DNA from: an uncultured Pirellulaceae bacterium
GTDB taxonomy: Bacteria > Planctomycetota > Planctomycetia > Pirellulales > Pirellulaceae
Length of the DNA stretch: 64,000 bases
NCBI GenBank assembly: GCA_905480235.1
Contig: CAJQPP010000021.1
Coordinates: forward strand, 1-64,000
Direction of reading: 5' to 3'
Below the pieces are notes generated by a model. That model was not told the origin of the DNA. It saw nothing but the letters and a program-made list of their open reading frames with translations, and ran no database searches. Positions within the stretch are counted from its first letter, which is position 1; every line of letters starts with the position of its first letter. This document shows, piece by piece, positions 1 through 64,000 of the stretch. The translations under genes and the position numbers were made by a program.

Positions 1-1977
1 CGGCGCGGGAATATTAGTTTGGCTAACAGCAAATTTGGGAAATTAGTTGGGCAAGACGCTGACCAATTGACCGGTAAAAGCGCCAGCGATTTTCCTTGGC
101 AAATGGAGTCTTTGCCATGGGAATTGGCGCTTCAAGAACAACGGACCGTAAAAGACTCGAATGTGCGAATCGCAGATCCTGATGGTGTGACGAGGACGTT
201 TAATGTTAGTGCTTCACCGGTATTGAGCGGCAAGGGCGTCTGTCGAGGTGCCATGGTTACCTTTGATGACATTACGATTCTGGAAAAACACAAACAGGAA
301 TTAATTAAGGCGCGGAAAGCTGCGGATGCAGCTAATGCCGCCAAGTCGACATTTCTATCGCGCATGAGTCACGAGATTCGCACTCCGATGAACGCAATTA
401 TCGGATACACCGATATCCTGCGACAAGGCGACAGTAATCTTTTGGAGCAAAAAAAATACCTCAATACCGTGCATACCAACGGAGAACATTTATTGGATCT
501 GATTAATGACATTCTCGATCTTTCAAAGATTGAAGCAGGTCAAATGACAATTGAAAGTCGAGAGTGTGAATTGCTGCCAATTTTGAATCAGGTAAACGAC
601 ACTTTAAAGATTCCGGCACAGCAAGCGGGATTGAGTTTGGAACTGATTTTGCAAAGCGCAATTCCCGAAATCATTAACGTCGACGAAACTCGCTTACGCC
701 AAATACTGATCAACACCATTGGCAATGCCATCAAATTTACACGGCAGGGCGGAGTGACCTTAAACGTCAGATGTTGTGAACAGAAACAACGGCTTGTTTT
801 CGAAGTGGCCGACACAGGCGTAGGGATTCAACCCGAGGCACTGGAAAGAATATTTAAGCCGTTTAGCCAAGCCGATGATTCTGTGACGCGTAATTTCGGT
901 GGGACCGGCTTGGGGTTGGCAATTAGCAAGTTGCTATCGGAGTCGATGGGGGGTGGAATTACTGTCGCCAGCGAAGTGAACGTTGGCACGATATTCACGA
1001 TCAGCATTGATCCAGGACCTCTCGGAAATGTGAACTGGATAACTGCTCAAGAAACCAATTTGAAACAACCAATGAACGCTATCGAAATCGACAAACGACA
1101 CTTTTCAAACGGACACCTTTTAATCGTTGATGACGCGGCCGCGAATCGCGATTTGACCGCCATCATGCTACGTCGTCTGGGTTTGACAGCTGATAAAGCC
1201 GAAAATGGACTCGAGGCACTGCAGATGATCGAGCAAACGCACTACGACGTGGTGCTGATGGATATGCACATGCCGGTGATGGATGGGATTACAGCAACAC
1301 AAAAGCTCCGGCAATCGGGTTCCTCCATCTGTATTATCGCTTTGACAGCAATGACCATCGATGAGGAAAAGCAGCGCTGTCTAGATGCCGGATGCAACGG
1401 GTTCCTGACGAAACCTATTCGGATGCCTGCCTTGATCGAGGGACTTAAGCCTTACCTACATTTGCTAGATGAGTCTGTCGAGCCAGCGGTCTTACCGGCG
1501 ATGGAATCCCGGGAAATAACAGGTGCAGAAATTCCCGTTGATCATCAGTGTCTCTCGCGGGATACTTTGGCTGACGAGGTGGAATCGGATTTGGCCAAAA
1601 CCTTAGCCGAACTCGGCATTACAGGTGATTTACCGGCCGAACCGCAAACAAGCAGTGACTTGGTTCTGCCCACCGCCGTTCGTTGTTCGATGTCACTGGA
1701 AAGTCCGGAGATGAGAGAGATTTTTGATGCCTTCGTTATACGCTTAAATGATCGGATCCCGGAGTTCCGCGAGGCTTGGGATACGCGTAACCATGCGGCC
1801 CTGGTGGAACTGGGACATTGGTTGGCCGGTGCTGCTGGAACGATGGGGTTGAATGATTTTGTCGGCCCAGGTCGGGAGTTGGAAAACTCGAAATGGAACA
1901 ACCCCCAAAGAGACGCAGCGGTTCTTGAATATATCTATGCCTTATCGCAACGTATCGAGACACCGGTTTCTCACTGA
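1..1977 (+). CDS. Hybrid sensor histidine kinase (5' end outside window)
   Basis: Signal-transducing kinase of the hybrid type. The frame is open to base 1 and starts inside a PAS-like fold (ANSKFGKLVG), so the true start lies upstream. Numbering from the TTG at 19: PAS remnant about 1-85; coiled coil 85-110; HisKA with phospho-acceptor His118 (MSHEIRTPMN); HATPase 220-330 with N-box Asn236, G1 (DTGVGI) and G2 (GTGLGLA); receiver 366-480 with the DD pair at 371-372, phospho-acceptor Asp415 and Lys465 (FLTKPI). The C-terminal helices (about 570-645) look like an Hpt domain, but the motif reads HWLAG instead of the usual HxLKG. This makes a full phosphorelay (His-Asp-His) likely. The output partner is not visible. 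It is convergent with the next kinase, whose stop codon lies 53 bp away. Confidence 0.9.
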   Translation, partial: RRGNISLANSKFGKLVGQDADQLTGKSASDFPWQMESLPWELALQEQRTVKDSNVRIADPDGVTRTFNVSASPVLSGKGVCRGAMVTFDDITILEKHKQELIKARKAADAANAAKSTFLSRMSHEIRTPMNAIIGYTDILRQGDSNLLEQKKYLNTVHTNGEHLLDLINDILDLSKIEAGQMTIESRECELLPILNQVNDTLKIPAQQAGLSLELILQSAIPEIINVDETRLRQILINTIGNAIKFTRQGGVTLNVRCCEQKQRLVFEVADTGVGIQPEALERIFKPFSQADDSVTRNFGGTGLGLAISKLLSESMGGGITVASEVNVGTIFTISIDPGPLGNVNWITAQETNLKQPMNAIEIDKRHFSNGHLLIVDDAAANRDLTAIMLRRLGLTADKAENGLEALQMIEQTHYDVVLMDMHMPVMDGITATQKLRQSGSSICIIALTAMTIDEEKQRCLDAGCNGFLTKPIRMPALIEGLKPYLHLLDESVEPAVLPAMESREITGAEIPVDHQCLSRDTLADEVESDLAKTLAELGITGDLPAEPQTSSDLVLPTAVRCSMSLESPEMREIFDAFVIRLNDRIPEFREAWDTRNHAALVELGHWLAGAAGTMGLNDFVGPGRELENSKWNNPQRDAAVLEYIYALSQRIETPVSH

Positions 1978-2030
1978 CCGGTCACCTGCCACTTTGCGAC
2001 TCAACGAATGAGCGCAGTCGCCGGAGTTTG

Positions 2031-4427
2031 CTAAGGGTTCAAGCGTTCGATGAGTTCCTGTAGCTCGCGGCGGCGAATGGGCTTTGCCAAGTAGTGATCC
2101 ATTCCCGCGGCCAGGCATTTTTCGCGATCTCCGGGCATCGCTTGAGCCGTGATCGCGACGATGGTGATATGATCACCCGTTTCTTGTTCCCGCCGACGAA
2201 TTTCGGCCGCACATTGCAACCCGTCCATCACGGGCATCAACACGTCCATCAGTACGAGTTCAAAACTGTGCGGGTTAGTTTCTAGAGCATTTAACGCTTC
2301 TTGACCATTATTGACGACCGTCACGATGTGACCCCAACGAGATAACATGCTGACTGCGAATTTCTGGTTCGCCACTCCATCTTCCACCAACAGCACGCGA
2401 ATTCCGGTGGCCTGTTCTGGTCTCGTGGTTCGCGGCGATTCAACGCCAGGAGATGCCGTCTCCCGGGCGACAGAAGCTCCCTGTTGATGCGCGGACATCA
2501 AAGCGTCCATCAGTTCGCTCTGCTTGAACGCGTGATTTAGACTGAACGCGTTCATTCGATCGAGACGCTGTCGATCGGCAGCGTCCAGGCTGGCATTGAT
2601 TGTCACGACGGGCGCATTTCTTGTTTCTGGTTTTCCACGCGCTAATTCGACGAGCACAATGTTGTCGGGTAAACAGGAGACCAGGATCGGGCGTAGTTTT
2701 CGGTGGAATCCATCGGCCAACAGATGCAATGCGTCGTTGGCAGACTCCGCCGTGATGACACGCATGTCTTCTTTACCCAGGGCAGATTTCAAGACTTGCA
2801 AATGTTGTGGATTACGTGAGGCTATGACGACTTCTTGGCCGACCAACTCGGGGTAATCCGAGGGGGTATCTTGATCAAAAACAGCCGTGAATTGGAATAA
2901 ACTACCCGCTCCATCGGGGTTGTTTTCTACCCAGATGCGGCCGCCTAGCATCTCCACCAGACTGGCAGATATGGCCAAGCCAAGTCCCGTACCGGAATGG
3001 CGTCGCGTGCTGGACATATCTACTTGTGTAAACGGTTCAAAAACCAACTCCTGCTTTTCCACCGGTATTCCGATGCCGCTGTCTTTCACAGAGAATTGCA
3101 GTTCCACCTGTCCTGCAGCGGCGGGTTTTGCAGCCACCGATACCGACACATCACCCTGGGTGGTGAACTTAATGGCATTTCCGACAAGGTTAACGAGAAT
3201 TTGCTGCAGTCGCAAAGAATCGCCGCGCAATTTTTCGGGTACGTTTGCGGCCACGGAGTATCGCAACGGCAAGTTTTTTTGATCGGCCGTTACTTCCAGC
3301 GACCGCAATGTTTCTGACAGGCAATCGCGCAGTAAAAACGGCTTGCTCTCCAAACCAATCGTTCCGGATCCAATTTTTGAAAAGTCTAGGATTTGATCGA
3401 TGATGCCCATCAATAATTCACCCGACTCAAGCACGGTATTTAAATTATCCCGCTGGTTGCTTTCCAGAGGAGAATCCAAGACCAGCTCGGTCATACCGAT
3501 CAACGCATTCATGGGGGTTCGTAATTCATGACTGATGTTAGTCAGGAATTGAGATTTTAAGCGGTCCGATTCCTCCGCTTTGCAGCGAGCTGCTTTGAGT
3601 TCCTGTTCCACCCGCTTGCGTTCAAAAAAAGTCGGGATGCGATGAGCAACCGGATGGATCAAACGGTGTTCGGGCATGTGTTCGTCGAGATGTTGGCGAA
3701 TGCGATGCGGCGGTGCCATGATAAAAGTACATTGCTCATCCCCGGCCGCCTTGCAGGTGATTTCGACTGCCGTCAGGTCGATGCCAAAACTCTGTTCGCA
3801 CCAACCCGAAGAATAACCGGCGTTCATGATGCAGACCGGGCAAGCGGAGACCTCGCCAGCTTCCATAAAAGCGTCGGCCTCAAAAGAAAACGGGTGACTG
3901 TACTTGATAAAGAAGTTCTCATCGGGACTGGGTGTGCTCTCATCAAAAATATCAACAAACGCCCAACCCGCGTAGGCAAAATGGACAGGGCCGGTGGACA
4001 GGCGTGCGATAGGGTCTGTTACACCCATCGTCTCATGAAATTTTTTGGCGTCTTCGATTCCCAGCACATGAGCAATATCAAAAAGAAAGCTGCGACCAAT
4101 GGCCAATGCTTCTTCTTCCCCGTAGTCCGCATAGAGATTTTTTACGGTCTTAAGAAAATCTACAGATAACGAGGAAGCTCGCATCAGCACGTAACGCTGG
4201 TCATTGATCTTGATGGTCGCGCGCGTTGGATCCGTGTGAAAGTTGGCGAAATAGCTGGCCACCGTCTGTTGAGCTTCATCAAACAACGGCTGCATACTTT
4301 TCGGCACCCGTACCGTCTCACCACCATCGACCGGCCACAGTCGCATATTCAGCCTCAGCTGCGCCACTTCCTCTTCGAGTTGGCGACAACGTTTTTCCCA
4401 ATCCACGGGTTGGTCCTTATCGTTCAT
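2031..4427 (-). CDS. V4R-domain hybrid histidine kinase
   Basis: Hybrid kinase with a ligand-sensing front end. From the ATG at 4427 (798 aa): short coiled coil 10-30; XylR_N-like region about 60-170; V4R (4-vinyl reductase/hydrocarbon-binding) domain about 180-240 with Cys196, Cys199, Cys210, Cys225 and Cys233 in the typical GWC...FG...C...C pattern; linker helix; HisKA with His300 (ISHELRTPMN); HATPase (NAIKFT, DSGIGI, GTGLGLA); a degenerate receiver (VVIASRNPQH, no phospho-Asp seen); and a canonical receiver (VLLVED, LMDVLMPVMDG, AKPI) at the C-terminus. XylR_N/V4R modules bind small aromatics or metal/haem-like ligands in XylR/DmpR relatives; the ligand here is unknown. A TTG 30 bp upstream is an alternative start. 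No membrane segment is seen, so it is probably cytoplasmic. Confidence 0.88.
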   Translation of the reverse strand: MNDKDQPVDWEKRCRQLEEEVAQLRLNMRLWPVDGGETVRVPKSMQPLFDEAQQTVASYFANFHTDPTRATIKINDQRYVLMRASSLSVDFLKTVKNLYADYGEEEALAIGRSFLFDIAHVLGIEDAKKFHETMGVTDPIARLSTGPVHFAYAGWAFVDIFDESTPSPDENFFIKYSHPFSFEADAFMEAGEVSACPVCIMNAGYSSGWCEQSFGIDLTAVEITCKAAGDEQCTFIMAPPHRIRQHLDEHMPEHRLIHPVAHRIPTFFERKRVEQELKAARCKAEESDRLKSQFLTNISHELRTPMNALIGMTELVLDSPLESNQRDNLNTVLESGELLMGIIDQILDFSKIGSGTIGLESKPFLLRDCLSETLRSLEVTADQKNLPLRYSVAANVPEKLRGDSLRLQQILVNLVGNAIKFTTQGDVSVSVAAKPAAAGQVELQFSVKDSGIGIPVEKQELVFEPFTQVDMSSTRRHSGTGLGLAISASLVEMLGGRIWVENNPDGAGSLFQFTAVFDQDTPSDYPELVGQEVVIASRNPQHLQVLKSALGKEDMRVITAESANDALHLLADGFHRKLRPILVSCLPDNIVLVELARGKPETRNAPVVTINASLDAADRQRLDRMNAFSLNHAFKQSELMDALMSAHQQGASVARETASPGVESPRTTRPEQATGIRVLLVEDGVANQKFAVSMLSRWGHIVTVVNNGQEALNALETNPHSFELVLMDVLMPVMDGLQCAAEIRRREQETGDHITIVAITAQAMPGDREKCLAAGMDHYLAKPIRRRELQELIERLNP

Positions 4428-5099
4428 GACTCTAATGTTAGCGATCCCTACCCGCAAATGCTAACGCGGCAAGTGCCGGCAAAGTGTGATGTCCATAACT
4501 CTACCGGCCATATTATTGCGCCAAGGCAAATCGATGCAGGAGATTTTTCTTCCATCCATTTACCAAAACCGGCCGATCGAGGGGGCTATTGCCAAGCAAC
4601 AAGGAAATGTTGGACGACAAAACCGGTACTTCTGGCGGCTTTCGATTCGCTCGAAAGAAATACCGAAACAGTATTATAAAGATTAAAAAAATTCCCTTCG
4701 AAATTAAGGGAGCGGCAGATGAAAAATACGAAAAGCGTTTTCTGAAACAGGACAGTTTCTTAAACGGACGCTCCATAGAGGATCGCCGAGGGCCCATTAC
4801 GTTGCCCTTGCCAGCAAGCGTCATACCGGCCAAAACCGCAGGGGTACCGGTTCCTGTTTCCTCGGAAAATATTCCTTATACACGGTCGGAATGGCACTCT
4901 AAGCCTGGGCTCGTTTTGCAATGAACCTGCTGTGTTCTCAGATGGATGGATTGAGTGATCTACCCGGGCGGTTCTGGCGGCGATTGGTTTGCTTGACCAA
5001 AAGCGGTCGCACGAGGTTGGGAAAATCAGGGCGTCACAACCGCACAGTCAATGGGCGATTTTAGCGGGTAGCGAAACAGGCGTCTCAACGACTATATAT
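4428..5099. other. Gene-poor interval
   Basis: About 670 bp between two minus-strand genes. Several short overlapping open frames occur on both strands (for example 4589-4924 plus and 4513-4833 minus). None has a recognisable domain, a convincing ribosome-binding site, or a composition that favours one frame. It probably holds the promoter of the V4R kinase near 4430-4500. Confidence 0.4.
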
Positions 5100-5798
5100 C
5101 TAGCCATGGCGTTTGCGAATTTTTTGGTTGGGGTTCCGGCTCCGCCGACCGCCGCTTCGACGGTATCCGTATTCAATCGCAAACCACTCCGCGTACCGTT
5201 CCTGGGCGGGCGAGTTACTGTTCCAAGTATCAACCATGTGGCCTAATTCATGGATCAATATATTGTTCAATTGATAATCTCGGGCGGTTGCCTCCGACCA
5301 GATCAATCGCCACAAATTCGGCTCGGGATGATCCCATTTCGCACCGTACATTTTCGTTTCCACGACGAGTGGTTGAGGGGGAGGGATACAAAAATGCTCC
5401 TCCAACGACTCGCAAAATGGGTAAAGGTAAATCGCACACCCCCACTGCAGTCCATAACAGGGCAGACGCTGTTTCTTGCGCGTCATCGTGCTTAACTGAA
5501 TAACTTCCAGTCCCCGCAGAAAATCCGCAGGGAGCTTTGCGAGACGATCGGCAATTTGCGCTGGGGTCACCACGTGACAATACCCCTGGCCCGGTTGGAG
5601 GACCAACACCTCATAATTTTTCCGGCCGGTGGGTTCATGCCAGATTTCGGGCGCGTCGTACAGATTATCCTGATTCGGTCGCGCTATGACACGTCGCGCC
5701 TTTGCAAGGTCGCGCGATCGAGACCGCCGCTCGGTTTTCAGGCGTTTTTGGGCCTGGCGATTGCCAGATCTCTTTCTTGGATGTCGCGGAGCAAACAT
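5100..5798 (-). CDS. Putative HExxH zinc-metallopeptidase-like protein
   Basis: 232 aa. The N-terminal 35 residues are very basic (RHPRKRSGNRQAQKRLKTER-like), with no signal peptide. The C-terminal third carries HELGH (ILIHELGHMVDTW) followed about 17 residues later by Glu/Trp in AEWFAIEYG. That is the arrangement of a gluzincin-like zinc site (HExxH plus a distal Glu), so a metal-dependent peptidase or a peptidase-like toxin/processing factor is possible. I do not recognise the family. The start at 5798 is supported by an excellent Shine-Dalgarno sequence (GAGGAGG) 5 nt before the ATG. The C-terminus is basic again (GRRSRNPNQKIRKRHG), which suggests binding to nucleic acid or another polyanion. 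It stands alone between divergent intergenic regions. Confidence 0.6.
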   Translation of the reverse strand: MFAPRHPRKRSGNRQAQKRLKTERRSRSRDLAKARRVIARPNQDNLYDAPEIWHEPTGRKNYEVLVLQPGQGYCHVVTPAQIADRLAKLPADFLRGLEVIQLSTMTRKKQRLPCYGLQWGCAIYLYPFCESLEEHFCIPPPQPLVVETKMYGAKWDHPEPNLWRLIWSEATARDYQLNNILIHELGHMVDTWNSNSPAQERYAEWFAIEYGYRRSGGRRSRNPNQKIRKRHG

Positions 5799-6233
5799 AA
5801 AATCCTCCTCGTAAGGGAATTTCGGCAGTCCGAGTGCATCCGGGCGGTTCGTATCCTGTTTCGACTTCGATGCCGAGGCTGTAGTTGAAGAGGGGGGCCA
5901 CTACAGGTGTCAAAGAAAAGCTCTACCCCCATTTTACCCAGAACTCACGTGCGTGTCTTGAAAAAGACGTAAAGCAAATGGCTGTATTGGTTTAGGGAAA
6001 TGGACATGGGTTGGAAGAAACCCCCGTTTTCAGCTCTTTCGGGGGGTGTGATGTGGGGTTTGCTGGATCAAAATAAGCCTGGGAAACGCAGATCCCCACG
6101 GGTTGAGTATGACCGCGCTCAGCGCAGACGAACGCGTTGTCAGGCTCACAATGGCAGAGGATCACAAAATGAATACGCTTTCGTAAAAAATTATGTGACG
6201 CTTTGGTACTCTGAAGAGACTAACTCCCCAGTT
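5799..6233. other. Upstream region of sigma factor gene
   Basis: About 435 bp between the divergent HExxH gene and the ECF sigma gene. The sigma frame extends upstream to 6000, but the family homology begins after 6234, so this stretch is read as leader/promoter DNA. No clear -35/-10 pair could be called by eye. Confidence 0.35.
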
Positions 6234-6809
6234 ATGAAAACCATGCCATTACCCATCCACCAAATTGACGATCACGAGCTAGTACAGCTGGCAGCCGAGG
6301 GTTCTCGAGAGGCATTTGGAGAGTTGGTTTCGCGGCATCATTTGAAGGTGCGAGCCATGTTGTGGCGTTCTTTGGGCGATGAATCGGCGGTCGACGATGT
6401 GGCGCAAGAGGTTTTTATGTCGGCCCTTTCGGGGGTAAGTCGTTTTCGCCAGCAGGCCAGTTTTTCGACATGGTTGTTGGCGATCGCTCGAAACAAGGCA
6501 ATATCGCATTTGCGAAAAAAATGTACGGCGAGCGGAAAAACCGTCAGTGGACTGGACCTTGCGGTGATTGAGCATCAAATCCAAATTTTGGATGAGGGCA
6601 AAACGGAGCCAGCCAATCTGGATGCATTGCGAAACTGTGTCACCAAATTGAGCGATTCACATCGGCAGCTGGTTCAGGAAATTTATTTCAACGAACGGAG
6701 TACTGCCGAATTGTCGGCGGCAACGGGAGTGGCTCGAAACACATTACGCATGCAATTAATGCGTATTCGCCGAGCACTAGCAGGTTGTATTGAACGCAAT
6801 GTCGAATGA
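6234..6809 (+). CDS. ECF-type RNA polymerase sigma factor
   Basis: 191 aa from the ATG at 6234. It is a sigma-70 family protein with only regions 2 and 4, of the extracytoplasmic-function type common in planctomycetes. Region 2 spans about residues 15-85 (ALGDLV-type helix, DDVAQEVFMSALSGV, RNKAISHLRKK). Region 4 spans about 125-185 and ends in a helix-turn-helix (STAELSAATGVARNTLRMQL). The frame is open to 6000, but the extra 78 residues are not family-like, and homology starts right after MKTMPLP. The gene is followed 115 bp later by a membrane FecR-like protein that probably acts as its anti-sigma/sensor. It would direct core polymerase to a small regulon, possibly including the secreted proteins downstream. 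Confidence 0.88.
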   Translation: MKTMPLPIHQIDDHELVQLAAEGSREAFGELVSRHHLKVRAMLWRSLGDESAVDDVAQEVFMSALSGVSRFRQQASFSTWLLAIARNKAISHLRKKCTASGKTVSGLDLAVIEHQIQILDEGKTEPANLDALRNCVTKLSDSHRQLVQEIYFNERSTAELSAATGVARNTLRMQLMRIRRALAGCIERNVE

Positions 6810-6924
6810 GAGCATGGCCGTTGATAAGCCCAGCCGAGGCTCAAGGAGTAAAAACCTGACGCTCTTTTTGATCCCAAGTGTGGGTCGAAATGCTGAGGTC
6901 GTAAAGTGAGAGGGTAATTAGAAA

Positions 6925-8619
6925 ATGGATCCCAAACGAAGAAATAAAGCTTGGATTCGATGGCTTGAGGGGCGCAACCTTGAGCATACGGAGGTGACCG
7001 AACTCACCCATGAGATGGAGGCCAAAGAAACTCTGGCAGGGCAACTTTGGAGCGATCTTGATATTCATCGTCAATTGAAAGCCGCGCAAAAACTCGAAGC
7101 CGATGATTTCACTTTTGTTGGGCGTATGATGGCTCGTTTCGAGGTCGAGAGAACACCCCAGTTAGATTCAACGCCCGTGCCCGAAAGTGAATCTTTATTC
7201 AGTTCAGATGCGCCTGTGCTAGATCTGGAGGCAATGTCAATAGAGGCTCCGCCACAGGCATTGACGGTTGGCCTGCCAGAGCGAAATCGAGAGCACGAAG
7301 ATCAAGGGACGTTTCGCATCTCGGCGGTGCAGTCGAGCCGTCCGGGTGCGAAAAAAACGACGATACGGATGTTCGCCTTGGCCGCCTGTTTCCTATTAAT
7401 GGCATCGATGTTGTGGTTCGCCTATGAAATGGGCCGAAGTAACGGGCCCGCCCCCGTCGCCGGCAAGCAAAGCGATACTCCCGCAGACATTTCAACAGAA
7501 GTGGTGGGAAAGGACGAGATTCCTACACCGCCCGATTTGAAACCTTTGGGCGATGACCTCGCTAATCGAGACGGTCGGTCCGCTGCTGACGCAAACAAGA
7601 TTATCTCACCTGACAAAGCGGTGGAACCATCGGTCCCAGCAGACGCAATAGCCAACCAGAAACCCGTTGAAACGTTGAAAACATTGAACGAGCAACCCGG
7701 GTTAAAAGTCGCACCGAACACTTTTGCAAAAATCATCGAAGCTCAAACAGCGACATGGGCAAAGCGGCCCAAAGACTGGCCCCGTGTCAGTGATCAACCA
7801 CTCGAGCTGCAGTCTGGCACCGTGACGTTCGAGTTGGATCAAGGCGGGGAGTTTACGGTTACCGGCCCAGCCCAATTTTCCATTGGCGAACAGGGAGTCG
7901 ATTTTCAAACGGGACAAGCTGCCTTCGTCATACCGGACTTAGGTGACGAAACATTTGTGGTGAACGCTCGTAACAATCAGATTCAACCCGCGGGTGTGAC
8001 GCGATTTCAGTTGAATGTCGACGATAACAACTCGGATCTAAAAGTGGACCGGGGAGCCTTGGAAGTCAATCCTTGGTTTGGACGGATGGTTACTAAACCG
8101 ATGGAGCTGAATGCGAATAAGCGAAATCGCTTGACGATCGAAGGGCATGATGGCGGACAGCCAGCGGTGGCGCGTTTGAGTGGAGAGCAGGATCAGTTCG
8201 AGGGTTGGATTAACTTTCAGGACCGCGTTTTGAAGTCTACAGATGCTGAATTAGTAGACGACGTGTTTCGCCGAGCAAAGAAAAGGTATAGCGAATCGCC
8301 CCAGCGACTTGGGCAGGAATGGAAAAACTTGACGGATCTGTCAACCGACCAGCTGATGCAAAGACCTGGTCGAATGGGGAACCCTCAAATGCAAAATTCC
8401 CCACAATCTGAGCAGATGATGAAGCAAATGCGCGAGATGATTGAGCAAATGCAACAGCAAGCTCAGGAAGCCGCTAGGAACGGTAGACAAGGTGGATTTA
8501 ATTTTAATTTTGATGGGCAAGATTTTCAGTTCCAAAAGCAGGGCGATTTCAAGTCAATGGAAAAGCAATTGTTGGGTCCCTTCGCGGATCTAGCCGAACG
8601 TTTGAAACGCGGGCAGTAA
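6925..8619 (+). CDS. FecR-like membrane anti-sigma protein
   Basis: 564 aa. The N-terminal about 75 residues form a charged helical region (zinc-less anti-sigma-like). A Pro/Glu-rich linker follows, then one membrane segment at about 150-170 (FALAACFLLMASMLWFAYEM), and a periplasmic FecR-like beta domain at about 255-410 (LELQSGTVTFELDQGGEFTV, GPAQFSI). The C-terminus is Met/Gln-rich (MMKQMREMIEQMQQQAQEA) and then Asn/Phe/Asp-rich (FNFNFDGQDFQFQKQGD), probably disordered. The arrangement of an inside helical part, one membrane pass and an outside FecR domain, directly after an ECF sigma gene, is that of a sigma regulator. The start is supported by GAGAGGG upstream of the ATG. The low-complexity tail is unusual for FecR proteins. 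Confidence 0.75.
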   Translation: MDPKRRNKAWIRWLEGRNLEHTEVTELTHEMEAKETLAGQLWSDLDIHRQLKAAQKLEADDFTFVGRMMARFEVERTPQLDSTPVPESESLFSSDAPVLDLEAMSIEAPPQALTVGLPERNREHEDQGTFRISAVQSSRPGAKKTTIRMFALAACFLLMASMLWFAYEMGRSNGPAPVAGKQSDTPADISTEVVGKDEIPTPPDLKPLGDDLANRDGRSAADANKIISPDKAVEPSVPADAIANQKPVETLKTLNEQPGLKVAPNTFAKIIEAQTATWAKRPKDWPRVSDQPLELQSGTVTFELDQGGEFTVTGPAQFSIGEQGVDFQTGQAAFVIPDLGDETFVVNARNNQIQPAGVTRFQLNVDDNNSDLKVDRGALEVNPWFGRMVTKPMELNANKRNRLTIEGHDGGQPAVARLSGEQDQFEGWINFQDRVLKSTDAELVDDVFRRAKKRYSESPQRLGQEWKNLTDLSTDQLMQRPGRMGNPQMQNSPQSEQMMKQMREMIEQMQQQAQEAARNGRQGGFNFNFDGQDFQFQKQGDFKSMEKQLLGPFADLAERLKRGQ

Positions 8620-8700
8620 ACCCTTCAGGGAATTCCGGCATCGTGCAGGGAAAGATATTGGGGAATGAGAAGAGCAATCGATAGGAAAAGGAGAATGGGT

Positions 8701-9213
8701 ATGAAGTGGATCTTGGTATTTACAATCCTCTGCTGTGCCTCGGTCAATCAGGCAATCGCCCAAACCGAGGTCCCTGTGATTAAGTTCACCGATACGAATC
8801 CTCGTGAGTGGGCTGACGACAGCAACCAAAACCGTCTAACCGCACGCTTGTTGTCACGAAATACCGAGGCAAACAAGGTGCTGTTGGAATGCACTGACGG
8901 GACGACCGTTGAAGTCGTGCTCAGCGACCTGTCTATGTCTGATCGAAAGTACATCGCTCGGCAAACCTCTAAAGTAAAACGGGCGGCTCATCGTTTGGAG
9001 CGTCAGCGGCGACAAGGCGATGAAGATTTATTGGTAGATGCGTCACAGAGGGTTCAGCCATCGGCCAAACCCAAAAAAAATCTCGGTAACACTCGGCGTG
9101 TGAGTAATCTCGACTGGCTGAGGACACCGCAAAAAGCACGCGCAGTTGCCAAAGCCAAAGATCTTCCGATTATCTGGTTTCGCGTGCTCGGCGACATCGA
9201 CGGGTATATGTGA
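8701..9213 (+). CDS. SHD1-thioredoxin-like protein, N-terminal part up to in-frame TGA
   Basis: Secreted protein. The start at 8701 has AAGGAG 7 nt upstream and gives a clean signal peptide (MKWILVFTILCCASVNQAIA). Residues about 35-85 match the SHD1 domain (EWADDSNQNRLTARLL ... TVEVVLSDLS), common in planctomycete secreted proteins. A basic linker follows, then the first strand and helix of a thioredoxin-like fold (ARAVAKAKDLPIIWFRVLGD). The frame ends at TGA 9211-9213, and the same frame continues after it with the rest of the thioredoxin fold (see 9229-9864). So this is either the front half of a broken gene or a recoded one. It is co-directional with the sigma/anti-sigma pair (81 bp gap). 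Confidence 0.7.
   Translation: MKWILVFTILCCASVNQAIAQTEVPVIKFTDTNPREWADDSNQNRLTARLLSRNTEANKVLLECTDGTTVEVVLSDLSMSDRKYIARQTSKVKRAAHRLERQRRQGDEDLLVDASQRVQPSAKPKKNLGNTRRVSNLDWLRTPQKARAVAKAKDLPIIWFRVLGDIDGYM
9211..9213 (+). other. In-frame TGA at the thioredoxin nucleophile position
   Basis: The TGA interrupts one continuous frame. By eye, the flanks (GYM-TGA-SAGHRMRTVTFS) line up with the family pattern WCxxCxxMxxxTFS, which puts TGA at the first Cys of CxxC. A small hairpin lies 17 nt downstream: GAGGAC (9231-9236), loop CGTGAC, GTTCTC (9243-9248), with one G-U pair. Alternatives are a point mutation from TGC/TGT, a sequencing error, or selenocysteine. Confidence 0.45.
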
Positions 9214-9228
9214 AGTGCGGGCCATCGC

Positions 9229-9864
9229 ATGAGGACCGTGACGTTCTCCACACCCCAAGTAAAAAACGCTATTGCCCATCATTTCGTGCCCCTGAATTCC
9301 AACATTGAGGGCGAGCTGCTGGCCGGCGAAAGTACTGGCCACGCACTGAATGAACCCCCCGGAGACTGCATTCGCGGCAACGGCCGTCAAAATGTACAGA
9401 CCATTTTTATGACGCCGGACGAAGAGATTTTCCATGTCGCGACCGGCTTCCTTGCACCTCAGGATATATTGACCGAGATGCAATTCGCCACCAAATTGTT
9501 TAACAGATTAAAGGCGGAGGATGAAAATCGTTACGATCTTGTACGAACGGCTCATCAGGACGTGCTGCAAAATCTTGGTTCATCCGGACCCATGGGCGGT
9601 ATTAACGGGCAACTAACCGAATCCATGCGGGAAATGATGAAGTCGGCTCAAAACGGTCAAATGCCTATCTCTGGCATGGGTGGAATGGGAAATCCATTTC
9701 AACAGCTCAGCAACCAATTCATGACGCAGGATCAGCGATTTATGGTGAACCGCCCCTTGATCCATCGATCCGATTTCGAACGAGATCCGGGAGAATTGGT
9801 AGGGCGTGGGAAGACGTTTTTTAGCAGCAGCAAAAGCTCTAATCAGGGCATTCCAGGCCGTTAA
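9229..9864 (+). CDS. Thioredoxin-like protein, C-terminal part after in-frame TGA
   Basis: Continues the frame of the SHD1 gene 15 nt after the TGA. It can start at the ATG at 9229, which lacks a good ribosome-binding site, so independent translation is doubtful. The sequence RMRTVTFSTPQVKNAIAHHFVPL is the helix after the CxxC motif plus the following strand of thioredoxin-7-like proteins. Then come IFMTPDEEIFHVATGFLAP (beta strands and cis-Pro region) and a helical segment. The tail is Met/Gly/Gln-rich (SGMGGMGNPFQQLSNQ), like other planctomycete secreted proteins. Read through the TGA, the whole gene 8701-9864 would encode about 387 residues with signal peptide, SHD1 and a thioredoxin-like fold. 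Without the first half, this piece lacks a signal peptide and the N-terminal strand. Confidence 0.6.
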   Translation: MRTVTFSTPQVKNAIAHHFVPLNSNIEGELLAGESTGHALNEPPGDCIRGNGRQNVQTIFMTPDEEIFHVATGFLAPQDILTEMQFATKLFNRLKAEDENRYDLVRTAHQDVLQNLGSSGPMGGINGQLTESMREMMKSAQNGQMPISGMGGMGNPFQQLSNQFMTQDQRFMVNRPLIHRSDFERDPGELVGRGKTFFSSSKSSNQGIPGR

Positions 9865-10006
9865 GCTTTGGTCAGTTAGGCTGGCAAAATAACAGCGTTT
9901 TCGAGCGCCACGCCGGAGGCTCGCTCCGGCAAAGAACTCGAAGTAGCTTGTAGTGTCTGGCGGATGAGCTGCCATGCTACCAATCAAGTTTCAAGCGAGT
10001 CTCCTG

Positions 10007-12547
10007 ATGCGTGATTTTCGAAAATTAAGGATGGCTTTCCTAGCCATCGGGGTCGGCATTCTGGCAAGTGCGATTTGTTCGGCCCAGCCGATCGAATTGC
10101 ATTGGGCCGATGACGGCCTGCGCTGCTGGTATCGAGTGCCAGACGTCTCGGGACCGCCACAGTTTCGAGTGGTGGATGTTACGAAGCGGACGGTCCAGCC
10201 AGCTTTCGACCATGCGCGGGTGCGAAAGTTACTTGCACAAAATATTGGGCAAACAGATGAAGACAGGATCTTAATTTCACGATTGGGTTTTCACGAGTCG
10301 GCAACACGATTTTATTTGGAATGCGAAGACCGCATTTTCCTCTGGGATGAATCGCGACAGTCTCTGACAGAGATAAAAGAAATCCCCCCTGGATTGAAAC
10401 CCAGCACCCGTTTATTCATGCCCCCCCGAGCAAGTGGGGCGAGTGATTCATCCACAACGATTACGGTGAAAAACGATTGGGACCAGTCCATTCAATTGGT
10501 CTGGATTGATCGAGAGCGTCGGGAACTCAAATATCAGGACCTCGAACCCGGTGAACAGGTACAGCAGCACACCTACGTTGGTCATGTATGGTTATTGAAG
10601 ACCTCGCAAGGTAATCCTTTGGGCTGCTTTCAGGCAGAGCCGGCAGAGGTTTTAAGCGTTAACGAGGCGTTGCTCGCGGACGTCGTTCGCGGGCCACGAA
10701 ATAACCGACGGCGATCGCCTAGATTGGAACGAAATTGGGGAAGCCGCCGCGACGATTCACCGGATGGCCAATGGCGAGCCACGGTGCGTGATCATAACTT
10801 ATGGCTGATTCCAACATCTCCGGAACGGTCAAAAGACGCGGTTGCGTTGAGTCGCGACGCGGACACTGAAGACACATTCCAAAAATTCGGAAACGGTCAG
10901 CGCTGGCTTAACCTTAATGATGAATCGGCCAATCAAGGGGAGATTCGTTGGTCGCCCAATTCGCAGTATGTGATCGGCATGCAAACGAAAAAACTCGCGG
11001 AGCCCCGGGTCTCTTACATTGAATCCTCTCCCCAGGATCAACTGCAACCGAAATTGCGCAGCTACCAATATCCCAAGCCGGGTGCACCCCTGCTCAAGGC
11101 AAAACCGCGACTTTTTTCAGTGCCAGAAGGAAAAGAAATTCCGCTTGCCAATGATCTGTTTGCGAATCCTTTTCAACTGCGATTTGCGGGTTGGTCAGCC
11201 GACGGCGAGAGGTTTTGGCTGTACTACAACCAACGCGGGCATCAGGTCTTGAGACTGTTGGAGGTGACGGCAGCGACAGGGAAAATAAAAACACTGATTG
11301 AAGAAACCAGTGATACCTTTATCCATTATTCCGACCCGGGAAAGTCCGTCTTTTTGGATTTGCCAGACGAGCAAATTCTATGGGCTAGTGAACGGTCTGG
11401 CTGGAACCACCTTTATCGAATGGATGCTCGAACGGGAAAGATGACCAATGCCGTCACAGCCGGGGATTGGAACGTCAAGTCGCTGCACAAAATCGATCGA
11501 AACCAGGGCGTCATCTGGTTCTATGCGGTCGGGCAACACAAGGGTCAGGATCCCTACCACGAGCATTTCTGCAGGGTTAATTTTGACGGCAGTGACTTCC
11601 GCGTTCTTACAGAGGGCGATGGAACCCATCGCATCAAGTTTGTCGAGGATGGAAAGTATTTCATAGATACGTGGTCACGCGTGGATCAAGCAAGTGTCAA
11701 AGAATTGCGAGATAGCGCTACGGGAACAATGATTGCATTGTTGCAAGAACAGGATACGCAAAAGCTTTTTGGGTCACGGCGATTAACAGAACGCTTTGTC
11801 GCCAAAGGTCGTGATGGAACGACCGACATTTGGGGCATTATTCACTGGCCAAAAAACTTCGACCCCAATAAAAAATACCCGGTTGTGGAAAACATTTATG
11901 CGGGGCCCCATAGCCACCACGTCCCCAAGTCCTTTCGGGCTCGGTATGGAAGTCGGCATGCCATTGCGGACGCAGGGATGATCGTGGTGCAAATTGACGG
12001 CATGGGAACTGCTTGGCGTTCAAAAGCATTCCACGATGTCTGTTATAAAAATTTACGCGACGCAGGTTTCCCGGATCGAATTGCCTGGATCCAGGCGGCG
12101 GCTAAAAAATATCCTCAAATGGATCTGCAACGCGTGGGAATCTACGGCGGATCGGCAGGTGGCCAGAACGCGATGGCGGCATTGTTGTGGCATAACGATT
12201 TTTACAAAGTGGCTGTCGCCGATTGCGGATGTCACGATAATCGCATGGACAAAATTTGGTGGAATGAGCAATGGATGGGTTGGCCCATTGATGCCAGCTA
12301 TGTCGAGAACTCGAATATGGAAAATGCTCAGTTGCTAAAAGGCAATTTGATGCTGGTGGTGGGAGAGTTGGATCGCAATGTGGACCCCGCCAGTACGATT
12401 CAAGTAGTGCGACAACTTATTAAGCACGATAAAGATTTTGAATTTGTGCTCGTGGCTGGAGCGGGTCATGGCGCGGCGGAGACGGCTTGGGCATCTCAGA
12501 AACGTTTGAATTTCCTCAAGCGGGCTTTGCAAGTGGACACCCCATGA
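10007..12547 (+). CDS. Prolyl oligopeptidase family peptidase (S9, DPP-IV-like)
   Basis: About 846 aa, exported serine peptidase. Signal peptide MRDFRKLRMAFLAIGVGILA... ending near CSAQ. Residues about 90-600 form a beta-propeller-like DPPIV_N region (for example WSPNSQYVIGMQ, LRFAGWSADGERFWLYYN, ILWASERSGWNHLYRMD). The C-terminal 240 residues are the alpha/beta-hydrolase S9 domain: nucleophile Ser in GIYGGSAGGQNAM (about residue 715), Asp in VGELDRNVDP and His in AGAGHGAAE, a complete triad. Such enzymes release dipeptides or cleave short Pro-containing peptides in the periplasm. Starts at 9974 or 10031 are also possible; 10007 gives the best signal-peptide n-region. It lies 142 bp after the thioredoxin-like gene on the same strand. 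Confidence 0.88.
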   Translation: MRDFRKLRMAFLAIGVGILASAICSAQPIELHWADDGLRCWYRVPDVSGPPQFRVVDVTKRTVQPAFDHARVRKLLAQNIGQTDEDRILISRLGFHESATRFYLECEDRIFLWDESRQSLTEIKEIPPGLKPSTRLFMPPRASGASDSSTTITVKNDWDQSIQLVWIDRERRELKYQDLEPGEQVQQHTYVGHVWLLKTSQGNPLGCFQAEPAEVLSVNEALLADVVRGPRNNRRRSPRLERNWGSRRDDSPDGQWRATVRDHNLWLIPTSPERSKDAVALSRDADTEDTFQKFGNGQRWLNLNDESANQGEIRWSPNSQYVIGMQTKKLAEPRVSYIESSPQDQLQPKLRSYQYPKPGAPLLKAKPRLFSVPEGKEIPLANDLFANPFQLRFAGWSADGERFWLYYNQRGHQVLRLLEVTAATGKIKTLIEETSDTFIHYSDPGKSVFLDLPDEQILWASERSGWNHLYRMDARTGKMTNAVTAGDWNVKSLHKIDRNQGVIWFYAVGQHKGQDPYHEHFCRVNFDGSDFRVLTEGDGTHRIKFVEDGKYFIDTWSRVDQASVKELRDSATGTMIALLQEQDTQKLFGSRRLTERFVAKGRDGTTDIWGIIHWPKNFDPNKKYPVVENIYAGPHSHHVPKSFRARYGSRHAIADAGMIVVQIDGMGTAWRSKAFHDVCYKNLRDAGFPDRIAWIQAAAKKYPQMDLQRVGIYGGSAGGQNAMAALLWHNDFYKVAVADCGCHDNRMDKIWWNEQWMGWPIDASYVENSNMENAQLLKGNLMLVVGELDRNVDPASTIQVVRQLIKHDKDFEFVLVAGAGHGAAETAWASQKRLNFLKRALQVDTP

Positions 12548-12710
12548 TGCAGCGGCCACCTGTGATGATGCCGTTCGGGCAACCCGACTCGACTGCCTAA
12601 TGAACAGGGCAGGGCTTTGACCTGTTTCAGTTCTCACCCGGGTAACTTATGTTATTCCGGAACAGGGTCGATATAATCCATTCCCTTTTGATGAACCTCA
12701 GGAGTATCGC

Positions 12711-13499
12711 GTGAGCAACCAGACGGCGGAGCAGATCGCCGAAAAAATTCGAAACGCCGAGGCCAGCGGGGCTTTAATTGCACCTGTCAAGGATGACTTT
12801 TTCGAAGCCACCGTGGATGCCGCCTATGAGGTCCAGCAAATCAATACCGAGTTCCACCTCGGAGAGGGGCGTATTGTCAGTGGTCGCAAGATTGGATTGA
12901 CTTCGCCGGCCGTTCAAAAACAGCTGGGCGTGGACCAGCCGGATTTCGGAGTCTTATGGAAAGATACGGAATATCAGGACGGCGAGGAGATCCCGTTCTC
13001 GCGGCTGCATCAACCCAAGATCGAATGTGAAATTGCCCTCATCCTTGGCCGCAGTATTGATCATCCCCATCCGGGGATTTCGGAAGTCATGCGAGCCGTC
13101 GATTACATCGTACCGGCGTTGGAGATTGTGGGCAGTCGGATCGCCGACTGGAAAATCAGCATCGTCGATACGGTGGCAGATAATGCCTCTTCGGGCATGT
13201 ACGTTTTGGGAGGGACTCCCAACAAATTAGAAGGCCTCGATTTGCGACTCTGTGGCATGGTGATGGAACGCGACGGCGAACCGGTCTCCACAGGATGCGG
13301 GGCTGCCTGTATGGGGCATCCCTTGCACGCAGCCGTCTGGTTGGCACAGACCATGGTCGCACGAGAAATGCCCTTGCAGGCAGGGGACGTTGTCTTAACC
13401 GGCGCCCTGGGACCGATGGTTAATGTGGAACCCGGAGACGTGTTCTCGGCCAGCATTCACGGGCTGGGGTCCGTGCGAGCCATTTTCAGTAAGGAGTAG
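12711..13499 (+). CDS. mhpD: 2-oxopent-4-enoate hydratase (2-hydroxypenta-2,4-dienoate hydratase)
   Basis: 262 aa, GTG start, first gene of a meta-cleavage operon. It adds water to 2-hydroxypenta-2,4-dienoate to give 4-hydroxy-2-oxovalerate. Family motifs: GRKIGLTSPAVQKQLGVDQPDFG near residue 60, metal-binding Glu residues in PKIECEIALILG, VPALEIVGSRIADWKI, DNASSGMYVLGG and GDVVLTGALGPMVNVEPGD. The LTSPAVQKQLGV form is closer to MhpD/DmpE/XylJ than to the decarboxylase XylI (LTSRAKMxQMGV), whose equivalent is the fourth gene here. Three bases separate it from the dehydrogenase gene, so the two are surely co-transcribed. Length is normal for the family (about 260). Confidence 0.88.
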   Translation: MSNQTAEQIAEKIRNAEASGALIAPVKDDFFEATVDAAYEVQQINTEFHLGEGRIVSGRKIGLTSPAVQKQLGVDQPDFGVLWKDTEYQDGEEIPFSRLHQPKIECEIALILGRSIDHPHPGISEVMRAVDYIVPALEIVGSRIADWKISIVDTVADNASSGMYVLGGTPNKLEGLDLRLCGMVMERDGEPVSTGCGAACMGHPLHAAVWLAQTMVAREMPLQAGDVVLTGALGPMVNVEPGDVFSASIHGLGSVRAIFSKE

Positions 13500-13502
13500 G
13501 CG

Positions 13503-14450
13503 ATGGGCATGCCGCACACAAAAACAAAAATTGCCATCTTGGGATCGGGGAATATTGGCACCGATTTAATGATCAAGGTGCTAAGGAATTCGGATATTCT
13601 GGAGGCAGCGGTGCTGGTGGGCATCGATCCTGATTCGGACGGTTTGGCGCGAGCTCGCAGCATGGGTGTTGCTACCACTCACGAAGGGATTGACGGGCTG
13701 CTGAAAATGCCAGAGTTCGCCGAGATCAAAATGGTCTTTGATGCGACAAGTGCTGCCGCCCATCAGAAGCACGACGAATTGCTCCGCCAACATCAAAAAC
13801 AAATGGTCGATTTGACGCCTGCCGCGATTGGTCCCTACACGATTCCCGTGGTCAATTTAGATGAGCATCTGTCGGCACCCAATGTGAACATGGTGACGTG
13901 CGGTGGACAGGCCACGATTCCCATGGTGGCGGCGATTGGGCATGTGCACCCCGTCATTTACGGTGAGATTGTCTCGTCGATTTCATCCAAGTCAGCCGGC
14001 CCAGGGACACGTGCCAACATCGATGAATTTACAGTCACCACAGCGCGAGCCATTGAGCAAGTCGGCGGAGCACGTCACGGAAAAGCGATTATCGTTCTGA
14101 ATCCTGCGGAGCCTCCCTTGTTGATGCGAAACACCGTAATGTGCCTGGTCGAGGGCGACGCGGATCAAGCGGCCGTCGAACGATCCGTCAAGCAAATGGT
14201 CGACGATGTGCAATCCTATGTGCCTGGCTATCGTTTGAAACAGCAAGTCCAGTTTGATGCGGTTGCAGACCTTACAGATCCTCGCGTTAGTCAGGTGCGG
14301 CGAGGCACAAAGATCACGATCTTTTTGGAAGTCGAAGGGGCGGCCCATTACTTGCCAGCTTATGCCGGCAACCTCGACATCATGACGTCAGCAGCTTTGC
14401 GGACTGCCGAGCGAATCATTGAACTGCGTGGACAGGAGATGGCGGTATGA
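13503..14450 (+). CDS. mhpF: Acetaldehyde dehydrogenase (acylating)
   Basis: 315 aa. Converts acetaldehyde, CoA and NAD+ to acetyl-CoA, taking acetaldehyde through a tunnel from the aldolase partner. NAD-binding motif [10 protein letters not shown] near the N-terminus, catalytic Cys in [14 protein letters not shown] (about residue 130), and typical [15 protein letters not shown] segment ([17 protein letters not shown]) and ETAERI-like end ([12 protein letters not shown]). The start has AAGGAG 8 nt upstream, inside the end of the hydratase gene. The last 4 bases overlap the aldolase start (ATGA), in line with the tight DmpFG complex. Length matches MhpF/DmpF. Confidence 0.93.
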
Positions 14451-15460
14451 ATCATCAGGAAAAGCCAAACCTGTACATCCAAGATGTAACCTTACGAGAT
14501 GGCATGCATGCGATCGGCCATCAGTACCAATTGCCCGATGTCATTGCCATCGCGACGGCACTGGATGAAGCCAAGGTCGATGCGATTGAGATTACCCACG
14601 GTGATGGGTTGGCAGGGTCCAGTTTTAATTATGGATTTGGATTGCATACGGATTGGGAATGGATCGAAGCCGTTGCCAGTGTCGTTAAGCACGCCAAAGT
14701 AACCGTTTTGTTATTGCCGGGCATTGGCACCGTAGAGGATTTACAACAGGCCCAACGCCTGGGTGCAACTTCTGTTCGGATCGCAACCCACTGCACCGAA
14801 GCAGACGTCTCGAGGCAACATATCGAGTGGGCCAGCGAGAACGGGATGGATGTCGCTGGATTTCTCATGATGGCACATATGAGTCCTCCTGAAGAATTGG
14901 CACAGCAGGCAAAATTAATGGAGACATACGGCGCCGATTGTGTCTACGTTACGGACAGCAGTGGCGCGATGACGATGGCAGATATCGAAGCCAGATTTAA
15001 CGCTTACGATCGTGTGCTGAAACCGGAAACACAGCGTGGCATGCATGCCCACCATAACCTCAGTCTGGGCGTCGCCAATACCATCGCAGCCATACAACAT
15101 GGGGCGACTCGGGTAGATGGTTCGCTGGCTGGCATGGGGGCGGGAGCCGGAAATGCGCCGCTGGAGGTCCTGCTGGCTGTTTGCGATCGCTATGGCTGGG
15201 AACATGGTTGCGACCTGTTCGCGTTGATCGATGCTGCCGATGACCTTGTGAGACCCTTGCAAAAACGCCCGGTAAGAGTCGATCGTGAAACATTGATGTT
15301 GGGTTACGCAGGCGTTTATTCCAGCTTTTTATTGCATGCTGAGCGGGCCAGTCAGAAATATGGCGTCGATGCACGAGAGATACTTATGGAACTGGGGCGG
15401 CGGCGGATGGTGGGCGGACAAGAAGATATGATTGTCGATGTCGCACTGGATCTAAAATAA
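14447..15460 (+). CDS. mhpE: 4-hydroxy-2-oxovalerate aldolase
   Basis: 337 aa. Class II, metal-dependent aldolase that splits 4-hydroxy-2-oxovalerate to pyruvate and acetaldehyde. Catalytic/metal motifs: [17 protein letters not shown] at the N-terminus (Arg-Asp pair), [30 protein letters not shown], and the metal His pair in [15 protein letters not shown] followed by [18 protein letters not shown]. Its start overlaps the dehydrogenase by 4 bp and has AGGAG upstream, so translation is coupled. Length and motifs are standard for DmpG/MhpE. Confidence 0.94.
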
Positions 15461-15542
15461 AACGGTATCCCAGCAGGTTGAGTGAGGATCCGAGACGAGA
15501 TAAAAAAACCGTAAAAATTTTTGAACAGACATAGGTAATTTG

Positions 15543-16316
15543 ATGAACACAGCTGCCACAGATCTCAACGCCCATGCCGAAACGGTCGACGAAGCCGCGC
15601 GGACCGCGATGGCCATTGAGCAATTCGACGAAGGCGCCTTTGATGTGGAAACCGCTTATCAAATTCAATCGCTGTCCATTCAGCGACGCGTCGCGCGAGG
15701 CGAAGTGCGGAGTGGAATCAAAATGGGATTTACCAGTCGCGCCAAAATGCAGCAAATGGGCGTCCACGATTTGATCTGGGGGCGATTAACAGACGCGATG
15801 ATGATCGCCGAAGGGGCCGAAGTTGATGGGCAACGTTTTATTCACCCACGCGTGGAACCTGAAATTGCGTTTGTCCTCGGCGACGATCTGTGCGGTGAGG
15901 TATCGATACCCGAAGCGATGGCCTGCGTCGAATGCGTTGCTCCCGCTCTGGAGATCATTGACAGCCGGTATCAGAATTTTAAGTTCTCGCTGGCCGATGT
16001 GGTTGCCGACAACGCCTCTTCCAGCGGTTATGTGATCGGCCCTTGGGTAGCCCCCGAGGAGCCCATTGATAATTTGGGTATCGTCATGAATATCAATGGT
16101 CGCCCACGCCAATGCGGGTCCACTGCGGCCATTTTAGGGAGCCCTTACCGGTCGTTGGTGCACGCCGCAAGATTGGCTGAAATTGCCGGTGAACCACTGC
16201 AGGCGGGATGGGTTGTTTTAGCCGGCGCTGCGACGGCGGCCGAACATCTGCAGCCGGGAGATCGAATTGATGCCGAGTTTCAAAACCTTGGGTCCGTTGC
16301 TTTTTCCTATAAGTAA
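15543..16316 (+). CDS. dmpH: 4-oxalocrotonate decarboxylase (2-oxo-3-hexenedioate decarboxylase)
   Basis: 257 aa, fourth gene of the operon (82 bp gap). It shares the hydratase fold but shows decarboxylase-type signatures: IKMGFTSRAKMQQMGV, HPRVEPEIAFVLGDDL, VAPALEIIDSRYQNFKFSL and VVADNASSSGYVIG. XylI/DmpH decarboxylates 2-oxo-3-hexenedioate and works in a complex with the hydratase, handing over the unstable dienol. Its presence points to the dehydrogenase (4-oxalocrotonate) branch of catechol meta-cleavage. No tautomerase, semialdehyde dehydrogenase or catechol 2,3-dioxygenase gene is in the window. ATG 15543 is preferred to the TTG just before it. The hydratase of gene 12711 is a distant paralogue. 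Confidence 0.82.
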   Translation: MNTAATDLNAHAETVDEAARTAMAIEQFDEGAFDVETAYQIQSLSIQRRVARGEVRSGIKMGFTSRAKMQQMGVHDLIWGRLTDAMMIAEGAEVDGQRFIHPRVEPEIAFVLGDDLCGEVSIPEAMACVECVAPALEIIDSRYQNFKFSLADVVADNASSSGYVIGPWVAPEEPIDNLGIVMNINGRPRQCGSTAAILGSPYRSLVHAARLAEIAGEPLQAGWVVLAGAATAAEHLQPGDRIDAEFQNLGSVAFSYK

Positions 16317-16688
16317 TCCCAGCGGGTGATGAGTTCGTAAACCGGTTGGTTAATGCTTCGGGCCTGCGCTCTCGAGACTGGCTCAAACTGCTTACAGGCA
16401 GGTCGTCGGAGGGGAGCAGCCAACGACGAGGAATGGGCCCCAGTATTGCCGCAAAAAGTCATGCCCATGGCGCCCCTGCCAATTTTCGACTGCCCCGGCG
16501 CCGTAGATTAGCCTGTGGCGGCTATCGGAATCCAAGGTAGCTCAGCTGAATAGTCCGCATAATCCTGCCGTAAACGAGCAGCTACAGGGGTTTTTGGCAG
16601 TTGATCAAAAGGTGACGATTGCGGTTTATTGGGTATTACCAGATGAAGCTTCATCGGATTCTGCCACTGCCCACTAACAGGCTTACCA
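16317..16688. other. Gene-poor interval
   Basis: About 370 bp between the meta-cleavage operon and a membrane protein gene. Short open frames occur on both strands without recognisable domains. No clear terminator hairpin was found by eye. Confidence 0.3.
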
Positions 16689-17582
16689 TTGGAAAAATCG
16701 CACTCCATCGCCGTACGTTGGTTGTATTGGACAGGCATCGCGTTAATCCTTTCAGGCATCTTTCATCTGTTCGTTTGGATGGCGTTAGGTGGAGGGTGGG
16801 AAGGATCAGTCTCCTGGCGGAAACCCATTCTATTTGGCATCTCAACAGGCCTTACCGCTTTGTCCTTGGGCTGGATTTATTCCAAGATGGATTCTCGGAA
16901 ATGGGACAACGCTGTGTGCGGTATTTTCTGTATTGCCATCTTGGCGGAAGTAGGTCTGATATCGCTTCAGCAATGGCGAGGGGTGCCGTCCCACTTTAAT
17001 CATGCCACTACCTGGGATCGCCTGATCGATCAGAGTATGACGGTTTTGATTAGCATTGCCGCGGTGGTGCTTTTAGATTTTACCCTCCGCAGTTTTAAGC
17101 CGCTTAATGCAACTCCCGATATGCGATTGGCGATCCGTTCCGGGATGGCCTTTTTAATCGTCTCGTGCGTGATTGGTTACGTTATCGCCATGCATGGACA
17201 TCAACAGATACGGATTGGGCAAGATCCGTCAACCATTGGCGAGGCAGGGGTGGCAAAGTTTCCACACGGTCTGGCCATCCACGCGATTCAGTTATTTCCC
17301 ATCCTCTGTTTCCTGTGGCAGAGGATACAGGTCCCACTCGCCGTTAGGCGAAAGAATATGACGTATTGCGTCATCGCAATGGCTAGCTTTTTGGGGTTCA
17401 GTTTGTTGCAAACGTTTCGAGGTCGTTCACGCTTTGATATGGACCTGCTGTCCCTGGGTGCGTTGTCTGCGACGTTGTTATTTTTATTGCCAGTTGGGTG
17501 GATAACGGTCCTGGCGGTTGGCCGGGTGTTGCGACAATTTGTAGGACAGCGGCGAGGCGGTAGTAAGCCGCAATACGGATAA
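16689..17582 (+). CDS. Hypothetical multi-pass membrane protein
   Basis: 297 aa, about seven hydrophobic segments (for example WLYWTGIALILSGIFHLFVW, FGISTGLTALSLGWIY, MTVLISIAAVVLLDFTL, GMAFLIVSCVIGYVIAMHG, LLFLLPVGWITVLAVG). Charged loops sit between them, and the C-terminus is basic and cytoplasmic-looking. Two His-rich spots are seen (FHLFVW in segment 1, MHGHQQ after segment 5). I do not recognise the family, and nothing ties it to a substrate. The start is TTG; no other good start precedes the first membrane segment. Flanked by the meta-cleavage operon and by the small divergent paralogues. Confidence 0.65.
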   Translation: MEKSHSIAVRWLYWTGIALILSGIFHLFVWMALGGGWEGSVSWRKPILFGISTGLTALSLGWIYSKMDSRKWDNAVCGIFCIAILAEVGLISLQQWRGVPSHFNHATTWDRLIDQSMTVLISIAAVVLLDFTLRSFKPLNATPDMRLAIRSGMAFLIVSCVIGYVIAMHGHQQIRIGQDPSTIGEAGVAKFPHGLAIHAIQLFPILCFLWQRIQVPLAVRRKNMTYCVIAMASFLGFSLLQTFRGRSRFDMDLLSLGALSATLLFLLPVGWITVLAVGRVLRQFVGQRRGGSKPQYG

Positions 17583-17611
17583 TCCTTTCGACAGTTTCAG
17601 AAGGCCGGCCA

Positions 17612-17998
17612 CTATCCCGTCTGGACCGCGGTTTGAAGGAGCAATGCCTCCTCGATCATTTGATACAGGCAGAGCCGCTCATCTTGTTTTGCAAAGGCGT
17701 CGTCCGCTTGCAGTCTCGACAGAATATCAGCCGCAGAGACATCAAACCCATCTAGGATTTCACGAGCATCAAACCAGGTAGGTAACCAGCAAAGATCTTT
17801 TTTCAGCTGCTCGATGGAATCGGCTCGTCTCAAAAAGTGCTTGATGTCGAGAATATAGTACACCAAGTCGTGAAACGGCGATTCGCAATTGATAATACCG
17901 GCTTCGTCCCAAACGTAACTGCCGGTGCCCGGTGCCCAATCCAACCCGAGTTGCTTTAGCTGTCGGGCTTTTGTAATTTCTGCTTTGGTGAATTTCAT
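17612..17998 (-). CDS. Hypothetical protein, paralogue of divergent neighbour
   Basis: 128 aa, acidic, no signal peptide or membrane segment. It aligns without gaps at the N-terminus with the gene at 18022-18372: MKFTKAEITKARQLKQLGLD against MEFSEQQIKRAIELKTAGLL, then W-P-G-Y, SPF, VYYxLDIxxF and WLPT at matching positions. The two start codons face away from each other with only 23 bp between them. Function unknown. The first 60 residues, a basic-acidic helix followed by a WxPxxGxYxxD turn, are the conserved part. Confidence 0.7.
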   Translation of the reverse strand: MKFTKAEITKARQLKQLGLDWAPGTGSYVWDEAGIINCESPFHDLVYYILDIKHFLRRADSIEQLKKDLCWLPTWFDAREILDGFDVSAADILSRLQADDAFAKQDERLCLYQMIEEALLLQTAVQTG

Positions 17999-18021
17999 GA
18001 ATGTTTTTCGGTAAGAGTCGA

Positions 18022-18372
18022 ATGGAATTTAGCGAGCAACAAATAAAAAGGGCAATCGAGTTGAAGACGGCCGGACTGCTTTGGCAACCGCAGAAAGGCC
18101 AGTACATCTTCGATATTCACGAGCGAATTGGACCTGGCTCGCCGTTTCAAAAAGGCGTGTACTACCTGCTCGATATTGACTGCTTTGTCGACTACTTCGG
18201 CTCGCCAGCGAACTTGTCAGCGTTCACAGCATGGCTGCCTACCTTTGAAGAGGTAAGGTCGTTACTGAAAACGAAGGTCGATCATCAGCAGTTGTCGGTG
18301 CCCCTGCAACGAGGCACGGAGTTGGAGTATTTGTACGGTTTGCTCCTAACCGAACTCAAAAACGTTCAATAA
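18022..18372 (+). CDS. Hypothetical protein, paralogue of divergent neighbour
   Basis: 116 aa. Homologous to the divergent minus-strand gene 17612-17998: shared LK-x-x-G-L-x-W-x-P-x-x-G-x-Y, then GSPFQKGVYYLLDID and AWLPTFEEV. The alignment begins exactly at the ATG at 18022, which decides this start over the in-frame ATG at 18001. Cytoplasmic, no known domain. Ends 36 bp before the photolyase-fusion gene on the same strand, so the two may be co-transcribed. Function not assigned. Confidence 0.7.
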   Translation: MEFSEQQIKRAIELKTAGLLWQPQKGQYIFDIHERIGPGSPFQKGVYYLLDIDCFVDYFGSPANLSAFTAWLPTFEEVRSLLKTKVDHQQLSVPLQRGTELEYLYGLLLTELKNVQ

Positions 18373-18408
18373 CTGAGCTCTTTCATAGATTTACGTTGAA
18401 GGATTGGC

Positions 18409-20865
18409 ATGCTATCCCACCTCCCTGAACATCTTCGGGAACGTTGTCTGGTCTCGACGGCCGACACCAATGACGGTGACTATGTGTTGTATTGGATGCG
18501 TACCGCGGTACGTGTGGATGAGAACCCGGCGCTAGATGTGGCCCGTCTGTTGGCATGCAAACAAGGGGTTCCATTATTGGTCTACCATGCCATTTCCGAG
18601 CACTACGATTACGCGTCGGATCGACACCACACTTTTATGCTCGAAGGTGCGAGGGATGTGCAGCAACAATTTAGAGACCTCGATTTGGATTACGCATTCC
18701 ACTTAGCCACACCGCAGGACCGCCGTCCACATTTGGTGACCCTGGCTCAACAAGCAAATTGCGTGGTGACGGAATTAATGCCAGTCGATCCACCTCGTCG
18801 GTTTGTAGAGGCGCTATCAAACCGAGTTTCCACTCCAATTATTAGCGTCGATACCGCATGTGTCGTTCCGATGACGCTGGTTAAAAAACCTTTCGTCAGG
18901 GCGTTCAAATATCGCAGTGCGACCAAAAAACAATACGCTGAGCGACTGACGAGAGCTTGGCCAACCCTTGACGTGGTGACCGAGCGGTTCCCGCTTGAGA
19001 AGTTGCCGTTCGAACCACTGGAAATTACCAGCTCCAGCATCCCGGAACTGGTAGCTCAATGCGAAATTGACCATGCCGTGGCAGCCGTCGTGGATTCCCG
19101 TGGTGGGTCTCAAGCGGGCTATGAAAGATGGAACAGGTTTAAAGAGAAGGGTCTGCGTGGCTACGCGAAAAAAAGAAATAACGCACTGGTAGATGGGGTC
19201 AGTCGCATGTCGCCCTATTTGCATTACGGTATGGTTTCACCAATGCGTATTGCTCGAGAGTCGGCTGCCATTGATAACGCCGGCTCGGAAAAATATCTCG
19301 ATGAGCTACTGATATGGCGAGAAATGGCTTATGCGTTTTGTTTTCATCGCGACGACCACGATCAATGGTCGGCTATTCCCGAGTGGGCCCAGCAAACGTT
19401 AGAGAATCACGCTGGGGATTTACGACATGAAATTTACAACTGGGAGCAACTAGCGCGTGGTGAAACACAGGACGCTTTCTGGAACGTTGCGCAAAAATCT
19501 CTGTTGCGGCATGGAGAACTTCATAACAACGTGCGCATGACTTGGGGCAAGGCGTTGTTAGATTGGCTGGAAACGCCCCAACAGGCATTGCAGACCATTA
19601 TCGACCTCAACCACCGCTATGCCCTAGATGGTCGCGACCCAGCTTCCTATGGCGGTATTCTCTGGTGCCTGGGTCAATTCGACCGCCCGTTTGAACCGCC
19701 ACAAAACATTCTGGGAACCGTTCGCCCAAGACCCACATCGCAGCACGCGAGTCGTCTCGATACGACCAAATTTCTTGCCAAAGTAAACGCACCCCGACAC
19801 CAACCCATTTCACGAGTCGCGGTGATCGGAGCAGGTATATCGGGGTTGATGGCGGCTCGAACGCTGCAAGACCACGGCCTGCCAGTCACAGTATTTGAAA
19901 AGAGCCGTGGGTTGGGTGGCCGCATGGCCACGCGACGGACGGATACGGCGCACGCCAGCTTTGATCATGGAAGCCAGTATTTCCGTGCCCGGGATAAACG
20001 CTTTCAGCGTTATGTTGACGCTTGGTTGCAGGAAGGTTTGATTGCCAGATGGCCGGATGCCAGTTTGGGCGATGACCAGCAGATTGTGAAAATGGAAGCT
20101 GGAAAGATAGAACCGCTGATCGATGCGGAAGCAAGCTATGTCGGTGTTCCTGCGATGAACTCCCTCTGCAAACACCTGGCCAGGGAAATCGAAATTCACA
20201 AACAGAAACGCGTGGGAGAAATTCTCCAAGACGGACCGGGGTGGGATTTGTTGGATGATGAGGGCGCATCCTTAGGCCAATTCGATAGAGTGATCGTGGC
20301 CATTCCGGCGGAGCAAGCGGCGCTCTTATTGCATCGCGAAGCGGAGTTGGTAAAGCAAATTCACGACGTGGGTTTTCAGCCCTGCTGGTCGGTCATGGCC
20401 GGTTTTGAGCAACCGCTTACGGACCAGTGGGTAGGCGCATTTCCACAGGCCAGTTCGCTGGCTTGGATCGCTCGAAACAGCACCAAGCCGGGACGAAATG
20501 GCGCGTTTGAACATCTCGTTTTGCATGCCAACGCAGATTGGTCGAGCGAAAAAGAGGGCTCGAAACCAGACGCTGTGGCGGAGGAATTACTGCTAGAGTT
20601 TTGGCGAGTATCGGGAATAGCTCCCTCCGCGGCCAGTGATCTAAACGCACATTGGTGGAAGTATTCGACACCAACCCAAAGGCAAACCGACGGGTGTTAT
20701 TTAAATAGCACCAAGACAATCGCTGTGTGCGGTGATTGGGCCTTCAATGGCCGAGTCGAGGGTGCATTCCTGAGCGGAAGCGCTGCGGCGGGACGAATCT
20801 TAGGCACCCTTTCACCATTGAGTGCTACCAAGCCAATAGGGCAAAGATCTCTGTTCACGAGTTGA
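18409..20865 (+). CDS. Class II CPD photolyase fused to renalase-like FAD oxidoreductase
   Basis: 818 aa, two enzymes in one chain. Residues about 1-455 are a class II cyclobutane-pyrimidine-dimer photolyase: N-terminal Rossmann domain (YWMRTAVRVDENPALD; DxHHTFMLEG), then the FAD/DNA helical domain with LIWREMAYAFCFH, NNVRMTWGKALLDW and the class II signature LNHRYALDGRDPASYGGILW. Residues about 466-805 form an FAD-dependent amine-oxidase/renalase-like protein (COG3380 type): VIGAGISGLMAARTL dinucleotide fold, EKSRGLGGRMATRR, and a C-terminal GD...VEGAFLSGSAAAGRI FAD site. The joint is a polar linker with no stop or start between. In many bacteria the two are separate neighbouring genes, so the fusion suggests a shared job, such as flavin reduction for the photolyase. 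SD AAGGA precedes the ATG. Confidence 0.85.
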   Translation: MLSHLPEHLRERCLVSTADTNDGDYVLYWMRTAVRVDENPALDVARLLACKQGVPLLVYHAISEHYDYASDRHHTFMLEGARDVQQQFRDLDLDYAFHLATPQDRRPHLVTLAQQANCVVTELMPVDPPRRFVEALSNRVSTPIISVDTACVVPMTLVKKPFVRAFKYRSATKKQYAERLTRAWPTLDVVTERFPLEKLPFEPLEITSSSIPELVAQCEIDHAVAAVVDSRGGSQAGYERWNRFKEKGLRGYAKKRNNALVDGVSRMSPYLHYGMVSPMRIARESAAIDNAGSEKYLDELLIWREMAYAFCFHRDDHDQWSAIPEWAQQTLENHAGDLRHEIYNWEQLARGETQDAFWNVAQKSLLRHGELHNNVRMTWGKALLDWLETPQQALQTIIDLNHRYALDGRDPASYGGILWCLGQFDRPFEPPQNILGTVRPRPTSQHASRLDTTKFLAKVNAPRHQPISRVAVIGAGISGLMAARTLQDHGLPVTVFEKSRGLGGRMATRRTDTAHASFDHGSQYFRARDKRFQRYVDAWLQEGLIARWPDASLGDDQQIVKMEAGKIEPLIDAEASYVGVPAMNSLCKHLAREIEIHKQKRVGEILQDGPGWDLLDDEGASLGQFDRVIVAIPAEQAALLLHREAELVKQIHDVGFQPCWSVMAGFEQPLTDQWVGAFPQASSLAWIARNSTKPGRNGAFEHLVLHANADWSSEKEGSKPDAVAEELLLEFWRVSGIAPSAASDLNAHWWKYSTPTQRQTDGCYLNSTKTIAVCGDWAFNGRVEGAFLSGSAAAGRILGTLSPLSATKPIGQRSLFTS

Positions 20866-21353
20866 AGTAAAACAAGGTGTCTGACGGATCATCTGCTGCC
20901 GGAATTTTGTTTCCTTTTTTACCGCAGAGCAGCTGTGACGAGCAGAGGTTGCACTGGCCGCACCCGATCTGTTAACGCGATGTTTGGGCGAAGTGCCACC
21001 AAAACGCGTGCAGAACGCCTCGCCAGAGAGTTATTCAAACACCGGTGTCTGGTAGCGTGCGATTCCGCATGGCGTGACGCTCGCCTGCACAGTTACGTGA
21101 TGTTGCGATTCTCACGACTCCTAAGGGATGCGAATTCTTTGCTGCGGGCTGAATTGTTTTGATTGGCGAGTCGTTCGCGTCATAAAAACTTGCCGCAACG
21201 AATGCGTGGCCCCTAACATAGATTGGGAACATGGGTTCAATTTTATCTCGAACAGAGCGGCGCCCGCGGCGATTAATTTCGCGGTGTCAAGAAGCACAAA
21301 ATTTAGTTTGGCGAATCTGTTTTTAGTACCGGTCATTCGGGACTCGGGATGCG
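20866..21353. other. Gene-poor interval
   Basis: About 490 bp between two plus-strand genes. Overlapping short frames in several phases but no domain or good ribosome-binding site. Probably leader and promoter DNA of the kinase gene. Confidence 0.3.
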
Positions 21354-23699
21354 ATGAATTTGAACGACTCTATAGCCAATTGGTATCGATGTCCCGAGTG
21401 CGGACTACGGATCGAAACTGCTCCGGCGGATTGGATTGGCGAAGATTCTCTTGCAGGCTCAAGCTGCTCCTTATGCGTCGGTACCACTGCCCATCAGGGC
21501 AACGATGAGCGTCCTGGATTTTTTGCGCCAATTCACAGAGACGTTGGTCGCGAATCACACGCTGCGCCGGTAACCCCGAACCCGGCAATCTTAAAGACGC
21601 TGGTGAATCACGATTTGTGGACGCTTCAAAAAGATGCCGAGGTAGATTCTCACAGCGACCCAATGTCGACGACAGATTGTGAGAGAAGGCAGCCGGAAAT
21701 TCCGGGTTTTAAGATTAAAAGAACGATTGCCCAAGGCGGCATGGGCGTCGTTTATGAGGCCGATGACCTGCAATTGAATCGCCGCGTGGCCATCAAGGCC
21801 CTTTTACCGAACGCATCTTTGGACACGATGAATCGTAAACGCTTTGAACTGGAAGCAGCAGCGTTGGCCCAGCTCGAACATCCCAACATTGTGCGTTTAT
21901 ACGATGTTATTTGGGCCGAGCAGCGGCCGTACATGGTTTTGGAATACGCTGAAATTTCAAATTTGGACGACGTGATCAGGTTAGGGACGATTCCAAGTCT
22001 TACCAGTGCCTGGCTCGTGGAGCGCATCGCTCACGCGTTGCAATTTGCCCATGACGACCATATTGTGCACCGGGATCTGAAGCCCAGTAATATTCTTTTG
22101 GATCGTGCCGAGAAATCCAAACTGCCCGCTGACGATTTGTGTCAAATGCGATCGGAGATCGTAGAGGGCATGCATCACAAGGCCTTTGGCGTGGATTGCA
22201 TCGTGCCGAAAATCGCGGACTTTGGACTCGTGGGGCACCTTACGGATTCGGTAACCAATACCCGATTGACCGAGGTGGGAGTATTAATCGGTACGCCAGG
22301 TTATTTGGCCCCGGAAAGTATTTCGCAGGCGGCCGGTCATGCCACATCACAGGTGGATGTCTATGGGTTGGGCGGAGTTTTGTATGCCTGCCTGACGGGT
22401 AAGGCACCGTATTCGGGATCCAATTTGGCGGAGGTCATTCAAAAAATTCTCAACGAGGAATTGGTGCCCCCGAAGGTCATTTCACCGAGTGTACCGGACG
22501 ATCTCAATACCATCTGTTTGAAGTGTTTAGAAAAAAAACCTGCCGATCGATATCAGAGCGCGGCCGAAGTCGCAGAAGATCTACGGCGTTTTCAAGCGGA
22601 CATGCCGATTTTGGCAAAACCACCCGGCATCATTCGCAGAGTAATGAAATGGCAAGAGCGTAATCGGTGCTCATCAGTACTCACGGTCTTATTCCTAATC
22701 TTGGGGTGTTTAACAACGATGACCGTGGCGAATAGCCAATTTATGCTACTGGAAAAAGACAAAGAGTCGCAGATGCAGGCGTTACTCAAAGAAGAAGCGC
22801 TAAAAATAAGCGGGCAACTGAAAACAAAAATGGTGGTCGTGCAATCCTTAGCCGCACACATTTCTTGCCAAGCAGATTTTTCGTTTACGGAATTCGAAAT
22901 CTTCTGCCATTCGCTAATCTCGGTTTACGAGGAGTTTCAGGCACTTGAGTGGGCGCCACGCGTAACGCCTGCTGAGCGGCAAGCACACGAGGCATGGGCA
23001 CGCGAACATGTGACGCCTGATTATCGCATCCACGGTGGAGAAAATTCGGCACCAGAAATCGAAGCCGCTGATTCGAACGCGGATTATTTTCCTGTTCTAG
23101 TGGCATATCCAAAGCAAGGAAATGAACAGGCCATTGGATTGAATCTGGCCTTTGAAAGACAACGAAAATCGGCGTTGCAATTAGCCATTCAAAATAAAAG
23201 AGCCGGTATCTCCGGGCCGATTAACTTGGTGCAAGATCAGGCCGAGGAGAAAGCCCTTTTAGGTTTTGTACCGGTTTGGAAACAACCGGCGGATGGGTGG
23301 AGTGAGGGAAAACCCGTTGGTCAGAAACAGGATACCGAGTTGCGTGGCTTAGTTGTGGGAGTCTTTCGCGTCAGCCATTTAATTGGGCCGGTTATCGATA
23401 ATTGGTCACTGGCCGGAACCACGCCCAGGTACGCGATTGAAATTCATGATGTTACGGAGCAGAAAGCGCTCCTGTTTTCTTCGTTGAAGGGTGAGCGAGT
23501 GCATGAGTTTCAGGACAACTCAAAAAGCGTGCCTTTGGATCTGCATGGCCGGTCTTGGGAAGTGACTTTCTATGCGCGGCATGGAAATGGAAACGGAATG
23601 AATGATTCCATTCGATCTATCGTCGCAATTGGTTTCCTCTTAACGTTGCTGGCAGCCGGCGCTCCCGTGTTTATTAGCTTGCTAAGGAAACACCTGTAG
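21354..23699 (+). CDS. Ser/Thr protein kinase with C-terminal CHASE sensor domain
   Basis: 781 aa. N-terminal zinc ribbon (CPEC ... CSLC, residues 12-40); PknB-like kinase about 116-410 with the Gly loop (IAQGGMGVVYEA), VAIKALL Lys, catalytic HRDLKPSN, KIADFGLVG and GYLAPES; between HRD and DFG there is an insertion of roughly 20 residues. Membrane segment about 440-460; an extracellular CHASE domain about 500-700 (LEWAPRVTPAERQAHE, YFPVLVAYPKQGNEQAIGLNL, SGPINLVQ, LLGFVPVW); second membrane segment near 755-775, then a short basic tail. So the catalytic part is inside at the N-terminus and the sensor outside at the C-terminus, the reverse of most CHASE proteins. All catalytic residues are present. 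The ligand is unknown; CHASE domains bind small molecules such as cytokinin-like compounds or peptides. Confidence 0.88.
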   Translation: MNLNDSIANWYRCPECGLRIETAPADWIGEDSLAGSSCSLCVGTTAHQGNDERPGFFAPIHRDVGRESHAAPVTPNPAILKTLVNHDLWTLQKDAEVDSHSDPMSTTDCERRQPEIPGFKIKRTIAQGGMGVVYEADDLQLNRRVAIKALLPNASLDTMNRKRFELEAAALAQLEHPNIVRLYDVIWAEQRPYMVLEYAEISNLDDVIRLGTIPSLTSAWLVERIAHALQFAHDDHIVHRDLKPSNILLDRAEKSKLPADDLCQMRSEIVEGMHHKAFGVDCIVPKIADFGLVGHLTDSVTNTRLTEVGVLIGTPGYLAPESISQAAGHATSQVDVYGLGGVLYACLTGKAPYSGSNLAEVIQKILNEELVPPKVISPSVPDDLNTICLKCLEKKPADRYQSAAEVAEDLRRFQADMPILAKPPGIIRRVMKWQERNRCSSVLTVLFLILGCLTTMTVANSQFMLLEKDKESQMQALLKEEALKISGQLKTKMVVVQSLAAHISCQADFSFTEFEIFCHSLISVYEEFQALEWAPRVTPAERQAHEAWAREHVTPDYRIHGGENSAPEIEAADSNADYFPVLVAYPKQGNEQAIGLNLAFERQRKSALQLAIQNKRAGISGPINLVQDQAEEKALLGFVPVWKQPADGWSEGKPVGQKQDTELRGLVVGVFRVSHLIGPVIDNWSLAGTTPRYAIEIHDVTEQKALLFSSLKGERVHEFQDNSKSVPLDLHGRSWEVTFYARHGNGNGMNDSIRSIVAIGFLLTLLAAGAPVFISLLRKHL

Positions 23700-23762
23700 G
23701 ACTGAGCGGTCCTCGTGCTCAGCCGGCGGAGCAAGGGTGGAAATCACGGAGTAAAGGTTGAA

Positions 23763-24203
23763 TTACTGATCGTCAGAGGTGAGATCAAAGTTGAAAACAT
23801 TATCGCCGCCGGCAGATACCGCCACCGTTTCCACTTGGGACAAGGAACTGGGCTCGCTCTCTTCGTCAGACCCCATTATGGAAAAGTGTGCCTCAAAGGC
23901 GCCCTCAGGACAGCCTTTTGACTTCAAGAAAACCAATTCGAAATTGCCATTTTCGTCGGTGTATCCATTGGCACCACGGGGTTGTTTATCCGTCCCGACC
24001 GGTTGAAATTCGACGAACACATTTGCTGTTTTCTGACCATCGAGATTCACGGAGCCGGTGACGGGATACAGCGATACGTCGTACCCCTCACCGCAACCGC
24101 AAATAATCACAGTGAAAGCAAAAATGAAGATCAACTTCAACGTTCCACAGACAAGCTGCTGGAGCGGCTTTGTTCGCACTAGATCAGTGAAAATTGAATT
24201 CAT
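23763..24203 (-). CDS. Putative lipoprotein with carboxypeptidase-regulatory-like fold
   Basis: 146 aa. Hydrophobic N-terminus ending in a lipobox-like FTVIICGCGEG, so it is probably lipid-anchored after cleavage before Cys. The rest resembles the small planctomycete proteins with pattern PVTGSVNLDGQK ... VFVEFQPVG ... GYTDENGNFELVFLKSKG ... EGAFEAHFSIMG, a beta-sandwich of the carboxypeptidase-regulatory/transthyretin type. In planctomycetes such proteins often follow a DUF1559 gene, as here (47 bp gap, same strand), so they may form a surface unit. ATG 24203 is preferred to the TTG 9 bp upstream. Exact role unknown. Confidence 0.72.
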   Translation of the reverse strand: MNSIFTDLVRTKPLQQLVCGTLKLIFIFAFTVIICGCGEGYDVSLYPVTGSVNLDGQKTANVFVEFQPVGTDKQPRGANGYTDENGNFELVFLKSKGCPEGAFEAHFSIMGSDEESEPSSLSQVETVAVSAGGDNVFNFDLTSDDQ

Positions 24204-24250
24204 TGCTCTCAATCTGTTTATCTAATTAACAAAAGTTATTGGAAATCGAA

Positions 24251-25282
24251 TTACTGAAATGTGGAAGTGTCAACGACCAATCCATCATCAATTGCCAACA
24301 GACAATCGAAGATGGAGTCGATAGCCACATCCGGGTCTTGCTCGATCGTTTCCGCAAGGTATCTCGTGGAGCCGTCCGCCCATGCGGTCATGATTCCACC
24401 AGCATGGCGGCTACTGGCGCCCTCAATTTTCTTAAATACACCGTGGTCGTTGATGCCGGCGTAGGAAGTAAATGACACGTCTGCAACACCTTGGGTCGAG
24501 CTGTAATTGGTTCCGTCACCGGCCGTTCCCGTACCACGTGAACCATAAATCAAACCAGCCGCGGGCAAGCGATCTTTAACTTGTTGGGTGGCAGATTCTG
24601 GCACGTAGATGTTGTTGTAAGTTCTTTCAGAAAAAAGAACGGTATTCGATTGTCCGTCGGTAAAGGCGCGGAATTGTAAGCCCCTTTCACTACCACGAAA
24701 TGCTCCATTGACATCGGGCACGTCGCCCGACCCAGCAACCAAATCTTTCCATTTGACACGACCTGCGTTATTGCTGGCAACATAATTGGACACAGCGCTG
24801 AATACAGGACTGCCAGCAACAAAAAATCTTCTCACCTCGTTCAGGTCAGGTGCATCATCAGAAGGACAACGGAAAACGCCGAGCGGCGTTTGAATGGCCT
24901 CCAGCACAAGCGCTCCGTCGTTAGGATCGGTTAGTCGCTGTTGTAATGTGCCCTGATTTATTCTGAGGACGTTTGCCAAGTTACCTTGCTCGACGTAAGT
25001 CAGCAAAAAGGCACCCCAACTCCAACGTCCTTGGGAATTTCTGCTTCCGGCCGTGTTGTCGGCATCCACGATCTGAATCCCAGGTGGCATGCGACGAACG
25101 GCCGACTCGTAATTGTGAACGGCTAAGGCCAACTGTCGAATGTTGTTGGAACATTGGGTGCGCCGTGCGGCTTCCCGAACCTGCTGAACAGCCGGTAAAA
25201 GTAATGAAACCAAAATGCCAATGATTGCAATAACAACCAGCAATTCTACTAGCGTAAAACCAGATGATTCCCGGACCCTCAT
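24251..25282 (-). CDS. DUF1559 prepilin-like protein
   Basis: 343 aa. Type IV prepilin/pseudopilin N-terminus: [20 protein letters not shown], cleaved after Gly and methylated on Phe in relatives, followed by [19 protein letters not shown]. The rest is the DUF1559 domain (VFRCPSDDAPDLNEVRRF; ASSRHAGGIMTAWADGSTRY) found in large paralogous sets in planctomycetes. Function is not established; an exported, possibly surface-displayed or filament-forming role is inferred. The start at 25282 has AAGGGGG 8 nt upstream. First gene of a pair with the lipoprotein; a second DUF1559 gene lies 1.1 kb upstream. Confidence 0.9.
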   Translation of the reverse strand: MRVRESSGFTLVELLVVIAIIGILVSLLLPAVQQVREAARRTQCSNNIRQLALAVHNYESAVRRMPPGIQIVDADNTAGSRNSQGRWSWGAFLLTYVEQGNLANVLRINQGTLQQRLTDPNDGALVLEAIQTPLGVFRCPSDDAPDLNEVRRFFVAGSPVFSAVSNYVASNNAGRVKWKDLVAGSGDVPDVNGAFRGSERGLQFRAFTDGQSNTVLFSERTYNNIYVPESATQQVKDRLPAAGLIYGSRGTGTAGDGTNYSSTQGVADVSFTSYAGINDHGVFKKIEGASSRHAGGIMTAWADGSTRYLAETIEQDPDVAIDSIFDCLLAIDDGLVVDTSTFQ

Positions 25283-26364
25283 ATCAATTCCCCCTTCGGA
25301 TGAGATATTTGAAATAACGCGATGCAATGTGCGGTTTGATAGTTCACTGTTTCACGCTTCTGAAAGCTTTGAACGCAAGACAAAATCAAACCATCCGGTC
25401 TGTAAAGCGAGCCTCTTCTTGTTGAGGAATGAGCGCTTTTGCAGATTAGCCGAATCGGAATATGGGGTCATCTCGACTCTCCCAGAGAGCGTATTGGATT
25501 CCGTATATTACTTTTTCGACGAACCTAAACCTTTCCACAAATGCATTCTGTACCCGAAAAAAGAAACAGCCAGTAGATATTGCGCATACTTGCGGAGAGA
25601 TTTGGCTAGACCGTCACAGAGGTTTCACGCCCCACCCCAGCCGATAATGGCTTCGAGATTTCGTTTGATACCGCAGCATTATTTTGCTTAACCGGCATGG
25701 ATAATGGGCTCCTGATTTCTGAGCGGTGTTCGTGATCCCGTTCACTCATTAGCGTAAGAGAACGTCCTTGGATTTTGGGTTTTGTTCGCCTGGTTGCTAA
25801 TGGACATCGTGCATGGGTGAGCGATGAGTCAAAAAAGATATTCACGCCAATGCGTATCCGCTAACAGCGATGGGAATGGTGGGACGCTAGTTGACGAGGC
25901 TAGCATTTAGCTTGTGACCCAACGTTCGCGTGCCGAAAAAATACGAGGCAATCTTTCTAGAAATTAATCACACCTACCTGAAATGCTCTTGAGGCGTTTG
26001 CAGGCAATGATCGGTTAAGGCAATCGAGGTGATTCGTATTTGGGCGTTACCAAATTTTCGCAGCACGCTTAAAAACGAGTGCTTCGATTAATCTTTGCAG
26101 GCTCGGATTGCTAGGAACAGCCCATGCGAAAGCGGGGGTTGAGAGTTCGAGTTCCGCGCGTCCTGGTTAAGTTGAGACATCGCTGTCTTGGATCTGAAAA
26201 ATACAGATTAAGAAAAAAATTGATGTCAAACTAAAACAGCAGCGTTTACTAAACTTAAGTAAACGCTGCTATTATTTTGTGCGAGGAATTGAAGCGGGGC
26301 TGAGCCTTATGGGAGCATCAAAATTTGACGTAACCAATACCGACCTATCCACGGTCCTCGGTGA
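25283..26364. other. Gene-poor interval with one terminator
   Basis: About 1.1 kb. Holds the strong inverted repeat at 26238-26270 that follows the upstream DUF1559 gene. Beyond that I see no gene; short frames lack domains. A likely promoter region for the 24251-25282 gene lies near 25300-25450. Confidence 0.4.
26238..26270 (-). terminator. Inverted repeat terminator after DUF1559 gene
   Basis: Perfect 13-bp stem AGCAGCGTTTACT / AGTAAACGCTGCT around a 7-nt loop (AAACTTA). On the minus strand it is followed by GTTTTAGTTT; on the plus strand by ATTATTTT, so it could work both ways. It lies 95 bp past the stop of the DUF1559 gene at 26365. Confidence 0.7.
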
Positions 26365-27429
26365 CTACTCGAAATCGGTGTAACTAAAAGCTCCGCCGTC
26401 ATCAATCGCAAGGGCTTGGGCAAACGGCGATTCAACGTTCGGTGTGCCTGGACTTTGCGATATTTCATCTGAAAGCAGTCTAACGCTTCCATCTCCCCAG
26501 GCTGTGACGACCACGCCTTGGTGATAACTGCTGATGCCCTGCCTTCTGGCGGGAGCTTCCGTGTCGTTAATTAACGAGTAACCACCAAATCCGATATCGC
26601 TCATACCGCGAAACGGTTCGTAAACAGAGATGTCCCCGCCCTGTTCAGGGTCGATGCCTAACGACTCTACCTTTCTCGACGCATAAACTAATGCTGCGGC
26701 GGGAGTGGAGGCATTGGGATTATCTGGACGAAGACCAACAAAGTCGTATGCACGTTCAGCAATCAGCAAGGTATTACTGCTTCCATCCTTAAAGTCTCGA
26801 TTCCGCCGGCTTTCTCCACCGATAAACGAACCAAGTGGCTCGTAGTAAGTATTGCCTAAAAAGTTATCATTCCAACCAGAAGCGTCGATGATTGTCGGCG
26901 CTGCTGGATATTTAACGGCTCCCGTATTGTTGCAGACAACATAATTGGATAGGGCGCCTTCTGTGCTGCCGAAGCCGGAAGGGAGATTATAAGGTCTCGC
27001 ATCATTTAGTTCGGGGCCAGTGTCGGAAGGACAACGAAAAATTGCTAAAGGGGTTTGAAGCACTTCAACGATTGCTCCTGCGTCGGGGGAATTTAAGCGT
27101 TGGTTTAGGTAGCCCGCCTGCGGCTTAAGAATTTTAGCTAAGTTGTCCTGTTCAAGATCTGTGAGCAGGTACGTTCCCCAACTCCAATTGCTGCCTGCCT
27201 CCGGCACTGAGGGGTTGTATCTGATGCCCGGTGGCAGTTTTCCGCGTCTTGCTTCGTAGGCGGTCATCGCCAACATCAAGTTCTTTACTCTATTGGTGCA
27301 TTGAGTTCGCCTTGCTGCTTCGCGAACCTGTTGGACGGCAGGTAGCAGCAGTGATACAAGAATGCCGATGATCGCAATTACGACCAACAGCTCAATAAGC
27401 GTAAAGCCTGTTTTTCTGCGATTGCTCAT
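26365..27429 (-). CDS. DUF1559 prepilin-like protein
   Basis: 354 aa, same architecture as the gene at 24251-25282: short basic leader (MSNRRKT), [20 protein letters not shown] prepilin helix, [18 protein letters not shown], then the DUF1559 body ([50 protein letters not shown]). The two proteins are clear paralogues. Prepilin peptidase is expected to process it; none is encoded here. Start supported by AGAGG upstream. No lipoprotein partner follows directly; a terminator hairpin does. Confidence 0.9.
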
Positions 27430-28318
27430 GACGGTCCTCTTTCTGTTGTGTCTGTGATGAGTAGGTGGGTGGCACCGTTGGTGGTACCGTCGCTGTTACG
27501 AAAGTACTTTTGAATGGGACTAAATACAAATTCGCTTCACGACTTGGTGAAAAGTTCGAGTGCAGAGGCGACGGTTGGGTGAAACCCACATTGTACCGCC
27601 CCGCGACCCAATTCGACTTCGTTGGATGCGTGCAATTTCTACAGAAAATTCAGTGGGAATACCAATGCAGTTCTCTGTCCCATGCCGGTAAGCCGCATTT
27701 GAAAAGCAATTTCGGTAGCTTCGCAAAGAACGGACTTAGCCCTATCCCCCATTGTAACCGAATCTGCGCGGGAAGTCAGGAATTTATGCCAACCCCTGGG
27801 CAAATCCAAATAAGGGGCGTCATCGGATCATTAGAGATATTTTCCCTCTTGCCTATCGAAGATCAGGGGGCCAATGACAGGCCTGGTGATCACGGAATCG
27901 TGGGTTATGTCCATAAGATAGCGCATCTTCGAAGGAAGCCCAGCTAATTAGCTGACAAGTTGTCAGTTTTCGTTGGGCGATTTGGAGTAGGGCCGTTATG
28001 CACCCACAGGCATTATCGCATTGGTGAAACGCAGGGCTCTTAGCCGCCACCCTCAAATCTGCGAGCGATTCATTAACCGTCGAGGCGATCTTGATAGCTT
28101 GCCAGCTTTCTCCCACAGCTTCGCCAAGCAAACCAAACCGGCATTTTTGGGTAGCCGCCGATTTCGTGTCCCCCAGTCGGTAGCCGAGGGTCGGCACGAT
28201 TATCAAAAAGGACGCCGCGTTTTAACGCTCGTACCTTATTTCAAGGTCCGAGCGTGCTTTTGTGTTTTGCCATGGAAACGTTAGCTCACGCCGCATTGAT
28301 TGCGGATCGGGAATGTTT
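27430..28318. other. Gene-poor interval with palindromes
   Basis: About 890 bp upstream of one minus-strand gene and downstream of another. Contains AGCTAATTAGCT (27942-27953), directly followed by the palindrome CTGACAAGTTGTCAG (27952-27966) and a TTTT run, and a longer hairpin at 28225-28255. No convincing coding region. Confidence 0.35.
28225..28255. terminator. Hairpin, possible terminator
   Basis: 13-bp stem with one mismatch (ACGCTCGTACCTT / AAGGTCCGAGCGT, loop ATTTC), followed on the plus strand by GCTTTTGTGTTTT. It lies 63 bp beyond the stop of the minus-strand DUF1501 gene, but the U-rich side is on the plus strand, so its direction is uncertain. Confidence 0.5.
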
Positions 28319-29740
28319 CTAAGCGAGGATATCGTGAACCACATTCCCCGCGACATCAGTCAACCGGAAATCCCGGCCGCGATAGCGATAAGTCAATTTG
28401 GTATGGTCGATGCCAAATTGGTGCAGCATCGTGGCGTGTAGGTCATGCACGTGAAACGGTTTATCCACCGCTGCGTAGCCAAAATCGTCGGTGCCGCCAT
28501 ACGACATGCCTGGTTGAATACCACCTCCGGCCATCCAGCAGGAGAAACCTTTGATGTGATGATCCCGTCCATTGCCTTGGGCCATGGGCGTGCGTCCAAA
28601 CTCGCCGCCCCAGATCACCAGCGTGTCATCCAGCATGCCTCGTTGCTTGAGATCTTTGACGAGCGCCGCCGATGCCTGATCGACGAGATTGGCTGTGAAT
28701 TTGATCCCGTCTTTGATGCCACCGTGATGGTCCCAACCGCGATGATAAAGCTGAATGAAACGCACACCGCGTTCGGCTAAACGCCGCGCCAAAAGACAGT
28801 TTGCGGCAAAGCTCCCATCGGCACCCTGGGTACCATACAGATCGAGGATGTGTTGGGGTTCGTCTGAAATATCCGCTAATTCGGGAACAGACGTCTGCAT
28901 CCGGAAGGCCAGCTCATATTGGGAGATCTTGGTCTTAATCTCCGGATCGAAATCGTTGGCCATGCGAATTTGATTGAGTTGTTCGATGGCGGAGAGAACA
29001 TCTTTTTGACGGGGTCGGTCAACACCCGCGGGATTTTTAACATACAGCACCGGTTCGCCTTTGGAACGCAGTTCGACTCCCTGAAACTTACTGGGTAAGA
29101 ATCCGCTGTGCCATTGTCGCGAGGCAATCGGTTGTGCCTGTCCACCGCCGGCAGATGTGAGCACCACGTAACCGGGCAAGTTCTGAGTTTCCGAGCCCAG
29201 TCCGTACAACAGCCAGGAACCCATGGAAGGGCGTCCGGGAATACTGGTGCCGGTGTTCATTAAAGTATGAGCCGGATCGTGATTGATTTGATCGGTGTGC
29301 AATGAGCGAACGATACAGATCTCATCAGCGATCGACTGGGTGTGCGGCAGGATATCGGAAATCGACTGCCCGGATTTACCGCATTTTGAAAAAGCGTGTT
29401 GGGGTCCAAGTATTTTCAGGCTGTTGCGTTGGCCCTGGAGCTGGGCGATCTGTTGCCCCGCGGTGATGGATTTGGGCATGGGCTGGCCATCGAGTTCCGC
29501 AAGTTTCGCTTTGTAATCCAAGGTCTCCAGATGGGAGGGCCCGCCAGCCATACACAGGTGAATGACCCGTTTGCATTTCGGGGGTATACCAGTAAAGAAA
29601 TTGTCAGCAAGTTCGGGGCCCGCCTGTGCGTTCAGTTTTCCATTCAGCAACATTCCCAATGCCAAGGAGCCCATGCCAGTCATGGAACGCCCGAGAAACG
29701 AACGCCGCGCCTGAATTTGTCGAATTATATCTTGGTCCAT
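28319..29740 (-). CDS. DUF1501 domain protein (Tat-exported, sulfatase-like fold)
   Basis: 473 aa. Tat-type leader with RRSFLGRS followed by a hydrophobic stretch. DUF1501 body typical of planctomycetes: KRVIHLCMAGGPSHLETLDYK, SIADEICIVRSLHTDQINHDPAH, GYVVLTSAGGG, ERGVRFIQLYHRGWDHHGGI, LVIWGGEFGRTPMAQGNGRDHH. The HDP, WDHH and GRDHH motifs suggest a metal site like that of the alkaline-phosphatase/sulfatase superfamily. It follows the PSD1 cytochrome gene by 26 bp; the two are almost always paired in planctomycetes, where they are thought to handle complex polysaccharides, though direct biochemical proof is lacking. It would be exported folded, perhaps with cofactor. Confidence 0.92.
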   Translation of the reverse strand: MDQDIIRQIQARRSFLGRSMTGMGSLALGMLLNGKLNAQAGPELADNFFTGIPPKCKRVIHLCMAGGPSHLETLDYKAKLAELDGQPMPKSITAGQQIAQLQGQRNSLKILGPQHAFSKCGKSGQSISDILPHTQSIADEICIVRSLHTDQINHDPAHTLMNTGTSIPGRPSMGSWLLYGLGSETQNLPGYVVLTSAGGGQAQPIASRQWHSGFLPSKFQGVELRSKGEPVLYVKNPAGVDRPRQKDVLSAIEQLNQIRMANDFDPEIKTKISQYELAFRMQTSVPELADISDEPQHILDLYGTQGADGSFAANCLLARRLAERGVRFIQLYHRGWDHHGGIKDGIKFTANLVDQASAALVKDLKQRGMLDDTLVIWGGEFGRTPMAQGNGRDHHIKGFSCWMAGGGIQPGMSYGGTDDFGYAAVDKPFHVHDLHATMLHQFGIDHTKLTYRYRGRDFRLTDVAGNVVHDILA

Positions 29741-29766
29741 TTTTTAATTCCTTTTCGCAACCGCGA

Positions 29767-32700
29767 TTAATATCTTGTTACGAATTCATGCATGTTGATC
29801 ACGGCGCGACAGACCGATGTCCAAGCGGCATGCTTAGCCGGTTCCAACGACTCGTCCCGTGGGTGGTTACCAACGGAGAGCAATTTTTTGGCTTCTTCCA
29901 AGTGAGTGGAGTAGTAGGCCTCGTGATTTTTCAGTAATGACGTCAAAACGTCTTGTTCGGATTCGGTAATCGACCGTCCCAAGGCCGAGACAAACAGTGC
30001 TTGAAATCGGGGGGAGTCTGCCGTCTCCTGTTTCATGATACGTTCGGCCAGCGCCCGTGCTGCTTCGACGTAAGAAGGGTCGTTTAATAACACCAAGGCG
30101 GCCAAGGGGGTGCTCGACCGAGGCCGAGCAGCGGTACATTCTTCTCGCGCCGGGGCATCAAAAATTTTCATGGCCGGGTGCAGATACTGCCTCTGCCAGT
30201 GCGTGTACAAGCCGCGGCGGTACTGGTTGTCGCCGCGATCGGCCTGGTAACTTCGTTTGGGGAAATTGAGGTGCTGATACAGACCTGATGGCTGGTAGGG
30301 TTTGACGCTCCGCCCCCCGACTTTGTTGACCATCAATCCACTAGTGGCAAGCGCATGATCCCGTATGAATTCCGCATCGATTCGAAATCGGGCTTGCCGC
30401 GCCAGCCAGCGGTTTTCGGGGTCGGTCTCGGTAAGGTCTTGTCGGTGTGACGATGATTGCTGGTAGGCCTGACTGATGACGATGGTTTTGATCAGATGTT
30501 TGATGTCCCAGCCGCTTTCCTGAAAATCCCACGCCAACCAATCCAGCAGGGCCGGATGCGAAGGGGCTTGCCCCTGTGCGCCGAAATCATCCAGTACCGG
30601 GGCCAGCCCGGCACCAAACAACAATTTCCAAATACGATTTACAAATACGCGCGCCGTTAATGGGTTTTGGGGCGAAACAATCCAACCAGCAAGGTCCAAA
30701 CGGTTGGGCGCTGACTGCCAAGTGGGACGTCCCAATGCAGCCGGCACATTCGCAGAGACCACATCACCACTGCGATCCATCCAGTCGCCACGAGGTAAAA
30801 CACGAATCTCGCGAGCAGGTACGGAAACGGTAATCAGGCTGGTTCGCGTGTGTTGATCAATCAACTGTTGTCGCTGCGCGTTTAAGGCAGAGATCTGATC
30901 GCGGTAGGTTTTTAGGGAAGGCGCTCGCGTGAGAAAGTAGTCCGCCAAAATCTGTTTTTGAGCGGCGTCGCGAACGCTTGGGTCGAGCGTAACGATCGCG
31001 CGAATTTCAGCGGGCAACCGTTTCAAAGGGCTCGCCGTCGCGTCGTTATCCACCGATGTCGATAATTGAAAATGCCCCAACGTATGACTGCCATTGCCAT
31101 GAAATTGCTGAATCACAAGAGTCACGGATGCAGGCAACGTTTGATCTGGTGCGATTTGCAGCACTAACTCATTCGCTTGACCTGTCTCCGGTAAGATTGC
31201 CCAACCCCAAGTCTTTCCGCGTGCGTCTCGATCGATCGTACTGGCCGCTGACCATTTTTTATCCGGGTGACTGGCCCCTCCGTATTCCTGCTCGAACGTT
31301 GTGCTGGCAGCCTGGGTGCTCACCGCGGTACCTTTTAGTTCGTCCGGCCATTTCGCGAAGGGCGTTTTGAAAATTTCCATATGAGAGGTTTGATCGCCGC
31401 TCAGAATGATAAATTCGGTCACTACGAAATTTCCGTTACCGGCTCGTCCAGGTCCCCCTTTGGGTAACGAAGCGTGCGGCAGTGCCTGCAAACGCAACGC
31501 ACGTGTGCCGGGTGGCAGTTCGGCGGTGATGGCGTAGGCATTGGTGTTGGGATTGGCTCCCGCAATCAAGATCGATTGATCACTCGCACGCGTGATTTCG
31601 ACTTGGTTGGTGGCGATCATGGTGTTGGGGTTAACCTCTTGCCATTGATAATCCGCCTGCTTCAGTCCCGTTTCCCACACGCGTCGTTCCTCTTGTACCT
31701 GGGGTGTTTCGACGATTTTCCGCGTTAGCTCGGCGAGTCGTTGATCCAGAGGCGCTAATAATTCAGCCAAGTTATCGTCTGGCACCTCCAGAGTGGGGCC
31801 CCATTTTTTAGATTGGTGCGCGCCGTCATAAAGTCCGCGTTCTTTAATGTCCGCAAAAAAGGCCTGGAATTCATAAAACTCGCGGGTGCTTAAAGGATCA
31901 AATTTATGATCATGGCATTCCGCACAACCTAACGTGATGCCTAACCACACCGAGGCCGTTGTGCGCACCCGATCGGAGGCATATTTCGCCAGATATTCTT
32001 CCGGCTGAACGCCACCCTCAGCGGACATCATGCCTAATCGGTTGTAACCCGATGCGATCAACTGGTCGCGCGACGGACTTTCCAATAAATCGCCCGCCAA
32101 TTGTTCCGTCGTAAAGCGATCGAACGGCATGTTATGGTTGAATGCATTGATCACGTAGTCGCGAAAAGGTGAGACGCTAATCGGTTGATCACCGTGATAA
32201 CCCACCGAGTCAGCATAGCGGACCAGATCCAGCCAGTAGGTCGCCATGCGCTCACCGAAAGCGTCGCTGGCCAACAACCGATCAACGGCTTCTTCGTAAG
32301 CTTGGGGCCAGTCATCCCGTTCAGCCATCGCCAACAGATCTCGATTGGCCGGCAAACCATTGAGATCGGAACTGAGACGCCGAATTAATGTTCGCCGCTC
32401 TGCTGGAAGAGAGGGTGCGAGGCCCTCGGATTCGAGCTTAGCAAGAACAAAATGATCGATTGCATTTTTTGACCACGCGGCGGAGTGGGTTTCCGGTGGC
32501 GTCCTTGACTTGAGTTTTTCAAACGACCAATGGCCAGACCAGGGAGCGCCTTGAGCGATCCAGTCCTTAAGGATTTGTTTTTGCTGAGCCGTTAATTGTT
32601 TCAGGTGATCGCTGGGCGGCATGACCGAATCCGGATCGTCTGAGAAGATGCGCTCAATCAACTCGCTTTCGTCGGGCAAGCCGGGTGCAACGGCAACGTA

Positions 32701-32922
32701 GCCTCCCAAGTCTGCGAAAGCACTCGTTTGTTGATCGAGTCTTAAATCGGTGACCCTCTGGCCGTCGTCAGGACCGTGACAGGCATAACAGTTGTTGGCG
32801 AGGATCGGCCGTACTTGCGAGTTGAAATCGATCTTGTTCTGCGCGAAAGCGGCACTCGTGAGGCCGAAGAGCAAAATCACCAAGAACGCAACCAGTATTT
32901 GATGCCGATAACGGAAATGCAC
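29767..32922 (-). CDS. PSD1 / DUF1549 / planctomycete cytochrome c protein
   Basis: About 1051 aa, exported. Order: signal peptide (HQILVAFLVILLFGLTSAAFA); planctomycete cytochrome c domain PSCyt1 with haem motif CYACH (NNCYACHGPDDGQ); PSCyt2/DUF1549 (WSKNAIDHFVLAKLESEGL, YWLDLVRYADSVGYHGD, DHKFDPLSTREFYEF); a central concanavalin-like insertion of several hundred residues (about 400-660); PSD1/DUF1553 (NRIWKLLFGAGL, DDFGAQGQAPSHPALLDWLA, REECTAARPRSSTPLAALVLLNDP). First gene of the pair with DUF1501. GTG 32922 is chosen because GGAGGGGG lies just upstream of it; an in-frame TTG at 32937 would place that signal inside the gene. Confidence 0.9.
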   Translation of the reverse strand: MHFRYRHQILVAFLVILLFGLTSAAFAQNKIDFNSQVRPILANNCYACHGPDDGQRVTDLRLDQQTSAFADLGGYVAVAPGLPDESELIERIFSDDPDSVMPPSDHLKQLTAQQKQILKDWIAQGAPWSGHWSFEKLKSRTPPETHSAAWSKNAIDHFVLAKLESEGLAPSLPAERRTLIRRLSSDLNGLPANRDLLAMAERDDWPQAYEEAVDRLLASDAFGERMATYWLDLVRYADSVGYHGDQPISVSPFRDYVINAFNHNMPFDRFTTEQLAGDLLESPSRDQLIASGYNRLGMMSAEGGVQPEEYLAKYASDRVRTTASVWLGITLGCAECHDHKFDPLSTREFYEFQAFFADIKERGLYDGAHQSKKWGPTLEVPDDNLAELLAPLDQRLAELTRKIVETPQVQEERRVWETGLKQADYQWQEVNPNTMIATNQVEITRASDQSILIAGANPNTNAYAITAELPPGTRALRLQALPHASLPKGGPGRAGNGNFVVTEFIILSGDQTSHMEIFKTPFAKWPDELKGTAVSTQAASTTFEQEYGGASHPDKKWSAASTIDRDARGKTWGWAILPETGQANELVLQIAPDQTLPASVTLVIQQFHGNGSHTLGHFQLSTSVDNDATASPLKRLPAEIRAIVTLDPSVRDAAQKQILADYFLTRAPSLKTYRDQISALNAQRQQLIDQHTRTSLITVSVPAREIRVLPRGDWMDRSGDVVSANVPAALGRPTWQSAPNRLDLAGWIVSPQNPLTARVFVNRIWKLLFGAGLAPVLDDFGAQGQAPSHPALLDWLAWDFQESGWDIKHLIKTIVISQAYQQSSSHRQDLTETDPENRWLARQARFRIDAEFIRDHALATSGLMVNKVGGRSVKPYQPSGLYQHLNFPKRSYQADRGDNQYRRGLYTHWQRQYLHPAMKIFDAPAREECTAARPRSSTPLAALVLLNDPSYVEAARALAERIMKQETADSPRFQALFVSALGRSITESEQDVLTSLLKNHEAYYSTHLEEAKKLLSVGNHPRDESLEPAKHAAWTSVCRAVINMHEFVTRY

Positions 32923-33069
32923 TTCTACCCCCTCCAAAACAATTAGAAGCTATTTATTGTAACCCCAAATATTGGACGTGGCACGTACGCCGCCAGTGCA
33001 ACCGATGAAAAGAAAATGGGAAAATATCGAGACCAAACCCAATGCATAGAATTTCACAAAGCCGCTACA

Positions 33070-33120
33070 GCGAAAATGCCGCCACCGCAAAAGTGCCGCC
33101 GTTGCAAAAATGCCGCCGTT
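33070..33120. repeat. Three 17-bp tandem repeats
   Basis: Units GCGAAAATGCCGCCACC, GCAAAAGTGCCGCCGTT and GCAAAAATGCCGCCGTT, directly adjacent, in the intergenic region upstream of the PSD1 gene. They differ by 1-4 bases. Confidence 0.85.
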
Positions 33121-33507
33121 GCAGCGCAGCGCGACAAATCACGGGGCTACAGCCCTGGGGGCTGGTAAAAAGTCCTCGCCTACGTAAATGAAATACGCTG
33201 TGGGGCAATCAAGTTCGCCCAAGAAACTCCTACCAGCAATGCCATGGGTCTGCTCAAAATGGCTGGGCAGCAGAATGCTGGGGCGTTGGAAATGGCTCAG
33301 GCTTCGTGGCAGCGACAGAAAAAGCTCGGCAAGTGTCTGCCATCATTGCTGCAGCGTTGTGAGAAGAGTCCAGAGTAACGGGAAATTCAGCGACTGGGGA
33401 AACTGCGGCCGTTTAAAACGTCTGTTTCGTTCCGTCGGGAGCTCGCCTCCGTGATTCAGCTGCGGCAGCCCTTATGAGCAAAAAATCGCATTATTGGGGG
33501 AGTTTTT

Positions 33508-33789
33508 ATGAAGAGTTATTTATTTTTGATTTTATCTGCGGACGCTGGCAGTTTTGCGCAGTCTTAGGGAGAGGCAACAGCGTCTGGTCCTCGAGATTTG
33601 CAACTTGGATTTCCCGCCATTTTGGGCCGGGTCGCTGCTTGCCTGACTTATTGCCAGGCACCCACTACGGATCCTCTCAGAGGCGAAATTCCCGTTTCGC
33701 TCAGTCCGACCGGCGTGACTATCTCATCAATACCCACAAGAGGGTTAGAGGGCGATGCTGTGCGTCGCTCCTCTTCGTGGTTTCTATAA
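33508..33789 (+). pseudogene. Possible decayed small secreted-protein gene
   Basis: ATG with GGGGGAG 5 nt upstream encodes a short hydrophobic leader (MKSYLFLILSADAGSFAQS) and then TAG at 33565. The same frame continues to TAA at 33787 with a Pro/Thr-containing sequence (APTTDPLRGEIPVSLSPTGV). It could be a gene killed by a nonsense mutation or a chance frame. No family recognised. Confidence 0.2.
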
Positions 33790-33984
33790 GGTTGGCCTTC
33801 CGAACTTCTCGGGAGGTCAATTTTTTTGCGCCGTCACCCCCGGGGGTCGCAAGGACCGTGCTAAGCCTGGCTTCCCCTTGAGAAGGCCATCAATTTGCTT
33901 GGGTGGATCAGGTTTGGTAGGCTTCGATTCAGGTTAGGTATTCTGCGAGCCAAAATTTCTAAGTGTCAAAAGGTGAGGTTTAAG

Positions 33985-34542
33985 ATGCTGCGCACGGTAA
34001 CCCTGCTTGCTACCACGGCGGCTTTTTTGATTGGCCCCCAACTACTGGAAGCGCAAACAGAACAAAGTCGCTGGGGGGATGAAAAGAAATCGTTCAATTT
34101 AGTCCTGACGCGACGTGCAAATAATAATGCTTATGGGACGAGCGCGTTTAGTTTTCGCCAAGCCAGTCAAAAACTGGACGAGCATGGAAACTACGTTGAT
34201 CTCGTTTACAACGGGTGCGGGTTGTTGCATTTCAACCCGGTAGGTGGCATGTCATCGCGAGTTGCGGATTTAGGGGAGCAAGAGGATCTTGCCGTGAAAT
34301 TGGACCCAAATGAAAAACGCGTTTGGGCACAACAAGCTTATCTGCCCGAGGAAGGGCATGTTTATTGGCAAGAGGTCAAGTGCGGCGGGCAAACCATGAC
34401 CGTCAAATATCGCATCCAAGATATTGAACGCGACGAAATCAAAATTCAGTGGGCCGTGGTTAACGAACTGGCAGGACCAGTGCCGCGTCGGGGTATGGCT
34501 GGGACGATGGGCCAATGTGGCGGCCAGCACCGATCGCAATAA
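33985..34542 (+). CDS. Hypothetical secreted protein
   Basis: 185 aa. Signal peptide MLRTVTLLATTAAFLIGPQL with cleavage likely after LEAQ. The mature part is polar, with two Cys (YNGCGLLHF and VKCGGQTMTV) and beta-like segments; no known domain. The ATG at 33985 is chosen because AGGTGAGG lies upstream and the signal peptide starts there; the frame itself is open from 33895. The C-terminus (RRGMAGTMGQCGGQHRSQ) is unlike the rest and could reflect a late frameshift, but no continuation is convincing. Confidence 0.6.
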   Translation: MLRTVTLLATTAAFLIGPQLLEAQTEQSRWGDEKKSFNLVLTRRANNNAYGTSAFSFRQASQKLDEHGNYVDLVYNGCGLLHFNPVGGMSSRVADLGEQEDLAVKLDPNEKRVWAQQAYLPEEGHVYWQEVKCGGQTMTVKYRIQDIERDEIKIQWAVVNELAGPVPRRGMAGTMGQCGGQHRSQ

Positions 34543-34919
34543 ACAACATTGCACGCCCAACGAAGACTGCAAAACGCGTAACGCTTGGGTATTTTTGGCT
34601 GCCGGCGCTTGGTGGCCCGCAATGAGATTGTTTTCGGCACTGTGCCGAGGAGGGGTGCCAGATTCGACTTTTGCAATTGCTGTTTTATGGCTGCGTTTCA
34701 TTGTTTCGTTTAAACCACATGGCAGTAGAAATTGCTGGCACCCACGGCTAATAACTGACACATTGGGGGCAGAAGTAAGAGCGGCCAATTTTGGTGTTTT
34801 TTTATGGGATTTCGCGTTCACTAAGAGCAAAGTGCTTAGCTAAACTTGATCAAGGCTGAGTAGAAATTACAGCCGTCTTTTCCATTCACATTTCGTAGTT
34901 TGCATTATTGAGGCCGAGG
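34543..34919. other. Gene-poor interval
   Basis: About 375 bp between two secreted-protein genes. Long frames on both strands cross it but show no domain or start signal. Confidence 0.3.
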
Positions 34920-35843
34920 ATGAAATTGCGCTTTACTGCCAAGTTAGCGTTGGCATTTTGTTTTACATTGCTGGTTCCTTTTAATTCTTTATCGGCACAA
35001 CAGGAATCGTCACAAGCGAGTGCCAATAATAGCGACGCTCAACAAGCCGTCATTGACTCAGTGAAAACGTATGTGGAAGCATACAATCGCAGGGATGCTG
35101 CCGCGCTAAGTCAGCATTGGAGTGAGACGGGCACCTGGGTTGACGACGATGGCAGCGCGGTCCAGGGACGCGAGAATATTCGAAAGGCCTTTGCAGCCAT
35201 TTTTTCCGAGATGAAGGCGGACCCATCGCTGACTGTAAATGTTCGCAAGGTCTCCTTGGTCACTGATGACGTCGCCTTGGAGGAAGGGTCCTCTGGTGTG
35301 GCGGGGGGCGCGCAGGCCGACTATACCGCGATACACAAATTGGAAAACGGCCAGTGGAACCTGTATCGGGTCAAAGAGCATGCGGCTCCTCAGCAGGCTC
35401 CCCATAATCACCATTTGCAAGAGCTTGATTGGATGATTGGTGATTGGGTTGATCAAAGCGGCGGAGCGACCGTGGAAAGCTCTTGTCGTTGGTCCAAGAA
35501 TGGGAATTTCATTACGAAGAACTTCCGTGTCACTATTGCCGGCTTGGATACTTTGGAAGGCACGCAAGTGATCGGATATGACGCGTCCACAAATACGATT
35601 CGTTCTTGGATGTTCGATTCAGACGGCGGGCACTCTGCCGGGATGTGGACAAAAAACGGTAATGTTTGGGAGGCACAATCTTCCCAAGTGCTGGCTGATG
35701 GAAGAGTGGCTTCCTCCACGAATATCTTTACACCCCGGAATGAAGGTCGCTTTGATTGGAAATCGACCAAGCGTACGTTGGATGGCGTTAGTCTGCCGGA
35801 TATTGATTCCGTAGAAGTCGTTCGAGTCGTAGATACAGATTAA
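34920..35843 (+). CDS. Secreted SnoaL-like/NTF2-fold protein with C-terminal DUF1579-like half
   Basis: 307 aa from the ATG at 34920. Signal peptide KLRFTAKLALAFCFTLLVPF. Residues about 40-160 match the SgcJ/EcaC family of the NTF2-like fold (VKTYVEAYNRRDAAALSQHW, GTWVDDDGSAVQGRENIRKAF), a cone-shaped pocket that in different proteins is an enzyme or a binding site. The second half starts at LQELDWMIGDWVDQ and reads like a lipocalin-style/DUF1579 barrel (FITKNFRVTIAGLDTLEGTQ, IGYDASTNTIRSWMFDSDGG). Such two-part proteins are seen in planctomycetes and other environmental bacteria; substrate unknown. Confidence 0.78.
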   Translation: MKLRFTAKLALAFCFTLLVPFNSLSAQQESSQASANNSDAQQAVIDSVKTYVEAYNRRDAAALSQHWSETGTWVDDDGSAVQGRENIRKAFAAIFSEMKADPSLTVNVRKVSLVTDDVALEEGSSGVAGGAQADYTAIHKLENGQWNLYRVKEHAAPQQAPHNHHLQELDWMIGDWVDQSGGATVESSCRWSKNGNFITKNFRVTIAGLDTLEGTQVIGYDASTNTIRSWMFDSDGGHSAGMWTKNGNVWEAQSSQVLADGRVASSTNIFTPRNEGRFDWKSTKRTLDGVSLPDIDSVEVVRVVDTD

Positions 35844-35945
35844 TAAAAGCGAGAATCGTAGTTTTGAATTTTCGTTTTTGGAATAAATCAAGTTAGTGGG
35901 GATGGAAGCAAGATGCTGTGCCACCCCGATCAAGGAGATAAATTG

Positions 35946-37895
35946 ATGTTTCGCATTTTATTAACTTCGCTGGTACTGTTTTTTCTGGTCGCTGCGGATG
36001 TGGAAGCGCAACGCCGCGGTGGCGGTGGCGGTGGCCGTGGCGGCGGAGGGCGTGGTGGTGCAAGCCGGTCGAGTGGAGGACATAGCGGATATAGCCGTTC
36101 CCCTTCCATGAGCCGTTCGTCACCGCAGCGGTCTTCGAGCAGGCAGAGTTCCCCAAATCGTTCAGCACAAAATCGCAACTCCCGTTCCTCGAACGGAGCA
36201 CGCGATTTCAACCGTAGCAACGCGAGCCGCGATAATTTCAGTCGCGGGAATATGAGTCAGAATCGAGATAATTTGGGCGGCGGTAACTTTAATCGCGATA
36301 ATTTGAATCGCGGGAATCTGAATCGCGATAGCCTAAGCAGCGGCAACATGAACCGCGACAATTTCAATCGCGACAGTCTGAGCAACAACAACATTAATCG
36401 GAATGATTTCAGTCGCGACAGCTTAAGCCGCAGCAATATCAACCGAGACAGTTTTTCGAGAAGTAACTCGGCGCGAAGCGATCTCCAACGAGATCTGACG
36501 CGTGCGAATCCAGGAGCGGGCAGAGATGCGTTCCGATCTTCGCAATCCTACCAACAGCCTTCCCGTAACCAGCTGGACAGTTTCTTGGGTTCGGGCGGAG
36601 GATCCGATCGCTCGCGATCTGCGGACCGCAGCAGTAGCGATCGCTCACGAACCGCGCAATCCTCCGGCTCCGGCGATGGCATGCAATCTAAAACCTATGA
36701 AACCAAACGCGGTGGCACGGTTACGGTCGGTGGCGGATCGGGTTCGGGAACGACCGCGGGTGGCGTCACCGTCGGCGGTGCAGCGGGTGGCATCAAGGTC
36801 GAAACCGCTGGCGGCAATACCATCGCGCGAGGAGCCGGTGCCGCGGGCGCAACCGATGGCACGAACAGCGTAGGTGCGGCGGGCAGCCGCACAGGTGTGA
36901 AAACCGCAGCCGGCGGAGAGGCTGTCGCAGGCCGTGGCGTTCGGGCGGCAACCGACGGAACGAATTCCGCAGTCCGTGCGGGAGGATTCGCGGCCGGGAA
37001 AGATGCCGCCGGTAACAAAGCCGCTGGCGTGCGAGGCGGCTATGCCGACTCCTCCGGATATCGACAAGGTGGTTCCGTGACCGCCAGACAAAATCAATGG
37101 GGTTACACCAAGATCAATGCCCGAGGTGGGTACGGTAATGGAAACGGAACCGGTGCTGTCGGTTCCCGCTCTGCCATCCGAGGCCCCGCCGGCAATGTAG
37201 TGACTACCGGTCGGGGTGCCTCGTTTGTTAACGGGCAATTCGTCGGCGGCAAGGCATGGACTGCCGTTAATGGAAACTTCACTCGCTGGGGGTACTTTGG
37301 ACCCGGATATATCAACCAGTACCCGGGGGCCTGGTGGCCCGGTAAGTGGACCGTTTACGGAACCGCTTGGGCGGCGGCAACCTGGGCCACCGCAGGAGCC
37401 TATTGTGGTTGTACCGGCGAAGGTTACTACTACGACTACGGCGAAAATGTGACGTACAGTGATGGGTCGGTCTATTATGGCGATGAAGAAATTGCCACGT
37501 CAGAAGAATACTATGACGAAGCGGCCCAAATTGCTGATGCCGGTGAAGAAACCAGTGATGAGGATTGGATGCCCTTGGGAGTTTTCTCCTTGATCACCGA
37601 AGCCGATCAAACGGATACAAAAAAAGTATTGCAATTGGCCGTAAACCGTGAAGGTGCTATCCGCGGTAATTTGCAAGACGTGTTAACCGACGATGTAAAA
37701 CCCTTAGTAGGTTCGGTGGACAAAAAAAATCAGCGTGTTGCCATCAAAATGAAAGGCAATGATTCGGTTGTTCTGGAAACCGGTTTGTATAATCTAACCA
37801 ATGATGAAGTACCTGCGATCATTCATGTGAACGCAAATGAACAAAAGGATGTGACTCTGGTGCGATTAAATAACCCGGACGAAGATAAAAAATAA
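35946..37895 (+). CDS. Secreted Gly-rich surface protein with pentapeptide-repeat segment
   Basis: 649 aa from the ATG at 35946 (AAGGAG 9 nt upstream). Signal peptide (LLTSLVLFFLVAADVEA), then Arg/Gly and Ser/Arg-rich stretch (23-85). Residues 86-182 are strictly five-residue periodic, with a hydrophobic residue at every fifth position from 110 to 180 (only 175 is Ser) and N/D-R between (DNLNR GNLNR DSLSS). Next a Gly/Ala-rich region about 250-400 (GGVTVGGAAGGIKV), an aromatic patch (GPGYINQYPGAWWPGKW), a Tyr/Glu-rich stretch and a C-terminal folded domain (DWMPLGVFSLITEADQTDTK ... LVRLNN). Proteins with this tail are often annotated as 'protocadherin-like' in planctomycetes. Probably a surface or matrix component. 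Confidence 0.8.
   Translation: MFRILLTSLVLFFLVAADVEAQRRGGGGGGRGGGGRGGASRSSGGHSGYSRSPSMSRSSPQRSSSRQSSPNRSAQNRNSRSSNGARDFNRSNASRDNFSRGNMSQNRDNLGGGNFNRDNLNRGNLNRDSLSSGNMNRDNFNRDSLSNNNINRNDFSRDSLSRSNINRDSFSRSNSARSDLQRDLTRANPGAGRDAFRSSQSYQQPSRNQLDSFLGSGGGSDRSRSADRSSSDRSRTAQSSGSGDGMQSKTYETKRGGTVTVGGGSGSGTTAGGVTVGGAAGGIKVETAGGNTIARGAGAAGATDGTNSVGAAGSRTGVKTAAGGEAVAGRGVRAATDGTNSAVRAGGFAAGKDAAGNKAAGVRGGYADSSGYRQGGSVTARQNQWGYTKINARGGYGNGNGTGAVGSRSAIRGPAGNVVTTGRGASFVNGQFVGGKAWTAVNGNFTRWGYFGPGYINQYPGAWWPGKWTVYGTAWAAATWATAGAYCGCTGEGYYYDYGENVTYSDGSVYYGDEEIATSEEYYDEAAQIADAGEETSDEDWMPLGVFSLITEADQTDTKKVLQLAVNREGAIRGNLQDVLTDDVKPLVGSVDKKNQRVAIKMKGNDSVVLETGLYNLTNDEVPAIIHVNANEQKDVTLVRLNNPDEDKK
36201..36492 (+). 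repeat. Pentapeptide-like coding repeat
   Basis: Codes for residues 86-182 of the surface protein. Central residues Leu/Phe/Met/Ile occur at 110, 115, 120, 125, 130, 135, 140, 145, 150, 155, 160, 165, 170 and 180, and in a second register at 88, 98 and 103. At DNA level it is a degenerate 15-bp repeat (AATCGCGATAATTTG-like). Confidence 0.8.
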
Positions 37896-37959
37896 CTTGC
37901 ATGCTGGAGCAAAAAAGTACGCCGGGCGTTGACGATGTTTCTGTCTTCGTCGGCAAATC

Positions 37960-37996
37960 AAAGGCACCGTGTTCTTCGTAACGCGGTGCCTTTTTT
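37960..37996 (+). terminator. Rho-independent terminator
   Basis: 14-bp stem AAAGGCACCGTGTT / AACGCGGTGCCTTT with one G-T pair, loop CTTCGT, followed by TTT on the plus strand. It lies 65 bp past the surface-protein stop. Confidence 0.85.
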
Positions 37997-38210
37997 GTGC
38001 GGCCATGCCCATTCATCATTTCGGTCAGACGCGAGATGGGTAACCACGACGGCTTTGAATCTTAGAAAAAAGATATTCTCGGTCCAACGCCGGTCACCAG
38101 CCCCAGTCGGTGATGATGGCGTGGTAAAGTCCTCATCATCCTGCCAAGCTCCGCCCCTTGGCATTGCTGCTTAAGAGTTTTGCCAGATGTGGCGTCTGTT
38201 CGACGTCCTC

Positions 38211-40025
38211 TTAACGTCTGCTGCCACCGAATGAGATTGCAGGTTTTTTGAATCGTGGGCGATTGGGTCGGGAACGTTCGCCACCTGACCCAGAGTTTCC
38301 CGAACGCAAGTTCGCGTTCTCCTCTAGCATCCACACCGCCGTATTGACCTCAACTTCCCAAAAGAAGGGCGATCCGCTGAAAATCGGACTCGACCAGATG
38401 ATGCGACCTCTAATTTCGTTGGTGATTGGATGAACGAAGCGATCGGAATCAGCGACCACGTCTACCTCCACAAATTTTTGCTCGTTGGAAGTCAGCCAAA
38501 ACCCCAATGACTCCATTTGATTGGTTTCGTGGTTGAGGATTTGAATTTCCATATTGATTGACTCGTCTGCTGGGCCCGTGATTGCTGACTCGACCAGAAA
38601 CCGTAAACGTGTGGGGTGGGTCACCGGGCTGATCCCAATCAGGATCATATCGATTTTTTGTTTCTGTGGGTTGGCCGTGGGGCTGGGAGACAGCACATAT
38701 GAAATGTCATCACTGTCCCCCAAATCATCGATAGAGCCTGCTAACACGATGCCGTCCAATAATTTTTTTCCGACGGCAAGCGTTGTTTCCACAAATGGAT
38801 CGCTGAACCGGATGTCGTTGATTAATTGCTGATCGGTCAAGGTCTCGAAGAACGCGATCAGGGCTGCCCGCTCGTCGGGGTTGAAATTGAAACGGACCGG
38901 CGGAGCACCCGGGTTGGGGCCGCGCAATCGTGGATCTAGATTGGGGTGGGGTTGAATTCCGTTGCTGTAAAAATTCAGTACCTGATTCAATGTTTGGAAT
39001 CGGCCGTCGTGCATATAGGGTGCCGTCACCGCGATGTTTCGCAGGGACGGAACCCGAAACTTAAAATCATCCGCCGGATTTCCCGTCGTCTCTAAGACAC
39101 CAAAATCGTTGCTGGAGACAATATCCAAGCCGTTATTGGTGGCGTCAGTTGTATTGGCTGGATTGTGAAAAGGTGTGATAAAGGCCTCGCTCATATGGCA
39201 AGCAATACACGCCAGTGGCGTCTGGGACACATTCGGTTTCATGAACAAGTCTTTGCCAAAATTTTCCTGCATCGAAAAATTTGGGAAAGGGTCGAACGGG
39301 CTGTTAACCAGCGCGCGACCTTCGTCGTACTTGGAGGAATAGCTGACTAAGCTGCGCTCGAATTGGGCAATGGCCTTGGCGATTCGATCGGGTGTAACCG
39401 TGGCATCCCCGAACGCATCGATGAACAGGTTGGAATAATAGGGTTGGTGCTCTACGACGTGGAGCAATTCCGTCAGCGTTAAACCCATTTCGATGGGATC
39501 CAAAATTGGCTGCAAAGCTTGGTCTTCCAGGGACGAGGCGCGTTCATCCCAGAACATTTTGCCAGCGTCATAGAAGCGGGCGTTTGCCAAACTCATGGCG
39601 TGCCGGCGCGTGGTACCGCTCTCAAAACCGACGCTCAGGGTCGCGTCGTCGGTAAAGGCCAAAGCCTGTTGATGGCAACTGGCACATGCAATCGTACGAT
39701 TAGCACTGAGACGCTTGTCGTAAAACAAAACTCGTCCCAGCGTTGCCCCAGCATCCGTGGTCTGATTATCCAAGGGCGTATTGTCGTTTTCAATAACCGC
39801 ATTCTGACCCGGCACGTTACCCGGAAAGCGATTGACCAGAAAATGTTCCGGTAAAGTAATGTTCTCGTAATTGTAAGACGTTTCCGGAAGGCGAGGGTAT
39901 AGGTAAGTCGCCACCGCCTGTCGGCTATGGCTGGTTTTGGCAGGCAGGCCCGCAGCCACAAAAATCAGCAACGTGACGACTGCGATGGCCAAAAAAATTT
40001 TTGAACAAATCCACCTGCGTAACAT
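38211..40025 (-). CDS. Di-haem cytochrome c peroxidase/MauG-family protein
   Basis: 604 aa. Signal anchor (IFLAIAVVTLLIFVAAGL). Residues about 95-425 form the di-haem peroxidase fold, with haem motifs CASCH (IACASCHQQALAFTDD) and CIACH (LACIACHMSEAF), axial-ligand region APYMHDGRFQTLNQVLNFY, and family text such as FWDERASSLEDQALQPI. Such enzymes reduce H2O2 or oxidise protein side chains using two c-haems in the periplasm. The last 170 residues (after about 430) are an additional beta-rich domain not found in classical CcpA (RLRFLVESAITGP, INMEIQILNHETNQMESLGF). The ATG has AGGGGAAG upstream. It stands alone; cytochrome maturation genes are not nearby. Confidence 0.88.
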   Translation of the reverse strand: MLRRWICSKIFLAIAVVTLLIFVAAGLPAKTSHSRQAVATYLYPRLPETSYNYENITLPEHFLVNRFPGNVPGQNAVIENDNTPLDNQTTDAGATLGRVLFYDKRLSANRTIACASCHQQALAFTDDATLSVGFESGTTRRHAMSLANARFYDAGKMFWDERASSLEDQALQPILDPIEMGLTLTELLHVVEHQPYYSNLFIDAFGDATVTPDRIAKAIAQFERSLVSYSSKYDEGRALVNSPFDPFPNFSMQENFGKDLFMKPNVSQTPLACIACHMSEAFITPFHNPANTTDATNNGLDIVSSNDFGVLETTGNPADDFKFRVPSLRNIAVTAPYMHDGRFQTLNQVLNFYSNGIQPHPNLDPRLRGPNPGAPPVRFNFNPDERAALIAFFETLTDQQLINDIRFSDPFVETTLAVGKKLLDGIVLAGSIDDLGDSDDISYVLSPSPTANPQKQKIDMILIGISPVTHPTRLRFLVESAITGPADESINMEIQILNHETNQMESLGFWLTSNEQKFVEVDVVADSDRFVHPITNEIRGRIIWSSPIFSGSPFFWEVEVNTAVWMLEENANLRSGNSGSGGERSRPNRPRFKKPAISFGGSRR

Positions 40026-40464
40026 CAGCTTCCCCTGATTAATGTTATGAATGCCTTGTCAGCATGACACAAAGCACGCCGCGTGTTTATCTGCCAAATA
40101 GAGTGGTTTTTCGATTTTGCATCAATTAAACACGGACACGTGAAGAAATGACGTCAGCGACAGCTAAAATTGGTTAAGTGGGAATTTTCTGGAGGACGGT
40201 ACATTACTTCGTAACGCGAAATCCCGCCCCGTTTAACTTACAACCGTGAACATGCCCAACCTGTGCAACGTCGATCCACGGCTCAATCTTGAAAAACCTC
40301 CCAGCCGAATCACCCGTGTCACAGCTCAGTCCCAAGGTCATATTTTCAGACCACTGCAACCGGCAAGAATTCCGTTTCAATGGTTCGGGCCACAATGGTT
40401 CGGACCAATATCGCTCCACGACCTGTTCGGTAGCAGCATCGGTTCCAGGCAGAATGTAAAGGGA
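40026..40464. other. Gene-poor interval
   Basis: About 440 bp between two minus-strand genes. One 71-codon minus frame (40204-40419) has no recognised domain or ribosome-binding site. Confidence 0.3.
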
Positions 40465-42123
40465 TCAGGAATCGCGTGGCGTGCCTGGTTCGCGAATGGT
40501 GTTTAGCCATTGAAGAGCGATCGAAGTGGCCTCGGGCTCCCCAGCAGCTGCGAGATATCCATCCGGGCGAATTAAAATCAGGCCGGCTTGTGACAGTCCG
40601 ATTTGTTTCAACGCTTCTGCTTCGGCCGTACCGAATTCGTGAAACTGGGTCGGCATATCCGAATCCGTATTTTCACTTTGTATATTTTCGGATCCGGATT
40701 CATGCAAATCGAAAGCACGAAAAAAGTTTTGCACAGTTACTGGCAGGCTCTCGATGGCGATGCGTGCCGCGCTCATACCGGTCTTCCAGCCAATGAGGAC
40801 GGCATGCCCGCCACCCAGTGTTGCGTAGAGAGATTTGGCGTCTCCGTTGGCATCCGTCCAAGACAAATCGGGTACTCGCTCGCCCAAACGGAGACCCGAT
40901 TTTTGCTTTCGCAAGTCGAGGCCTTGAATCGTGCTGTTGGGGTACGAGACAGTATATTCAGCGATATTCTGCCGGGCGAGTTCCTGAGTCCATTCGAAAT
41001 GCAGGGCAATTTTTGCAAACGTCTTTCGTACCCACTGCAAAGGACGCAATTCAACGGTTGCGATTTTTGTTGCGTGTGATGTGGTCCGCACGACAAGGTC
41101 TCCAATGCGACTGCGTTCGGAGGAGTAGCTCTGCAGTAACGGACCTTGGCCCAGCAGTTTTTGGCTCCAGGCGATTTTCCAAGCGAGATTGCACGCATCT
41201 TGAATTCCCGTGTTCATTCCTTGGCCTCCCACTGGGCTATGAATGTGGGCGGCATCGCCAGCCAAAAAAACTCGATCGACTTGGTACTGATCAACTTTTC
41301 TCTCGTTGATACGAAACTCACTCAACCAAAGAGGGTCGTACAACTCAATATTTCCGATGCCTCGTTCTTTCATCAACGTCTGCATGTCAGCCAGGGTCGG
41401 ATCGCGATGCAGGGTGTCAGGATCGGTGCGGGGTTTTTCAGCAATCAGTCGCCACTTCGATTCCGTAAATCGGAACAGCACTAAAATACCGCTTCGGCTC
41501 CAGCAAACGACCATTTCAGAATCTGGCATATTGCCTTTGGCTGACACATCTGCCAACCACCAGCGATGTGATTCCTGTTGGCCGGGAAAGTCTAAACCCA
41601 ATGTATGGCGAACGGTGCTGTGTGCCCCATCACATCCGACCAAGTAATCTGCTTGCCATTGCTCCGGTTGCCCGTCGCTGGAACGCACCTCGCATCGGAC
41701 GCCTTGGGGGTGCTGCTCAAAGCCCTCGAGTTCCATGCCCCGTCGAATAGAAACGCCCTGCGACTCCAGATGCTCAGTGATCACGCGTTCTGTCTCGTTT
41801 TGCGGAATCATGACTCCGGTGCCGAACGGATTATCCGACTTGGCGAAATCGATGGCCGCGATTTCTTGACCCTCACTAAAAATTAGGGCTTTTCGCAATG
41901 GACGTCCTGCTCGCAGGAAATCGTCTGCGTTCATACAAAGATCGAGCAATTCCAAAGAGCGACCCCACACCACACCGGCTTTGGAAAGTTGCGATGGAGT
42001 CTCGCGTTGCTCCATGATGGCGACCTCGATTCCCATGCCGTTCAGTTGTGCTGCTAAGGCCAGTCCCACAGGACCCGCACCGGCAATAAGAACTTCTGTT
42101 TCGTTTGTCATGCTGTTTGTCAT
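40465..42123 (-). CDS. FAD-dependent aromatic hydroxylase (PheA/TfdB/MhpA type)
   Basis: 552 aa, class A flavoprotein monooxygenase. FAD motifs are all present: GAGPVGLALAAQL near the N-terminus, CDGAHSTVRHTLGLDFPG (DG motif, about residue 170) and FLAGDAAHIHSPVGGQGMNT (GD motif, about 300). The C-terminal about 100 residues look like the thioredoxin-like domain typical of phenol hydroxylase relatives (LYATLGGGHAVLIGWKTG; ILIRPDGYLAAAG). It uses NAD(P)H and O2 to hydroxylate an aromatic or polyketide-like ring; the substrate cannot be read from sequence. It is 24 kb from the meta-cleavage operon, so a pathway link is possible but unproven. The N-terminus holds a 9-bp duplication (ATGACAAAC twice), giving two possible starts 12 bp apart. 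Confidence 0.85.
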   Translation of the reverse strand: MTNSMTNETEVLIAGAGPVGLALAAQLNGMGIEVAIMEQRETPSQLSKAGVVWGRSLELLDLCMNADDFLRAGRPLRKALIFSEGQEIAAIDFAKSDNPFGTGVMIPQNETERVITEHLESQGVSIRRGMELEGFEQHPQGVRCEVRSSDGQPEQWQADYLVGCDGAHSTVRHTLGLDFPGQQESHRWWLADVSAKGNMPDSEMVVCWSRSGILVLFRFTESKWRLIAEKPRTDPDTLHRDPTLADMQTLMKERGIGNIELYDPLWLSEFRINERKVDQYQVDRVFLAGDAAHIHSPVGGQGMNTGIQDACNLAWKIAWSQKLLGQGPLLQSYSSERSRIGDLVVRTTSHATKIATVELRPLQWVRKTFAKIALHFEWTQELARQNIAEYTVSYPNSTIQGLDLRKQKSGLRLGERVPDLSWTDANGDAKSLYATLGGGHAVLIGWKTGMSAARIAIESLPVTVQNFFRAFDLHESGSENIQSENTDSDMPTQFHEFGTAEAEALKQIGLSQAGLILIRPDGYLAAAGEPEATSIALQWLNTIREPGTPRDS

Positions 42124-42466
42124 GCTGGATTATCCGAATTTCCATAGGACTAGGATTTTCAATGGTAGGGAAACCGACTTACCCGACATCCCATGACCCA
42201 AGGGTCGGGCAGGCATTCCTGACAGGGCTCTCTTTTGTTTATCCGGTAAATTAACCGGTGTTCTTTCGTAAATCTGCGGTGTTCTTTTAATTTCTTAACA
42301 ATGTTGAGAGCAACGAGTGGCAAGTCCAAGGGCGCTTGGGCCATGGTGATTTGGTGGTTATCGTAAATCTGTCATAATAAAAGACGCAGGCTACGAGCGT
42401 GGAAGTTGTACCAGCGGTCATTACCGCTCATGGTATGTTTCCGGACCACCGAAATGGGGAGACGTT
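42124..42466. other. Divergent intergenic region
   Basis: About 340 bp between the divergent hydroxylase and PepSY genes. Nothing beyond expected promoter DNA was seen. Confidence 0.3.
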
Positions 42467-43192
42467 ATGAAACTAAGAACTTGGAGAAAAATCCACCGCT
42501 ATTTAGGGGTCGTCATTGGTATCCAATTGTTTTTTTGGACGCTCAGCGGCGTGATTTTTAGTTGGAACTCCATCCAATCGGTTCGCGGCGAAGACCTGAT
42601 CCGGAAAATTGATCCAGTCAATTTGAATAGCTTTGAGATAATCAACAGTAGCGAGATACTTAAAGACCTTCCCAGCGAACAAAAGGCAGATCAGGTGCTG
42701 TTGAGAACGATGTTAGAAAAACCGGTTTACGAGGTCTCGTTGGTAGGTTCGAAGCAACCCGCGGTAGCGATTTTTGACGCGAGTTCCGGGAAACGGCTCT
42801 CCCCTATCGATGCTGAGACGGCACGCCAAATTGCGGAACGTGATTTTGCGTTTGATGTCGCCGTGAATCAGGTGGAACGGATTACTGAAACGGGGTCCCA
42901 TTCAGAGTATCGGGGAAAAGAGTTGCCGGCCTATCGAGTTGAAATGGATCATCCATCCGGGACGTCCATTTACGTATCGGAGAATCGAGGTGTCGTGACC
43001 ACCCGCCGTAACAACCAATGGCGCGTCTTTGATTTTTTCTGGATGCTGCACACAATGGATTACCAAGGACGTGATAACTTCAATCAATGGCTATTGAAAA
43101 CCGTGTCCATTTTTGGCTTGGTAACCGTCATCTCGGGGTTTGGGCTGTGGGTTAAGACATCCCCGATTTTTCGTAAACGACGGAAGAGCTAG
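42467..43192 (+). CDS. PepSY-domain membrane protein
   Basis: 241 aa. N-terminal membrane segment (YLGVVIGIQLFFWTLSGVIFS) preceded by the basic RTWRKIHRYLG, typical of PepSY_TM proteins. A periplasmic part with two PepSY-like repeats follows (LSPIDAETARQIAERDF; YRVEMDHPSGTSIYVSENRG), then a second membrane segment (TVSIFGLVTVISGFGLWV) and a basic tail. Family members are linked to iron/siderophore reduction or to regulation of membrane proteases; nothing nearby decides which. The motif FDFFWMLHTMDYQGRDNFNQ is the family's usual HxMDY region. GGGGAG precedes the ATG. It faces the carotenoid cluster tail to tail. Confidence 0.82.
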   Translation: MKLRTWRKIHRYLGVVIGIQLFFWTLSGVIFSWNSIQSVRGEDLIRKIDPVNLNSFEIINSSEILKDLPSEQKADQVLLRTMLEKPVYEVSLVGSKQPAVAIFDASSGKRLSPIDAETARQIAERDFAFDVAVNQVERITETGSHSEYRGKELPAYRVEMDHPSGTSIYVSENRGVVTTRRNNQWRVFDFFWMLHTMDYQGRDNFNQWLLKTVSIFGLVTVISGFGLWVKTSPIFRKRRKS

Positions 43193-43316
43193 GAATCCGC
43201 CAAGGCATCTCCAAGGCGGTCGAAACAAATCATTTTCATCGTGCGCCCAAGGCGACTGGCGTGGAGAGATTCTAAATACCCCTAGCCAACACTCACGCGA
43301 GATGTCGCGCGTGGGG

Positions 43317-43365
43317 TGATCCGCGGATCAATTGGGGGAGCGGGTCGAGTCATGCCGAACCCGCT
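43317..43365. terminator. Inverted-repeat cluster between convergent genes
   Basis: Two hairpins in the gap between the PepSY gene and crtB: the perfect palindrome TGATCCGCGGATCA (43317-43330) and AGCGGGT ... ACCCGCT (43339-43365), which overlaps the crtB stop. A third weaker stem, CACGCG/CGCGTG, precedes them. Possible bidirectional terminators; no strong T-run follows. Confidence 0.45.
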
Positions 43366-44575
43366 ACTTCTCTTTCGCCGCATCCAATTGCCGGCCGATG
43401 TGTTGGGACCAAAACCAAAGCGTTGCCGCCCCAATGGCCGAGGCACAGGAGTACATCCAGGGCAGTAGTTGATACGCTTCACGTTTTGGATTTAATCCCA
43501 TGAGAGCGAATAAAACGGTTGCCATCACAAGCGTCATGGATAGGCCGAAGATGGCCAGGTAATGAAATTCAGTTTTCATGGTAAATTCTCCTGCAAATGA
43601 ATTACGTGGTGGTTGTGCGAGAAAGGATGAGTATTTCTTGAGCAAATTGCTGCCGAATTGTTTTGAGCGATGCACCAAGCGGCACGTCAACTCGCGGGCG
43701 ATTTCTCGTCCTACTAATCGCAGTTTTTGGGCCTTGGATACGAAGTGCCGCTGATGCATGACTTGGTAATCGCTACGCTTTATTTCGTTTCCAATTTCTC
43801 GATAAACGGCGGCAGCAACACGAATCCCCAAACGGGTCCCCTCTGGCAAGGCAGGGTAGCCCTGTTTGCCGAGTTCGTAGTGGACGTCGGCCAGCTCCAA
43901 ACATTTCTGGATGGCCGGACGCAATTGAGCATCCGTCGGCGCGGTCTCAAGATCATTCGTTGCGGGAAGCCAGCTGGCTGGGAGATAGAGGCGTCCCAGT
44001 TCCCAGTCTTCACCAACATCTCGAGCGATATTGGTGAGCTGCATCGCGGTTCCCAGAGACTTGGCATTTTCAAAAGCCCGCTCGTCAGTCACGCCCAATA
44101 ATCGGCACATCATCAAGCCGACAACCCCGGCCGCCCGGTAGCAGTACAACTCCAAATCCGCTTGGTCTTTAACGGGCTGGAAATCGATGTCAGATCCCAT
44201 GCCCAGCAATAAATCCAGGGGCAGTTGTTTGGGGATGTCGTAGCGTTGCACCAATTCAAAAAACCACTCCGATGCCGGTAAATGCAATGGGCGGTTAGCA
44301 TAGATTGACTCGATATCTTCTCGCAGTAAGGCGAGCCGTTGGCGGGCAATCTCGACATCTGCAGCTTCGTCCACGGCGTTGTCACACCAGCGACACCAAG
44401 CGTAAAGTTTGCAGACGTCTTCACGAAGGTGTTGCGGAAGCGTGCGGCAGGCCAATGAAAAGGATTTGCTGTGGGACTGGATGAATTTTTGCTTGTCCGG
44501 CAATTCATCAAAAAACCGAATAGCGGCGGGTTGGTTGGTAGCGTTTCCAGTTCTTGTGTTTGCGATTTTAGACAT
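43364..44575 (-). CDS. crtB: Phytoene synthase with C-terminal membrane extension
   Basis: 403 aa from the ATG at 44575, which overlaps the crtI stop by 8 bp. Condenses two geranylgeranyl diphosphates to phytoene. Asp-rich motifs: DNAVDEAAD (residues about 55-65) and NIARDVGEDWELGRLYLP. The synthase part ends near residue 330, the usual family length. The last 70 residues (from MKTEFHYLAIFG) add two membrane segments (LAIFGLSMTLVMATVLFALM; LLPWMYSCASAIGAATLWFW). An in-frame ATG (43579) there has AGGAG 9 nt upstream, so a separate small membrane protein could also be made. Last gene of the rhodopsin-carotenoid operon. Confidence 0.92.
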   Translation of the reverse strand: MSKIANTRTGNATNQPAAIRFFDELPDKQKFIQSHSKSFSLACRTLPQHLREDVCKLYAWCRWCDNAVDEAADVEIARQRLALLREDIESIYANRPLHLPASEWFFELVQRYDIPKQLPLDLLLGMGSDIDFQPVKDQADLELYCYRAAGVVGLMMCRLLGVTDERAFENAKSLGTAMQLTNIARDVGEDWELGRLYLPASWLPATNDLETAPTDAQLRPAIQKCLELADVHYELGKQGYPALPEGTRLGIRVAAAVYREIGNEIKRSDYQVMHQRHFVSKAQKLRLVGREIARELTCRLVHRSKQFGSNLLKKYSSFLAQPPRNSFAGEFTMKTEFHYLAIFGLSMTLVMATVLFALMGLNPKREAYQLLPWMYSCASAIGAATLWFWSQHIGRQLDAAKEK

Positions 44576-46178
44576 GGACGGGTACTCCATAATCTTTTGC
44601 GACAACACCGGCGGTTGCTTTGGCAGTGTTAATGACACCCGGGACGCCTGCACCTGGATGCGTACCTGCCCCGACGATGTACAGGCCTGGAATGTGTCGA
44701 TCGCGATTGTGCGGTCGGAAAAACGCACTTTGCGTTAGCTTGGGCGATACTGAGAATGCCGAACCATGGTGGGCGTTCAACTCGCTGTGAAATTCGCGGG
44801 GCGTAAAATGCCGCCGAGTCACAATGGAACTTCTTAACCCGGGCAGATAGTTTTCCAGAGCTGCCAAAATGGTGTCGCCGTATTGATGCTGCACCTGTTC
44901 CCAATCAATATTGGCATTGCCGAGATGGGGTACCGGGCTCAGAACATAAAATGACTCGCAGCCGTCCGGAGCCATTGATCTATCTGTAATGGTTGGAGCG
45001 TGAAGATAGAGACTGAAGTCATCCGGCAGTTGACTGCCACGAAAGATATCTTTCAGGAGTCCCTTAAAACGCGGCCCAAACAGGATGGTGTGGTGAGCGA
45101 TGTTATCGTAACGTCGCGAGGTGCCAAAATACATGACAAATAACGACATCGACCATTCCATCTTCTCGAGTTGTCGGGATTTTTTTTGTGCGAGCGGATG
45201 ATTCCGATAGAGCTTTGAGTAAGTGTGGTGAACATCGGCATTGGAAATTACGACATCGAAATTCTCTGGAGCCATACCTTTGGCGGCCACGCGGTGTTGA
45301 GGTTGCTCTCCTGCGGTACTGTTTTCCACCAGATCGATTGACTCGACGGGGCTATCCAAGTGCAACTGGCCACCGATATCGGTAAATAGACGAACCAACC
45401 CTTGCACCAGTGCTCCAGTCCCTCCCTTGGGAAAGAACACGCCCCATTCCCGCTCAATCCAATGGATGAGTGTGTAAATGGAACTGGTGTCCATGGGATT
45501 GCCGCCTACCAACAACGGGTGAAAACTGAATGCCTGTCGTAAGTGTTCACTTTTCATGAACCGACTCACCGTTTTATAGACACTGCGGTCGGCCCGCAAT
45601 TTCATCAGGTCGGGAGCGACTCGCACCATATCCGAGAATCGCAGAAAGGGCGCCGCACCCAGTTCGACGTAACCCTTCTCAAATACTTTGCGGGTGTAGT
45701 CAGCAAATCTTCGGTATCCGTCTACGTCCGCGGGGTTGATCCGTCGTATTTGGTTCATTAACTCCTGTTCATCACCCACGTAATCGAACTCCACACCATC
45801 TTGCCAACGGAGTCGATAAAACGGAGAAACTGGAAGCAACTCGACGTAGTTCTCGCGACGTCTTCCGACGAGTTCAAACAGTTCGTCGATGCAGTGGGGT
45901 GCCGTAATCACGGTAGGACCCGCATCGAAAGTAAATCCTTGGTCCTCGTAGACGTAGGCTCTGCCGCCCGGCTTATCACGCGCTTCGAAGATGGTTGTTT
46001 GGAACCCCATCGCCTGTAACCTGATGGCTGCCGCGAGCCCGCCGAAACCGCTACCCACAACAGCGGCTTTGCGAGGCGCACCAGTTTCTCCACGCGGGTC
46101 TTCGGCGAATCGCTGGGTCGCTCCTCCGTCGAGAAGGGCTGCCGTGGTATCGTTTGATGAAAGGTGAGCGTTAGACAT
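44568..46178 (-). CDS. crtI: Phytoene desaturase (CrtI type)
   Basis: 536 aa from the ATG at 46178, overlapping crtE's stop by 8 bp. Converts phytoene to lycopene by successive FAD-dependent desaturations at the membrane. FAD motif AVVGSGFGGLAAAIRLQAMG, then FEARDKPGGRAYVYEDQGFTFD, GPTVITAPHCIDELFEL, and the C-terminal CrtI signature GLYIVGAGTHPGAGVPGVINTAK. A 30-residue polar leader precedes the FAD fold. Length is normal (about 500). Between crtE and crtB in the operon, so the four steps to beta-carotene are encoded contiguously. Confidence 0.95.
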   Translation of the reverse strand: MSNAHLSSNDTTAALLDGGATQRFAEDPRGETGAPRKAAVVGSGFGGLAAAIRLQAMGFQTTIFEARDKPGGRAYVYEDQGFTFDAGPTVITAPHCIDELFELVGRRRENYVELLPVSPFYRLRWQDGVEFDYVGDEQELMNQIRRINPADVDGYRRFADYTRKVFEKGYVELGAAPFLRFSDMVRVAPDLMKLRADRSVYKTVSRFMKSEHLRQAFSFHPLLVGGNPMDTSSIYTLIHWIEREWGVFFPKGGTGALVQGLVRLFTDIGGQLHLDSPVESIDLVENSTAGEQPQHRVAAKGMAPENFDVVISNADVHHTYSKLYRNHPLAQKKSRQLEKMEWSMSLFVMYFGTSRRYDNIAHHTILFGPRFKGLLKDIFRGSQLPDDFSLYLHAPTITDRSMAPDGCESFYVLSPVPHLGNANIDWEQVQHQYGDTILAALENYLPGLRSSIVTRRHFTPREFHSELNAHHGSAFSVSPKLTQSAFFRPHNRDRHIPGLYIVGAGTHPGAGVPGVINTAKATAGVVAKDYGVPVHV

Positions 46179-47157
46179 AGCGTAACTCAAGTGTTGCGAC
46201 GATTTGATCGAGCTGTTTTCGGATACGGGGGTCGAAGTCGATATTGTTCAGTTCGGAAATGGAACCTTCCAGCTTCGAGTTGATCTCTTTGACAGCAACG
46301 ATTTCAACCCGTTCCAGAATTTGCTGGGCACAATCCTGAACCTCAGGAATTTGCTCGCAAGCTAATTGGGCCAATCGCTGGACTTCGGCGGCGCTGGTGG
46401 TGCTGGCCAACCATGCCCACGGCCAAGTGATGCGACGATTACGGAAATCATCTGAGTTACAACGGCTGTAGGCTGCTCTTTGCAATTCGACAAAGTCGTT
46501 TTGCATTTGCAGTCCGATGCCGAGTTGCAATCCGAAATTCGATAACTTATCGCATACCTCGTCGCTACCGCCGCCTAGCATACCGCCTAACCAGGCAGCC
46601 AAAGCTGTGAGCGCTCCGGTTTTTAACTGGCTGATCTGTTCCACTGTTTGTGGAATCGCGTTGGCCGGCAGTTCATTAAAAGTGGCCGTCAGGTCAAGGG
46701 CCTGGCCCGCGTGGCAGTGTTTAATGACTCGCAGCGACTTGTTCATGATGGCCATTGCTTTCGCGGGTGGCAAATCGACCTCCGCCAGTCTTTCCAAGGC
46801 GGCGAAATAAAGCCAATTCCCTGTATTGATTGCCACCGGCACGCCATATTTCAAATGCATCGTTTCTTGGCGGCGGCGATTACGCGAATTGTCCTGGATG
46901 TCGTCGATGATCAAAGAACCGGCGTGTAGTAATTCAACAAACTCTACGATCTCGCTGGGTGCTTCGCCTTTGCCACCAGCAATCCGGAAAGCGATCCCAA
47001 TTAGGTCCGCTCGAATGCGTTTGCCTTTACGGCTCAGAAAATCCTCGAGAGGGCCCCCAAGCGCTTCTCGCCACAACTTGCGGCGGGCATCGCAATTCTC
47101 TGAGTTGGACCTCGTCCTTTGTGAAATGGTATCCATCAGGTTGGGAAGGCTGGGCAT
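46171..47157 (-). CDS. crtE: Polyprenyl (geranylgeranyl) diphosphate synthase
   Basis: 328 aa. Elongates allylic diphosphates, here presumably to geranylgeranyl diphosphate for the carotenoid pathway. First Asp-rich motif DDIQDNSRNRRR (LLHAGSLIIDDIQD) is intact; the second, usually QxxDDxxD, reads QMQNDFVEL, with Asn and Glu replacing two Asp. KGKRIRADL (substrate-binding) and HAGQALDL are present. Two possible starts: 47157 (GGGAG upstream, overlapping crtY by 22 bp) or 47136, where crtY's TGA and this ATG form TGATG. Either way the two genes are translationally coupled. Confidence 0.88.
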   Translation of the reverse strand: MPSLPNLMDTISQRTRSNSENCDARRKLWREALGGPLEDFLSRKGKRIRADLIGIAFRIAGGKGEAPSEIVEFVELLHAGSLIIDDIQDNSRNRRRQETMHLKYGVPVAINTGNWLYFAALERLAEVDLPPAKAMAIMNKSLRVIKHCHAGQALDLTATFNELPANAIPQTVEQISQLKTGALTALAAWLGGMLGGGSDEVCDKLSNFGLQLGIGLQMQNDFVELQRAAYSRCNSDDFRNRRITWPWAWLASTTSAAEVQRLAQLACEQIPEVQDCAQQILERVEIVAVKEINSKLEGSISELNNIDFDPRIRKQLDQIVATLELRYV

Positions 47158-48305
47158 CGTTTCTCCCGGAAAGATTGTAGGAATCGTAAAGGCGTCAAAC
47201 CCATGGGTGGCCGCCCCAGAAATATGCGTGCCGCGTCAGTCGCGGTGAATTGGAATGCGTAGAAACGCTGAATCGTGGAGGCAGGTAGTTTGCCATAAAA
47301 ACGGCGGAAAATTTCCCGCCGCCGAGTGGGTGTAACCAGTTGGAAGAGCAACCGATTAAGCCACAATGAAAACGTCGTCTGAAATCTCATTTGTTCCCGA
47401 AACGCCGCGATCACCGCCGCAGCATCAGCGGCCGGTGAGCTGGCGATTCGATCTGCCAAGTTAGCAACCAAGGGCATTGAATAACCGGTGGCGGGGTGGA
47501 AGAAACCGCCGCGATAACCAACGGTCATCTGCGAATGACGCGGTGCCCGTTGGTAGGGCATGGGTAAACAACCCGACTCCTCACGACAAACTCGATACCG
47601 AGTGAACCCGCGTTCTCGCAGGTAGGTTGCAATGACCTCGCGACAGGCAGTTCGGTCCAACGTCCGTGTGTTGGAAAATCGGGTGTCTTCCACTAATAGC
47701 CTGCGTGGAGATATTGGCAGCGTGTAGATAAACCGGAAACCGTCCGACTGATCAATTCGATCGTCCATTAAACAGGGCGTGGAGGCGATCCAATCTTCTT
47801 CCAGTTCCACCTCGAGGCCGACAAACTTCTGAAACCCGGATCGAGGCTGGGGTTGATCGCCGTGACTCAAACCGCGGCAGTCAAGGATTGCTGTACCGGT
47901 AATCTGTTGACCCGTTTCAAGATGCAATCGTTGGTCTTCCAACCGTTGAACGGACCCGGTGAGCGTTGTTAGATTGGCGTTTGTACTTCGTAAGGCGACT
48001 AGTTTTTGGCTGAGTTGGTCAGAAAAAACCGAACCATAACCAATAGGGATGTGGCGTGTGACGCCTCCCAATTCGACGTGATAGCCGTCCCACTGCTTAT
48101 CAACTAGCCCGCCGAACCACTTCCAAGTGGTATCCGATAAATCGCTGCGATGAAACGACCAGGTATGGTTTCCGCAAAATTGCCGCTGTTTTTCAATCAG
48201 CAAAATTCGCGCTGAGGGTTGCAGGCTGCTAATAGCAAATGCCAACAGCGACCCTTGCAATCCGCCGCCTGCGATGACGAAGTCGAATTCGGATTTGCTT
48301 ACCAT
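47136..48305 (-). CDS. crtY: Lycopene beta-cyclase (CrtY type)
   Basis: 389 aa. Cyclises both ends of lycopene to beta-carotene. N-terminal dinucleotide fold FVIAGGGLQGSLLAFAI, LLIEKQRQFCGNHTWSFH, conserved FVGLEVELEEDWIAS, DGFRFIYTLPISPRRLLVEDTRFSN, and GYRGGFFHPATGYSMPLVANLAD typical of proteobacterial/bacteroidete CrtY. The start overlaps the end of blh by 7 bp (ATGGTAA). Length is normal. No hydroxylase (crtZ) or ketolase (crtW) accompanies it, so the cluster alone stops at beta-carotene/retinal. Confidence 0.93.
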   Translation of the reverse strand: MVSKSEFDFVIAGGGLQGSLLAFAISSLQPSARILLIEKQRQFCGNHTWSFHRSDLSDTTWKWFGGLVDKQWDGYHVELGGVTRHIPIGYGSVFSDQLSQKLVALRSTNANLTTLTGSVQRLEDQRLHLETGQQITGTAILDCRGLSHGDQPQPRSGFQKFVGLEVELEEDWIASTPCLMDDRIDQSDGFRFIYTLPISPRRLLVEDTRFSNTRTLDRTACREVIATYLRERGFTRYRVCREESGCLPMPYQRAPRHSQMTVGYRGGFFHPATGYSMPLVANLADRIASSPAADAAAVIAAFREQMRFQTTFSLWLNRLLFQLVTPTRRREIFRRFYGKLPASTIQRFYAFQFTATDAARIFLGRPPMGLTPLRFLQSFREKRCPAFPT

Positions 48306-49276
48306 GCTGCAACCTCCGAAACAACGGAATTTGCGTGAGACCGATTCCCAGATGCTGATGTGTTGACCAGGAAATCTTCGATGACATGGAGCAATAAATG
48401 CGGCACCGCGACCGCTGACAAACCAATGAAAATGGTGCGGACCGTGGCGTCAGTCGCTCCCAGTTCATTGCGAAAAAATACAAAACCGCCGATAAACAAA
48501 AGAATTGCTAAAAGGGACATGGGTGCCAGTTGCAACACAAGTTGTTTTGTAGATCCACCAAAGGATTGACGCAGGTTGATGAGGCCGCGGATGGAGTGCC
48601 AACCGCAAAAGTAAATTGTGAAAGACAGCAGTACCGGACAGACTGCAAACATTAAGGCGAAGCCACCAATTCGCACTGCTGTCAGGACGCCCATGCGGGC
48701 CGAAAGTTTTCGCAGGCAACGGGCCAAGTCGAATACCAATAAACCTGCCAACACAGGGCTGAGGATGTTCAGGCCTAAAACGACTTGGGCAGCTGCCGAA
48801 GATTCGCTGGGCAAGATTGTCTGCAGCAGAGAAGTAACCTCAGCAGGTCGGAACAAGGCAGTGCACCAAATCACCATGCCGCCTCGAGCCATTACGCCCA
48901 TCTGGTCAACCCAGTTAAGACGTCCCGCGGTGGTCTCTTCCTCCAAACCGAAATGCCAGGCTGCCAGTGCAAAAAAACAACTGATCGTGCAGAGAGGCGA
49001 GAAATACCATCCGGCAATAACGCCGGCAGCGATGAGTAAATAAGTGGTCATGAAGGCCAGTAAGATTGCGAATTTACTTCGCGATTGTGACCTTGGGATA
49101 ATCTGTGAAATGGTGGTAAAGCCGATCCGATGGTCCATGCCTCCGTGAGGCAGACCCACGATGGCTACGCCCGTTGCCATGATCAATGCAATACCAGCGG
49201 GGCTCAATGCATACCCTGACCAGCATGCCCAGGAGGCAGCTGATGCGATCAGAATCAATATGGCCGGATGAAGCAT
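48299..49276 (-). CDS. blh: Beta-carotene 15,15'-dioxygenase (Brp/Blh family)
   Basis: About 325 aa, integral membrane enzyme that cleaves beta-carotene to two retinals. Conserved iron-site His motifs: GLPHGGMDH, AAWHFGLEE, YFCGWHSIRG and VPHLLLHVIEDF; eight or so hydrophobic helices. The ATG at 49276 is preferred: a frame upstream to 49366 exists but runs through a strong hairpin (49319-49348). The enzyme directly follows the rhodopsin gene, the standard arrangement for supplying chromophore, and overlaps crtY by 7 bp. Confidence 0.93.
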   Translation of the reverse strand: MLHPAILILIASAASWACWSGYALSPAGIALIMATGVAIVGLPHGGMDHRIGFTTISQIIPRSQSRSKFAILLAFMTTYLLIAAGVIAGWYFSPLCTISCFFALAAWHFGLEEETTAGRLNWVDQMGVMARGGMVIWCTALFRPAEVTSLLQTILPSESSAAAQVVLGLNILSPVLAGLLVFDLARCLRKLSARMGVLTAVRIGGFALMFAVCPVLLSFTIYFCGWHSIRGLINLRQSFGGSTKQLVLQLAPMSLLAILLFIGGFVFFRNELGATDATVRTIFIGLSAVAVPHLLLHVIEDFLVNTSASGNRSHANSVVSEVAAW

Positions 49277-49318
49277 TTGCAGCGAACTCGCATTCGGGAT
49301 AAATCGAAGATATCGAGG

Positions 49319-49348
49319 AACGGTCGCCAAAAAAACTTGGCGACCGTT
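49319..49348 (-). promoter_or_regulatory. Strong hairpin between rhodopsin and blh
   Basis: Perfect 12-bp stem (AACGGTCGCCAA / TTGGCGACCGTT) with a 6-nt loop, starting 24 bp past the rhodopsin stop. On the minus strand the T-run lies in the loop (GTTTTTT) rather than after the stem, so it is not a classic terminator. It could stabilise the rhodopsin mRNA 3' end or act as a partial terminator. Confidence 0.7.
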
Positions 49349-49372
49349 TTCCTTCGATAATACCAAAGTTTG

Positions 49373-50233
49373 CTACGCGGTAGCTACTGCGGCCTGAGGA
49401 ACGTCGTTGAAACCAATTCCGTTTTCAGCATCAGCCGAAGTCTTCGCACGTGCAATGAAGTAAATCAATACTCCAAAGCCTGCTTTCGCAGTCATGTCAG
49501 CAATCGCATAACCGATCTGCAAACCGACAATTCCGGACGCATCACCTCCACCGCCTGACGCGGCTTCCAATGCGGCAGGCGTGCTGCCAAGCATGTAGGC
49601 GATTGGATACACCATCCAAGTAACCAGAATAACAACGCGGGCCAACTTGATGAGGCCTTGAGCTGCTGCAGGTTGCGAAGAAAGTGAGGCCGTCAACTCG
49701 ACCCACAAAACGTACAGAATGTACAGAAACGGAATGACCGAAAGACCAAACCAAACCCAACGCATGGATGCGTTTGCGGGATCGGTAATGACTTCACCCG
49801 GGTAACCCAGGCCGATCATCAATGCGGCCGCGATGATCAAACGTGTCAAAATCGAACTGGCCTTGTTGCGTGATAGTCTCATCACAGCGACCAATTCTAC
49901 TAACAACAGGGGCACCGTCAGGATCCAATCGGCATAGCGATAAAAATCATTGAACGCTGCTCCCGTCCCCGTATACCCACCGCCACCTTCGGTAAGTGCG
50001 TAGGCATTATGCCAGCTGTGGCGGATCATAAAGTAATGGTAGCAAGCGATCGCAACGACGACACCTGACACCATCAAAGCTGGTCGATACGCGAAACCGA
50101 CCGTCGATCGGGCCGCGAAAAAGAAGAGTGCTGCAGCCCCCATCGTCGCAACCGTCATGGAAAAAATGTTATCCACGATGTTGAATTGAAAGACGGAAAG
50201 ATCGGGCATGCCGAGAAGGGTTAAATCGAACAT
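49373..50233 (-). CDS. Proton-pumping microbial rhodopsin (proteorhodopsin/xanthorhodopsin-like)
   Basis: 286 aa, seven-helix retinal protein. Schiff-base Lys250 in IADMTAKAGFG with counter-ion Asp246; helix C reads RYADWILTVPLLLVEL: proton acceptor Asp102, Thr106 and donor Glu113, the D-T-E pattern of outward H+ pumps. His66 (YHYFM) matches the conserved His of proteorhodopsin. The spectral-tuning position (Leu110, equivalent to residue 105 of proteorhodopsin) predicts green absorption. The ATG at 50233 has AGGAG 9-10 nt upstream. First gene of a six-gene operon that makes its own chromophore. Text such as LMIGLGYPGEV and GLSVIPFLYILYVLWVEL is closer to the xanthorhodopsin/actinorhodopsin side of the family; whether a carotenoid antenna is bound is not decided. 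Confidence 0.95.
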   Translation of the reverse strand: MFDLTLLGMPDLSVFQFNIVDNIFSMTVATMGAAALFFFAARSTVGFAYRPALMVSGVVVAIACYHYFMIRHSWHNAYALTEGGGGYTGTGAAFNDFYRYADWILTVPLLLVELVAVMRLSRNKASSILTRLIIAAALMIGLGYPGEVITDPANASMRWVWFGLSVIPFLYILYVLWVELTASLSSQPAAAQGLIKLARVVILVTWMVYPIAYMLGSTPAALEAASGGGGDASGIVGLQIGYAIADMTAKAGFGVLIYFIARAKTSADAENGIGFNDVPQAAVATA

Positions 50234-50255
50234 GTAAAAAAACTCCTGCCGAACG

Positions 50256-50411
50256 CGGCAAAAACTGTCAAAACTGCCAAACTTGGTGAACGACCGCCGC
50301 AAGAGGCGGGTTAGTAACAAGTAAAATGCCCTTGGCCGCAATGTTTTGGTAGTTTTGGTAGAATTTTTGATCGAATCCGAGGGATTGGGTCGAGATTGAA
50401 CCTTTTGGCAA
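50256..50411. promoter_or_regulatory. Candidate operator: tandem 9-bp repeats between rhodopsin and regulator
   Basis: The shared 187-bp intergenic region has five copies of a TTTTGRYAG-like 9-mer. Minus strand, adjacent: TTTTGACAG (50265-50273) and GTTTGGCAG (50274-50282). Plus strand, adjacent: TTTTGGTAG (50344-50352) and TTTTGGTAG (50353-50361), plus TTTTGGCAA (50403-50411) overlapping the regulator's ribosome-binding site. A -10-like TAGAAT (50359-50364) overlaps one copy. Tandem direct repeats suit MerR/CarH-type proteins that bind as oligomers. Confidence 0.55.
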
Positions 50412-50420
50412 GGAACCTCC

Positions 50421-51269
50421 GTGCAAAAACTTCTCTCCACTTCGCAATTCGCAGAAGCGATTGGCCTCAGCGTATCGACGGTCCGCCGGCTTACGGACGG
50501 CGGAGATATCAGTGTGCGTAGGACCAAAGGCGGGCATCGAAAAATCCCCGTTGAAGAAGCGATTCGCTATTCACGAACCAACGGTATCCAACCGCAAAAC
50601 CCCAAATTATTGGGTATTTCATTATCCGAAGATGCGGAAGATCCCGACAGTTTTTATGAATCGCTCGTAAGCGGTGACAGTGATAAGTCGGTGGCCATTC
50701 TGCAGACCTTATACTTAAACGGTCAGGAAATTAACGCCATTTTTGATGGTCCGTTTTTGACGGCGTTTGTGAGGATCGGTGAGTCCTTTCCGGCGGACAA
50801 AAAGAGCATTTTTGTCGAGCATCGCAGCTTAATCATCGCGATGCGGTCGTTGATGCAACTGCGTTCAATCATGCCACCGGTCGAGGATTCTGCACAGAAA
50901 GTCATTTGCGCTGCACCCGCAGGTGACCCTTATTTGATTCCCTGCCTGATGTGTGCACTTGTCTGCCACGAAGTCGGTTACTTTGAAATTAACCTCGGTC
51001 CAGATACTCCGTTGAAAATTATCATTGATGCAGTAGAAGACGAGGCGCCGAGTTTGGTCAGCCTGTCCATTACCAATGCAATCCGATCGAAAAATCAAAT
51101 CGGTGAAATTGAAAAACTCCACAAGGTCGCATCAGATAAAAACTGCATTTTGGTCGTCGGCGGTAATAACGCCGATTCGGTTGATGTGCCCGGTATTCAA
51201 CGCGGATACTCGATGACCGACCTAAAAGCGATCGCCGAAAACGCGCTGCAAAAGCCAAGGCACGGGTGA
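50421..51269 (+). CDS. CarH/LitR-like transcriptional regulator with B12-binding-type domain
   Basis: 282 aa, GTG start with AAGGA 6 nt upstream. Residues 1-50 form a MerR/excisionase-type winged helix (STSQFAEAIGLSVSTVRRLTDGG; TKGGHRKI). Residues about 75-150 match the helical cap of CarH: a W-x9-EH motif appears as Phe123-x9-Glu133-His134. Residues about 160-275 are a Rossmann B12-binding fold (YFEINLGPDTPLKIIIDAV, LVSLSIT, CILVVGGNN). The cobalt-ligating DxHxxG motif reads D169-P-Y-x-x-P, so the lower axial His is missing. CarH proteins repress carotenoid genes in the dark; this one is divergent from the rhodopsin-carotenoid operon, so it is the likely local regulator. The loss of His suggests a changed ligand. 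Confidence 0.82.
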   Translation: MQKLLSTSQFAEAIGLSVSTVRRLTDGGDISVRRTKGGHRKIPVEEAIRYSRTNGIQPQNPKLLGISLSEDAEDPDSFYESLVSGDSDKSVAILQTLYLNGQEINAIFDGPFLTAFVRIGESFPADKKSIFVEHRSLIIAMRSLMQLRSIMPPVEDSAQKVICAAPAGDPYLIPCLMCALVCHEVGYFEINLGPDTPLKIIIDAVEDEAPSLVSLSITNAIRSKNQIGEIEKLHKVASDKNCILVVGGNNADSVDVPGIQRGYSMTDLKAIAENALQKPRHG

Positions 51270-51492
51270 ATAGGACGCATACGGCGGACCTCAACGGTTT
51301 TGAACCAAGTTGATCCAAACATAGACAGGGTCCTTTTGGGGATGTAGCAATGCGCCTAGCGACCCAGTGGCAGGCCAGGAAAAACAGAAAATCCGGCCGA
51401 TATCTACGGGAATTGCCGCGTTAAGCAGAGGGCGTTAACTTCGGTTCTTAACCGGAACGTCTCTTTTTTGCTTTAGGTTGACTCGGGAACTC

Positions 51493-52635
51493 ATGGATTA
51501 CGCACGCAGTCGCCTCATATTAGGCATGATTACGGTCGGAAGCGTCGTCGTGCTGTCCACTCTCATCCTGTTGACGGGATGTTTTGGGATATCGATCGAA
51601 CGATTTGGACAAGCCGAGTATGGGCAAATCTGGCTCATCCCGCTGGCCTTGGCGACCTTCTTCGTAATGTTAGTGCCCTTTGATTTTCTCGGCGGTTTCC
51701 TTCTGCCGCGGCGATTCGAACGTTCGCAACAGACCTTCGGCAACTGGCTCAAAAGGTACGTGTCGGGCGTATTCCAACAATGGTGTGTTTATTCCGTGAT
51801 CGCTTCACTACTCACGGCACTGGCAGCGACCTATGGGATCGCGGTCGCGGTTGTATTCGCTGGGTTGGCTATGTTGGGCATGGTCGTGATTCGAGACCTT
51901 TGGATATCAAGAACAAACTCATACGACTCGAACAACTCAGACACATTACGAGATGCTATTGGCTTGGCTGAGGGGTGGGGGATTCCCGTCAACCGAATAA
52001 GGGTTGCGGAACACGGAGACTCAGGTTTCACAGGCGGTATCGTCGGTTTCGGCAAAGGGTCGACCATCGTGCTCCCCAAACGATGGCTGGGATTTGATGC
52101 GGAGCATCTGGCAACCGCAATCGCAAGACGGGCATTGGCGATCCAGGGTGGTAGTTACACGACTGGAATCGTCGCCGCGCTGGGGTTCAATTTAGTAGGT
52201 TTTGCACTCAGTCTGTATGCAGGTTACGGAGCGGTTGGTTCATTGGTTTGGTTACTTACGTCGATGTGTTGGTTCATGATTTGGTCCTTTATTGGCCTTC
52301 TCGTATTACCGACGATCAGCCGAAATGCCTCGTTAAAAATCGACCGCCAACTCGCGGCCCAGGGCGTTTCTCAACAACTCATCGTGGCCAGCGCCAACGA
52401 GTTGGATCAACTGCAAGATGGAGAACCCTCTCGCGCGGCGATCATCGAGGCTGTTTTTCACCCCATCCCCAGTGTTGAGAAACGATTTGCTCAAGAGCGG
52501 ATCTCTCCCTTCGCGGCATGGCACATGGCTAGGACTACCCTTTTCCTTTCATGGGGGTGTCTTGGAATGTTAAATCGAGCGGTGCACTGTAATATTGGCC
52601 GTCCGGAATTGTGGAAGATGTTGCCCAGCGACTAA
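51493..52635 (+). CDS. Membrane protein related to M48 peptidases, active site lost
   Basis: About 380 aa. Two N-terminal membrane segments (GMITVGSVVVLSTLILLTG; WLIPLALATFFVMLVPF), a second pair near residues 95-135, then FTGGIVGFGKGSTIVLPKRWL, as before the zinc helix of Ste24/HtpX-type peptidases. Where HExxH should follow, it reads ATAIARRALAIQGG, so no zinc site remains. Downstream text (LKIDRQLAAQGVSQQLIVAS, LDQLQDGEPSRAAIIEAVFHPIPSVEKRF) again matches the M48 C-terminal region. I infer a pseudo-peptidase, possibly a binding or regulatory membrane protein. ATG 51493 is preferred to TTG 51478. Confidence 0.6.
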   Translation: MDYARSRLILGMITVGSVVVLSTLILLTGCFGISIERFGQAEYGQIWLIPLALATFFVMLVPFDFLGGFLLPRRFERSQQTFGNWLKRYVSGVFQQWCVYSVIASLLTALAATYGIAVAVVFAGLAMLGMVVIRDLWISRTNSYDSNNSDTLRDAIGLAEGWGIPVNRIRVAEHGDSGFTGGIVGFGKGSTIVLPKRWLGFDAEHLATAIARRALAIQGGSYTTGIVAALGFNLVGFALSLYAGYGAVGSLVWLLTSMCWFMIWSFIGLLVLPTISRNASLKIDRQLAAQGVSQQLIVASANELDQLQDGEPSRAAIIEAVFHPIPSVEKRFAQERISPFAAWHMARTTLFLSWGCLGMLNRAVHCNIGRPELWKMLPSD

Positions 52636-52653
52636 ACGTTGGAAGGAACTGGA

Positions 52654-53100
52654 ATGCACGGGCGGCAAAAAAGGGGCTCGAAACAGAGTAAACAAGATCG
52701 AGTTTCCTGCCCTGTATGTGGAGCGACAAATGCCAGTCACCTCATTCGCATTTTCAATAAATTGCTTCCCCTGTGTGATTCCTGCATTCACATGAGTGAA
52801 GAGGATGTCGACTACCTGGCTGCTGTCGCCGAAATCCGCAGATGTCGTACCTGGGACGGCTTTATACCACGCAAAAAACGTAAGACGCTTGATAAGCTCT
52901 TGCATCACCGGAATTCAGCCGTGGTTGAACTGGCGACGGAGATCTCCGCCGAAGACCAGTTTCGCTGCCGCCTATCCAAAGCAAGCAGGGAGCGAGACCC
53001 TGAATTTCCCCACATGGAAATCGAATTTCAAAATTGGTGGGAGGGGCGACACGAGCGTTTGAGTCGCCAGAGTGCGGAGGTGTTAGAAGAATTCGTTTAG
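52654..53100 (+). CDS. Small zinc-ribbon protein, hypothetical
   Basis: 148 aa. Starts 18 bp after the M48-like gene, with AAGGA before the ATG, so probably co-transcribed with it. N-terminal basic tail (GRQKRGSKQSKQDR), then a treble-clef-like zinc site with CPVC and CDSC 23-26 residues apart, and a helical C-terminal part rich in Arg and Glu (AEIRRCRTWDGFIPRKKRK; FQNWWEGRHERLSRQS). Could bind nucleic acid or protein; no family recognised. Confidence 0.6.
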   Translation: MHGRQKRGSKQSKQDRVSCPVCGATNASHLIRIFNKLLPLCDSCIHMSEEDVDYLAAVAEIRRCRTWDGFIPRKKRKTLDKLLHHRNSAVVELATEISAEDQFRCRLSKASRERDPEFPHMEIEFQNWWEGRHERLSRQSAEVLEEFV

Positions 53101-53256
53101 CAGCCCAGTACACACGCGGTTGAGTTTGGCATTAGCAACGAGAAATCCGCGATCGATCTAGTTGCGGTAATGCCACTTCCATGAGTTTTACAAAAAACAG
53201 ATCGTCATTCTCAGTGCGACAAGAGTAAGATCAACAGAGGTGATGAAAGAAAATAC

Positions 53257-53679
53257 ATGGAGCCCGAGATTACGGAGAAATGCCAAATGGTTATCAGCAT
53301 TCAAAAATCGCCACCTTCAGAACACCGTATCCTGGCTGTAGAAATTACGGGCCAGGTGACTGCCGAGGATATGAAAATTTTGATCGGTCGCTTGCAGGAA
53401 TTAGTTGATCAAAATGAGCGGGCGTTGTTGTTGGTTGATATGCAACATTACGAGGGATTTGAATTCGCAGTAGTTACGGAAAAATTCAAGCACATGGGTA
53501 TGTTATGGAAATCGATAGAGAAGTACGCCATTGTTGGCGCAGCCCATTGGATGGAAGTCTGGGTGAAAATGGTTGATCCGCTGACGCCTATGCAAATTCG
53601 AGCTTTCGAGGCTGATGAAATCGAAGCCGCGTGGAAGTGGTTGCGAGCGTCACCCGAGCTGAAAAGTCAGGCGACTTGA
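53257..53679 (+). CDS. SpoIIAA-like (STAS/SEC14-type) protein
   Basis: 140 aa. Matches the small SpoIIAA-like family of the STAS fold: ILAVEITGQVTAEDMKILIGRL, ALLLVDMQHYEGFEFAVVTEKFK, YAIVGAAHWMEVWVKMVDPLT, MQIRAFEADEIEAAWKWLR. Members are widespread in proteobacteria and planctomycetes and are thought to bind a hydrophobic ligand rather than act as anti-anti-sigma factors; the phospho-Ser of true SpoIIAA is not obvious. Cytoplasmic. Start with GAGGTG upstream; a second Met ten residues in is possible. Confidence 0.8.
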   Translation: MEPEITEKCQMVISIQKSPPSEHRILAVEITGQVTAEDMKILIGRLQELVDQNERALLLVDMQHYEGFEFAVVTEKFKHMGMLWKSIEKYAIVGAAHWMEVWVKMVDPLTPMQIRAFEADEIEAAWKWLRASPELKSQAT

Positions 53680-54028
53680 AACGGGTCAAGACTGTTGAAA
53701 CGACTTGGATGACCGAGAAGTTCAGGTAGGCGAGTGTTTCGTCGGTCGAAACGACCTTGGAGTATTTTACCGGCATGTCAAAGAGATGCTGTTCGTGAGC
53801 GGAGGCGTCTCTAATGCCGACCGCTTCGCGAATAACCACGGTGCAAAGCATCTACCGCCGTAACACGCACGCATCCACGCGTACTTTCCGGTTCAAGATA
53901 TTGAGATGGCGAACCATTCTTGCGCCGTGTTTCTTTATTCACACTTGCTTTTCTTTTTGTAGTGTCAGCATAGGGAGCGAGACATCCGTGACCGTTACGG
54001 ATAGCAGGCCTCAGGTGGAAAGCTGTGC
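53680..54028. other. Gene-poor interval
   Basis: About 350 bp; nothing recognised on either strand. Confidence 0.3.
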
Positions 54029-54706
54029 GTGATGAATTTCCCGCCTTTTGACCCACTGTTGAAAGGTTGGATCGGCGACGATGAAAAACGGAAACAAAAT
54101 GGCGATCCTTGGCCAAGTTGGTTGGATGATATTTTTTCCTTCATGCCACACAACGCCAACACGGTTGATTTGCTTAAGCGAGTGAATTTCTTTGCCAAAG
54201 GAGTTTTGGCAAAGCACTTTGCAGCCGCTGGATTTCATGTCGAATTCGATGACGACCTCTCGGGCGAAGAGAACTTGAAATTCCTAGAGGTAGCACTCGA
54301 CGGCCGGGAATGGCACGGGCAGATGCTCACCAAGCCAGAATCACCAGGTGGATTATGCGGCGAACGCTTTCTTGGGTTGGTACCGCGCGGCAGATGGCCA
54401 GGGCCGAAGCCTCTTTCGGCAGCGGGTTTAGGGCCGGTTGCTTCTTGGGCCGGACACGGGTCGAGTCTTTGCTTGGCGGTCTTTCGGTCTACCGGTCGAC
54501 GACAACCGCCTCGGCGATCTTTGGAGCTTGGTCCGTTATTATTCGCGATCAAAAACCGGATAGACACGATCCTTGGCTCGATCGTAACAGACCTTTCCGT
54601 CGACGATTGCTTGTTCGACATAGGTTCGGTAATCCAGGGGAGGTCCGTTAAGAATCAAGATGTCCGCATCTTTACCGACTTCGATGCTACCGATGCGATC
54701 TTCTAA
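54029..54706 (+). CDS. Doubtful hypothetical protein
   Basis: 225 codons, overlapping the convergent amidohydrolase gene by 168 bp, so its 3' part is suspect. The first 100 residues look protein-like (PFDPLLKGWIGDDEKRKQNG, VNFFAKGVLAKHFAAAGFHV), with balanced composition. After about residue 105 it turns Pro/Gly/Arg-rich, which looks like a shifted frame. It may be a gene truncated by a frameshift near 54330. No family recognised. Confidence 0.3.
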   Translation: MMNFPPFDPLLKGWIGDDEKRKQNGDPWPSWLDDIFSFMPHNANTVDLLKRVNFFAKGVLAKHFAAAGFHVEFDDDLSGEENLKFLEVALDGREWHGQMLTKPESPGGLCGERFLGLVPRGRWPGPKPLSAAGLGPVASWAGHGSSLCLAVFRSTGRRQPPRRSLELGPLLFAIKNRIDTILGSIVTDLSVDDCLFDIGSVIQGRSVKNQDVRIFTDFDATDAIF

Positions 54707-56134
54707 TCCCAGCATTCTCGCCGGGGTGATGGTAATCGCGGCCAGCGAGGTTTTTTCGTCGGCACCTCCACGCACGGCAAACGCTGCCTCGAGTGGTAGA
54801 CTGCTGAGGTCGCGACCGGCTAGGCCTCCCAAGCTGATGGAGCTGCTAAGTGCTGATACGGCAAAGGGGATGCCCGCTTTTTGGAAAATGCCGGGCGAGC
54901 CGACATGGCTGCCGGATGTCTCTTCGGCCCCTCGACGGGCATTGCGGCGACGTCGTGGGGTGTAGATGACTTGGGTTTCCGATTGACTAACGTCGTCTAC
55001 AACCAGCCAAGCCTCGGTACCGCCCTCGATGATCAAGTCGTAATCCAGTTCGGATGCCAGGTCGGCCATGTCTTTAATTTCATCAACGGTATCGGCAGAA
55101 ATCCGCAAAGCGATTTCATGCTTCAACAATCGCAACAATTCAGGGTTAATACGAGAACCACCGCGACTGCTCGAGGCTGCCGTTCTACTGCCTGAACTGG
55201 CGCCAGCTTTCGAGGCGGTGCCCTCCTTGTCGCCAGGTTTCGCGGTGTTGGTGTCTTTCTTTTTGTCCGCCTCTGCTTGAATCGCTTTTTTCGCTTTTAA
55301 TACTTCGCGCCTCCAATTGTGGCGGTTCAGGGCGCCCGTGAGTGATCCGGGATTCGGGCTGTAGAAGACATTCTCTTCCAGCAGCATGGAATCCAGGTTT
55401 CCGAAACTCAGTTTGAGAGCAGCGAACTTTCGCGGCTGGGGTTGGCTGGGGGGACGAGACGTAATCGGTTCCGTGGGCAGCACGGGCAGACCACAGCACG
55501 GACACAATGAAGTGTCCTCGTCACCATAATCCAGCAAAGCTTCGGTTACGTACTCTTCCGGGTTGGGGTCGAGCCCCAGAAATCGTTCTTCGGGTTCACC
55601 GTTGCGTCGTCGTCGGCCTCGACCGCCTCGACTGGAAAGTTCCACGCAACCGGAGGTGATCCCAACGCCCAAGGCAAATTTCATATTTCGATCGAACGGA
55701 TCCAGCGCATCGTTGAGTTTGTCCTGTTTCTGCGGTGCACTTCGGACACCAAGACCACTCATGTTGATGGCAACGAAACCGGGTGTGATCACTTTCCCCG
55801 TGGCGTCGATGATTGTGGCGCCTTCGGGTACCTCGATATCATTTCCGAGTTCTGTGATTTTTCCATCCTGCATGAGCAGCGTCCCGCCACGGATCATTGA
55901 CCCGGTCACGGTGTGAATATCTCCACCCACGACAGCGGTGATGGGGCCCGCTTCTTTTTTCTCTTGTTCGTCTGCGGCTTTTTCCGGCTTCACCTCGCGT
56001 TGTTGGGCGCGTCGGCCTTCGCTGCCACGGCGGCGGTTCCGCGGACCATCATCTTGTGCGGTAACCAAGGTGGCAGCACAGGACATCACGATGACCAGCA
56101 AGCCTGTCGAAATCATGTTTGTTCTAACGCTCAT
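54539..56134 (-). CDS. Amidohydrolase-like exported protein, metal ligands missing
   Basis: 531 aa, last gene of the amidohydrolase operon. Signal peptide (ISTGLLVIVMSCAATLVTA), a charged Arg/Glu-rich stretch, then the composite beta domain (GGTLLMQDGKITELGNDIEV) and barrel of COG1228 amidohydrolases. Where active members have HxH after PG (PGxIDAHSH) this reads ITPGFVAINMSGLG, so no metal pair. The middle holds a low-complexity region (about 150-330) with CPCC and Ser/Gly/Lys-rich text. The C-terminal part is standard (ITPARMLGLEDRIGSIEVGKDADILILNGPPLD). Overlaps the previous gene by 11 bp. Probably not an enzyme of the usual type. Confidence 0.75.
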   Translation of the reverse strand: MSVRTNMISTGLLVIVMSCAATLVTAQDDGPRNRRRGSEGRRAQQREVKPEKAADEQEKKEAGPITAVVGGDIHTVTGSMIRGGTLLMQDGKITELGNDIEVPEGATIIDATGKVITPGFVAINMSGLGVRSAPQKQDKLNDALDPFDRNMKFALGVGITSGCVELSSRGGRGRRRRNGEPEERFLGLDPNPEEYVTEALLDYGDEDTSLCPCCGLPVLPTEPITSRPPSQPQPRKFAALKLSFGNLDSMLLEENVFYSPNPGSLTGALNRHNWRREVLKAKKAIQAEADKKKDTNTAKPGDKEGTASKAGASSGSRTAASSSRGGSRINPELLRLLKHEIALRISADTVDEIKDMADLASELDYDLIIEGGTEAWLVVDDVSQSETQVIYTPRRRRNARRGAEETSGSHVGSPGIFQKAGIPFAVSALSSSISLGGLAGRDLSSLPLEAAFAVRGGADEKTSLAAITITPARMLGLEDRIGSIEVGKDADILILNGPPLDYRTYVEQAIVDGKVCYDRAKDRVYPVFDRE

Positions 56135-57455
56135 AAACGGACCTGCCCATCAAGAATACCTGTTTCAGTCGACTGCCGGTTGCCAGAGGGTCACCATGAA
56201 AGACGAGGAAATTAGCCACTTTGTCTTTTTCTAGTGAGCCGAGTGTTTTATCGATTCCCAGCATCTTGGCTGGGCGTGTTGTTAGTGCTTGCAAAGCCGT
56301 ATCTCGAGGTAGGCCGGATTTCACGAGCATGGCGATCGGGAACAAGGGATCGTCTTGGCTGCTAATCATCTGGCTGTTGTTGAGAGACAAGGAGATTGCA
56401 AAAGGAATTTTCTTGCTGTGTGCCATTTGCGGCACGTTCATTAGCTGAGAACTGTAGGGTACGGTGTCAATCGTCGGTTGCATCACCAGCGTGATGTTTT
56501 TTGAATCCCCAATGTCATCCAACGATTGGAAGAGGTTGGGGCCCGTGGCTACCAGATGAATTTTAGCGTCTTTAGATTTTTTCAACATCTTGTTTAGGTG
56601 TGCGACGGTAGCGGCGTTGTTGGCGTTGACAACGAGCGCTTTTTTGCCTTCGCGAACGGCTTTCCACATGTCCTTAATCGGATCCGTTTCTGGCTTCTTC
56701 GGCGCTGTTTTTTCAGCCACTTTTTTGGTCTCGGATGCGGAGCCACCTGTGGGTGGTTGGGCGCCTCCACGGCCCCGTCTACCGGCCCTCATGCGTGCGA
56801 TCATTTCAGCGCGACTCATCGATTTCCCTCGACTACTCTTGCTGCTGGATTCATCGGCCAGATTTTTTCGGATCGTGTCTAAGGCGCTGGTTTGATTTGT
56901 GACCTTTGCGAACAGGAATCCATCGCTGTCTGTCAAAAGCATTTCCGGGGTGGGATCGGGTACCGGTTGGGCGATCGCCGATAGTCCACGTCCGTCGGTG
57001 ACTAACTGAGCCGTCGTAATGCCGCTGCGAATGGCAGGCATAAAGTCGACATCATAGGGGTAAAAGTTTTCCGCAACGTTGGTGAAGCTGCCCACGCTGA
57101 AAGTGGTAACTGGGCGGCGAAAGACCCGTCCGCGGAACGTAAAGGTCTGTTGCGAACTTGCCGATTGGGTTTTTTTGAAGACGTAATAAGGATCGATGAT
57201 CCCCGGCATGACGGTTTTTCCCTGTAGGGAGACGACACGCGCATCCCCGGGTATTTCGATGTCTTTACCGATATCAACAATCTTGCCGTCCCTCACCAAC
57301 AGCGTGCCATTTTCGATTTGCCCCAGTGGCCCCATCGTCATCAAATTGGCATCGGTGTAAGCCACGGTTTGGCCAAACGAACAGAGACTCCAGGCTCCTA
57401 CCACCATGGCGGTAACGAGTCCGAGCGACTTGGATATGATCAATTGTTTATTCAT
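56124..57455 (-). CDS. Amidohydrolase-like exported protein, metal ligands missing
   Basis: 443 aa. Signal peptide (LGLVTAMVVGAWSLCSFG), beta domain (IENGTLLVRDGKIVDIGKDI), then VMPGIIDPYYVFK where PGxIDxHxH is expected, so the metal-binding pair is absent. A basic insert (AEMIARMRAGRRGRGGAQ) with Lys/Pro-rich text interrupts the barrel near residues 215-265. The C-terminus is typical (ALTTRPAKMLGIDKTLGSLEKDKVANFLVFHGDPL). Starts 12 bp after the upstream gene. Homologous to its neighbours; function unknown. Confidence 0.78.
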   Translation of the reverse strand: MNKQLIISKSLGLVTAMVVGAWSLCSFGQTVAYTDANLMTMGPLGQIENGTLLVRDGKIVDIGKDIEIPGDARVVSLQGKTVMPGIIDPYYVFKKTQSASSQQTFTFRGRVFRRPVTTFSVGSFTNVAENFYPYDVDFMPAIRSGITTAQLVTDGRGLSAIAQPVPDPTPEMLLTDSDGFLFAKVTNQTSALDTIRKNLADESSSKSSRGKSMSRAEMIARMRAGRRGRGGAQPPTGGSASETKKVAEKTAPKKPETDPIKDMWKAVREGKKALVVNANNAATVAHLNKMLKKSKDAKIHLVATGPNLFQSLDDIGDSKNITLVMQPTIDTVPYSSQLMNVPQMAHSKKIPFAISLSLNNSQMISSQDDPLFPIAMLVKSGLPRDTALQALTTRPAKMLGIDKTLGSLEKDKVANFLVFHGDPLATGSRLKQVFLMGRSVYER

Positions 57456-57467
57456 TTTGAAGTGCTA

Positions 57468-58727
57468 TTAAAATCTTTGCCGATCGACTTTGGTATCGTA
57501 AACACTGCGACCATCAATAAAGACCTCGGTGACATGATTCCGCGGGTCCAGTATGGAACCGGTGGTAATCACAATGTCGGCGTCTTTGCCTTTTTCGAGC
57601 GAGCCAACTCGGTCATCGATCATCAAGGCTTTTGCTGCTTGAATGGTCAAACCCTTGATGGCGCGCTCTTCACTCCACCCATAACGTACCGCCATCGCGG
57701 CTTGAAAGAATAATTCTTCTTGTGGAATTACGGGTGCGTCGGTGTTGACGCCGAGGACTTTGATCCCTCTTTTCTCATATTCGTTAACAATCCCGACGAC
57801 CTGGCCTTGGTCGCGATCTAACAAGAATCCGCGTGGGCCAGCCATCACTGGAATATCACGTTTGGCCAACTCTTTGCCGATCTTATAGGCGTCAAAGGTG
57901 CCGTGATCGATCACGACTTTGAGGTTCATTTCATCATGCAGAATACGCACCGTTGATTGAATGACCTGGTACTGTTGGGTGTGCACCACGACCGGGATTT
58001 CACGATGGAATAGGGGTTTAAAATATTCCAAACGGAGATTGAATTCGGGTTCAGGAGCCTCGCCGGCCTGGAAAGCGTCCCACTGGCGAACGTACATTTG
58101 GCCTTCTCGCAGTTGTTGCCGAATCACGTAGTTCATGCCCATTCGCCCGGAACCGGTTTCCCCGGTTCGTCTTTCCGGGTTGCCAGCTTGAGCGATCTTC
58201 AAGACACCCGGTGCACGCATGATTACATCTTCGGGTTTGCCGGGGCCCGTTTTCATGAGCACGCCAAATCCGCCCATGTTGGTTCCGCTGCCCGGGATAT
58301 AACAAATCGAAGTCACACCCCCAGCAATGGCAACTTTTAGTTGATCATTATGCGGAATCACTTGATCCCAATTGCGCAGCTCCGGGTTGGTCTGATAGAC
58401 CATTTCATTTAAGTCACGGGAGCCGCCGACGTGGCTATGCGCGTCAATTAAACCAGGCATCGCGAAATGATCAGAGTGGTCGATTTCCTGATATCCCTCG
58501 GGCACCTGAATTTCACTCCGTGGACCGATGTCTTCAATTTTTCCGTCGCTGACCAAAATCGTACCGTTGGCGATCGGATCGCCGACCGACGTCAATATTT
58601 TACCGACATGAATTGCCAGTTTGGGTTTTTGGTTCTTATCGGAGTCGTCGGTTTCTTGAGCAGCCAATCCGATTGGCATGCAAAAGAAAAGTGCGACCGC
58701 GAAAAAACTTCGCCCAAACGCGAACAT
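57468..58727 (-). CDS. Amidohydrolase (COG1228-like) with complete metal site
   Basis: 419 aa from the ATG at 58727; signal peptide (FAFGRSFFAVALFFCMPIGLA). The only module in the row with all ligands: HSH in PGLIDAHSHVGG, His in PVVVHTQQYQV, His in VVIDHGTFD and Asp in VNTDAPVI, as in imidazolonepropionase-like and prolidase-like enzymes. Probably hydrolyses an amide, lactam or imide in the periplasm; the substrate cannot be read. GGFGVLMKTG and the C-terminal SLEKGKDADIVITTGSILDP are family-typical. Frame is open to 58772, but the signal peptide decides the start. Confidence 0.88.
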   Translation of the reverse strand: MFAFGRSFFAVALFFCMPIGLAAQETDDSDKNQKPKLAIHVGKILTSVGDPIANGTILVSDGKIEDIGPRSEIQVPEGYQEIDHSDHFAMPGLIDAHSHVGGSRDLNEMVYQTNPELRNWDQVIPHNDQLKVAIAGGVTSICYIPGSGTNMGGFGVLMKTGPGKPEDVIMRAPGVLKIAQAGNPERRTGETGSGRMGMNYVIRQQLREGQMYVRQWDAFQAGEAPEPEFNLRLEYFKPLFHREIPVVVHTQQYQVIQSTVRILHDEMNLKVVIDHGTFDAYKIGKELAKRDIPVMAGPRGFLLDRDQGQVVGIVNEYEKRGIKVLGVNTDAPVIPQEELFFQAAMAVRYGWSEERAIKGLTIQAAKALMIDDRVGSLEKGKDADIVITTGSILDPRNHVTEVFIDGRSVYDTKVDRQRF

Positions 58728-58741
58728 TGAACTTGGAAATA

Positions 58742-61390
58742 TCACTCTTGTTCCTCTCGATCGTATACCCATGATCCATCAATCATCACGGCCAGAACTT
58801 TGGTTGCATTTTCAAATGGCGGGCCACTCAACACGATGAGATCAGCATCATTTCCGGGTATGAGTGAACCGAATTTCATTTCTTTGGAGAGCAATTCGGC
58901 CGGTGCCGATGTCAGGGCCCGCAAACCGTCTTGGGCTCCCAGACCTTTGCTCACCGAATATTGAATTGCCGCTGGCAGTTGTCCGACCCCGGTGGTTCCC
59001 TTGGATTGAAAAGCGAACGTGACCTGTTCGTTAGCAAGTAATTGAGGCAGGTTCGTCGTGCGTTTATCAATCGTTACGGTCATCTCAGGACCGGCGCAAA
59101 CACCGACGTCATAGCCTTTCAACAAATCGGGGAAACGTGCCAAGTCATCGCCGCCCGCAATAACTGTGCGGATCTTGTATTCATCGACAAACAATTTCAA
59201 TGCTTCCTTGATCGCTGGTGATTTGCGAGCCTCCACGACGGCCGGTATTTTTCCGGTGAGCAATGCTCGGTAAGGTTCCAAGGCTTCATTTTTCTTGGGT
59301 TCTTTGGGAGCGGGTTCTTCTTTTTTGGCATCGGTTTTTTCCGCGTCATCTTTGGATTCGCTGCCGCCCTCTTTGGCGTCTTTGGTATCGTCGCTATCCC
59401 CGTCCTCTTTTTTGTCTTCGTCTTTAGTCGCGGGCTTTTCTTTGTTTTCTTCGGCGGGCTTTTCCGCTTCTTCTTTTTTAACCTCTTTTTTGGCGTCCTC
59501 GGGATTTTTGGATTCCGCTGACTCCTGTTTAGCTTTCTCGGCCTTCGCTTTTTCTGCTGCTTGTGCTTTCGCCTCTTCAGCAGCCAGCTTTTTCTGGGCT
59601 TCCTGTTTCTCGTTGTAAGCGGCCAGGTCCTTGTCGTATTTAATAAACGACTCGTGATACGCTTTCCCGGCCTGCAGTGTTTTTTTCAAAGCGGCAATGG
59701 ATGTAGCGGTGTTGTCACTGACTTTGAAACGAATGGCAACCGGATCGGCGATGACGCGTACATCGTCACCGAGTTTGAAAGCGACCAACGGCGTACCGCT
59801 GCTGGAGGACATGGATCCCAGCAGTACCGTGGTGACACCCTGTTCCCGAGCAAACTTGATCGCTGGATCGTCGGCGTACAGTTGTTCACCTAATTTGGTG
59901 TTCATTCTGACCGAACCACTCAGGGGTCCACCGAGACCAATTCCGGTACCCAAGTCCACGAATCCGGGAACGATCACCGCGTCGGCGTAGTTCCTTACTT
60001 CGGCATCCACAGGAGCGGAAACATCGGCGCCGATGCCACGCACGGTTTTTCCTTTAACGACGATACGAGCGTTATCGATAATGTGCCCGTCACCCGTGTA
60101 TACCTTGCCGGCACGTACAACGGTTGTTTTCGTTTTTGCAGCGCGATCGAAAACCGGTTCGCCATTGACATAGGTCGCCATGACCGCGGTGTGCAAAGCA
60201 AATGGTGCGTTGTTCAATATTACGAAATCAGCATCTTTGCCGGCGGCAAGTTGTCCGACCCGATCATCGACCCCCAACATCTTGGCAGGTACATGGGTCA
60301 ACATGGAAACCAGTTGATTCTGACTTAAGTCATCTTTCATGAACTGGCCCGCTACAAACAAGATGTCCTTCAATTCCTCATCGGCACCCGGTTGCACGGC
60401 GACCGGAATTCCGGCGTCGAGTAATTCCCGGGTAAACTCCCAAGGTTCGTTTTGCTTTTTCAGCTCTTCCGTTGTCGGGTTGGTGATTTTGCCAGGCGAT
60501 AATCCGACCAGTACAACGCCTTTGACAAAAGAGGACCAATCTGGAAAGTCATCCACAAACGGTTCGAGGTCTTGGCAATCTGTAAGGATCACCTGAAAAC
60601 CAAACTGCTTCGCCAAACCAATCGCTCCCCGAATTTCCGGAGCGGTTTTGGCGCTGATGCGAACGACTCCAGAATCTTGCAGATGTTGGGCGAGTGCGGT
60701 AATGACCTCATCTTGACTAGCCGTCGCTGAATCATTGGCGTCGGGGACGTCTGTAAACAACAACCGCAAACCGGCCAGAGAACCGGCCAATGTTGAGAGT
60801 TGCGGACGCGTCGGTTCCAAGGGACGATCTTCGGATACCGGACCTACCTGGGGTTCATAAATGCGTGGAGGCTTGCGAGCATTATCGTCCAACACAATTC
60901 GCATACTCTCGCGATCCAGAAGCAATCGATTCGCCAGATCGTCGCCGGATAACTTGACGACCGCGCCTACACCAGGCATCAAACGATTTTCGCCAGCGGA
61001 TATCTGTGCCGATGTGATGCCCGATTCAAGGTAAGCACTTTGGTCAGCAAAAAAATCAAACCCATCGATCGCCATGATCTGAGGGGTGAGCGTTTTGGGA
61101 GCATCCTGAGTTCCAGCCAATTGCGTTTTGGCAACGACGATGCCGGGCATGATCGAGCGACCGGCCAAAGAATGTTGGCGAGCATTTGCCGGGATAGCGA
61201 CCGAGTCGCGTGGTCCCACCGTTTGTACTTTCCCATCCACGACCACCAACACGGCATCGTGAATCGGTTCGCCGTCGCCAGTCCAGATCGTATCCGCGAC
61301 ATAGGCGTCAACCTGCCATGAAATTGCCGGATTGCATAACAGCAAAACGACAACGGCGAAAACGCCCAACTTGATTTGGAAACAACTCAT
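58742..61390 (-). CDS. Double-module amidohydrolase-like protein, metal ligands missing
   Basis: 882 aa from the ATG at 61390. Two complete amidohydrolase modules in tandem: the first ends near PAKMLGVDDRVGQLAAGKDADFVILNNAP, the second begins at VVRAGKVYTGDGHIIDNARI and ends PAELLSKEMKFGSLIPGNDADLIVLSGPP. Both lack HxH: IMPGIVVAKTQLAG in the first, IVPGFVDLGTGIGL in the second. The second barrel is split by a highly charged Lys/Glu/Ala-rich segment of over 100 residues (59287-59618 in DNA). Signal peptide at the N-terminus (VFAVVVLLLCNPAIS). AGGA 9-10 nt before the ATG. Probably an internal duplication or a fusion of two operon members. Confidence 0.82.
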   Translation of the reverse strand: MSCFQIKLGVFAVVVLLLCNPAISWQVDAYVADTIWTGDGEPIHDAVLVVVDGKVQTVGPRDSVAIPANARQHSLAGRSIMPGIVVAKTQLAGTQDAPKTLTPQIMAIDGFDFFADQSAYLESGITSAQISAGENRLMPGVGAVVKLSGDDLANRLLLDRESMRIVLDDNARKPPRIYEPQVGPVSEDRPLEPTRPQLSTLAGSLAGLRLLFTDVPDANDSATASQDEVITALAQHLQDSGVVRISAKTAPEIRGAIGLAKQFGFQVILTDCQDLEPFVDDFPDWSSFVKGVVLVGLSPGKITNPTTEELKKQNEPWEFTRELLDAGIPVAVQPGADEELKDILFVAGQFMKDDLSQNQLVSMLTHVPAKMLGVDDRVGQLAAGKDADFVILNNAPFALHTAVMATYVNGEPVFDRAAKTKTTVVRAGKVYTGDGHIIDNARIVVKGKTVRGIGADVSAPVDAEVRNYADAVIVPGFVDLGTGIGLGGPLSGSVRMNTKLGEQLYADDPAIKFAREQGVTTVLLGSMSSSSGTPLVAFKLGDDVRVIADPVAIRFKVSDNTATSIAALKKTLQAGKAYHESFIKYDKDLAAYNEKQEAQKKLAAEEAKAQAAEKAKAEKAKQESAESKNPEDAKKEVKKEEAEKPAEENKEKPATKDEDKKEDGDSDDTKDAKEGGSESKDDAEKTDAKKEEPAPKEPKKNEALEPYRALLTGKIPAVVEARKSPAIKEALKLFVDEYKIRTVIAGGDDLARFPDLLKGYDVGVCAGPEMTVTIDKRTTNLPQLLANEQVTFAFQSKGTTGVGQLPAAIQYSVSKGLGAQDGLRALTSAPAELLSKEMKFGSLIPGNDADLIVLSGPPFENATKVLAVMIDGSWVYDREEQE

Positions 61391-61451
61391 ATTGTAAGTC
61401 CTGTGGTAATCAGATCCCGCCCTGCGGCGCAAGTAATCAGGTATCGCTTGG

Positions 61452-62759
61452 TTACTTTTGATCTGTTTTTCCTAGCAATAATTCCAGCTTTTCGTCGTTA
61501 TCCCGCTCGTAGACGACTTCCCCATTGACGATCGTAGTTTCGACCCAAGTGCCGTTTTTGAGTGGGTCGCCCGTCAAAATAATGACATCGCCATCCTTGC
61601 CTTTTTCCAGAGATCCGACGAATTGATCGACGCCCAAAAATTCTGCAGGTAACAACGTCAGTGCTTTTAACGCCTCGTCTTTTGGCATGCCGTATTTGAC
61701 CGCCGTGGCCGCTTGGTACCAGAGGTAGTTGTTGCCGAGTGTGTTGTTACTGGATCGGGCGACTTGAAACGCAAAAGGAACGTCCTGATCACGAAATGAT
61801 TCGGTGACGACGATCTTCTTCTCCTCGTCGGTGCGTGGATCTTTATCCCAGAACACCATTTGTGAATCGAGAATCACAGGCAAGCCAGATGCTGCCACCT
61901 GTTTAGCCGCTTTGTGGCAGTCGCGACCAAGCACGAGGATGGCGTTCATTTTGTATTGATTGATCAACTGAGTGGCGTAGGCGACATCCATGGCTTTGTC
62001 GCAATAAATGAATACGGGCAGTTTGCCGGATACGACCTTCATCAAGGCCTTTGTCAGTTCGCTATCCGTTTCACTTTTCGGTTTTGAAGGGGTGGCTGCC
62101 GTTTTGCTTTCGCCTTCCTTGGATTTGTCTTCTGCCTTTTCCTCGTCCTTGCCGCTTTCTTTTTTGGCATCGCTTTCGATTTTACGTTTTGCTTCGCCCA
62201 AGGCTTTTCGCAATGCGGCGAGATGCCCCATACGGCTGGTTTGTCCGGCGGGTCGTAGCGAAATTTTCATTCCGGCGTCTCGCTTGAGCACCATGTATTC
62301 GACAAAGTCACCGCCCGTCTTAATGACGGCGGCCTGCCCACCGATCATCGTCGAGTTTCCTGGCACGACCGCCACGCTGGTAACTCCGTTACGACGAGCG
62401 CTGTCAAAATAAGGTCGCATTGGGTCAATTCCGTCCATCACGGAAACATACGGTACGTTTGGGTTGGTCTCATTTGCTTGGCTCAGTCCTTCGGAACTAT
62501 GAGCTTCCACAAAGCCCGGCATCACGACTTTGCCCGTGGCGTCAATGATTCGCGCGTCGACGGGGATGTCGAGATCGGTACCGACCGCAGCAATTTTTCC
62601 GTCCCGTATGAGAAGCGTGCCGTTTTCAATCGCTTCGCCCGCTACCGGAATGATTTTTCCGCCCTTAATCGCCAGCGAGTTCTGGGCGTCGGCAGAGCCA
62701 AAAAAGGTGATCGCAAAAACGATCGCCAAGCTTGATTTCAAGATGGTTTGATATGACAC
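61452..62759 (-). CDS. Amidohydrolase-like exported protein, partial metal site
   Basis: 435 aa from GTG 62759, two bases after the previous gene's TAG; AAAGGAAA precedes it. The frame is open to 62828 but the signal peptide (ILKSSLAIVFAITFFGSADA) begins here. Motif reads PGFVEAHSSEGL: one His, the second replaced by Ser. A Lys/Glu-rich insert (AKRKIESDAKKESGKDEEKA) interrupts the barrel at about residues 185-230. Then VFIYCDKAMDVAY where His is expected, and the standard C-terminus (PAEFLGVDQFVGSLEKGKDGDVIILTGDPL). Likely inactive or altered. Confidence 0.8.
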   Translation of the reverse strand: MSYQTILKSSLAIVFAITFFGSADAQNSLAIKGGKIIPVAGEAIENGTLLIRDGKIAAVGTDLDIPVDARIIDATGKVVMPGFVEAHSSEGLSQANETNPNVPYVSVMDGIDPMRPYFDSARRNGVTSVAVVPGNSTMIGGQAAVIKTGGDFVEYMVLKRDAGMKISLRPAGQTSRMGHLAALRKALGEAKRKIESDAKKESGKDEEKAEDKSKEGESKTAATPSKPKSETDSELTKALMKVVSGKLPVFIYCDKAMDVAYATQLINQYKMNAILVLGRDCHKAAKQVAASGLPVILDSQMVFWDKDPRTDEEKKIVVTESFRDQDVPFAFQVARSSNNTLGNNYLWYQAATAVKYGMPKDEALKALTLLPAEFLGVDQFVGSLEKGKDGDVIILTGDPLKNGTWVETTIVNGEVVYERDNDEKLELLLGKTDQK

Positions 62760-62761
62760 GG

Positions 62762-63949
62762 CTAGTTTCCTTTTGCCTGGCGAGTTGTATTTTTTGGTTC
62801 GGTAATTTTGCCGTCGACCATCACCCATTCGATAGCCGTTGTGAATTCCAAAGGATCGCCCTGAAGGGCAATGAGATCAGCGTCTTTGCCGATTTCGATG
62901 GTGCCGACACGTTCGTTGATGCCGAGGATTTGTGCGGGAGATGTTGTGATCGCCGCGAGTGCCTTGTTGGCGTCCAATCCAAACCGGTGAGCAAAACGTG
63001 CCTGCTCCAATTGATTGTTGCCAGAGATGCAGAATGTGATTCCCGCTTCGTCCAAAATCCCGGCTTGGTTCCAACAGAGTTCTGTTTGCTCGGGCCCGAA
63101 CATGGAGCCGGTGGTAGTACCACCCAAAATAACGGAATAGTTTCGAGCGGAGATCAAATCCGTGATTTTGTAGGACTCATGGCCGCCCACAAGGATGGGT
63201 TGAAAATCAAATTCCTCCGCCAGTGTTGCCGCAGTGCTCAAGTCGTGGGCCACGCGACTGACGATAAAGAACGGGCGTTTGCCATTGAGCGCCTCGGCAA
63301 GCGGAGCGGATTCCATTTTCCCTTGCTTCACTTTGCTTAATGAGTTGCGGAGGATCCAAACGACGCCCATGCGGTTGGTGGGTTGGCGAACGTAAATGCT
63401 GTCAGGTCGCTGCCGTGAACTGTTGCGTGCTGTTGGATCGGAACAAATCGAGGCGACGAGGGCGTAGTCATCATTGACGACTTGTTCGCCACCCGTTTTG
63501 ACAATGCTGGCAATTCCCGAGACGACATTTTGCGTGCCAGGGCAGACACACATGGTGGTGGTACCGGCATGTAATCGCTGCTTCATATCCGTCGACTTCC
63601 AATCGATCGAACGCGCGGCACGGAAATTGGGAGTGATTTCCTTGGTCACCTCATCAGAGCTATCCGCGCCCATTCCCGATTGTGTGTAAGCGTCGATCAA
63701 ACCCGGCATCAAAACCGAACCTTCTCCCAATTCGACCAGTGTCGCATCACCTCGCGTCGCTGCGGGGATAACCGAATCAACTGCTTTTATTTTGCCATTC
63801 TCGACCAGGACCTGGCCGGGTGAGATCGGCTCGCCCGACATGGTGTAAACCGTGCCGGCCGAATACAACACGGCGGCATCGTCTTGCGCGATAACCGTGG
63901 TGACGGTTAACAGGCATATGGTGAAGAGTACGGGGGTTTTTATTTTCAT
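62762..63949 (-). CDS. Amidohydrolase-like exported protein, metal ligands missing
   Basis: 395 aa. Short signal peptide (KTPVLFTICLLTVTTVIA). Beta domain (SPGQVLVENGKIKAVDSVIP), then MPGLIDAYTQSGMG, with no HxH; the later His/Asp positions are also poorly kept (FFIVSRVAHDLS; CISGNNQLEQ). C-terminus normal (SPAQILGINERVGTIEIGKDADLIALQGDPL). Five bases separate it from the preceding gene's stop, so it is translationally linked. Part of the same tandem array. Confidence 0.8.
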   Translation of the reverse strand: MKIKTPVLFTICLLTVTTVIAQDDAAVLYSAGTVYTMSGEPISPGQVLVENGKIKAVDSVIPAATRGDATLVELGEGSVLMPGLIDAYTQSGMGADSSDEVTKEITPNFRAARSIDWKSTDMKQRLHAGTTTMCVCPGTQNVVSGIASIVKTGGEQVVNDDYALVASICSDPTARNSSRQRPDSIYVRQPTNRMGVVWILRNSLSKVKQGKMESAPLAEALNGKRPFFIVSRVAHDLSTAATLAEEFDFQPILVGGHESYKITDLISARNYSVILGGTTTGSMFGPEQTELCWNQAGILDEAGITFCISGNNQLEQARFAHRFGLDANKALAAITTSPAQILGINERVGTIEIGKDADLIALQGDPLEFTTAIEWVMVDGKITEPKNTTRQAKGN

Positions 63950-63954
63950 AGTTG

Positions 63955-64000
63955 TTATTTTTGTTGAACCGATTTACCGCCCACGACCATGTGAACCGGT
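63955..64000 (-). CDS. C-terminal end of another amidohydrolase-like protein (cut by window edge)
   Basis: Only the last 14 codons are visible. They read PVHMVVGGKSVQQK then TAA, which matches the end of the family (VxxVxVGGKxV). This indicates that the array continues upstream, beyond the window. Confidence 0.55.
   Translation of the reverse strand, partial: PVHMVVGGKSVQQK

Follow-up and report, generated by a model that had tools for sequence, protein, structure and literature searches.

There is little doubt that the TGA at positions 9211-9213 of the window, the 64,000-nucleotide stretch of DNA analysed here, encodes selenocysteine, the 21st amino acid, since relatives of the gene throughout the Planctomycetota keep this codon together with a matching hairpin in genomes endowed with the selenocysteine machinery. 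The gene (8701-9864, plus strand, as for all its features given below) ends at a TAA stop (9862-9864) and, as judged from its TGA-bearing homologues and dN/dS, would specify a selenoprotein of 387 amino acids with the selenocysteine (U) as residue 171. An AAAGGAG sequence is located 5' of its ATG. The earlier note, written from the sequence of the window, had described a single frame running from a signal peptide and an SHD1 domain into a thioredoxin-like fold, and this description holds: TGA 9211-9213 is the sole interruption of the open frame. The first 20 residues (MKWILVFTILCCASVNQAIA, followed by Q; 8701-8760) read as an ordinary-looking signal peptide that probably directs export from the cytoplasm, the N-termini being alike in most homologues. 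The SHD1 domain (PF03983; residues 33-90, 8797-8970) scores 29.1 bits against a Pfam cut-off of 23.7 and has a Pfam match in 5 of the 10 close family members; this part of the protein was matched to 2hbp by sequence and also by a structure model (Z 8.1, low-confidence model). Residues 134-292 (9100-9576) correspond to a thioredoxin-like domain related to DsbH/DUF255, as indicated by alignment, by a low-confidence model and by a match to PF03190 (Thioredox_DsbH; residues 136-292) which, with 21 bits versus 27, falls below the curated cut-off, the same family being matched in 8 of the 10 close members. Over residues 132-289 the model retrieved 3f9u, 2lst, 3ira and the DsbH structure 2ju5 (Z 8.9, 7.3, 7.1 and 6.1, respectively), with the DsbD C-terminal domain also among the matching thioredoxin-fold chains; these values derive from a model built from only three sequences, with a mean pLDDT of 53.6 and an active-site loop below 50. 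The source genome (4.8 Mb in 167 contigs, 86.7% complete) carries a single copy of the gene, and named close relatives are Planctomycetaceae MAGs.

The codon itself is conserved. A search of 199 genomes from the same taxonomic family gave eight further near-full-length matches, each with exactly one TGA and always in the context RVLGDLxGxM-U-SAGHxMRTVxFS. When 392 genomes of the phylum were searched with a profile, TGA-bearing domains turned up in 47 genomes from about 27 families, in which the codon occupies the identical alignment column and is shared down to about 25% identity; a tree of 62 rows to which further paralogues were added (FastTree, midpoint-rooted, with no formal test of topology) comprises 53 distinct domain copies with TGA. 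The core family is defined around this codon by the motif U-S-A-G/A-H, and neither Cys nor any other residue was found at the TGA column among the core USAGH/USAAH copies recovered; one row of the tree (L051, AGC) is a spurious hit. Comparison with the homologue L002 revealed dN/dS values of 0.19 before the TGA (0.23/1.21) and 0.10 after it (0.13/1.30), and purifying selection thus acts on the codons at either side of it. The earlier note had regarded a nonsense mutation or a sequencing error as equally possible, and a lone TGA in an assembly of metagenome quality, 86.7% complete, could indeed be taken for the remnant of a broken Cys or Trp codon or for the mark of a pseudogene. That judgement was too cautious: since this TGA recurs in dozens of assemblies obtained independently, a mere sequencing error and a nonsense mutation private to this genome are both excluded, and the selection on the 3' codons and the conserved hairpin described below further argue against decay, leaving this explanation with a negligible probability.

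Alignments also support the assignment of the codon to a redox position. DsbH-type proteins with a CHWCHVM motif (L112-L115) are within reach of the family profile; their first Cys aligns to the TGA, as had been proposed for the window gene, and their second to the Gly of the family. U171 would therefore take the place of the first Cys of a CxxC motif. Replacement of the second Cys by Gly, already noticed in the window, is a family-wide trait, with Gly or Ala in every selenocysteine-containing member of the core family, and points to a mono-selenol protein. Checking the homologues at this position uncovered TGA or, in distant clades, Cys, the latter being limited to the DsbH-type proteins and to a nested clade with a CANSR motif (L026, L028, L110 and L111), where the codon is TGC or TGT. 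As this clade branches inside a group of selenocysteine paralogues, its position suggests one single replacement of selenocysteine by Cys.

A second line of evidence is provided by the putative SECIS element of the mRNA. The upper stem-loop in the window (GAGGAC/CGUGAC/GUUCUC, 9231-9248) consists of a 6-bp stem (9231-9236 paired to 9243-9248) with one G-U pair that starts 17 nt from the UGA, closed by the loop CGUGAC, which lies 23 nt after the UGA and has a G within its first two positions. Published constraints for bacterial SECIS (bSECIS) elements demand a loop of 3-9 nt, a stem of 4-16 bp, a G in the first two loop positions, a spacing of 16-37 nt and a minimum free energy of -7.5 kcal/mol or lower (PMC13188914). 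When checked against these values the window hairpin has the geometry of a bSECIS, but in isolation its stem reaches only -5.2 kcal/mol; a local 45-nt fold around it reaches -12.2 kcal/mol. The local z-score of the hairpin is -0.29, which is not significant. The earlier description of this stem-loop as weak is thus right for the single copy, and the SECIS argument rests on the comparison of relatives, where the structure does exceed chance. In 44 out of 44 TGA copies the best hairpin occurs at the same place (loop start at +24/+25, with two at +21), as it does in 8 of 9 additional paralogues with TGA, and 29 of the 44 isolated hairpins fall within all published limits as compared with 3.0% of synonymous shuffles. 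Of the copies whose loop has 6 nt (32 in all), 15 have A-U and 16 have G-C at +25:+34; the codons involved are ACC/TTC or GCC/CTC, so that in 30 of them the two residues covary as Thr/Phe or Ala/Leu, with one additional conservative variant of the Leu codon. Other copies have loops of 3 or 4 nt, a 3' arm that has moved with respect to the codons, and novel pairings such as CAGAGC/GCUCUG and CACUACG/CGUAGUG; UGCGUAC/GUACGCA was found among the paralogues. Sliding the pairing partner by 1 to 3 nt lowers the paired cells from 222/256 to 86-130/256. Combining hairpin placement over the 44 TGA copies by Fisher's method gives 8e-24, a figure that we do not take as a probability, given that the sequences share ancestry. 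No hairpin was found at the SECIS place in any of the 4 CANSR Cys genes; chance hairpins near +25 do occur in 2 of the 4 DsbH-type Cys genes examined as a control, and the absence of a SECIS is therefore claimed for the CANSR clade only. Judged by this comparison, the stem-loop is most probably a conserved bacterial SECIS.

Concerning the machinery, the earlier note had stated that nothing shows this organism to make selenocysteine. The search it proposed for selA, selB, selC and selD reverses that statement, as SelA, SelB, SelD and a tRNA-Sec with a TCA anticodon are all encoded by the source genome and pass their cut-offs, and the SelD (L089, G000:C123:6965-7891) is itself a selenocysteine-containing protein (ASCAGUAGK). 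Among the other carrier genomes examined, a SelB above the cut-off was detected in 13 of 14, and a tRNA-Sec in 12 of 14. SelA scores above the cut-off in 43 of the 47 carriers versus 220 of the 345 remaining genomes (Fisher p 4e-5); SelA is nonetheless encoded by most of the phylum, so this co-occurrence with the family constitutes weak evidence. One family member (L092, G199:C298) and selA share a strand and lie some 2 kb apart, and a tblastn search with the SelB of the source genome did not find SelB between them; linkage to a sel operon was dropped as a general feature, having been seen in that one genome and not in others.

Evolution clearly shows that the codon is read through, which would equally be expected if a suppressor tRNA or a general reassignment led to the insertion of Trp, Cys or Gly at UGA. 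This is very improbable: TGA terminates 9 of the 38 long ORFs of the window, which argues against a global reassignment, a search directed at tRNA-Sec recovered that tRNA with the TCA anticodon, a genuine selenocysteine-containing SelD is encoded by the same genome, and the hairpin has the geometry of a bSECIS and disappears from the clade with a Cys codon. Just as little credit can be given to the synthesis of two proteins, with a stop at the TGA and a restart at the ATG at 9229, 15 nt past it, to yield a separate C-terminal product. Such a break would cut the thioredoxin fold at the active site, no Shine-Dalgarno-like sequence is visible for this ATG, whose Met, kept by close relatives, gives way to Leu, Ile, Phe or Tyr in other members, and the Cys versions are single uninterrupted proteins. 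The selenocysteine reading proposed for the window thus receives strong support from the conserved codon, the conserved hairpin and the sel machinery together. On this basis SelB, charged with Sec-tRNA(UCA), would bind the hairpin at 9231-9248 to promote decoding of the UGA at 9211-9213 as selenocysteine.

With regard to function, the mature protein would combine the SHD1 module with a DsbH-type thioredoxin fold carrying selenocysteine at the position of the first Cys of CxxC and Gly or Ala at that of the second. We consider it likely that it is an exported mono-selenol redox enzyme, in which Sec171 would act as the nucleophile; the reduction of extracytoplasmic peroxides or oxidised thiols would be its most plausible reaction, and a role as exported peroxidase or redox sensor can be envisaged. 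Among the residues that the ten close members conserve around U171 are His175, Arg178, Ser211, His214, Cys223, Asn231 and Gln233. Cys223 (9367-9369) is invariant in these ten relatives and is a possible resolving Cys; it is missing from many distant members, so this role could apply to only part of the family. Resolution might then proceed through Cys223 in the SHD1-bearing subfamily and through an external thiol elsewhere. It is less probable, yet deserves consideration, that the selenoprotein has no redox activity and that its selenol binds a metal or metalloid, as a chaperone or a sensor tied to the gene cassette described below. The lack of a CxxC partner, the conservation of His175, His214, Asn231 and Gln233, the presence of a sigma factor in the cassette and the occurrence in the family of Val, Thr or Ile within N-V-Q where DsbH-type proteins have Pro (as read from the alignments) would all be compatible with metal binding, but most characterised thioredoxin-fold selenoproteins are redox enzymes (PMC13188914).

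The selenoprotein gene is the third of a cassette whose order, ECF sigma factor, FecR-like protein and selenoprotein, recurs at L093, L034 and L096 and in part at L095 and L105; outside it, the flanking genes are common to the sister genome only. The first gene (6000-6809, plus strand) encodes an ECF-type sigma factor (Pfam Sigma70_r2, 61.7 bits), the true start of which is probably downstream of 6000. The second (6925-8619, plus strand) encodes a FecR-like membrane protein, a probable anti-sigma factor or sensor; it has no Pfam match of its own and is related to the product of L095 3821-5488 (E 4e-16), which does have a FecR domain, and a large ORF also occupies this position at L093, L034 and L096. 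This arrangement suggests a place for the selenoprotein in an envelope redox-stress circuit together with the sigma factor and the FecR-like protein, and it is tempting to speculate, albeit tentatively, that it serves as the redox input or output of the cassette. Elsewhere in the window, the region 12711-15460 contains genes resembling those for 2-keto-4-pentenoate hydratase, acetaldehyde dehydrogenase and 4-hydroxy-2-oxovalerate aldolase, read as the end of a meta-cleavage pathway and shared with the sister genome (L103), and a divergently transcribed pair of short look-alike proteins (17612-17998, minus strand, and 18001-18372, plus strand; QLKQLGLDWAPG and ELKTAGLLWQP) is likewise conserved there.

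Related TGA-bearing genes extend beyond the core family. Two genomes (L122 and L123; G407:C24 and G313:C4) each carry two adjacent paralogues with ULAAH and ULGGH motifs, an in-frame TGA and a SECIS-like hairpin being present in every one of them, and more divergent TGA paralogues (L116, L117, L120, L015, L036, L038 and L119) with the motifs UNNG, UGNG, UGAA and UNNA may represent further selenoprotein families. As a conjecture that we hold with some reserve, the Planctomycetota would harbour a large superfamily of proteins that are exported, have a thioredoxin fold and act through a single selenol (subfamilies USAGH, ULAAH, UNNA and UANGR, sometimes in tandem). Selenocysteine would be ancestral in it and almost never replaced by Cys, and the SHD1 branch would do the redox sensing for an ECF sigma/FecR-like switch, as either its output or its input.

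That planctomycetes have selenoproteins is already known (PMC4807772), and the closest described systems share some of the traits of this family. Thioredox_DsbH/DUF255 (PF03190) has in common with it the thioredoxin-like fold, the alignment of the TGA with the first Cys of CHWCHVM and the His of the motif, but the new family has UxxG/A instead of CxxC, scores below the cut-off and adds a signal peptide, along with SHD1 in the close group. The Trx7/PDZ domain selenoprotein (NF041199; PMC13188914) is also a predicted bacterial thioredoxin-fold selenoprotein, whereas its motif is CxxU, with selenocysteine second, it has a PDZ domain and its NCBIfam model matches 0 of 10 members. In the thiol:disulfide interchange selenoprotein (PF13098, UxxC) and thioredoxin (PF00085, UxxC) selenocysteine is likewise first in the motif; both keep the second Cys, where the core family has Gly or Ala, and those Pfam models do not match the family. 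Glutathione-peroxidase-like and peroxiredoxin selenoproteins (UxxT, TxxU) share the mono-selenol chemistry devoid of a CxxC partner that is proposed here, but no sequence match to the new family. No relevant NCBIfam model was retrieved for any of the ten members at E values up to 1, and an SHD1- or DsbH-type UxxG thioredoxin-like family is absent from the 119-family table of a 2026 review (PMC13188914). A literature search of freely accessible main texts found no paper on the family. The lack of an NCBIfam match and of a fit among the 119 published prokaryotic families makes this Planctomycetota-wide family appear undescribed.

Published screens filter for pairs of TGA and Cys homologues (PMC1088965, PMC12013277). 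Since they need Cys homologues, a family whose close members all contain selenocysteine can be missed systematically, and the one reported here exposes a phylum-wide blind spot of this approach; ordinary gene callers would moreover report its members as two truncated genes. The predicted bacterial selenoprotein families thus gain one, from a phylum that appears under-mined. The clade with Cys in place of selenocysteine and devoid of a SECIS offers a natural comparison, and the near-irreplaceability of selenocysteine in this family becomes a testable question.

Follow-up and report, generated by a model that had tools for sequence, protein, structure and literature searches.

The pseudoenzyme partners known for active enzymes are in most cases single dead paralogues. 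In the Pseudomonas ATCase, activity needs an inactive dihydroorotase, pDHO (PMC7053772). The CRMP/DPYSL proteins are inactive dihydropyrimidinase paralogues that prefer to form heterotetramers, and one of them, CRMP-4, retains two of the six metal ligands (PMC4051505). Plant PDX1.2 is a dead barrel paralogue that enters a heteromer with its catalytic paralogues (PMC6829848). In sequence and fold, the enzymes closest to the one intact member of our locus are those of the 3OOQ type, from Thermotoga maritima with homologues in Clostridia and archaea, which carry the same HHKHHD set of metal ligands. These are solitary enzymes, encoded by single genes with products of mostly 380-400 aa, and no array surrounds them in the loci we fetched; we found no papers naming 3OOQ in the open-access PMC literature.

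The locus lies in a window of 64,000 nucleotides from an uncultured Pirellulaceae bacterium, on a contig that continues beyond the window to 69202. A first-pass annotation of the window had described at least six genes with seven homologous modules and an eighth cut by the window edge, and this is what we find: six genes are adjacent on the minus strand (54539-63949), and each matches Amidohydro_1 or Amidohydro_3 above the Pfam cut-offs, so that by family profiles all six belong to the amidohydrolase superfamily. Reading the contig beyond the window reveals an array of seven co-oriented minus-strand genes with nine amidohydrolase modules, in the transcription order g1 (g1N and g1C), g2, g3, g4 (g4N and g4C), g5, g6 and g7. 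The first gene, g1 (63955-66576, minus strand, 873 aa; 9956-12577 in locus L009), belongs to the contig extension, and only its final 46 bases (63955-64000), the end of g1C, fall within the window.

Ligand columns come from an alignment of the modules against a profile built from 38 solitary homologues, found in Clostridia, archaea and other groups. An earlier all-module alignment was in part mistaken at the beta-6 His and the beta-8 Asp, g5 having an extra residue at that point; the beta-1 and beta-4 sites of g4C, where the columns of the profile alignment are mostly gaps, were taken from it. With these columns g5 (57468-58772, minus strand, true start likely at 58727) alone among the modules has its binuclear metal site intact. 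Its six ligands, H112, H114, K192, H264, H290 and D345 in the 434-aa numbering, form the binuclear centre HHKHHD and are invariant, being found in g5 of all 26 complete Planctomycetia arrays and in all 38 solitary homologues. The claim that this gene alone keeps HxH, His, His and Asp therefore stands, with the beta-4 Lys to be added, and the catalytic set of HxH, Lys, His, His and Asp is met by none of the eight other modules. The residue strings listed for the others at the HxH site (AINMS, DPYYVF, AKTQLA, DLGTGI, AHSSEG and DAYTQS) are all present.

These eight modules hold between none and three of the six ligands in all Planctomycetia orthologues. Five of them, g1N, g2, g4N, g4C and g6, each lack every ligand in 20 or more of their 26 orthologues, and the same five together with g7 have at most one in nearly all Planctomycetia orthologues. 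The pseudoenzyme g2 (62762-63949, minus strand, 395 aa), a Pfam-matched gene that overlaps g3, has zero or one ligand in its 26 orthologues and has conserved residues of its own. The fused pseudoenzyme g4 (58742-61432, minus strand, 896 aa) shows two Pfam stretches, corresponding to g4N (about 60146-61432) and g4C (about 58742-60145). At its former ligand sites g4N typically has Arg and g4C has Arg and Glu, none of them metal ligands, as is also the case for the Arg, Gln and Glu of g1N. In g6 (56124-57455, minus strand, 443 aa), an amidohydrolase-like pseudoenzyme that matches Pfam, overlaps g7 and has orthologues in both class and phylum, the commonest residues at such sites are Tyr (H1) and Asn (H5). 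The final gene of the array, g7 (54539-56134, minus strand, 531 aa; PF07969/PF01979), is likewise an amidohydrolase-like pseudoenzyme, with zero or one ligand in 26 orthologues; it carries a class-specific insertion containing a CxxC motif, kept in 26 of 26, with C211 and C214 conserved.

The statement that the other modules mostly lack ligands needs qualification for g3 and g1C. The pseudoenzyme g3 (61452-62828, minus strand, 458 aa) has two or three of the six ligands in Planctomycetia orthologues. It keeps the first, beta-1 His and the beta-4 Lys and has a conserved Tyr-Cys at beta-5 (in the first array set, His 31/31, Lys 31/31, Tyr 27/31 and Cys 31/31), and it is without the second His and the beta-6 His, the beta-8 Asp being gone in most orthologues. 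This H/K/Y/C set could mean an activity of its own, which would count against a one-enzyme view. In Planctomycetia g1C has from zero to three ligands, and in the genome of the window it has HxH and Lys, the other three being gone. Outside Planctomycetia, g1C and g4C have three to five of six in some divergent arrays; the five ligands of g1C in L124 (HYKHHD) and L184 (HLKHHD) likewise count against a one-enzyme view. Every complete g5 copy in the divergent arrays is HHKHHD, and among those examined no non-g5 class has all six ligands. The first-pass reading would have been refuted by alternative metal ligands conserved in every module; these are absent, a conserved His/Lys/(Tyr)/Cys set being found in g3 only.

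All 26 complete Planctomycetia arrays have their seven genes and nine modules in the same order; these arrays span Pirellulales, Planctomycetales, Gemmatales and Isosphaerales and include that of the isolate Tautonia sociabilis; the Planctomycetia arrays we fetched are complete wherever the contig allows. In the rest of Planctomycetota the class order is again the same in 20 of 20 sampled loci, with g5 in one to four copies and g1 partly split, and with g1C, g2, g3, g6 or g7 unrecognised or cut in several. The array is thus no sporadic feature of one strain, and the pattern of loss is conserved gene by gene, as the first-pass annotation had suggested should be checked: losses are common to orthologues and recur across the phylum. 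Since array, order and loss pattern all recur in this way, chance can be excluded. An assembly or coding artefact is also ruled out, the array recurring in independent genomes with conserved sequence. Carriage is patchy: of 398 Planctomycetia genomes searched with g6, 14 have a clear orthologue, a g3 profile matched 13 of 298, all 13 among the 14 positive for g6, and the same profile matched 103 of 392 genomes in a phylum-wide sample of Planctomycetota. In Armatimonadota strong matches occur in 2 of 151 genomes and may reflect transfer or misbinning. One genome of the same genus (G001, 84% complete) gave no array match, so that the system is either dispensable, which would count against the explanation preferred below, or was missed in that draft.

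How old are these losses? In a tree of 134 modules, comprising the Planctomycetia classes, divergent arrays and solitary enzymes, all nine module classes are monophyletic within Planctomycetia with support of 99-100, and the array modules as a whole group in a single clade apart from the solitary enzymes. Modules of divergent arrays group with the matching class, with the exception of the long-branch modules of L125 and the multiple g5 copies. These class clades imply that the nine classes are older than the split of the lineages concerned. Recent lineage-specific decay is rejected for most classes, since the losses are common to orthologues and the classes are monophyletic. Purifying selection acts on every one of the seven genes (omega 0.03-0.08): between two genomes of the same genus, g5 has a dN/dS of 0.029 and the other six genes have values of 0.043-0.084. 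The six dead genes have thus lost catalytic residues yet remain under purifying selection, as expected of pseudoenzymes. Conservation is greatest in g5, with a mean modal residue frequency of 0.77 and 133 invariant columns, against 0.48-0.64 and 10-62 invariant columns in the dead classes, of which g3 and g7 are the two most conserved modules. The much faster evolution of dead modules would also suit loosely constrained binding proteins.

The genes are tightly packed, 207 of 255 junctions overlapping or lying within 20 nt. No flanking gene is conserved, no family being common to more than 3 of 27 array loci, and no conserved non-amidohydrolase partner gene was found around the arrays; from the absence of a conserved flanking gene we take the array to be a self-contained unit. 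By a crude hydrophobicity test, a signal-like N-terminal segment is present in 19-24 of 26 orthologues at every gene start. The assertion that all members have signal peptides is supported to that extent, and fails for the internal modules g1C and g4C, which mostly lack a segment of this kind and would be exported through their fusion to g1N and g4N. In several divergent arrays g1N and g1C are separate genes, and in Planctomycetia they are fused. Related two-module systems, with one HHKHHD module and one dead module, occur elsewhere in Planctomycetota, either as separate genes (L038, L039, L043-L045) or as fusions (L036, L040, L041), and the genome of the window itself carries such an enzyme-pseudoenzyme system (C109). 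At C109 and similar loci there is one further fused module.

The AlphaFold2 model of g5 (mean pLDDT 82.5) has 3OOQ as its closest PDB entry, with 33% identity, an E value of 4.7e-55 and TM scores of 0.75/0.84; with full-length homology and the same ligand set, g5 qualifies as an enzyme of the 3OOQ type. For g4 the model (pLDDT 81.5, pTM 0.61) again gives 3OOQ as the top fold match, and by these matches both have the barrel with an N/C-terminal beta sandwich. The relative placement of g4N and g4C in that model is unreliable, and such uncertain packing between modules (pTM 0.61) counts against an assembly. No named enzyme can be assigned, whether Xaa-Pro dipeptidase or imidazolonepropionase: every listed NCBIfam score falls well short of its cut-off, and the highest, for g5, is 76 bits where 500 is required. 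Fold and family suggest that the substrate of g5, itself not identified, is likely a small molecule: an amide, a peptide or a ureido compound. Solitary homologues in Thermoanaerobacter adjoin genes for arginine deiminase, ornithine carbamoyltransferase and a carbamate-kinase-like protein, and others lie near peptide transporters, contexts too mixed to name a substrate.

That the array comprises an enzyme and its dead paralogues is established as far as sequence can establish it, and the first-pass reading of one enzyme with a family of exported pseudo-enzymes is well supported, g5 having the sole intact site in 26 of 26 Planctomycetia arrays. The retention of a fixed set across the phylum points to joint action of dead and live copies, probably within a single protein complex. 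This complex has been neither observed nor predicted; we infer it from the fixed order, the tight spacing, the selection on all parts, the fusion and splitting of g1, and the fused or adjacent enzyme-pseudoenzyme relatives, since pairs of a live and a dead module, whether separate or fused, support physical association. We therefore propose, with confidence somewhat above even, that g5 is the one exported metallohydrolase in a heteromeric assembly whose eight dead paralogous modules are obligate and which derives from an ancestral homo-oligomer. Several arrays outside Planctomycetia have g5 multiplied two to four times with mostly single dead modules, as would be expected if the dead set scaffolds one or several active subunits. 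We put slightly less than even odds on the broader statement, that this is a phylum-wide exported machine of nine ordered paralogous positions, eight of them catalytically dead, which arose as one homo-oligomeric metallohydrolase was duplicated in tandem and its copies differentiated.

How could such a set arise? An ancestral exported homo-oligomeric enzyme may have undergone tandem duplication, its copies then specialising into set positions of a hetero-oligomer and losing their metal sites. The dead modules would today serve to hold the live subunit in place, orient it or regulate it, and might also help to govern how substrate reaches it; g1N would sit beside g1C, and g4N beside g4C, because they are fused. 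Much the same complex would result from a neutral ratchet, in which tandem duplication and mutual dependence turned a homomer into a heteromer with no functional gain from the dead subunits. Duplication-driven growth of heteromer complexity has been modelled (PMC11066126), and the stepwise decay visible in the ligand-richer g1C and g4C of some divergent arrays fits such a course; however, the invariably kept insertion of g7 and the His/Lys/Cys of g3 suggest specific roles. The predicted complex is common to both explanations, which differ in cause only, and we regard the neutral one as improbable.

The dead modules might instead be independent exported ligand-binding proteins, with pockets of their own, that capture substrates or products for g5 without any fixed complex. 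The conserved residues that g1N, g4C, g4N and g6 each have at their old ligand sites speak for this, and in g4C the windows at beta-1 and beta-4, and in g1N that at beta-1, are conserved above their class means. However, in other classes, g6 and g7 among them, the former pocket windows show hardly any extra conservation, and strict module order, fusions and co-occurrence fit an assembly better, so that we think independent binding proteins unlikely, if worth keeping in mind. Nor can we dismiss that some modules called dead, g3 above all, are enzymes with a rebuilt site and the array a multi-enzyme pathway: the invariant His, Lys and Cys of g3, the Cys usually following a Tyr, and the ligand-rich g1C and g4C of some divergent arrays all point that way. 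Yet g3 has lost much of the original site, its own pattern is not universal in the wider phylum sample (ISVYVA, Q-KYIN and YAVHLQ occur in single arrays each), and six other classes (g1N, g2, g4N, g4C, g6 and g7) are almost devoid of ligands in Planctomycetia, which makes a pathway distinctly unlikely.

What we propose is one live enzyme held among dead paralogues; across Planctomycetota, eight distinct dead classes accompany a single live one in an unchanging order. This offers a rare bacterial test case for how a homomer becomes a many-part heteromer and for what dead subunits are for. It also brings to light an exported enzyme system not yet characterised, in a phylum about whose extracytoplasmic biology little is understood, and many Planctomycetota genes annotated simply as 'amidohydrolase' are probably not enzymes.

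Compared with the systems described above, the array resembles the pDHO case in having dead members of the amidohydrolase superfamily; pDHO is a subunit required in an active multi-subunit enzyme, a role that for the array is inferred only. The Pseudomonas complex, however, is cytosolic, and there the partner is an unrelated transcarbamoylase with a single type of dead subunit; no such partner gene was met near the array, where no flanking family occurs in more than 3 of 27 loci. CRMPs are cytosolic neuronal proteins of animals, with no single ordered operon that includes an active member, and PDX1.2 belongs to another enzyme family and is a single dead type. The two-module systems of Planctomycetota are of the same family and also place a live and a dead module adjacent or fused, but they have two modules rather than nine and differ in the class-specific residues. 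A search of open-access PMC papers found no comparable array, and we know of no described pseudoenzyme-enzyme assembly in which so many different dead paralogues accompany one active type. What is new in the array is the number of its dead classes and the depth of their conservation, both of which are unusual among enzyme-pseudoenzyme systems.

The gene g7 of the array (54539-56134) carries a CxxC-bearing insertion that is specific to its class and was seen in all 26 of 26 orthologues, usually in the form CPCCGLPxLPTEP; this CxxC may form a disulphide or serve as a metal knuckle. Insertions of another kind are found in the dead modules g1N, g3 and g4C, where the linkers between beta-4 and beta-5 hold long, low-complexity stretches rich in K, E and A, for example within 58742-60145 (g4C) and 61452-62828 (g3). 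These stretches vary in length and are absent from g5, the array's only module with an intact metal site. In the predicted structure of g4, residues 638-702 have low pLDDT.

The same genome holds a further amidohydrolase locus (contig C109, 1-3593), in which an intact module with the metal-ligand residues HHKHHD is followed by a dead module reading YQQAGS, and such pairs of an HHKHHD and a dead module are widespread in related genomes. Six divergent arrays outside Planctomycetia (L119, L120, L121, L178, L183 and L194) have three or four intact g5 copies in tandem, while their dead modules are mostly present in one copy each. In Armatimonadota the array or a g3 homologue is sporadic (2 of 151 sampled genomes, L124 and G853), which may reflect transfer or misbinning.

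Also in the window, at 49373-51269, a bacteriorhodopsin-like gene on the reverse strand overlaps the 5' end of a divergent regulator gene, which has an HTH/MerR-like match and a weak B12-binding match; possibly this regulator exerts light- or B12-responsive control over the adjoining rhodopsin gene.

Finally, Thermoanaerobacter and Caldanaerobacter have solitary homologues of g5 (L139, L141, L147 and L148), just downstream of which lie genes for arginine deiminase and ornithine carbamoyltransferase and a carbamate-kinase-like gene, a neighbourhood that is a possible clue to the substrate.
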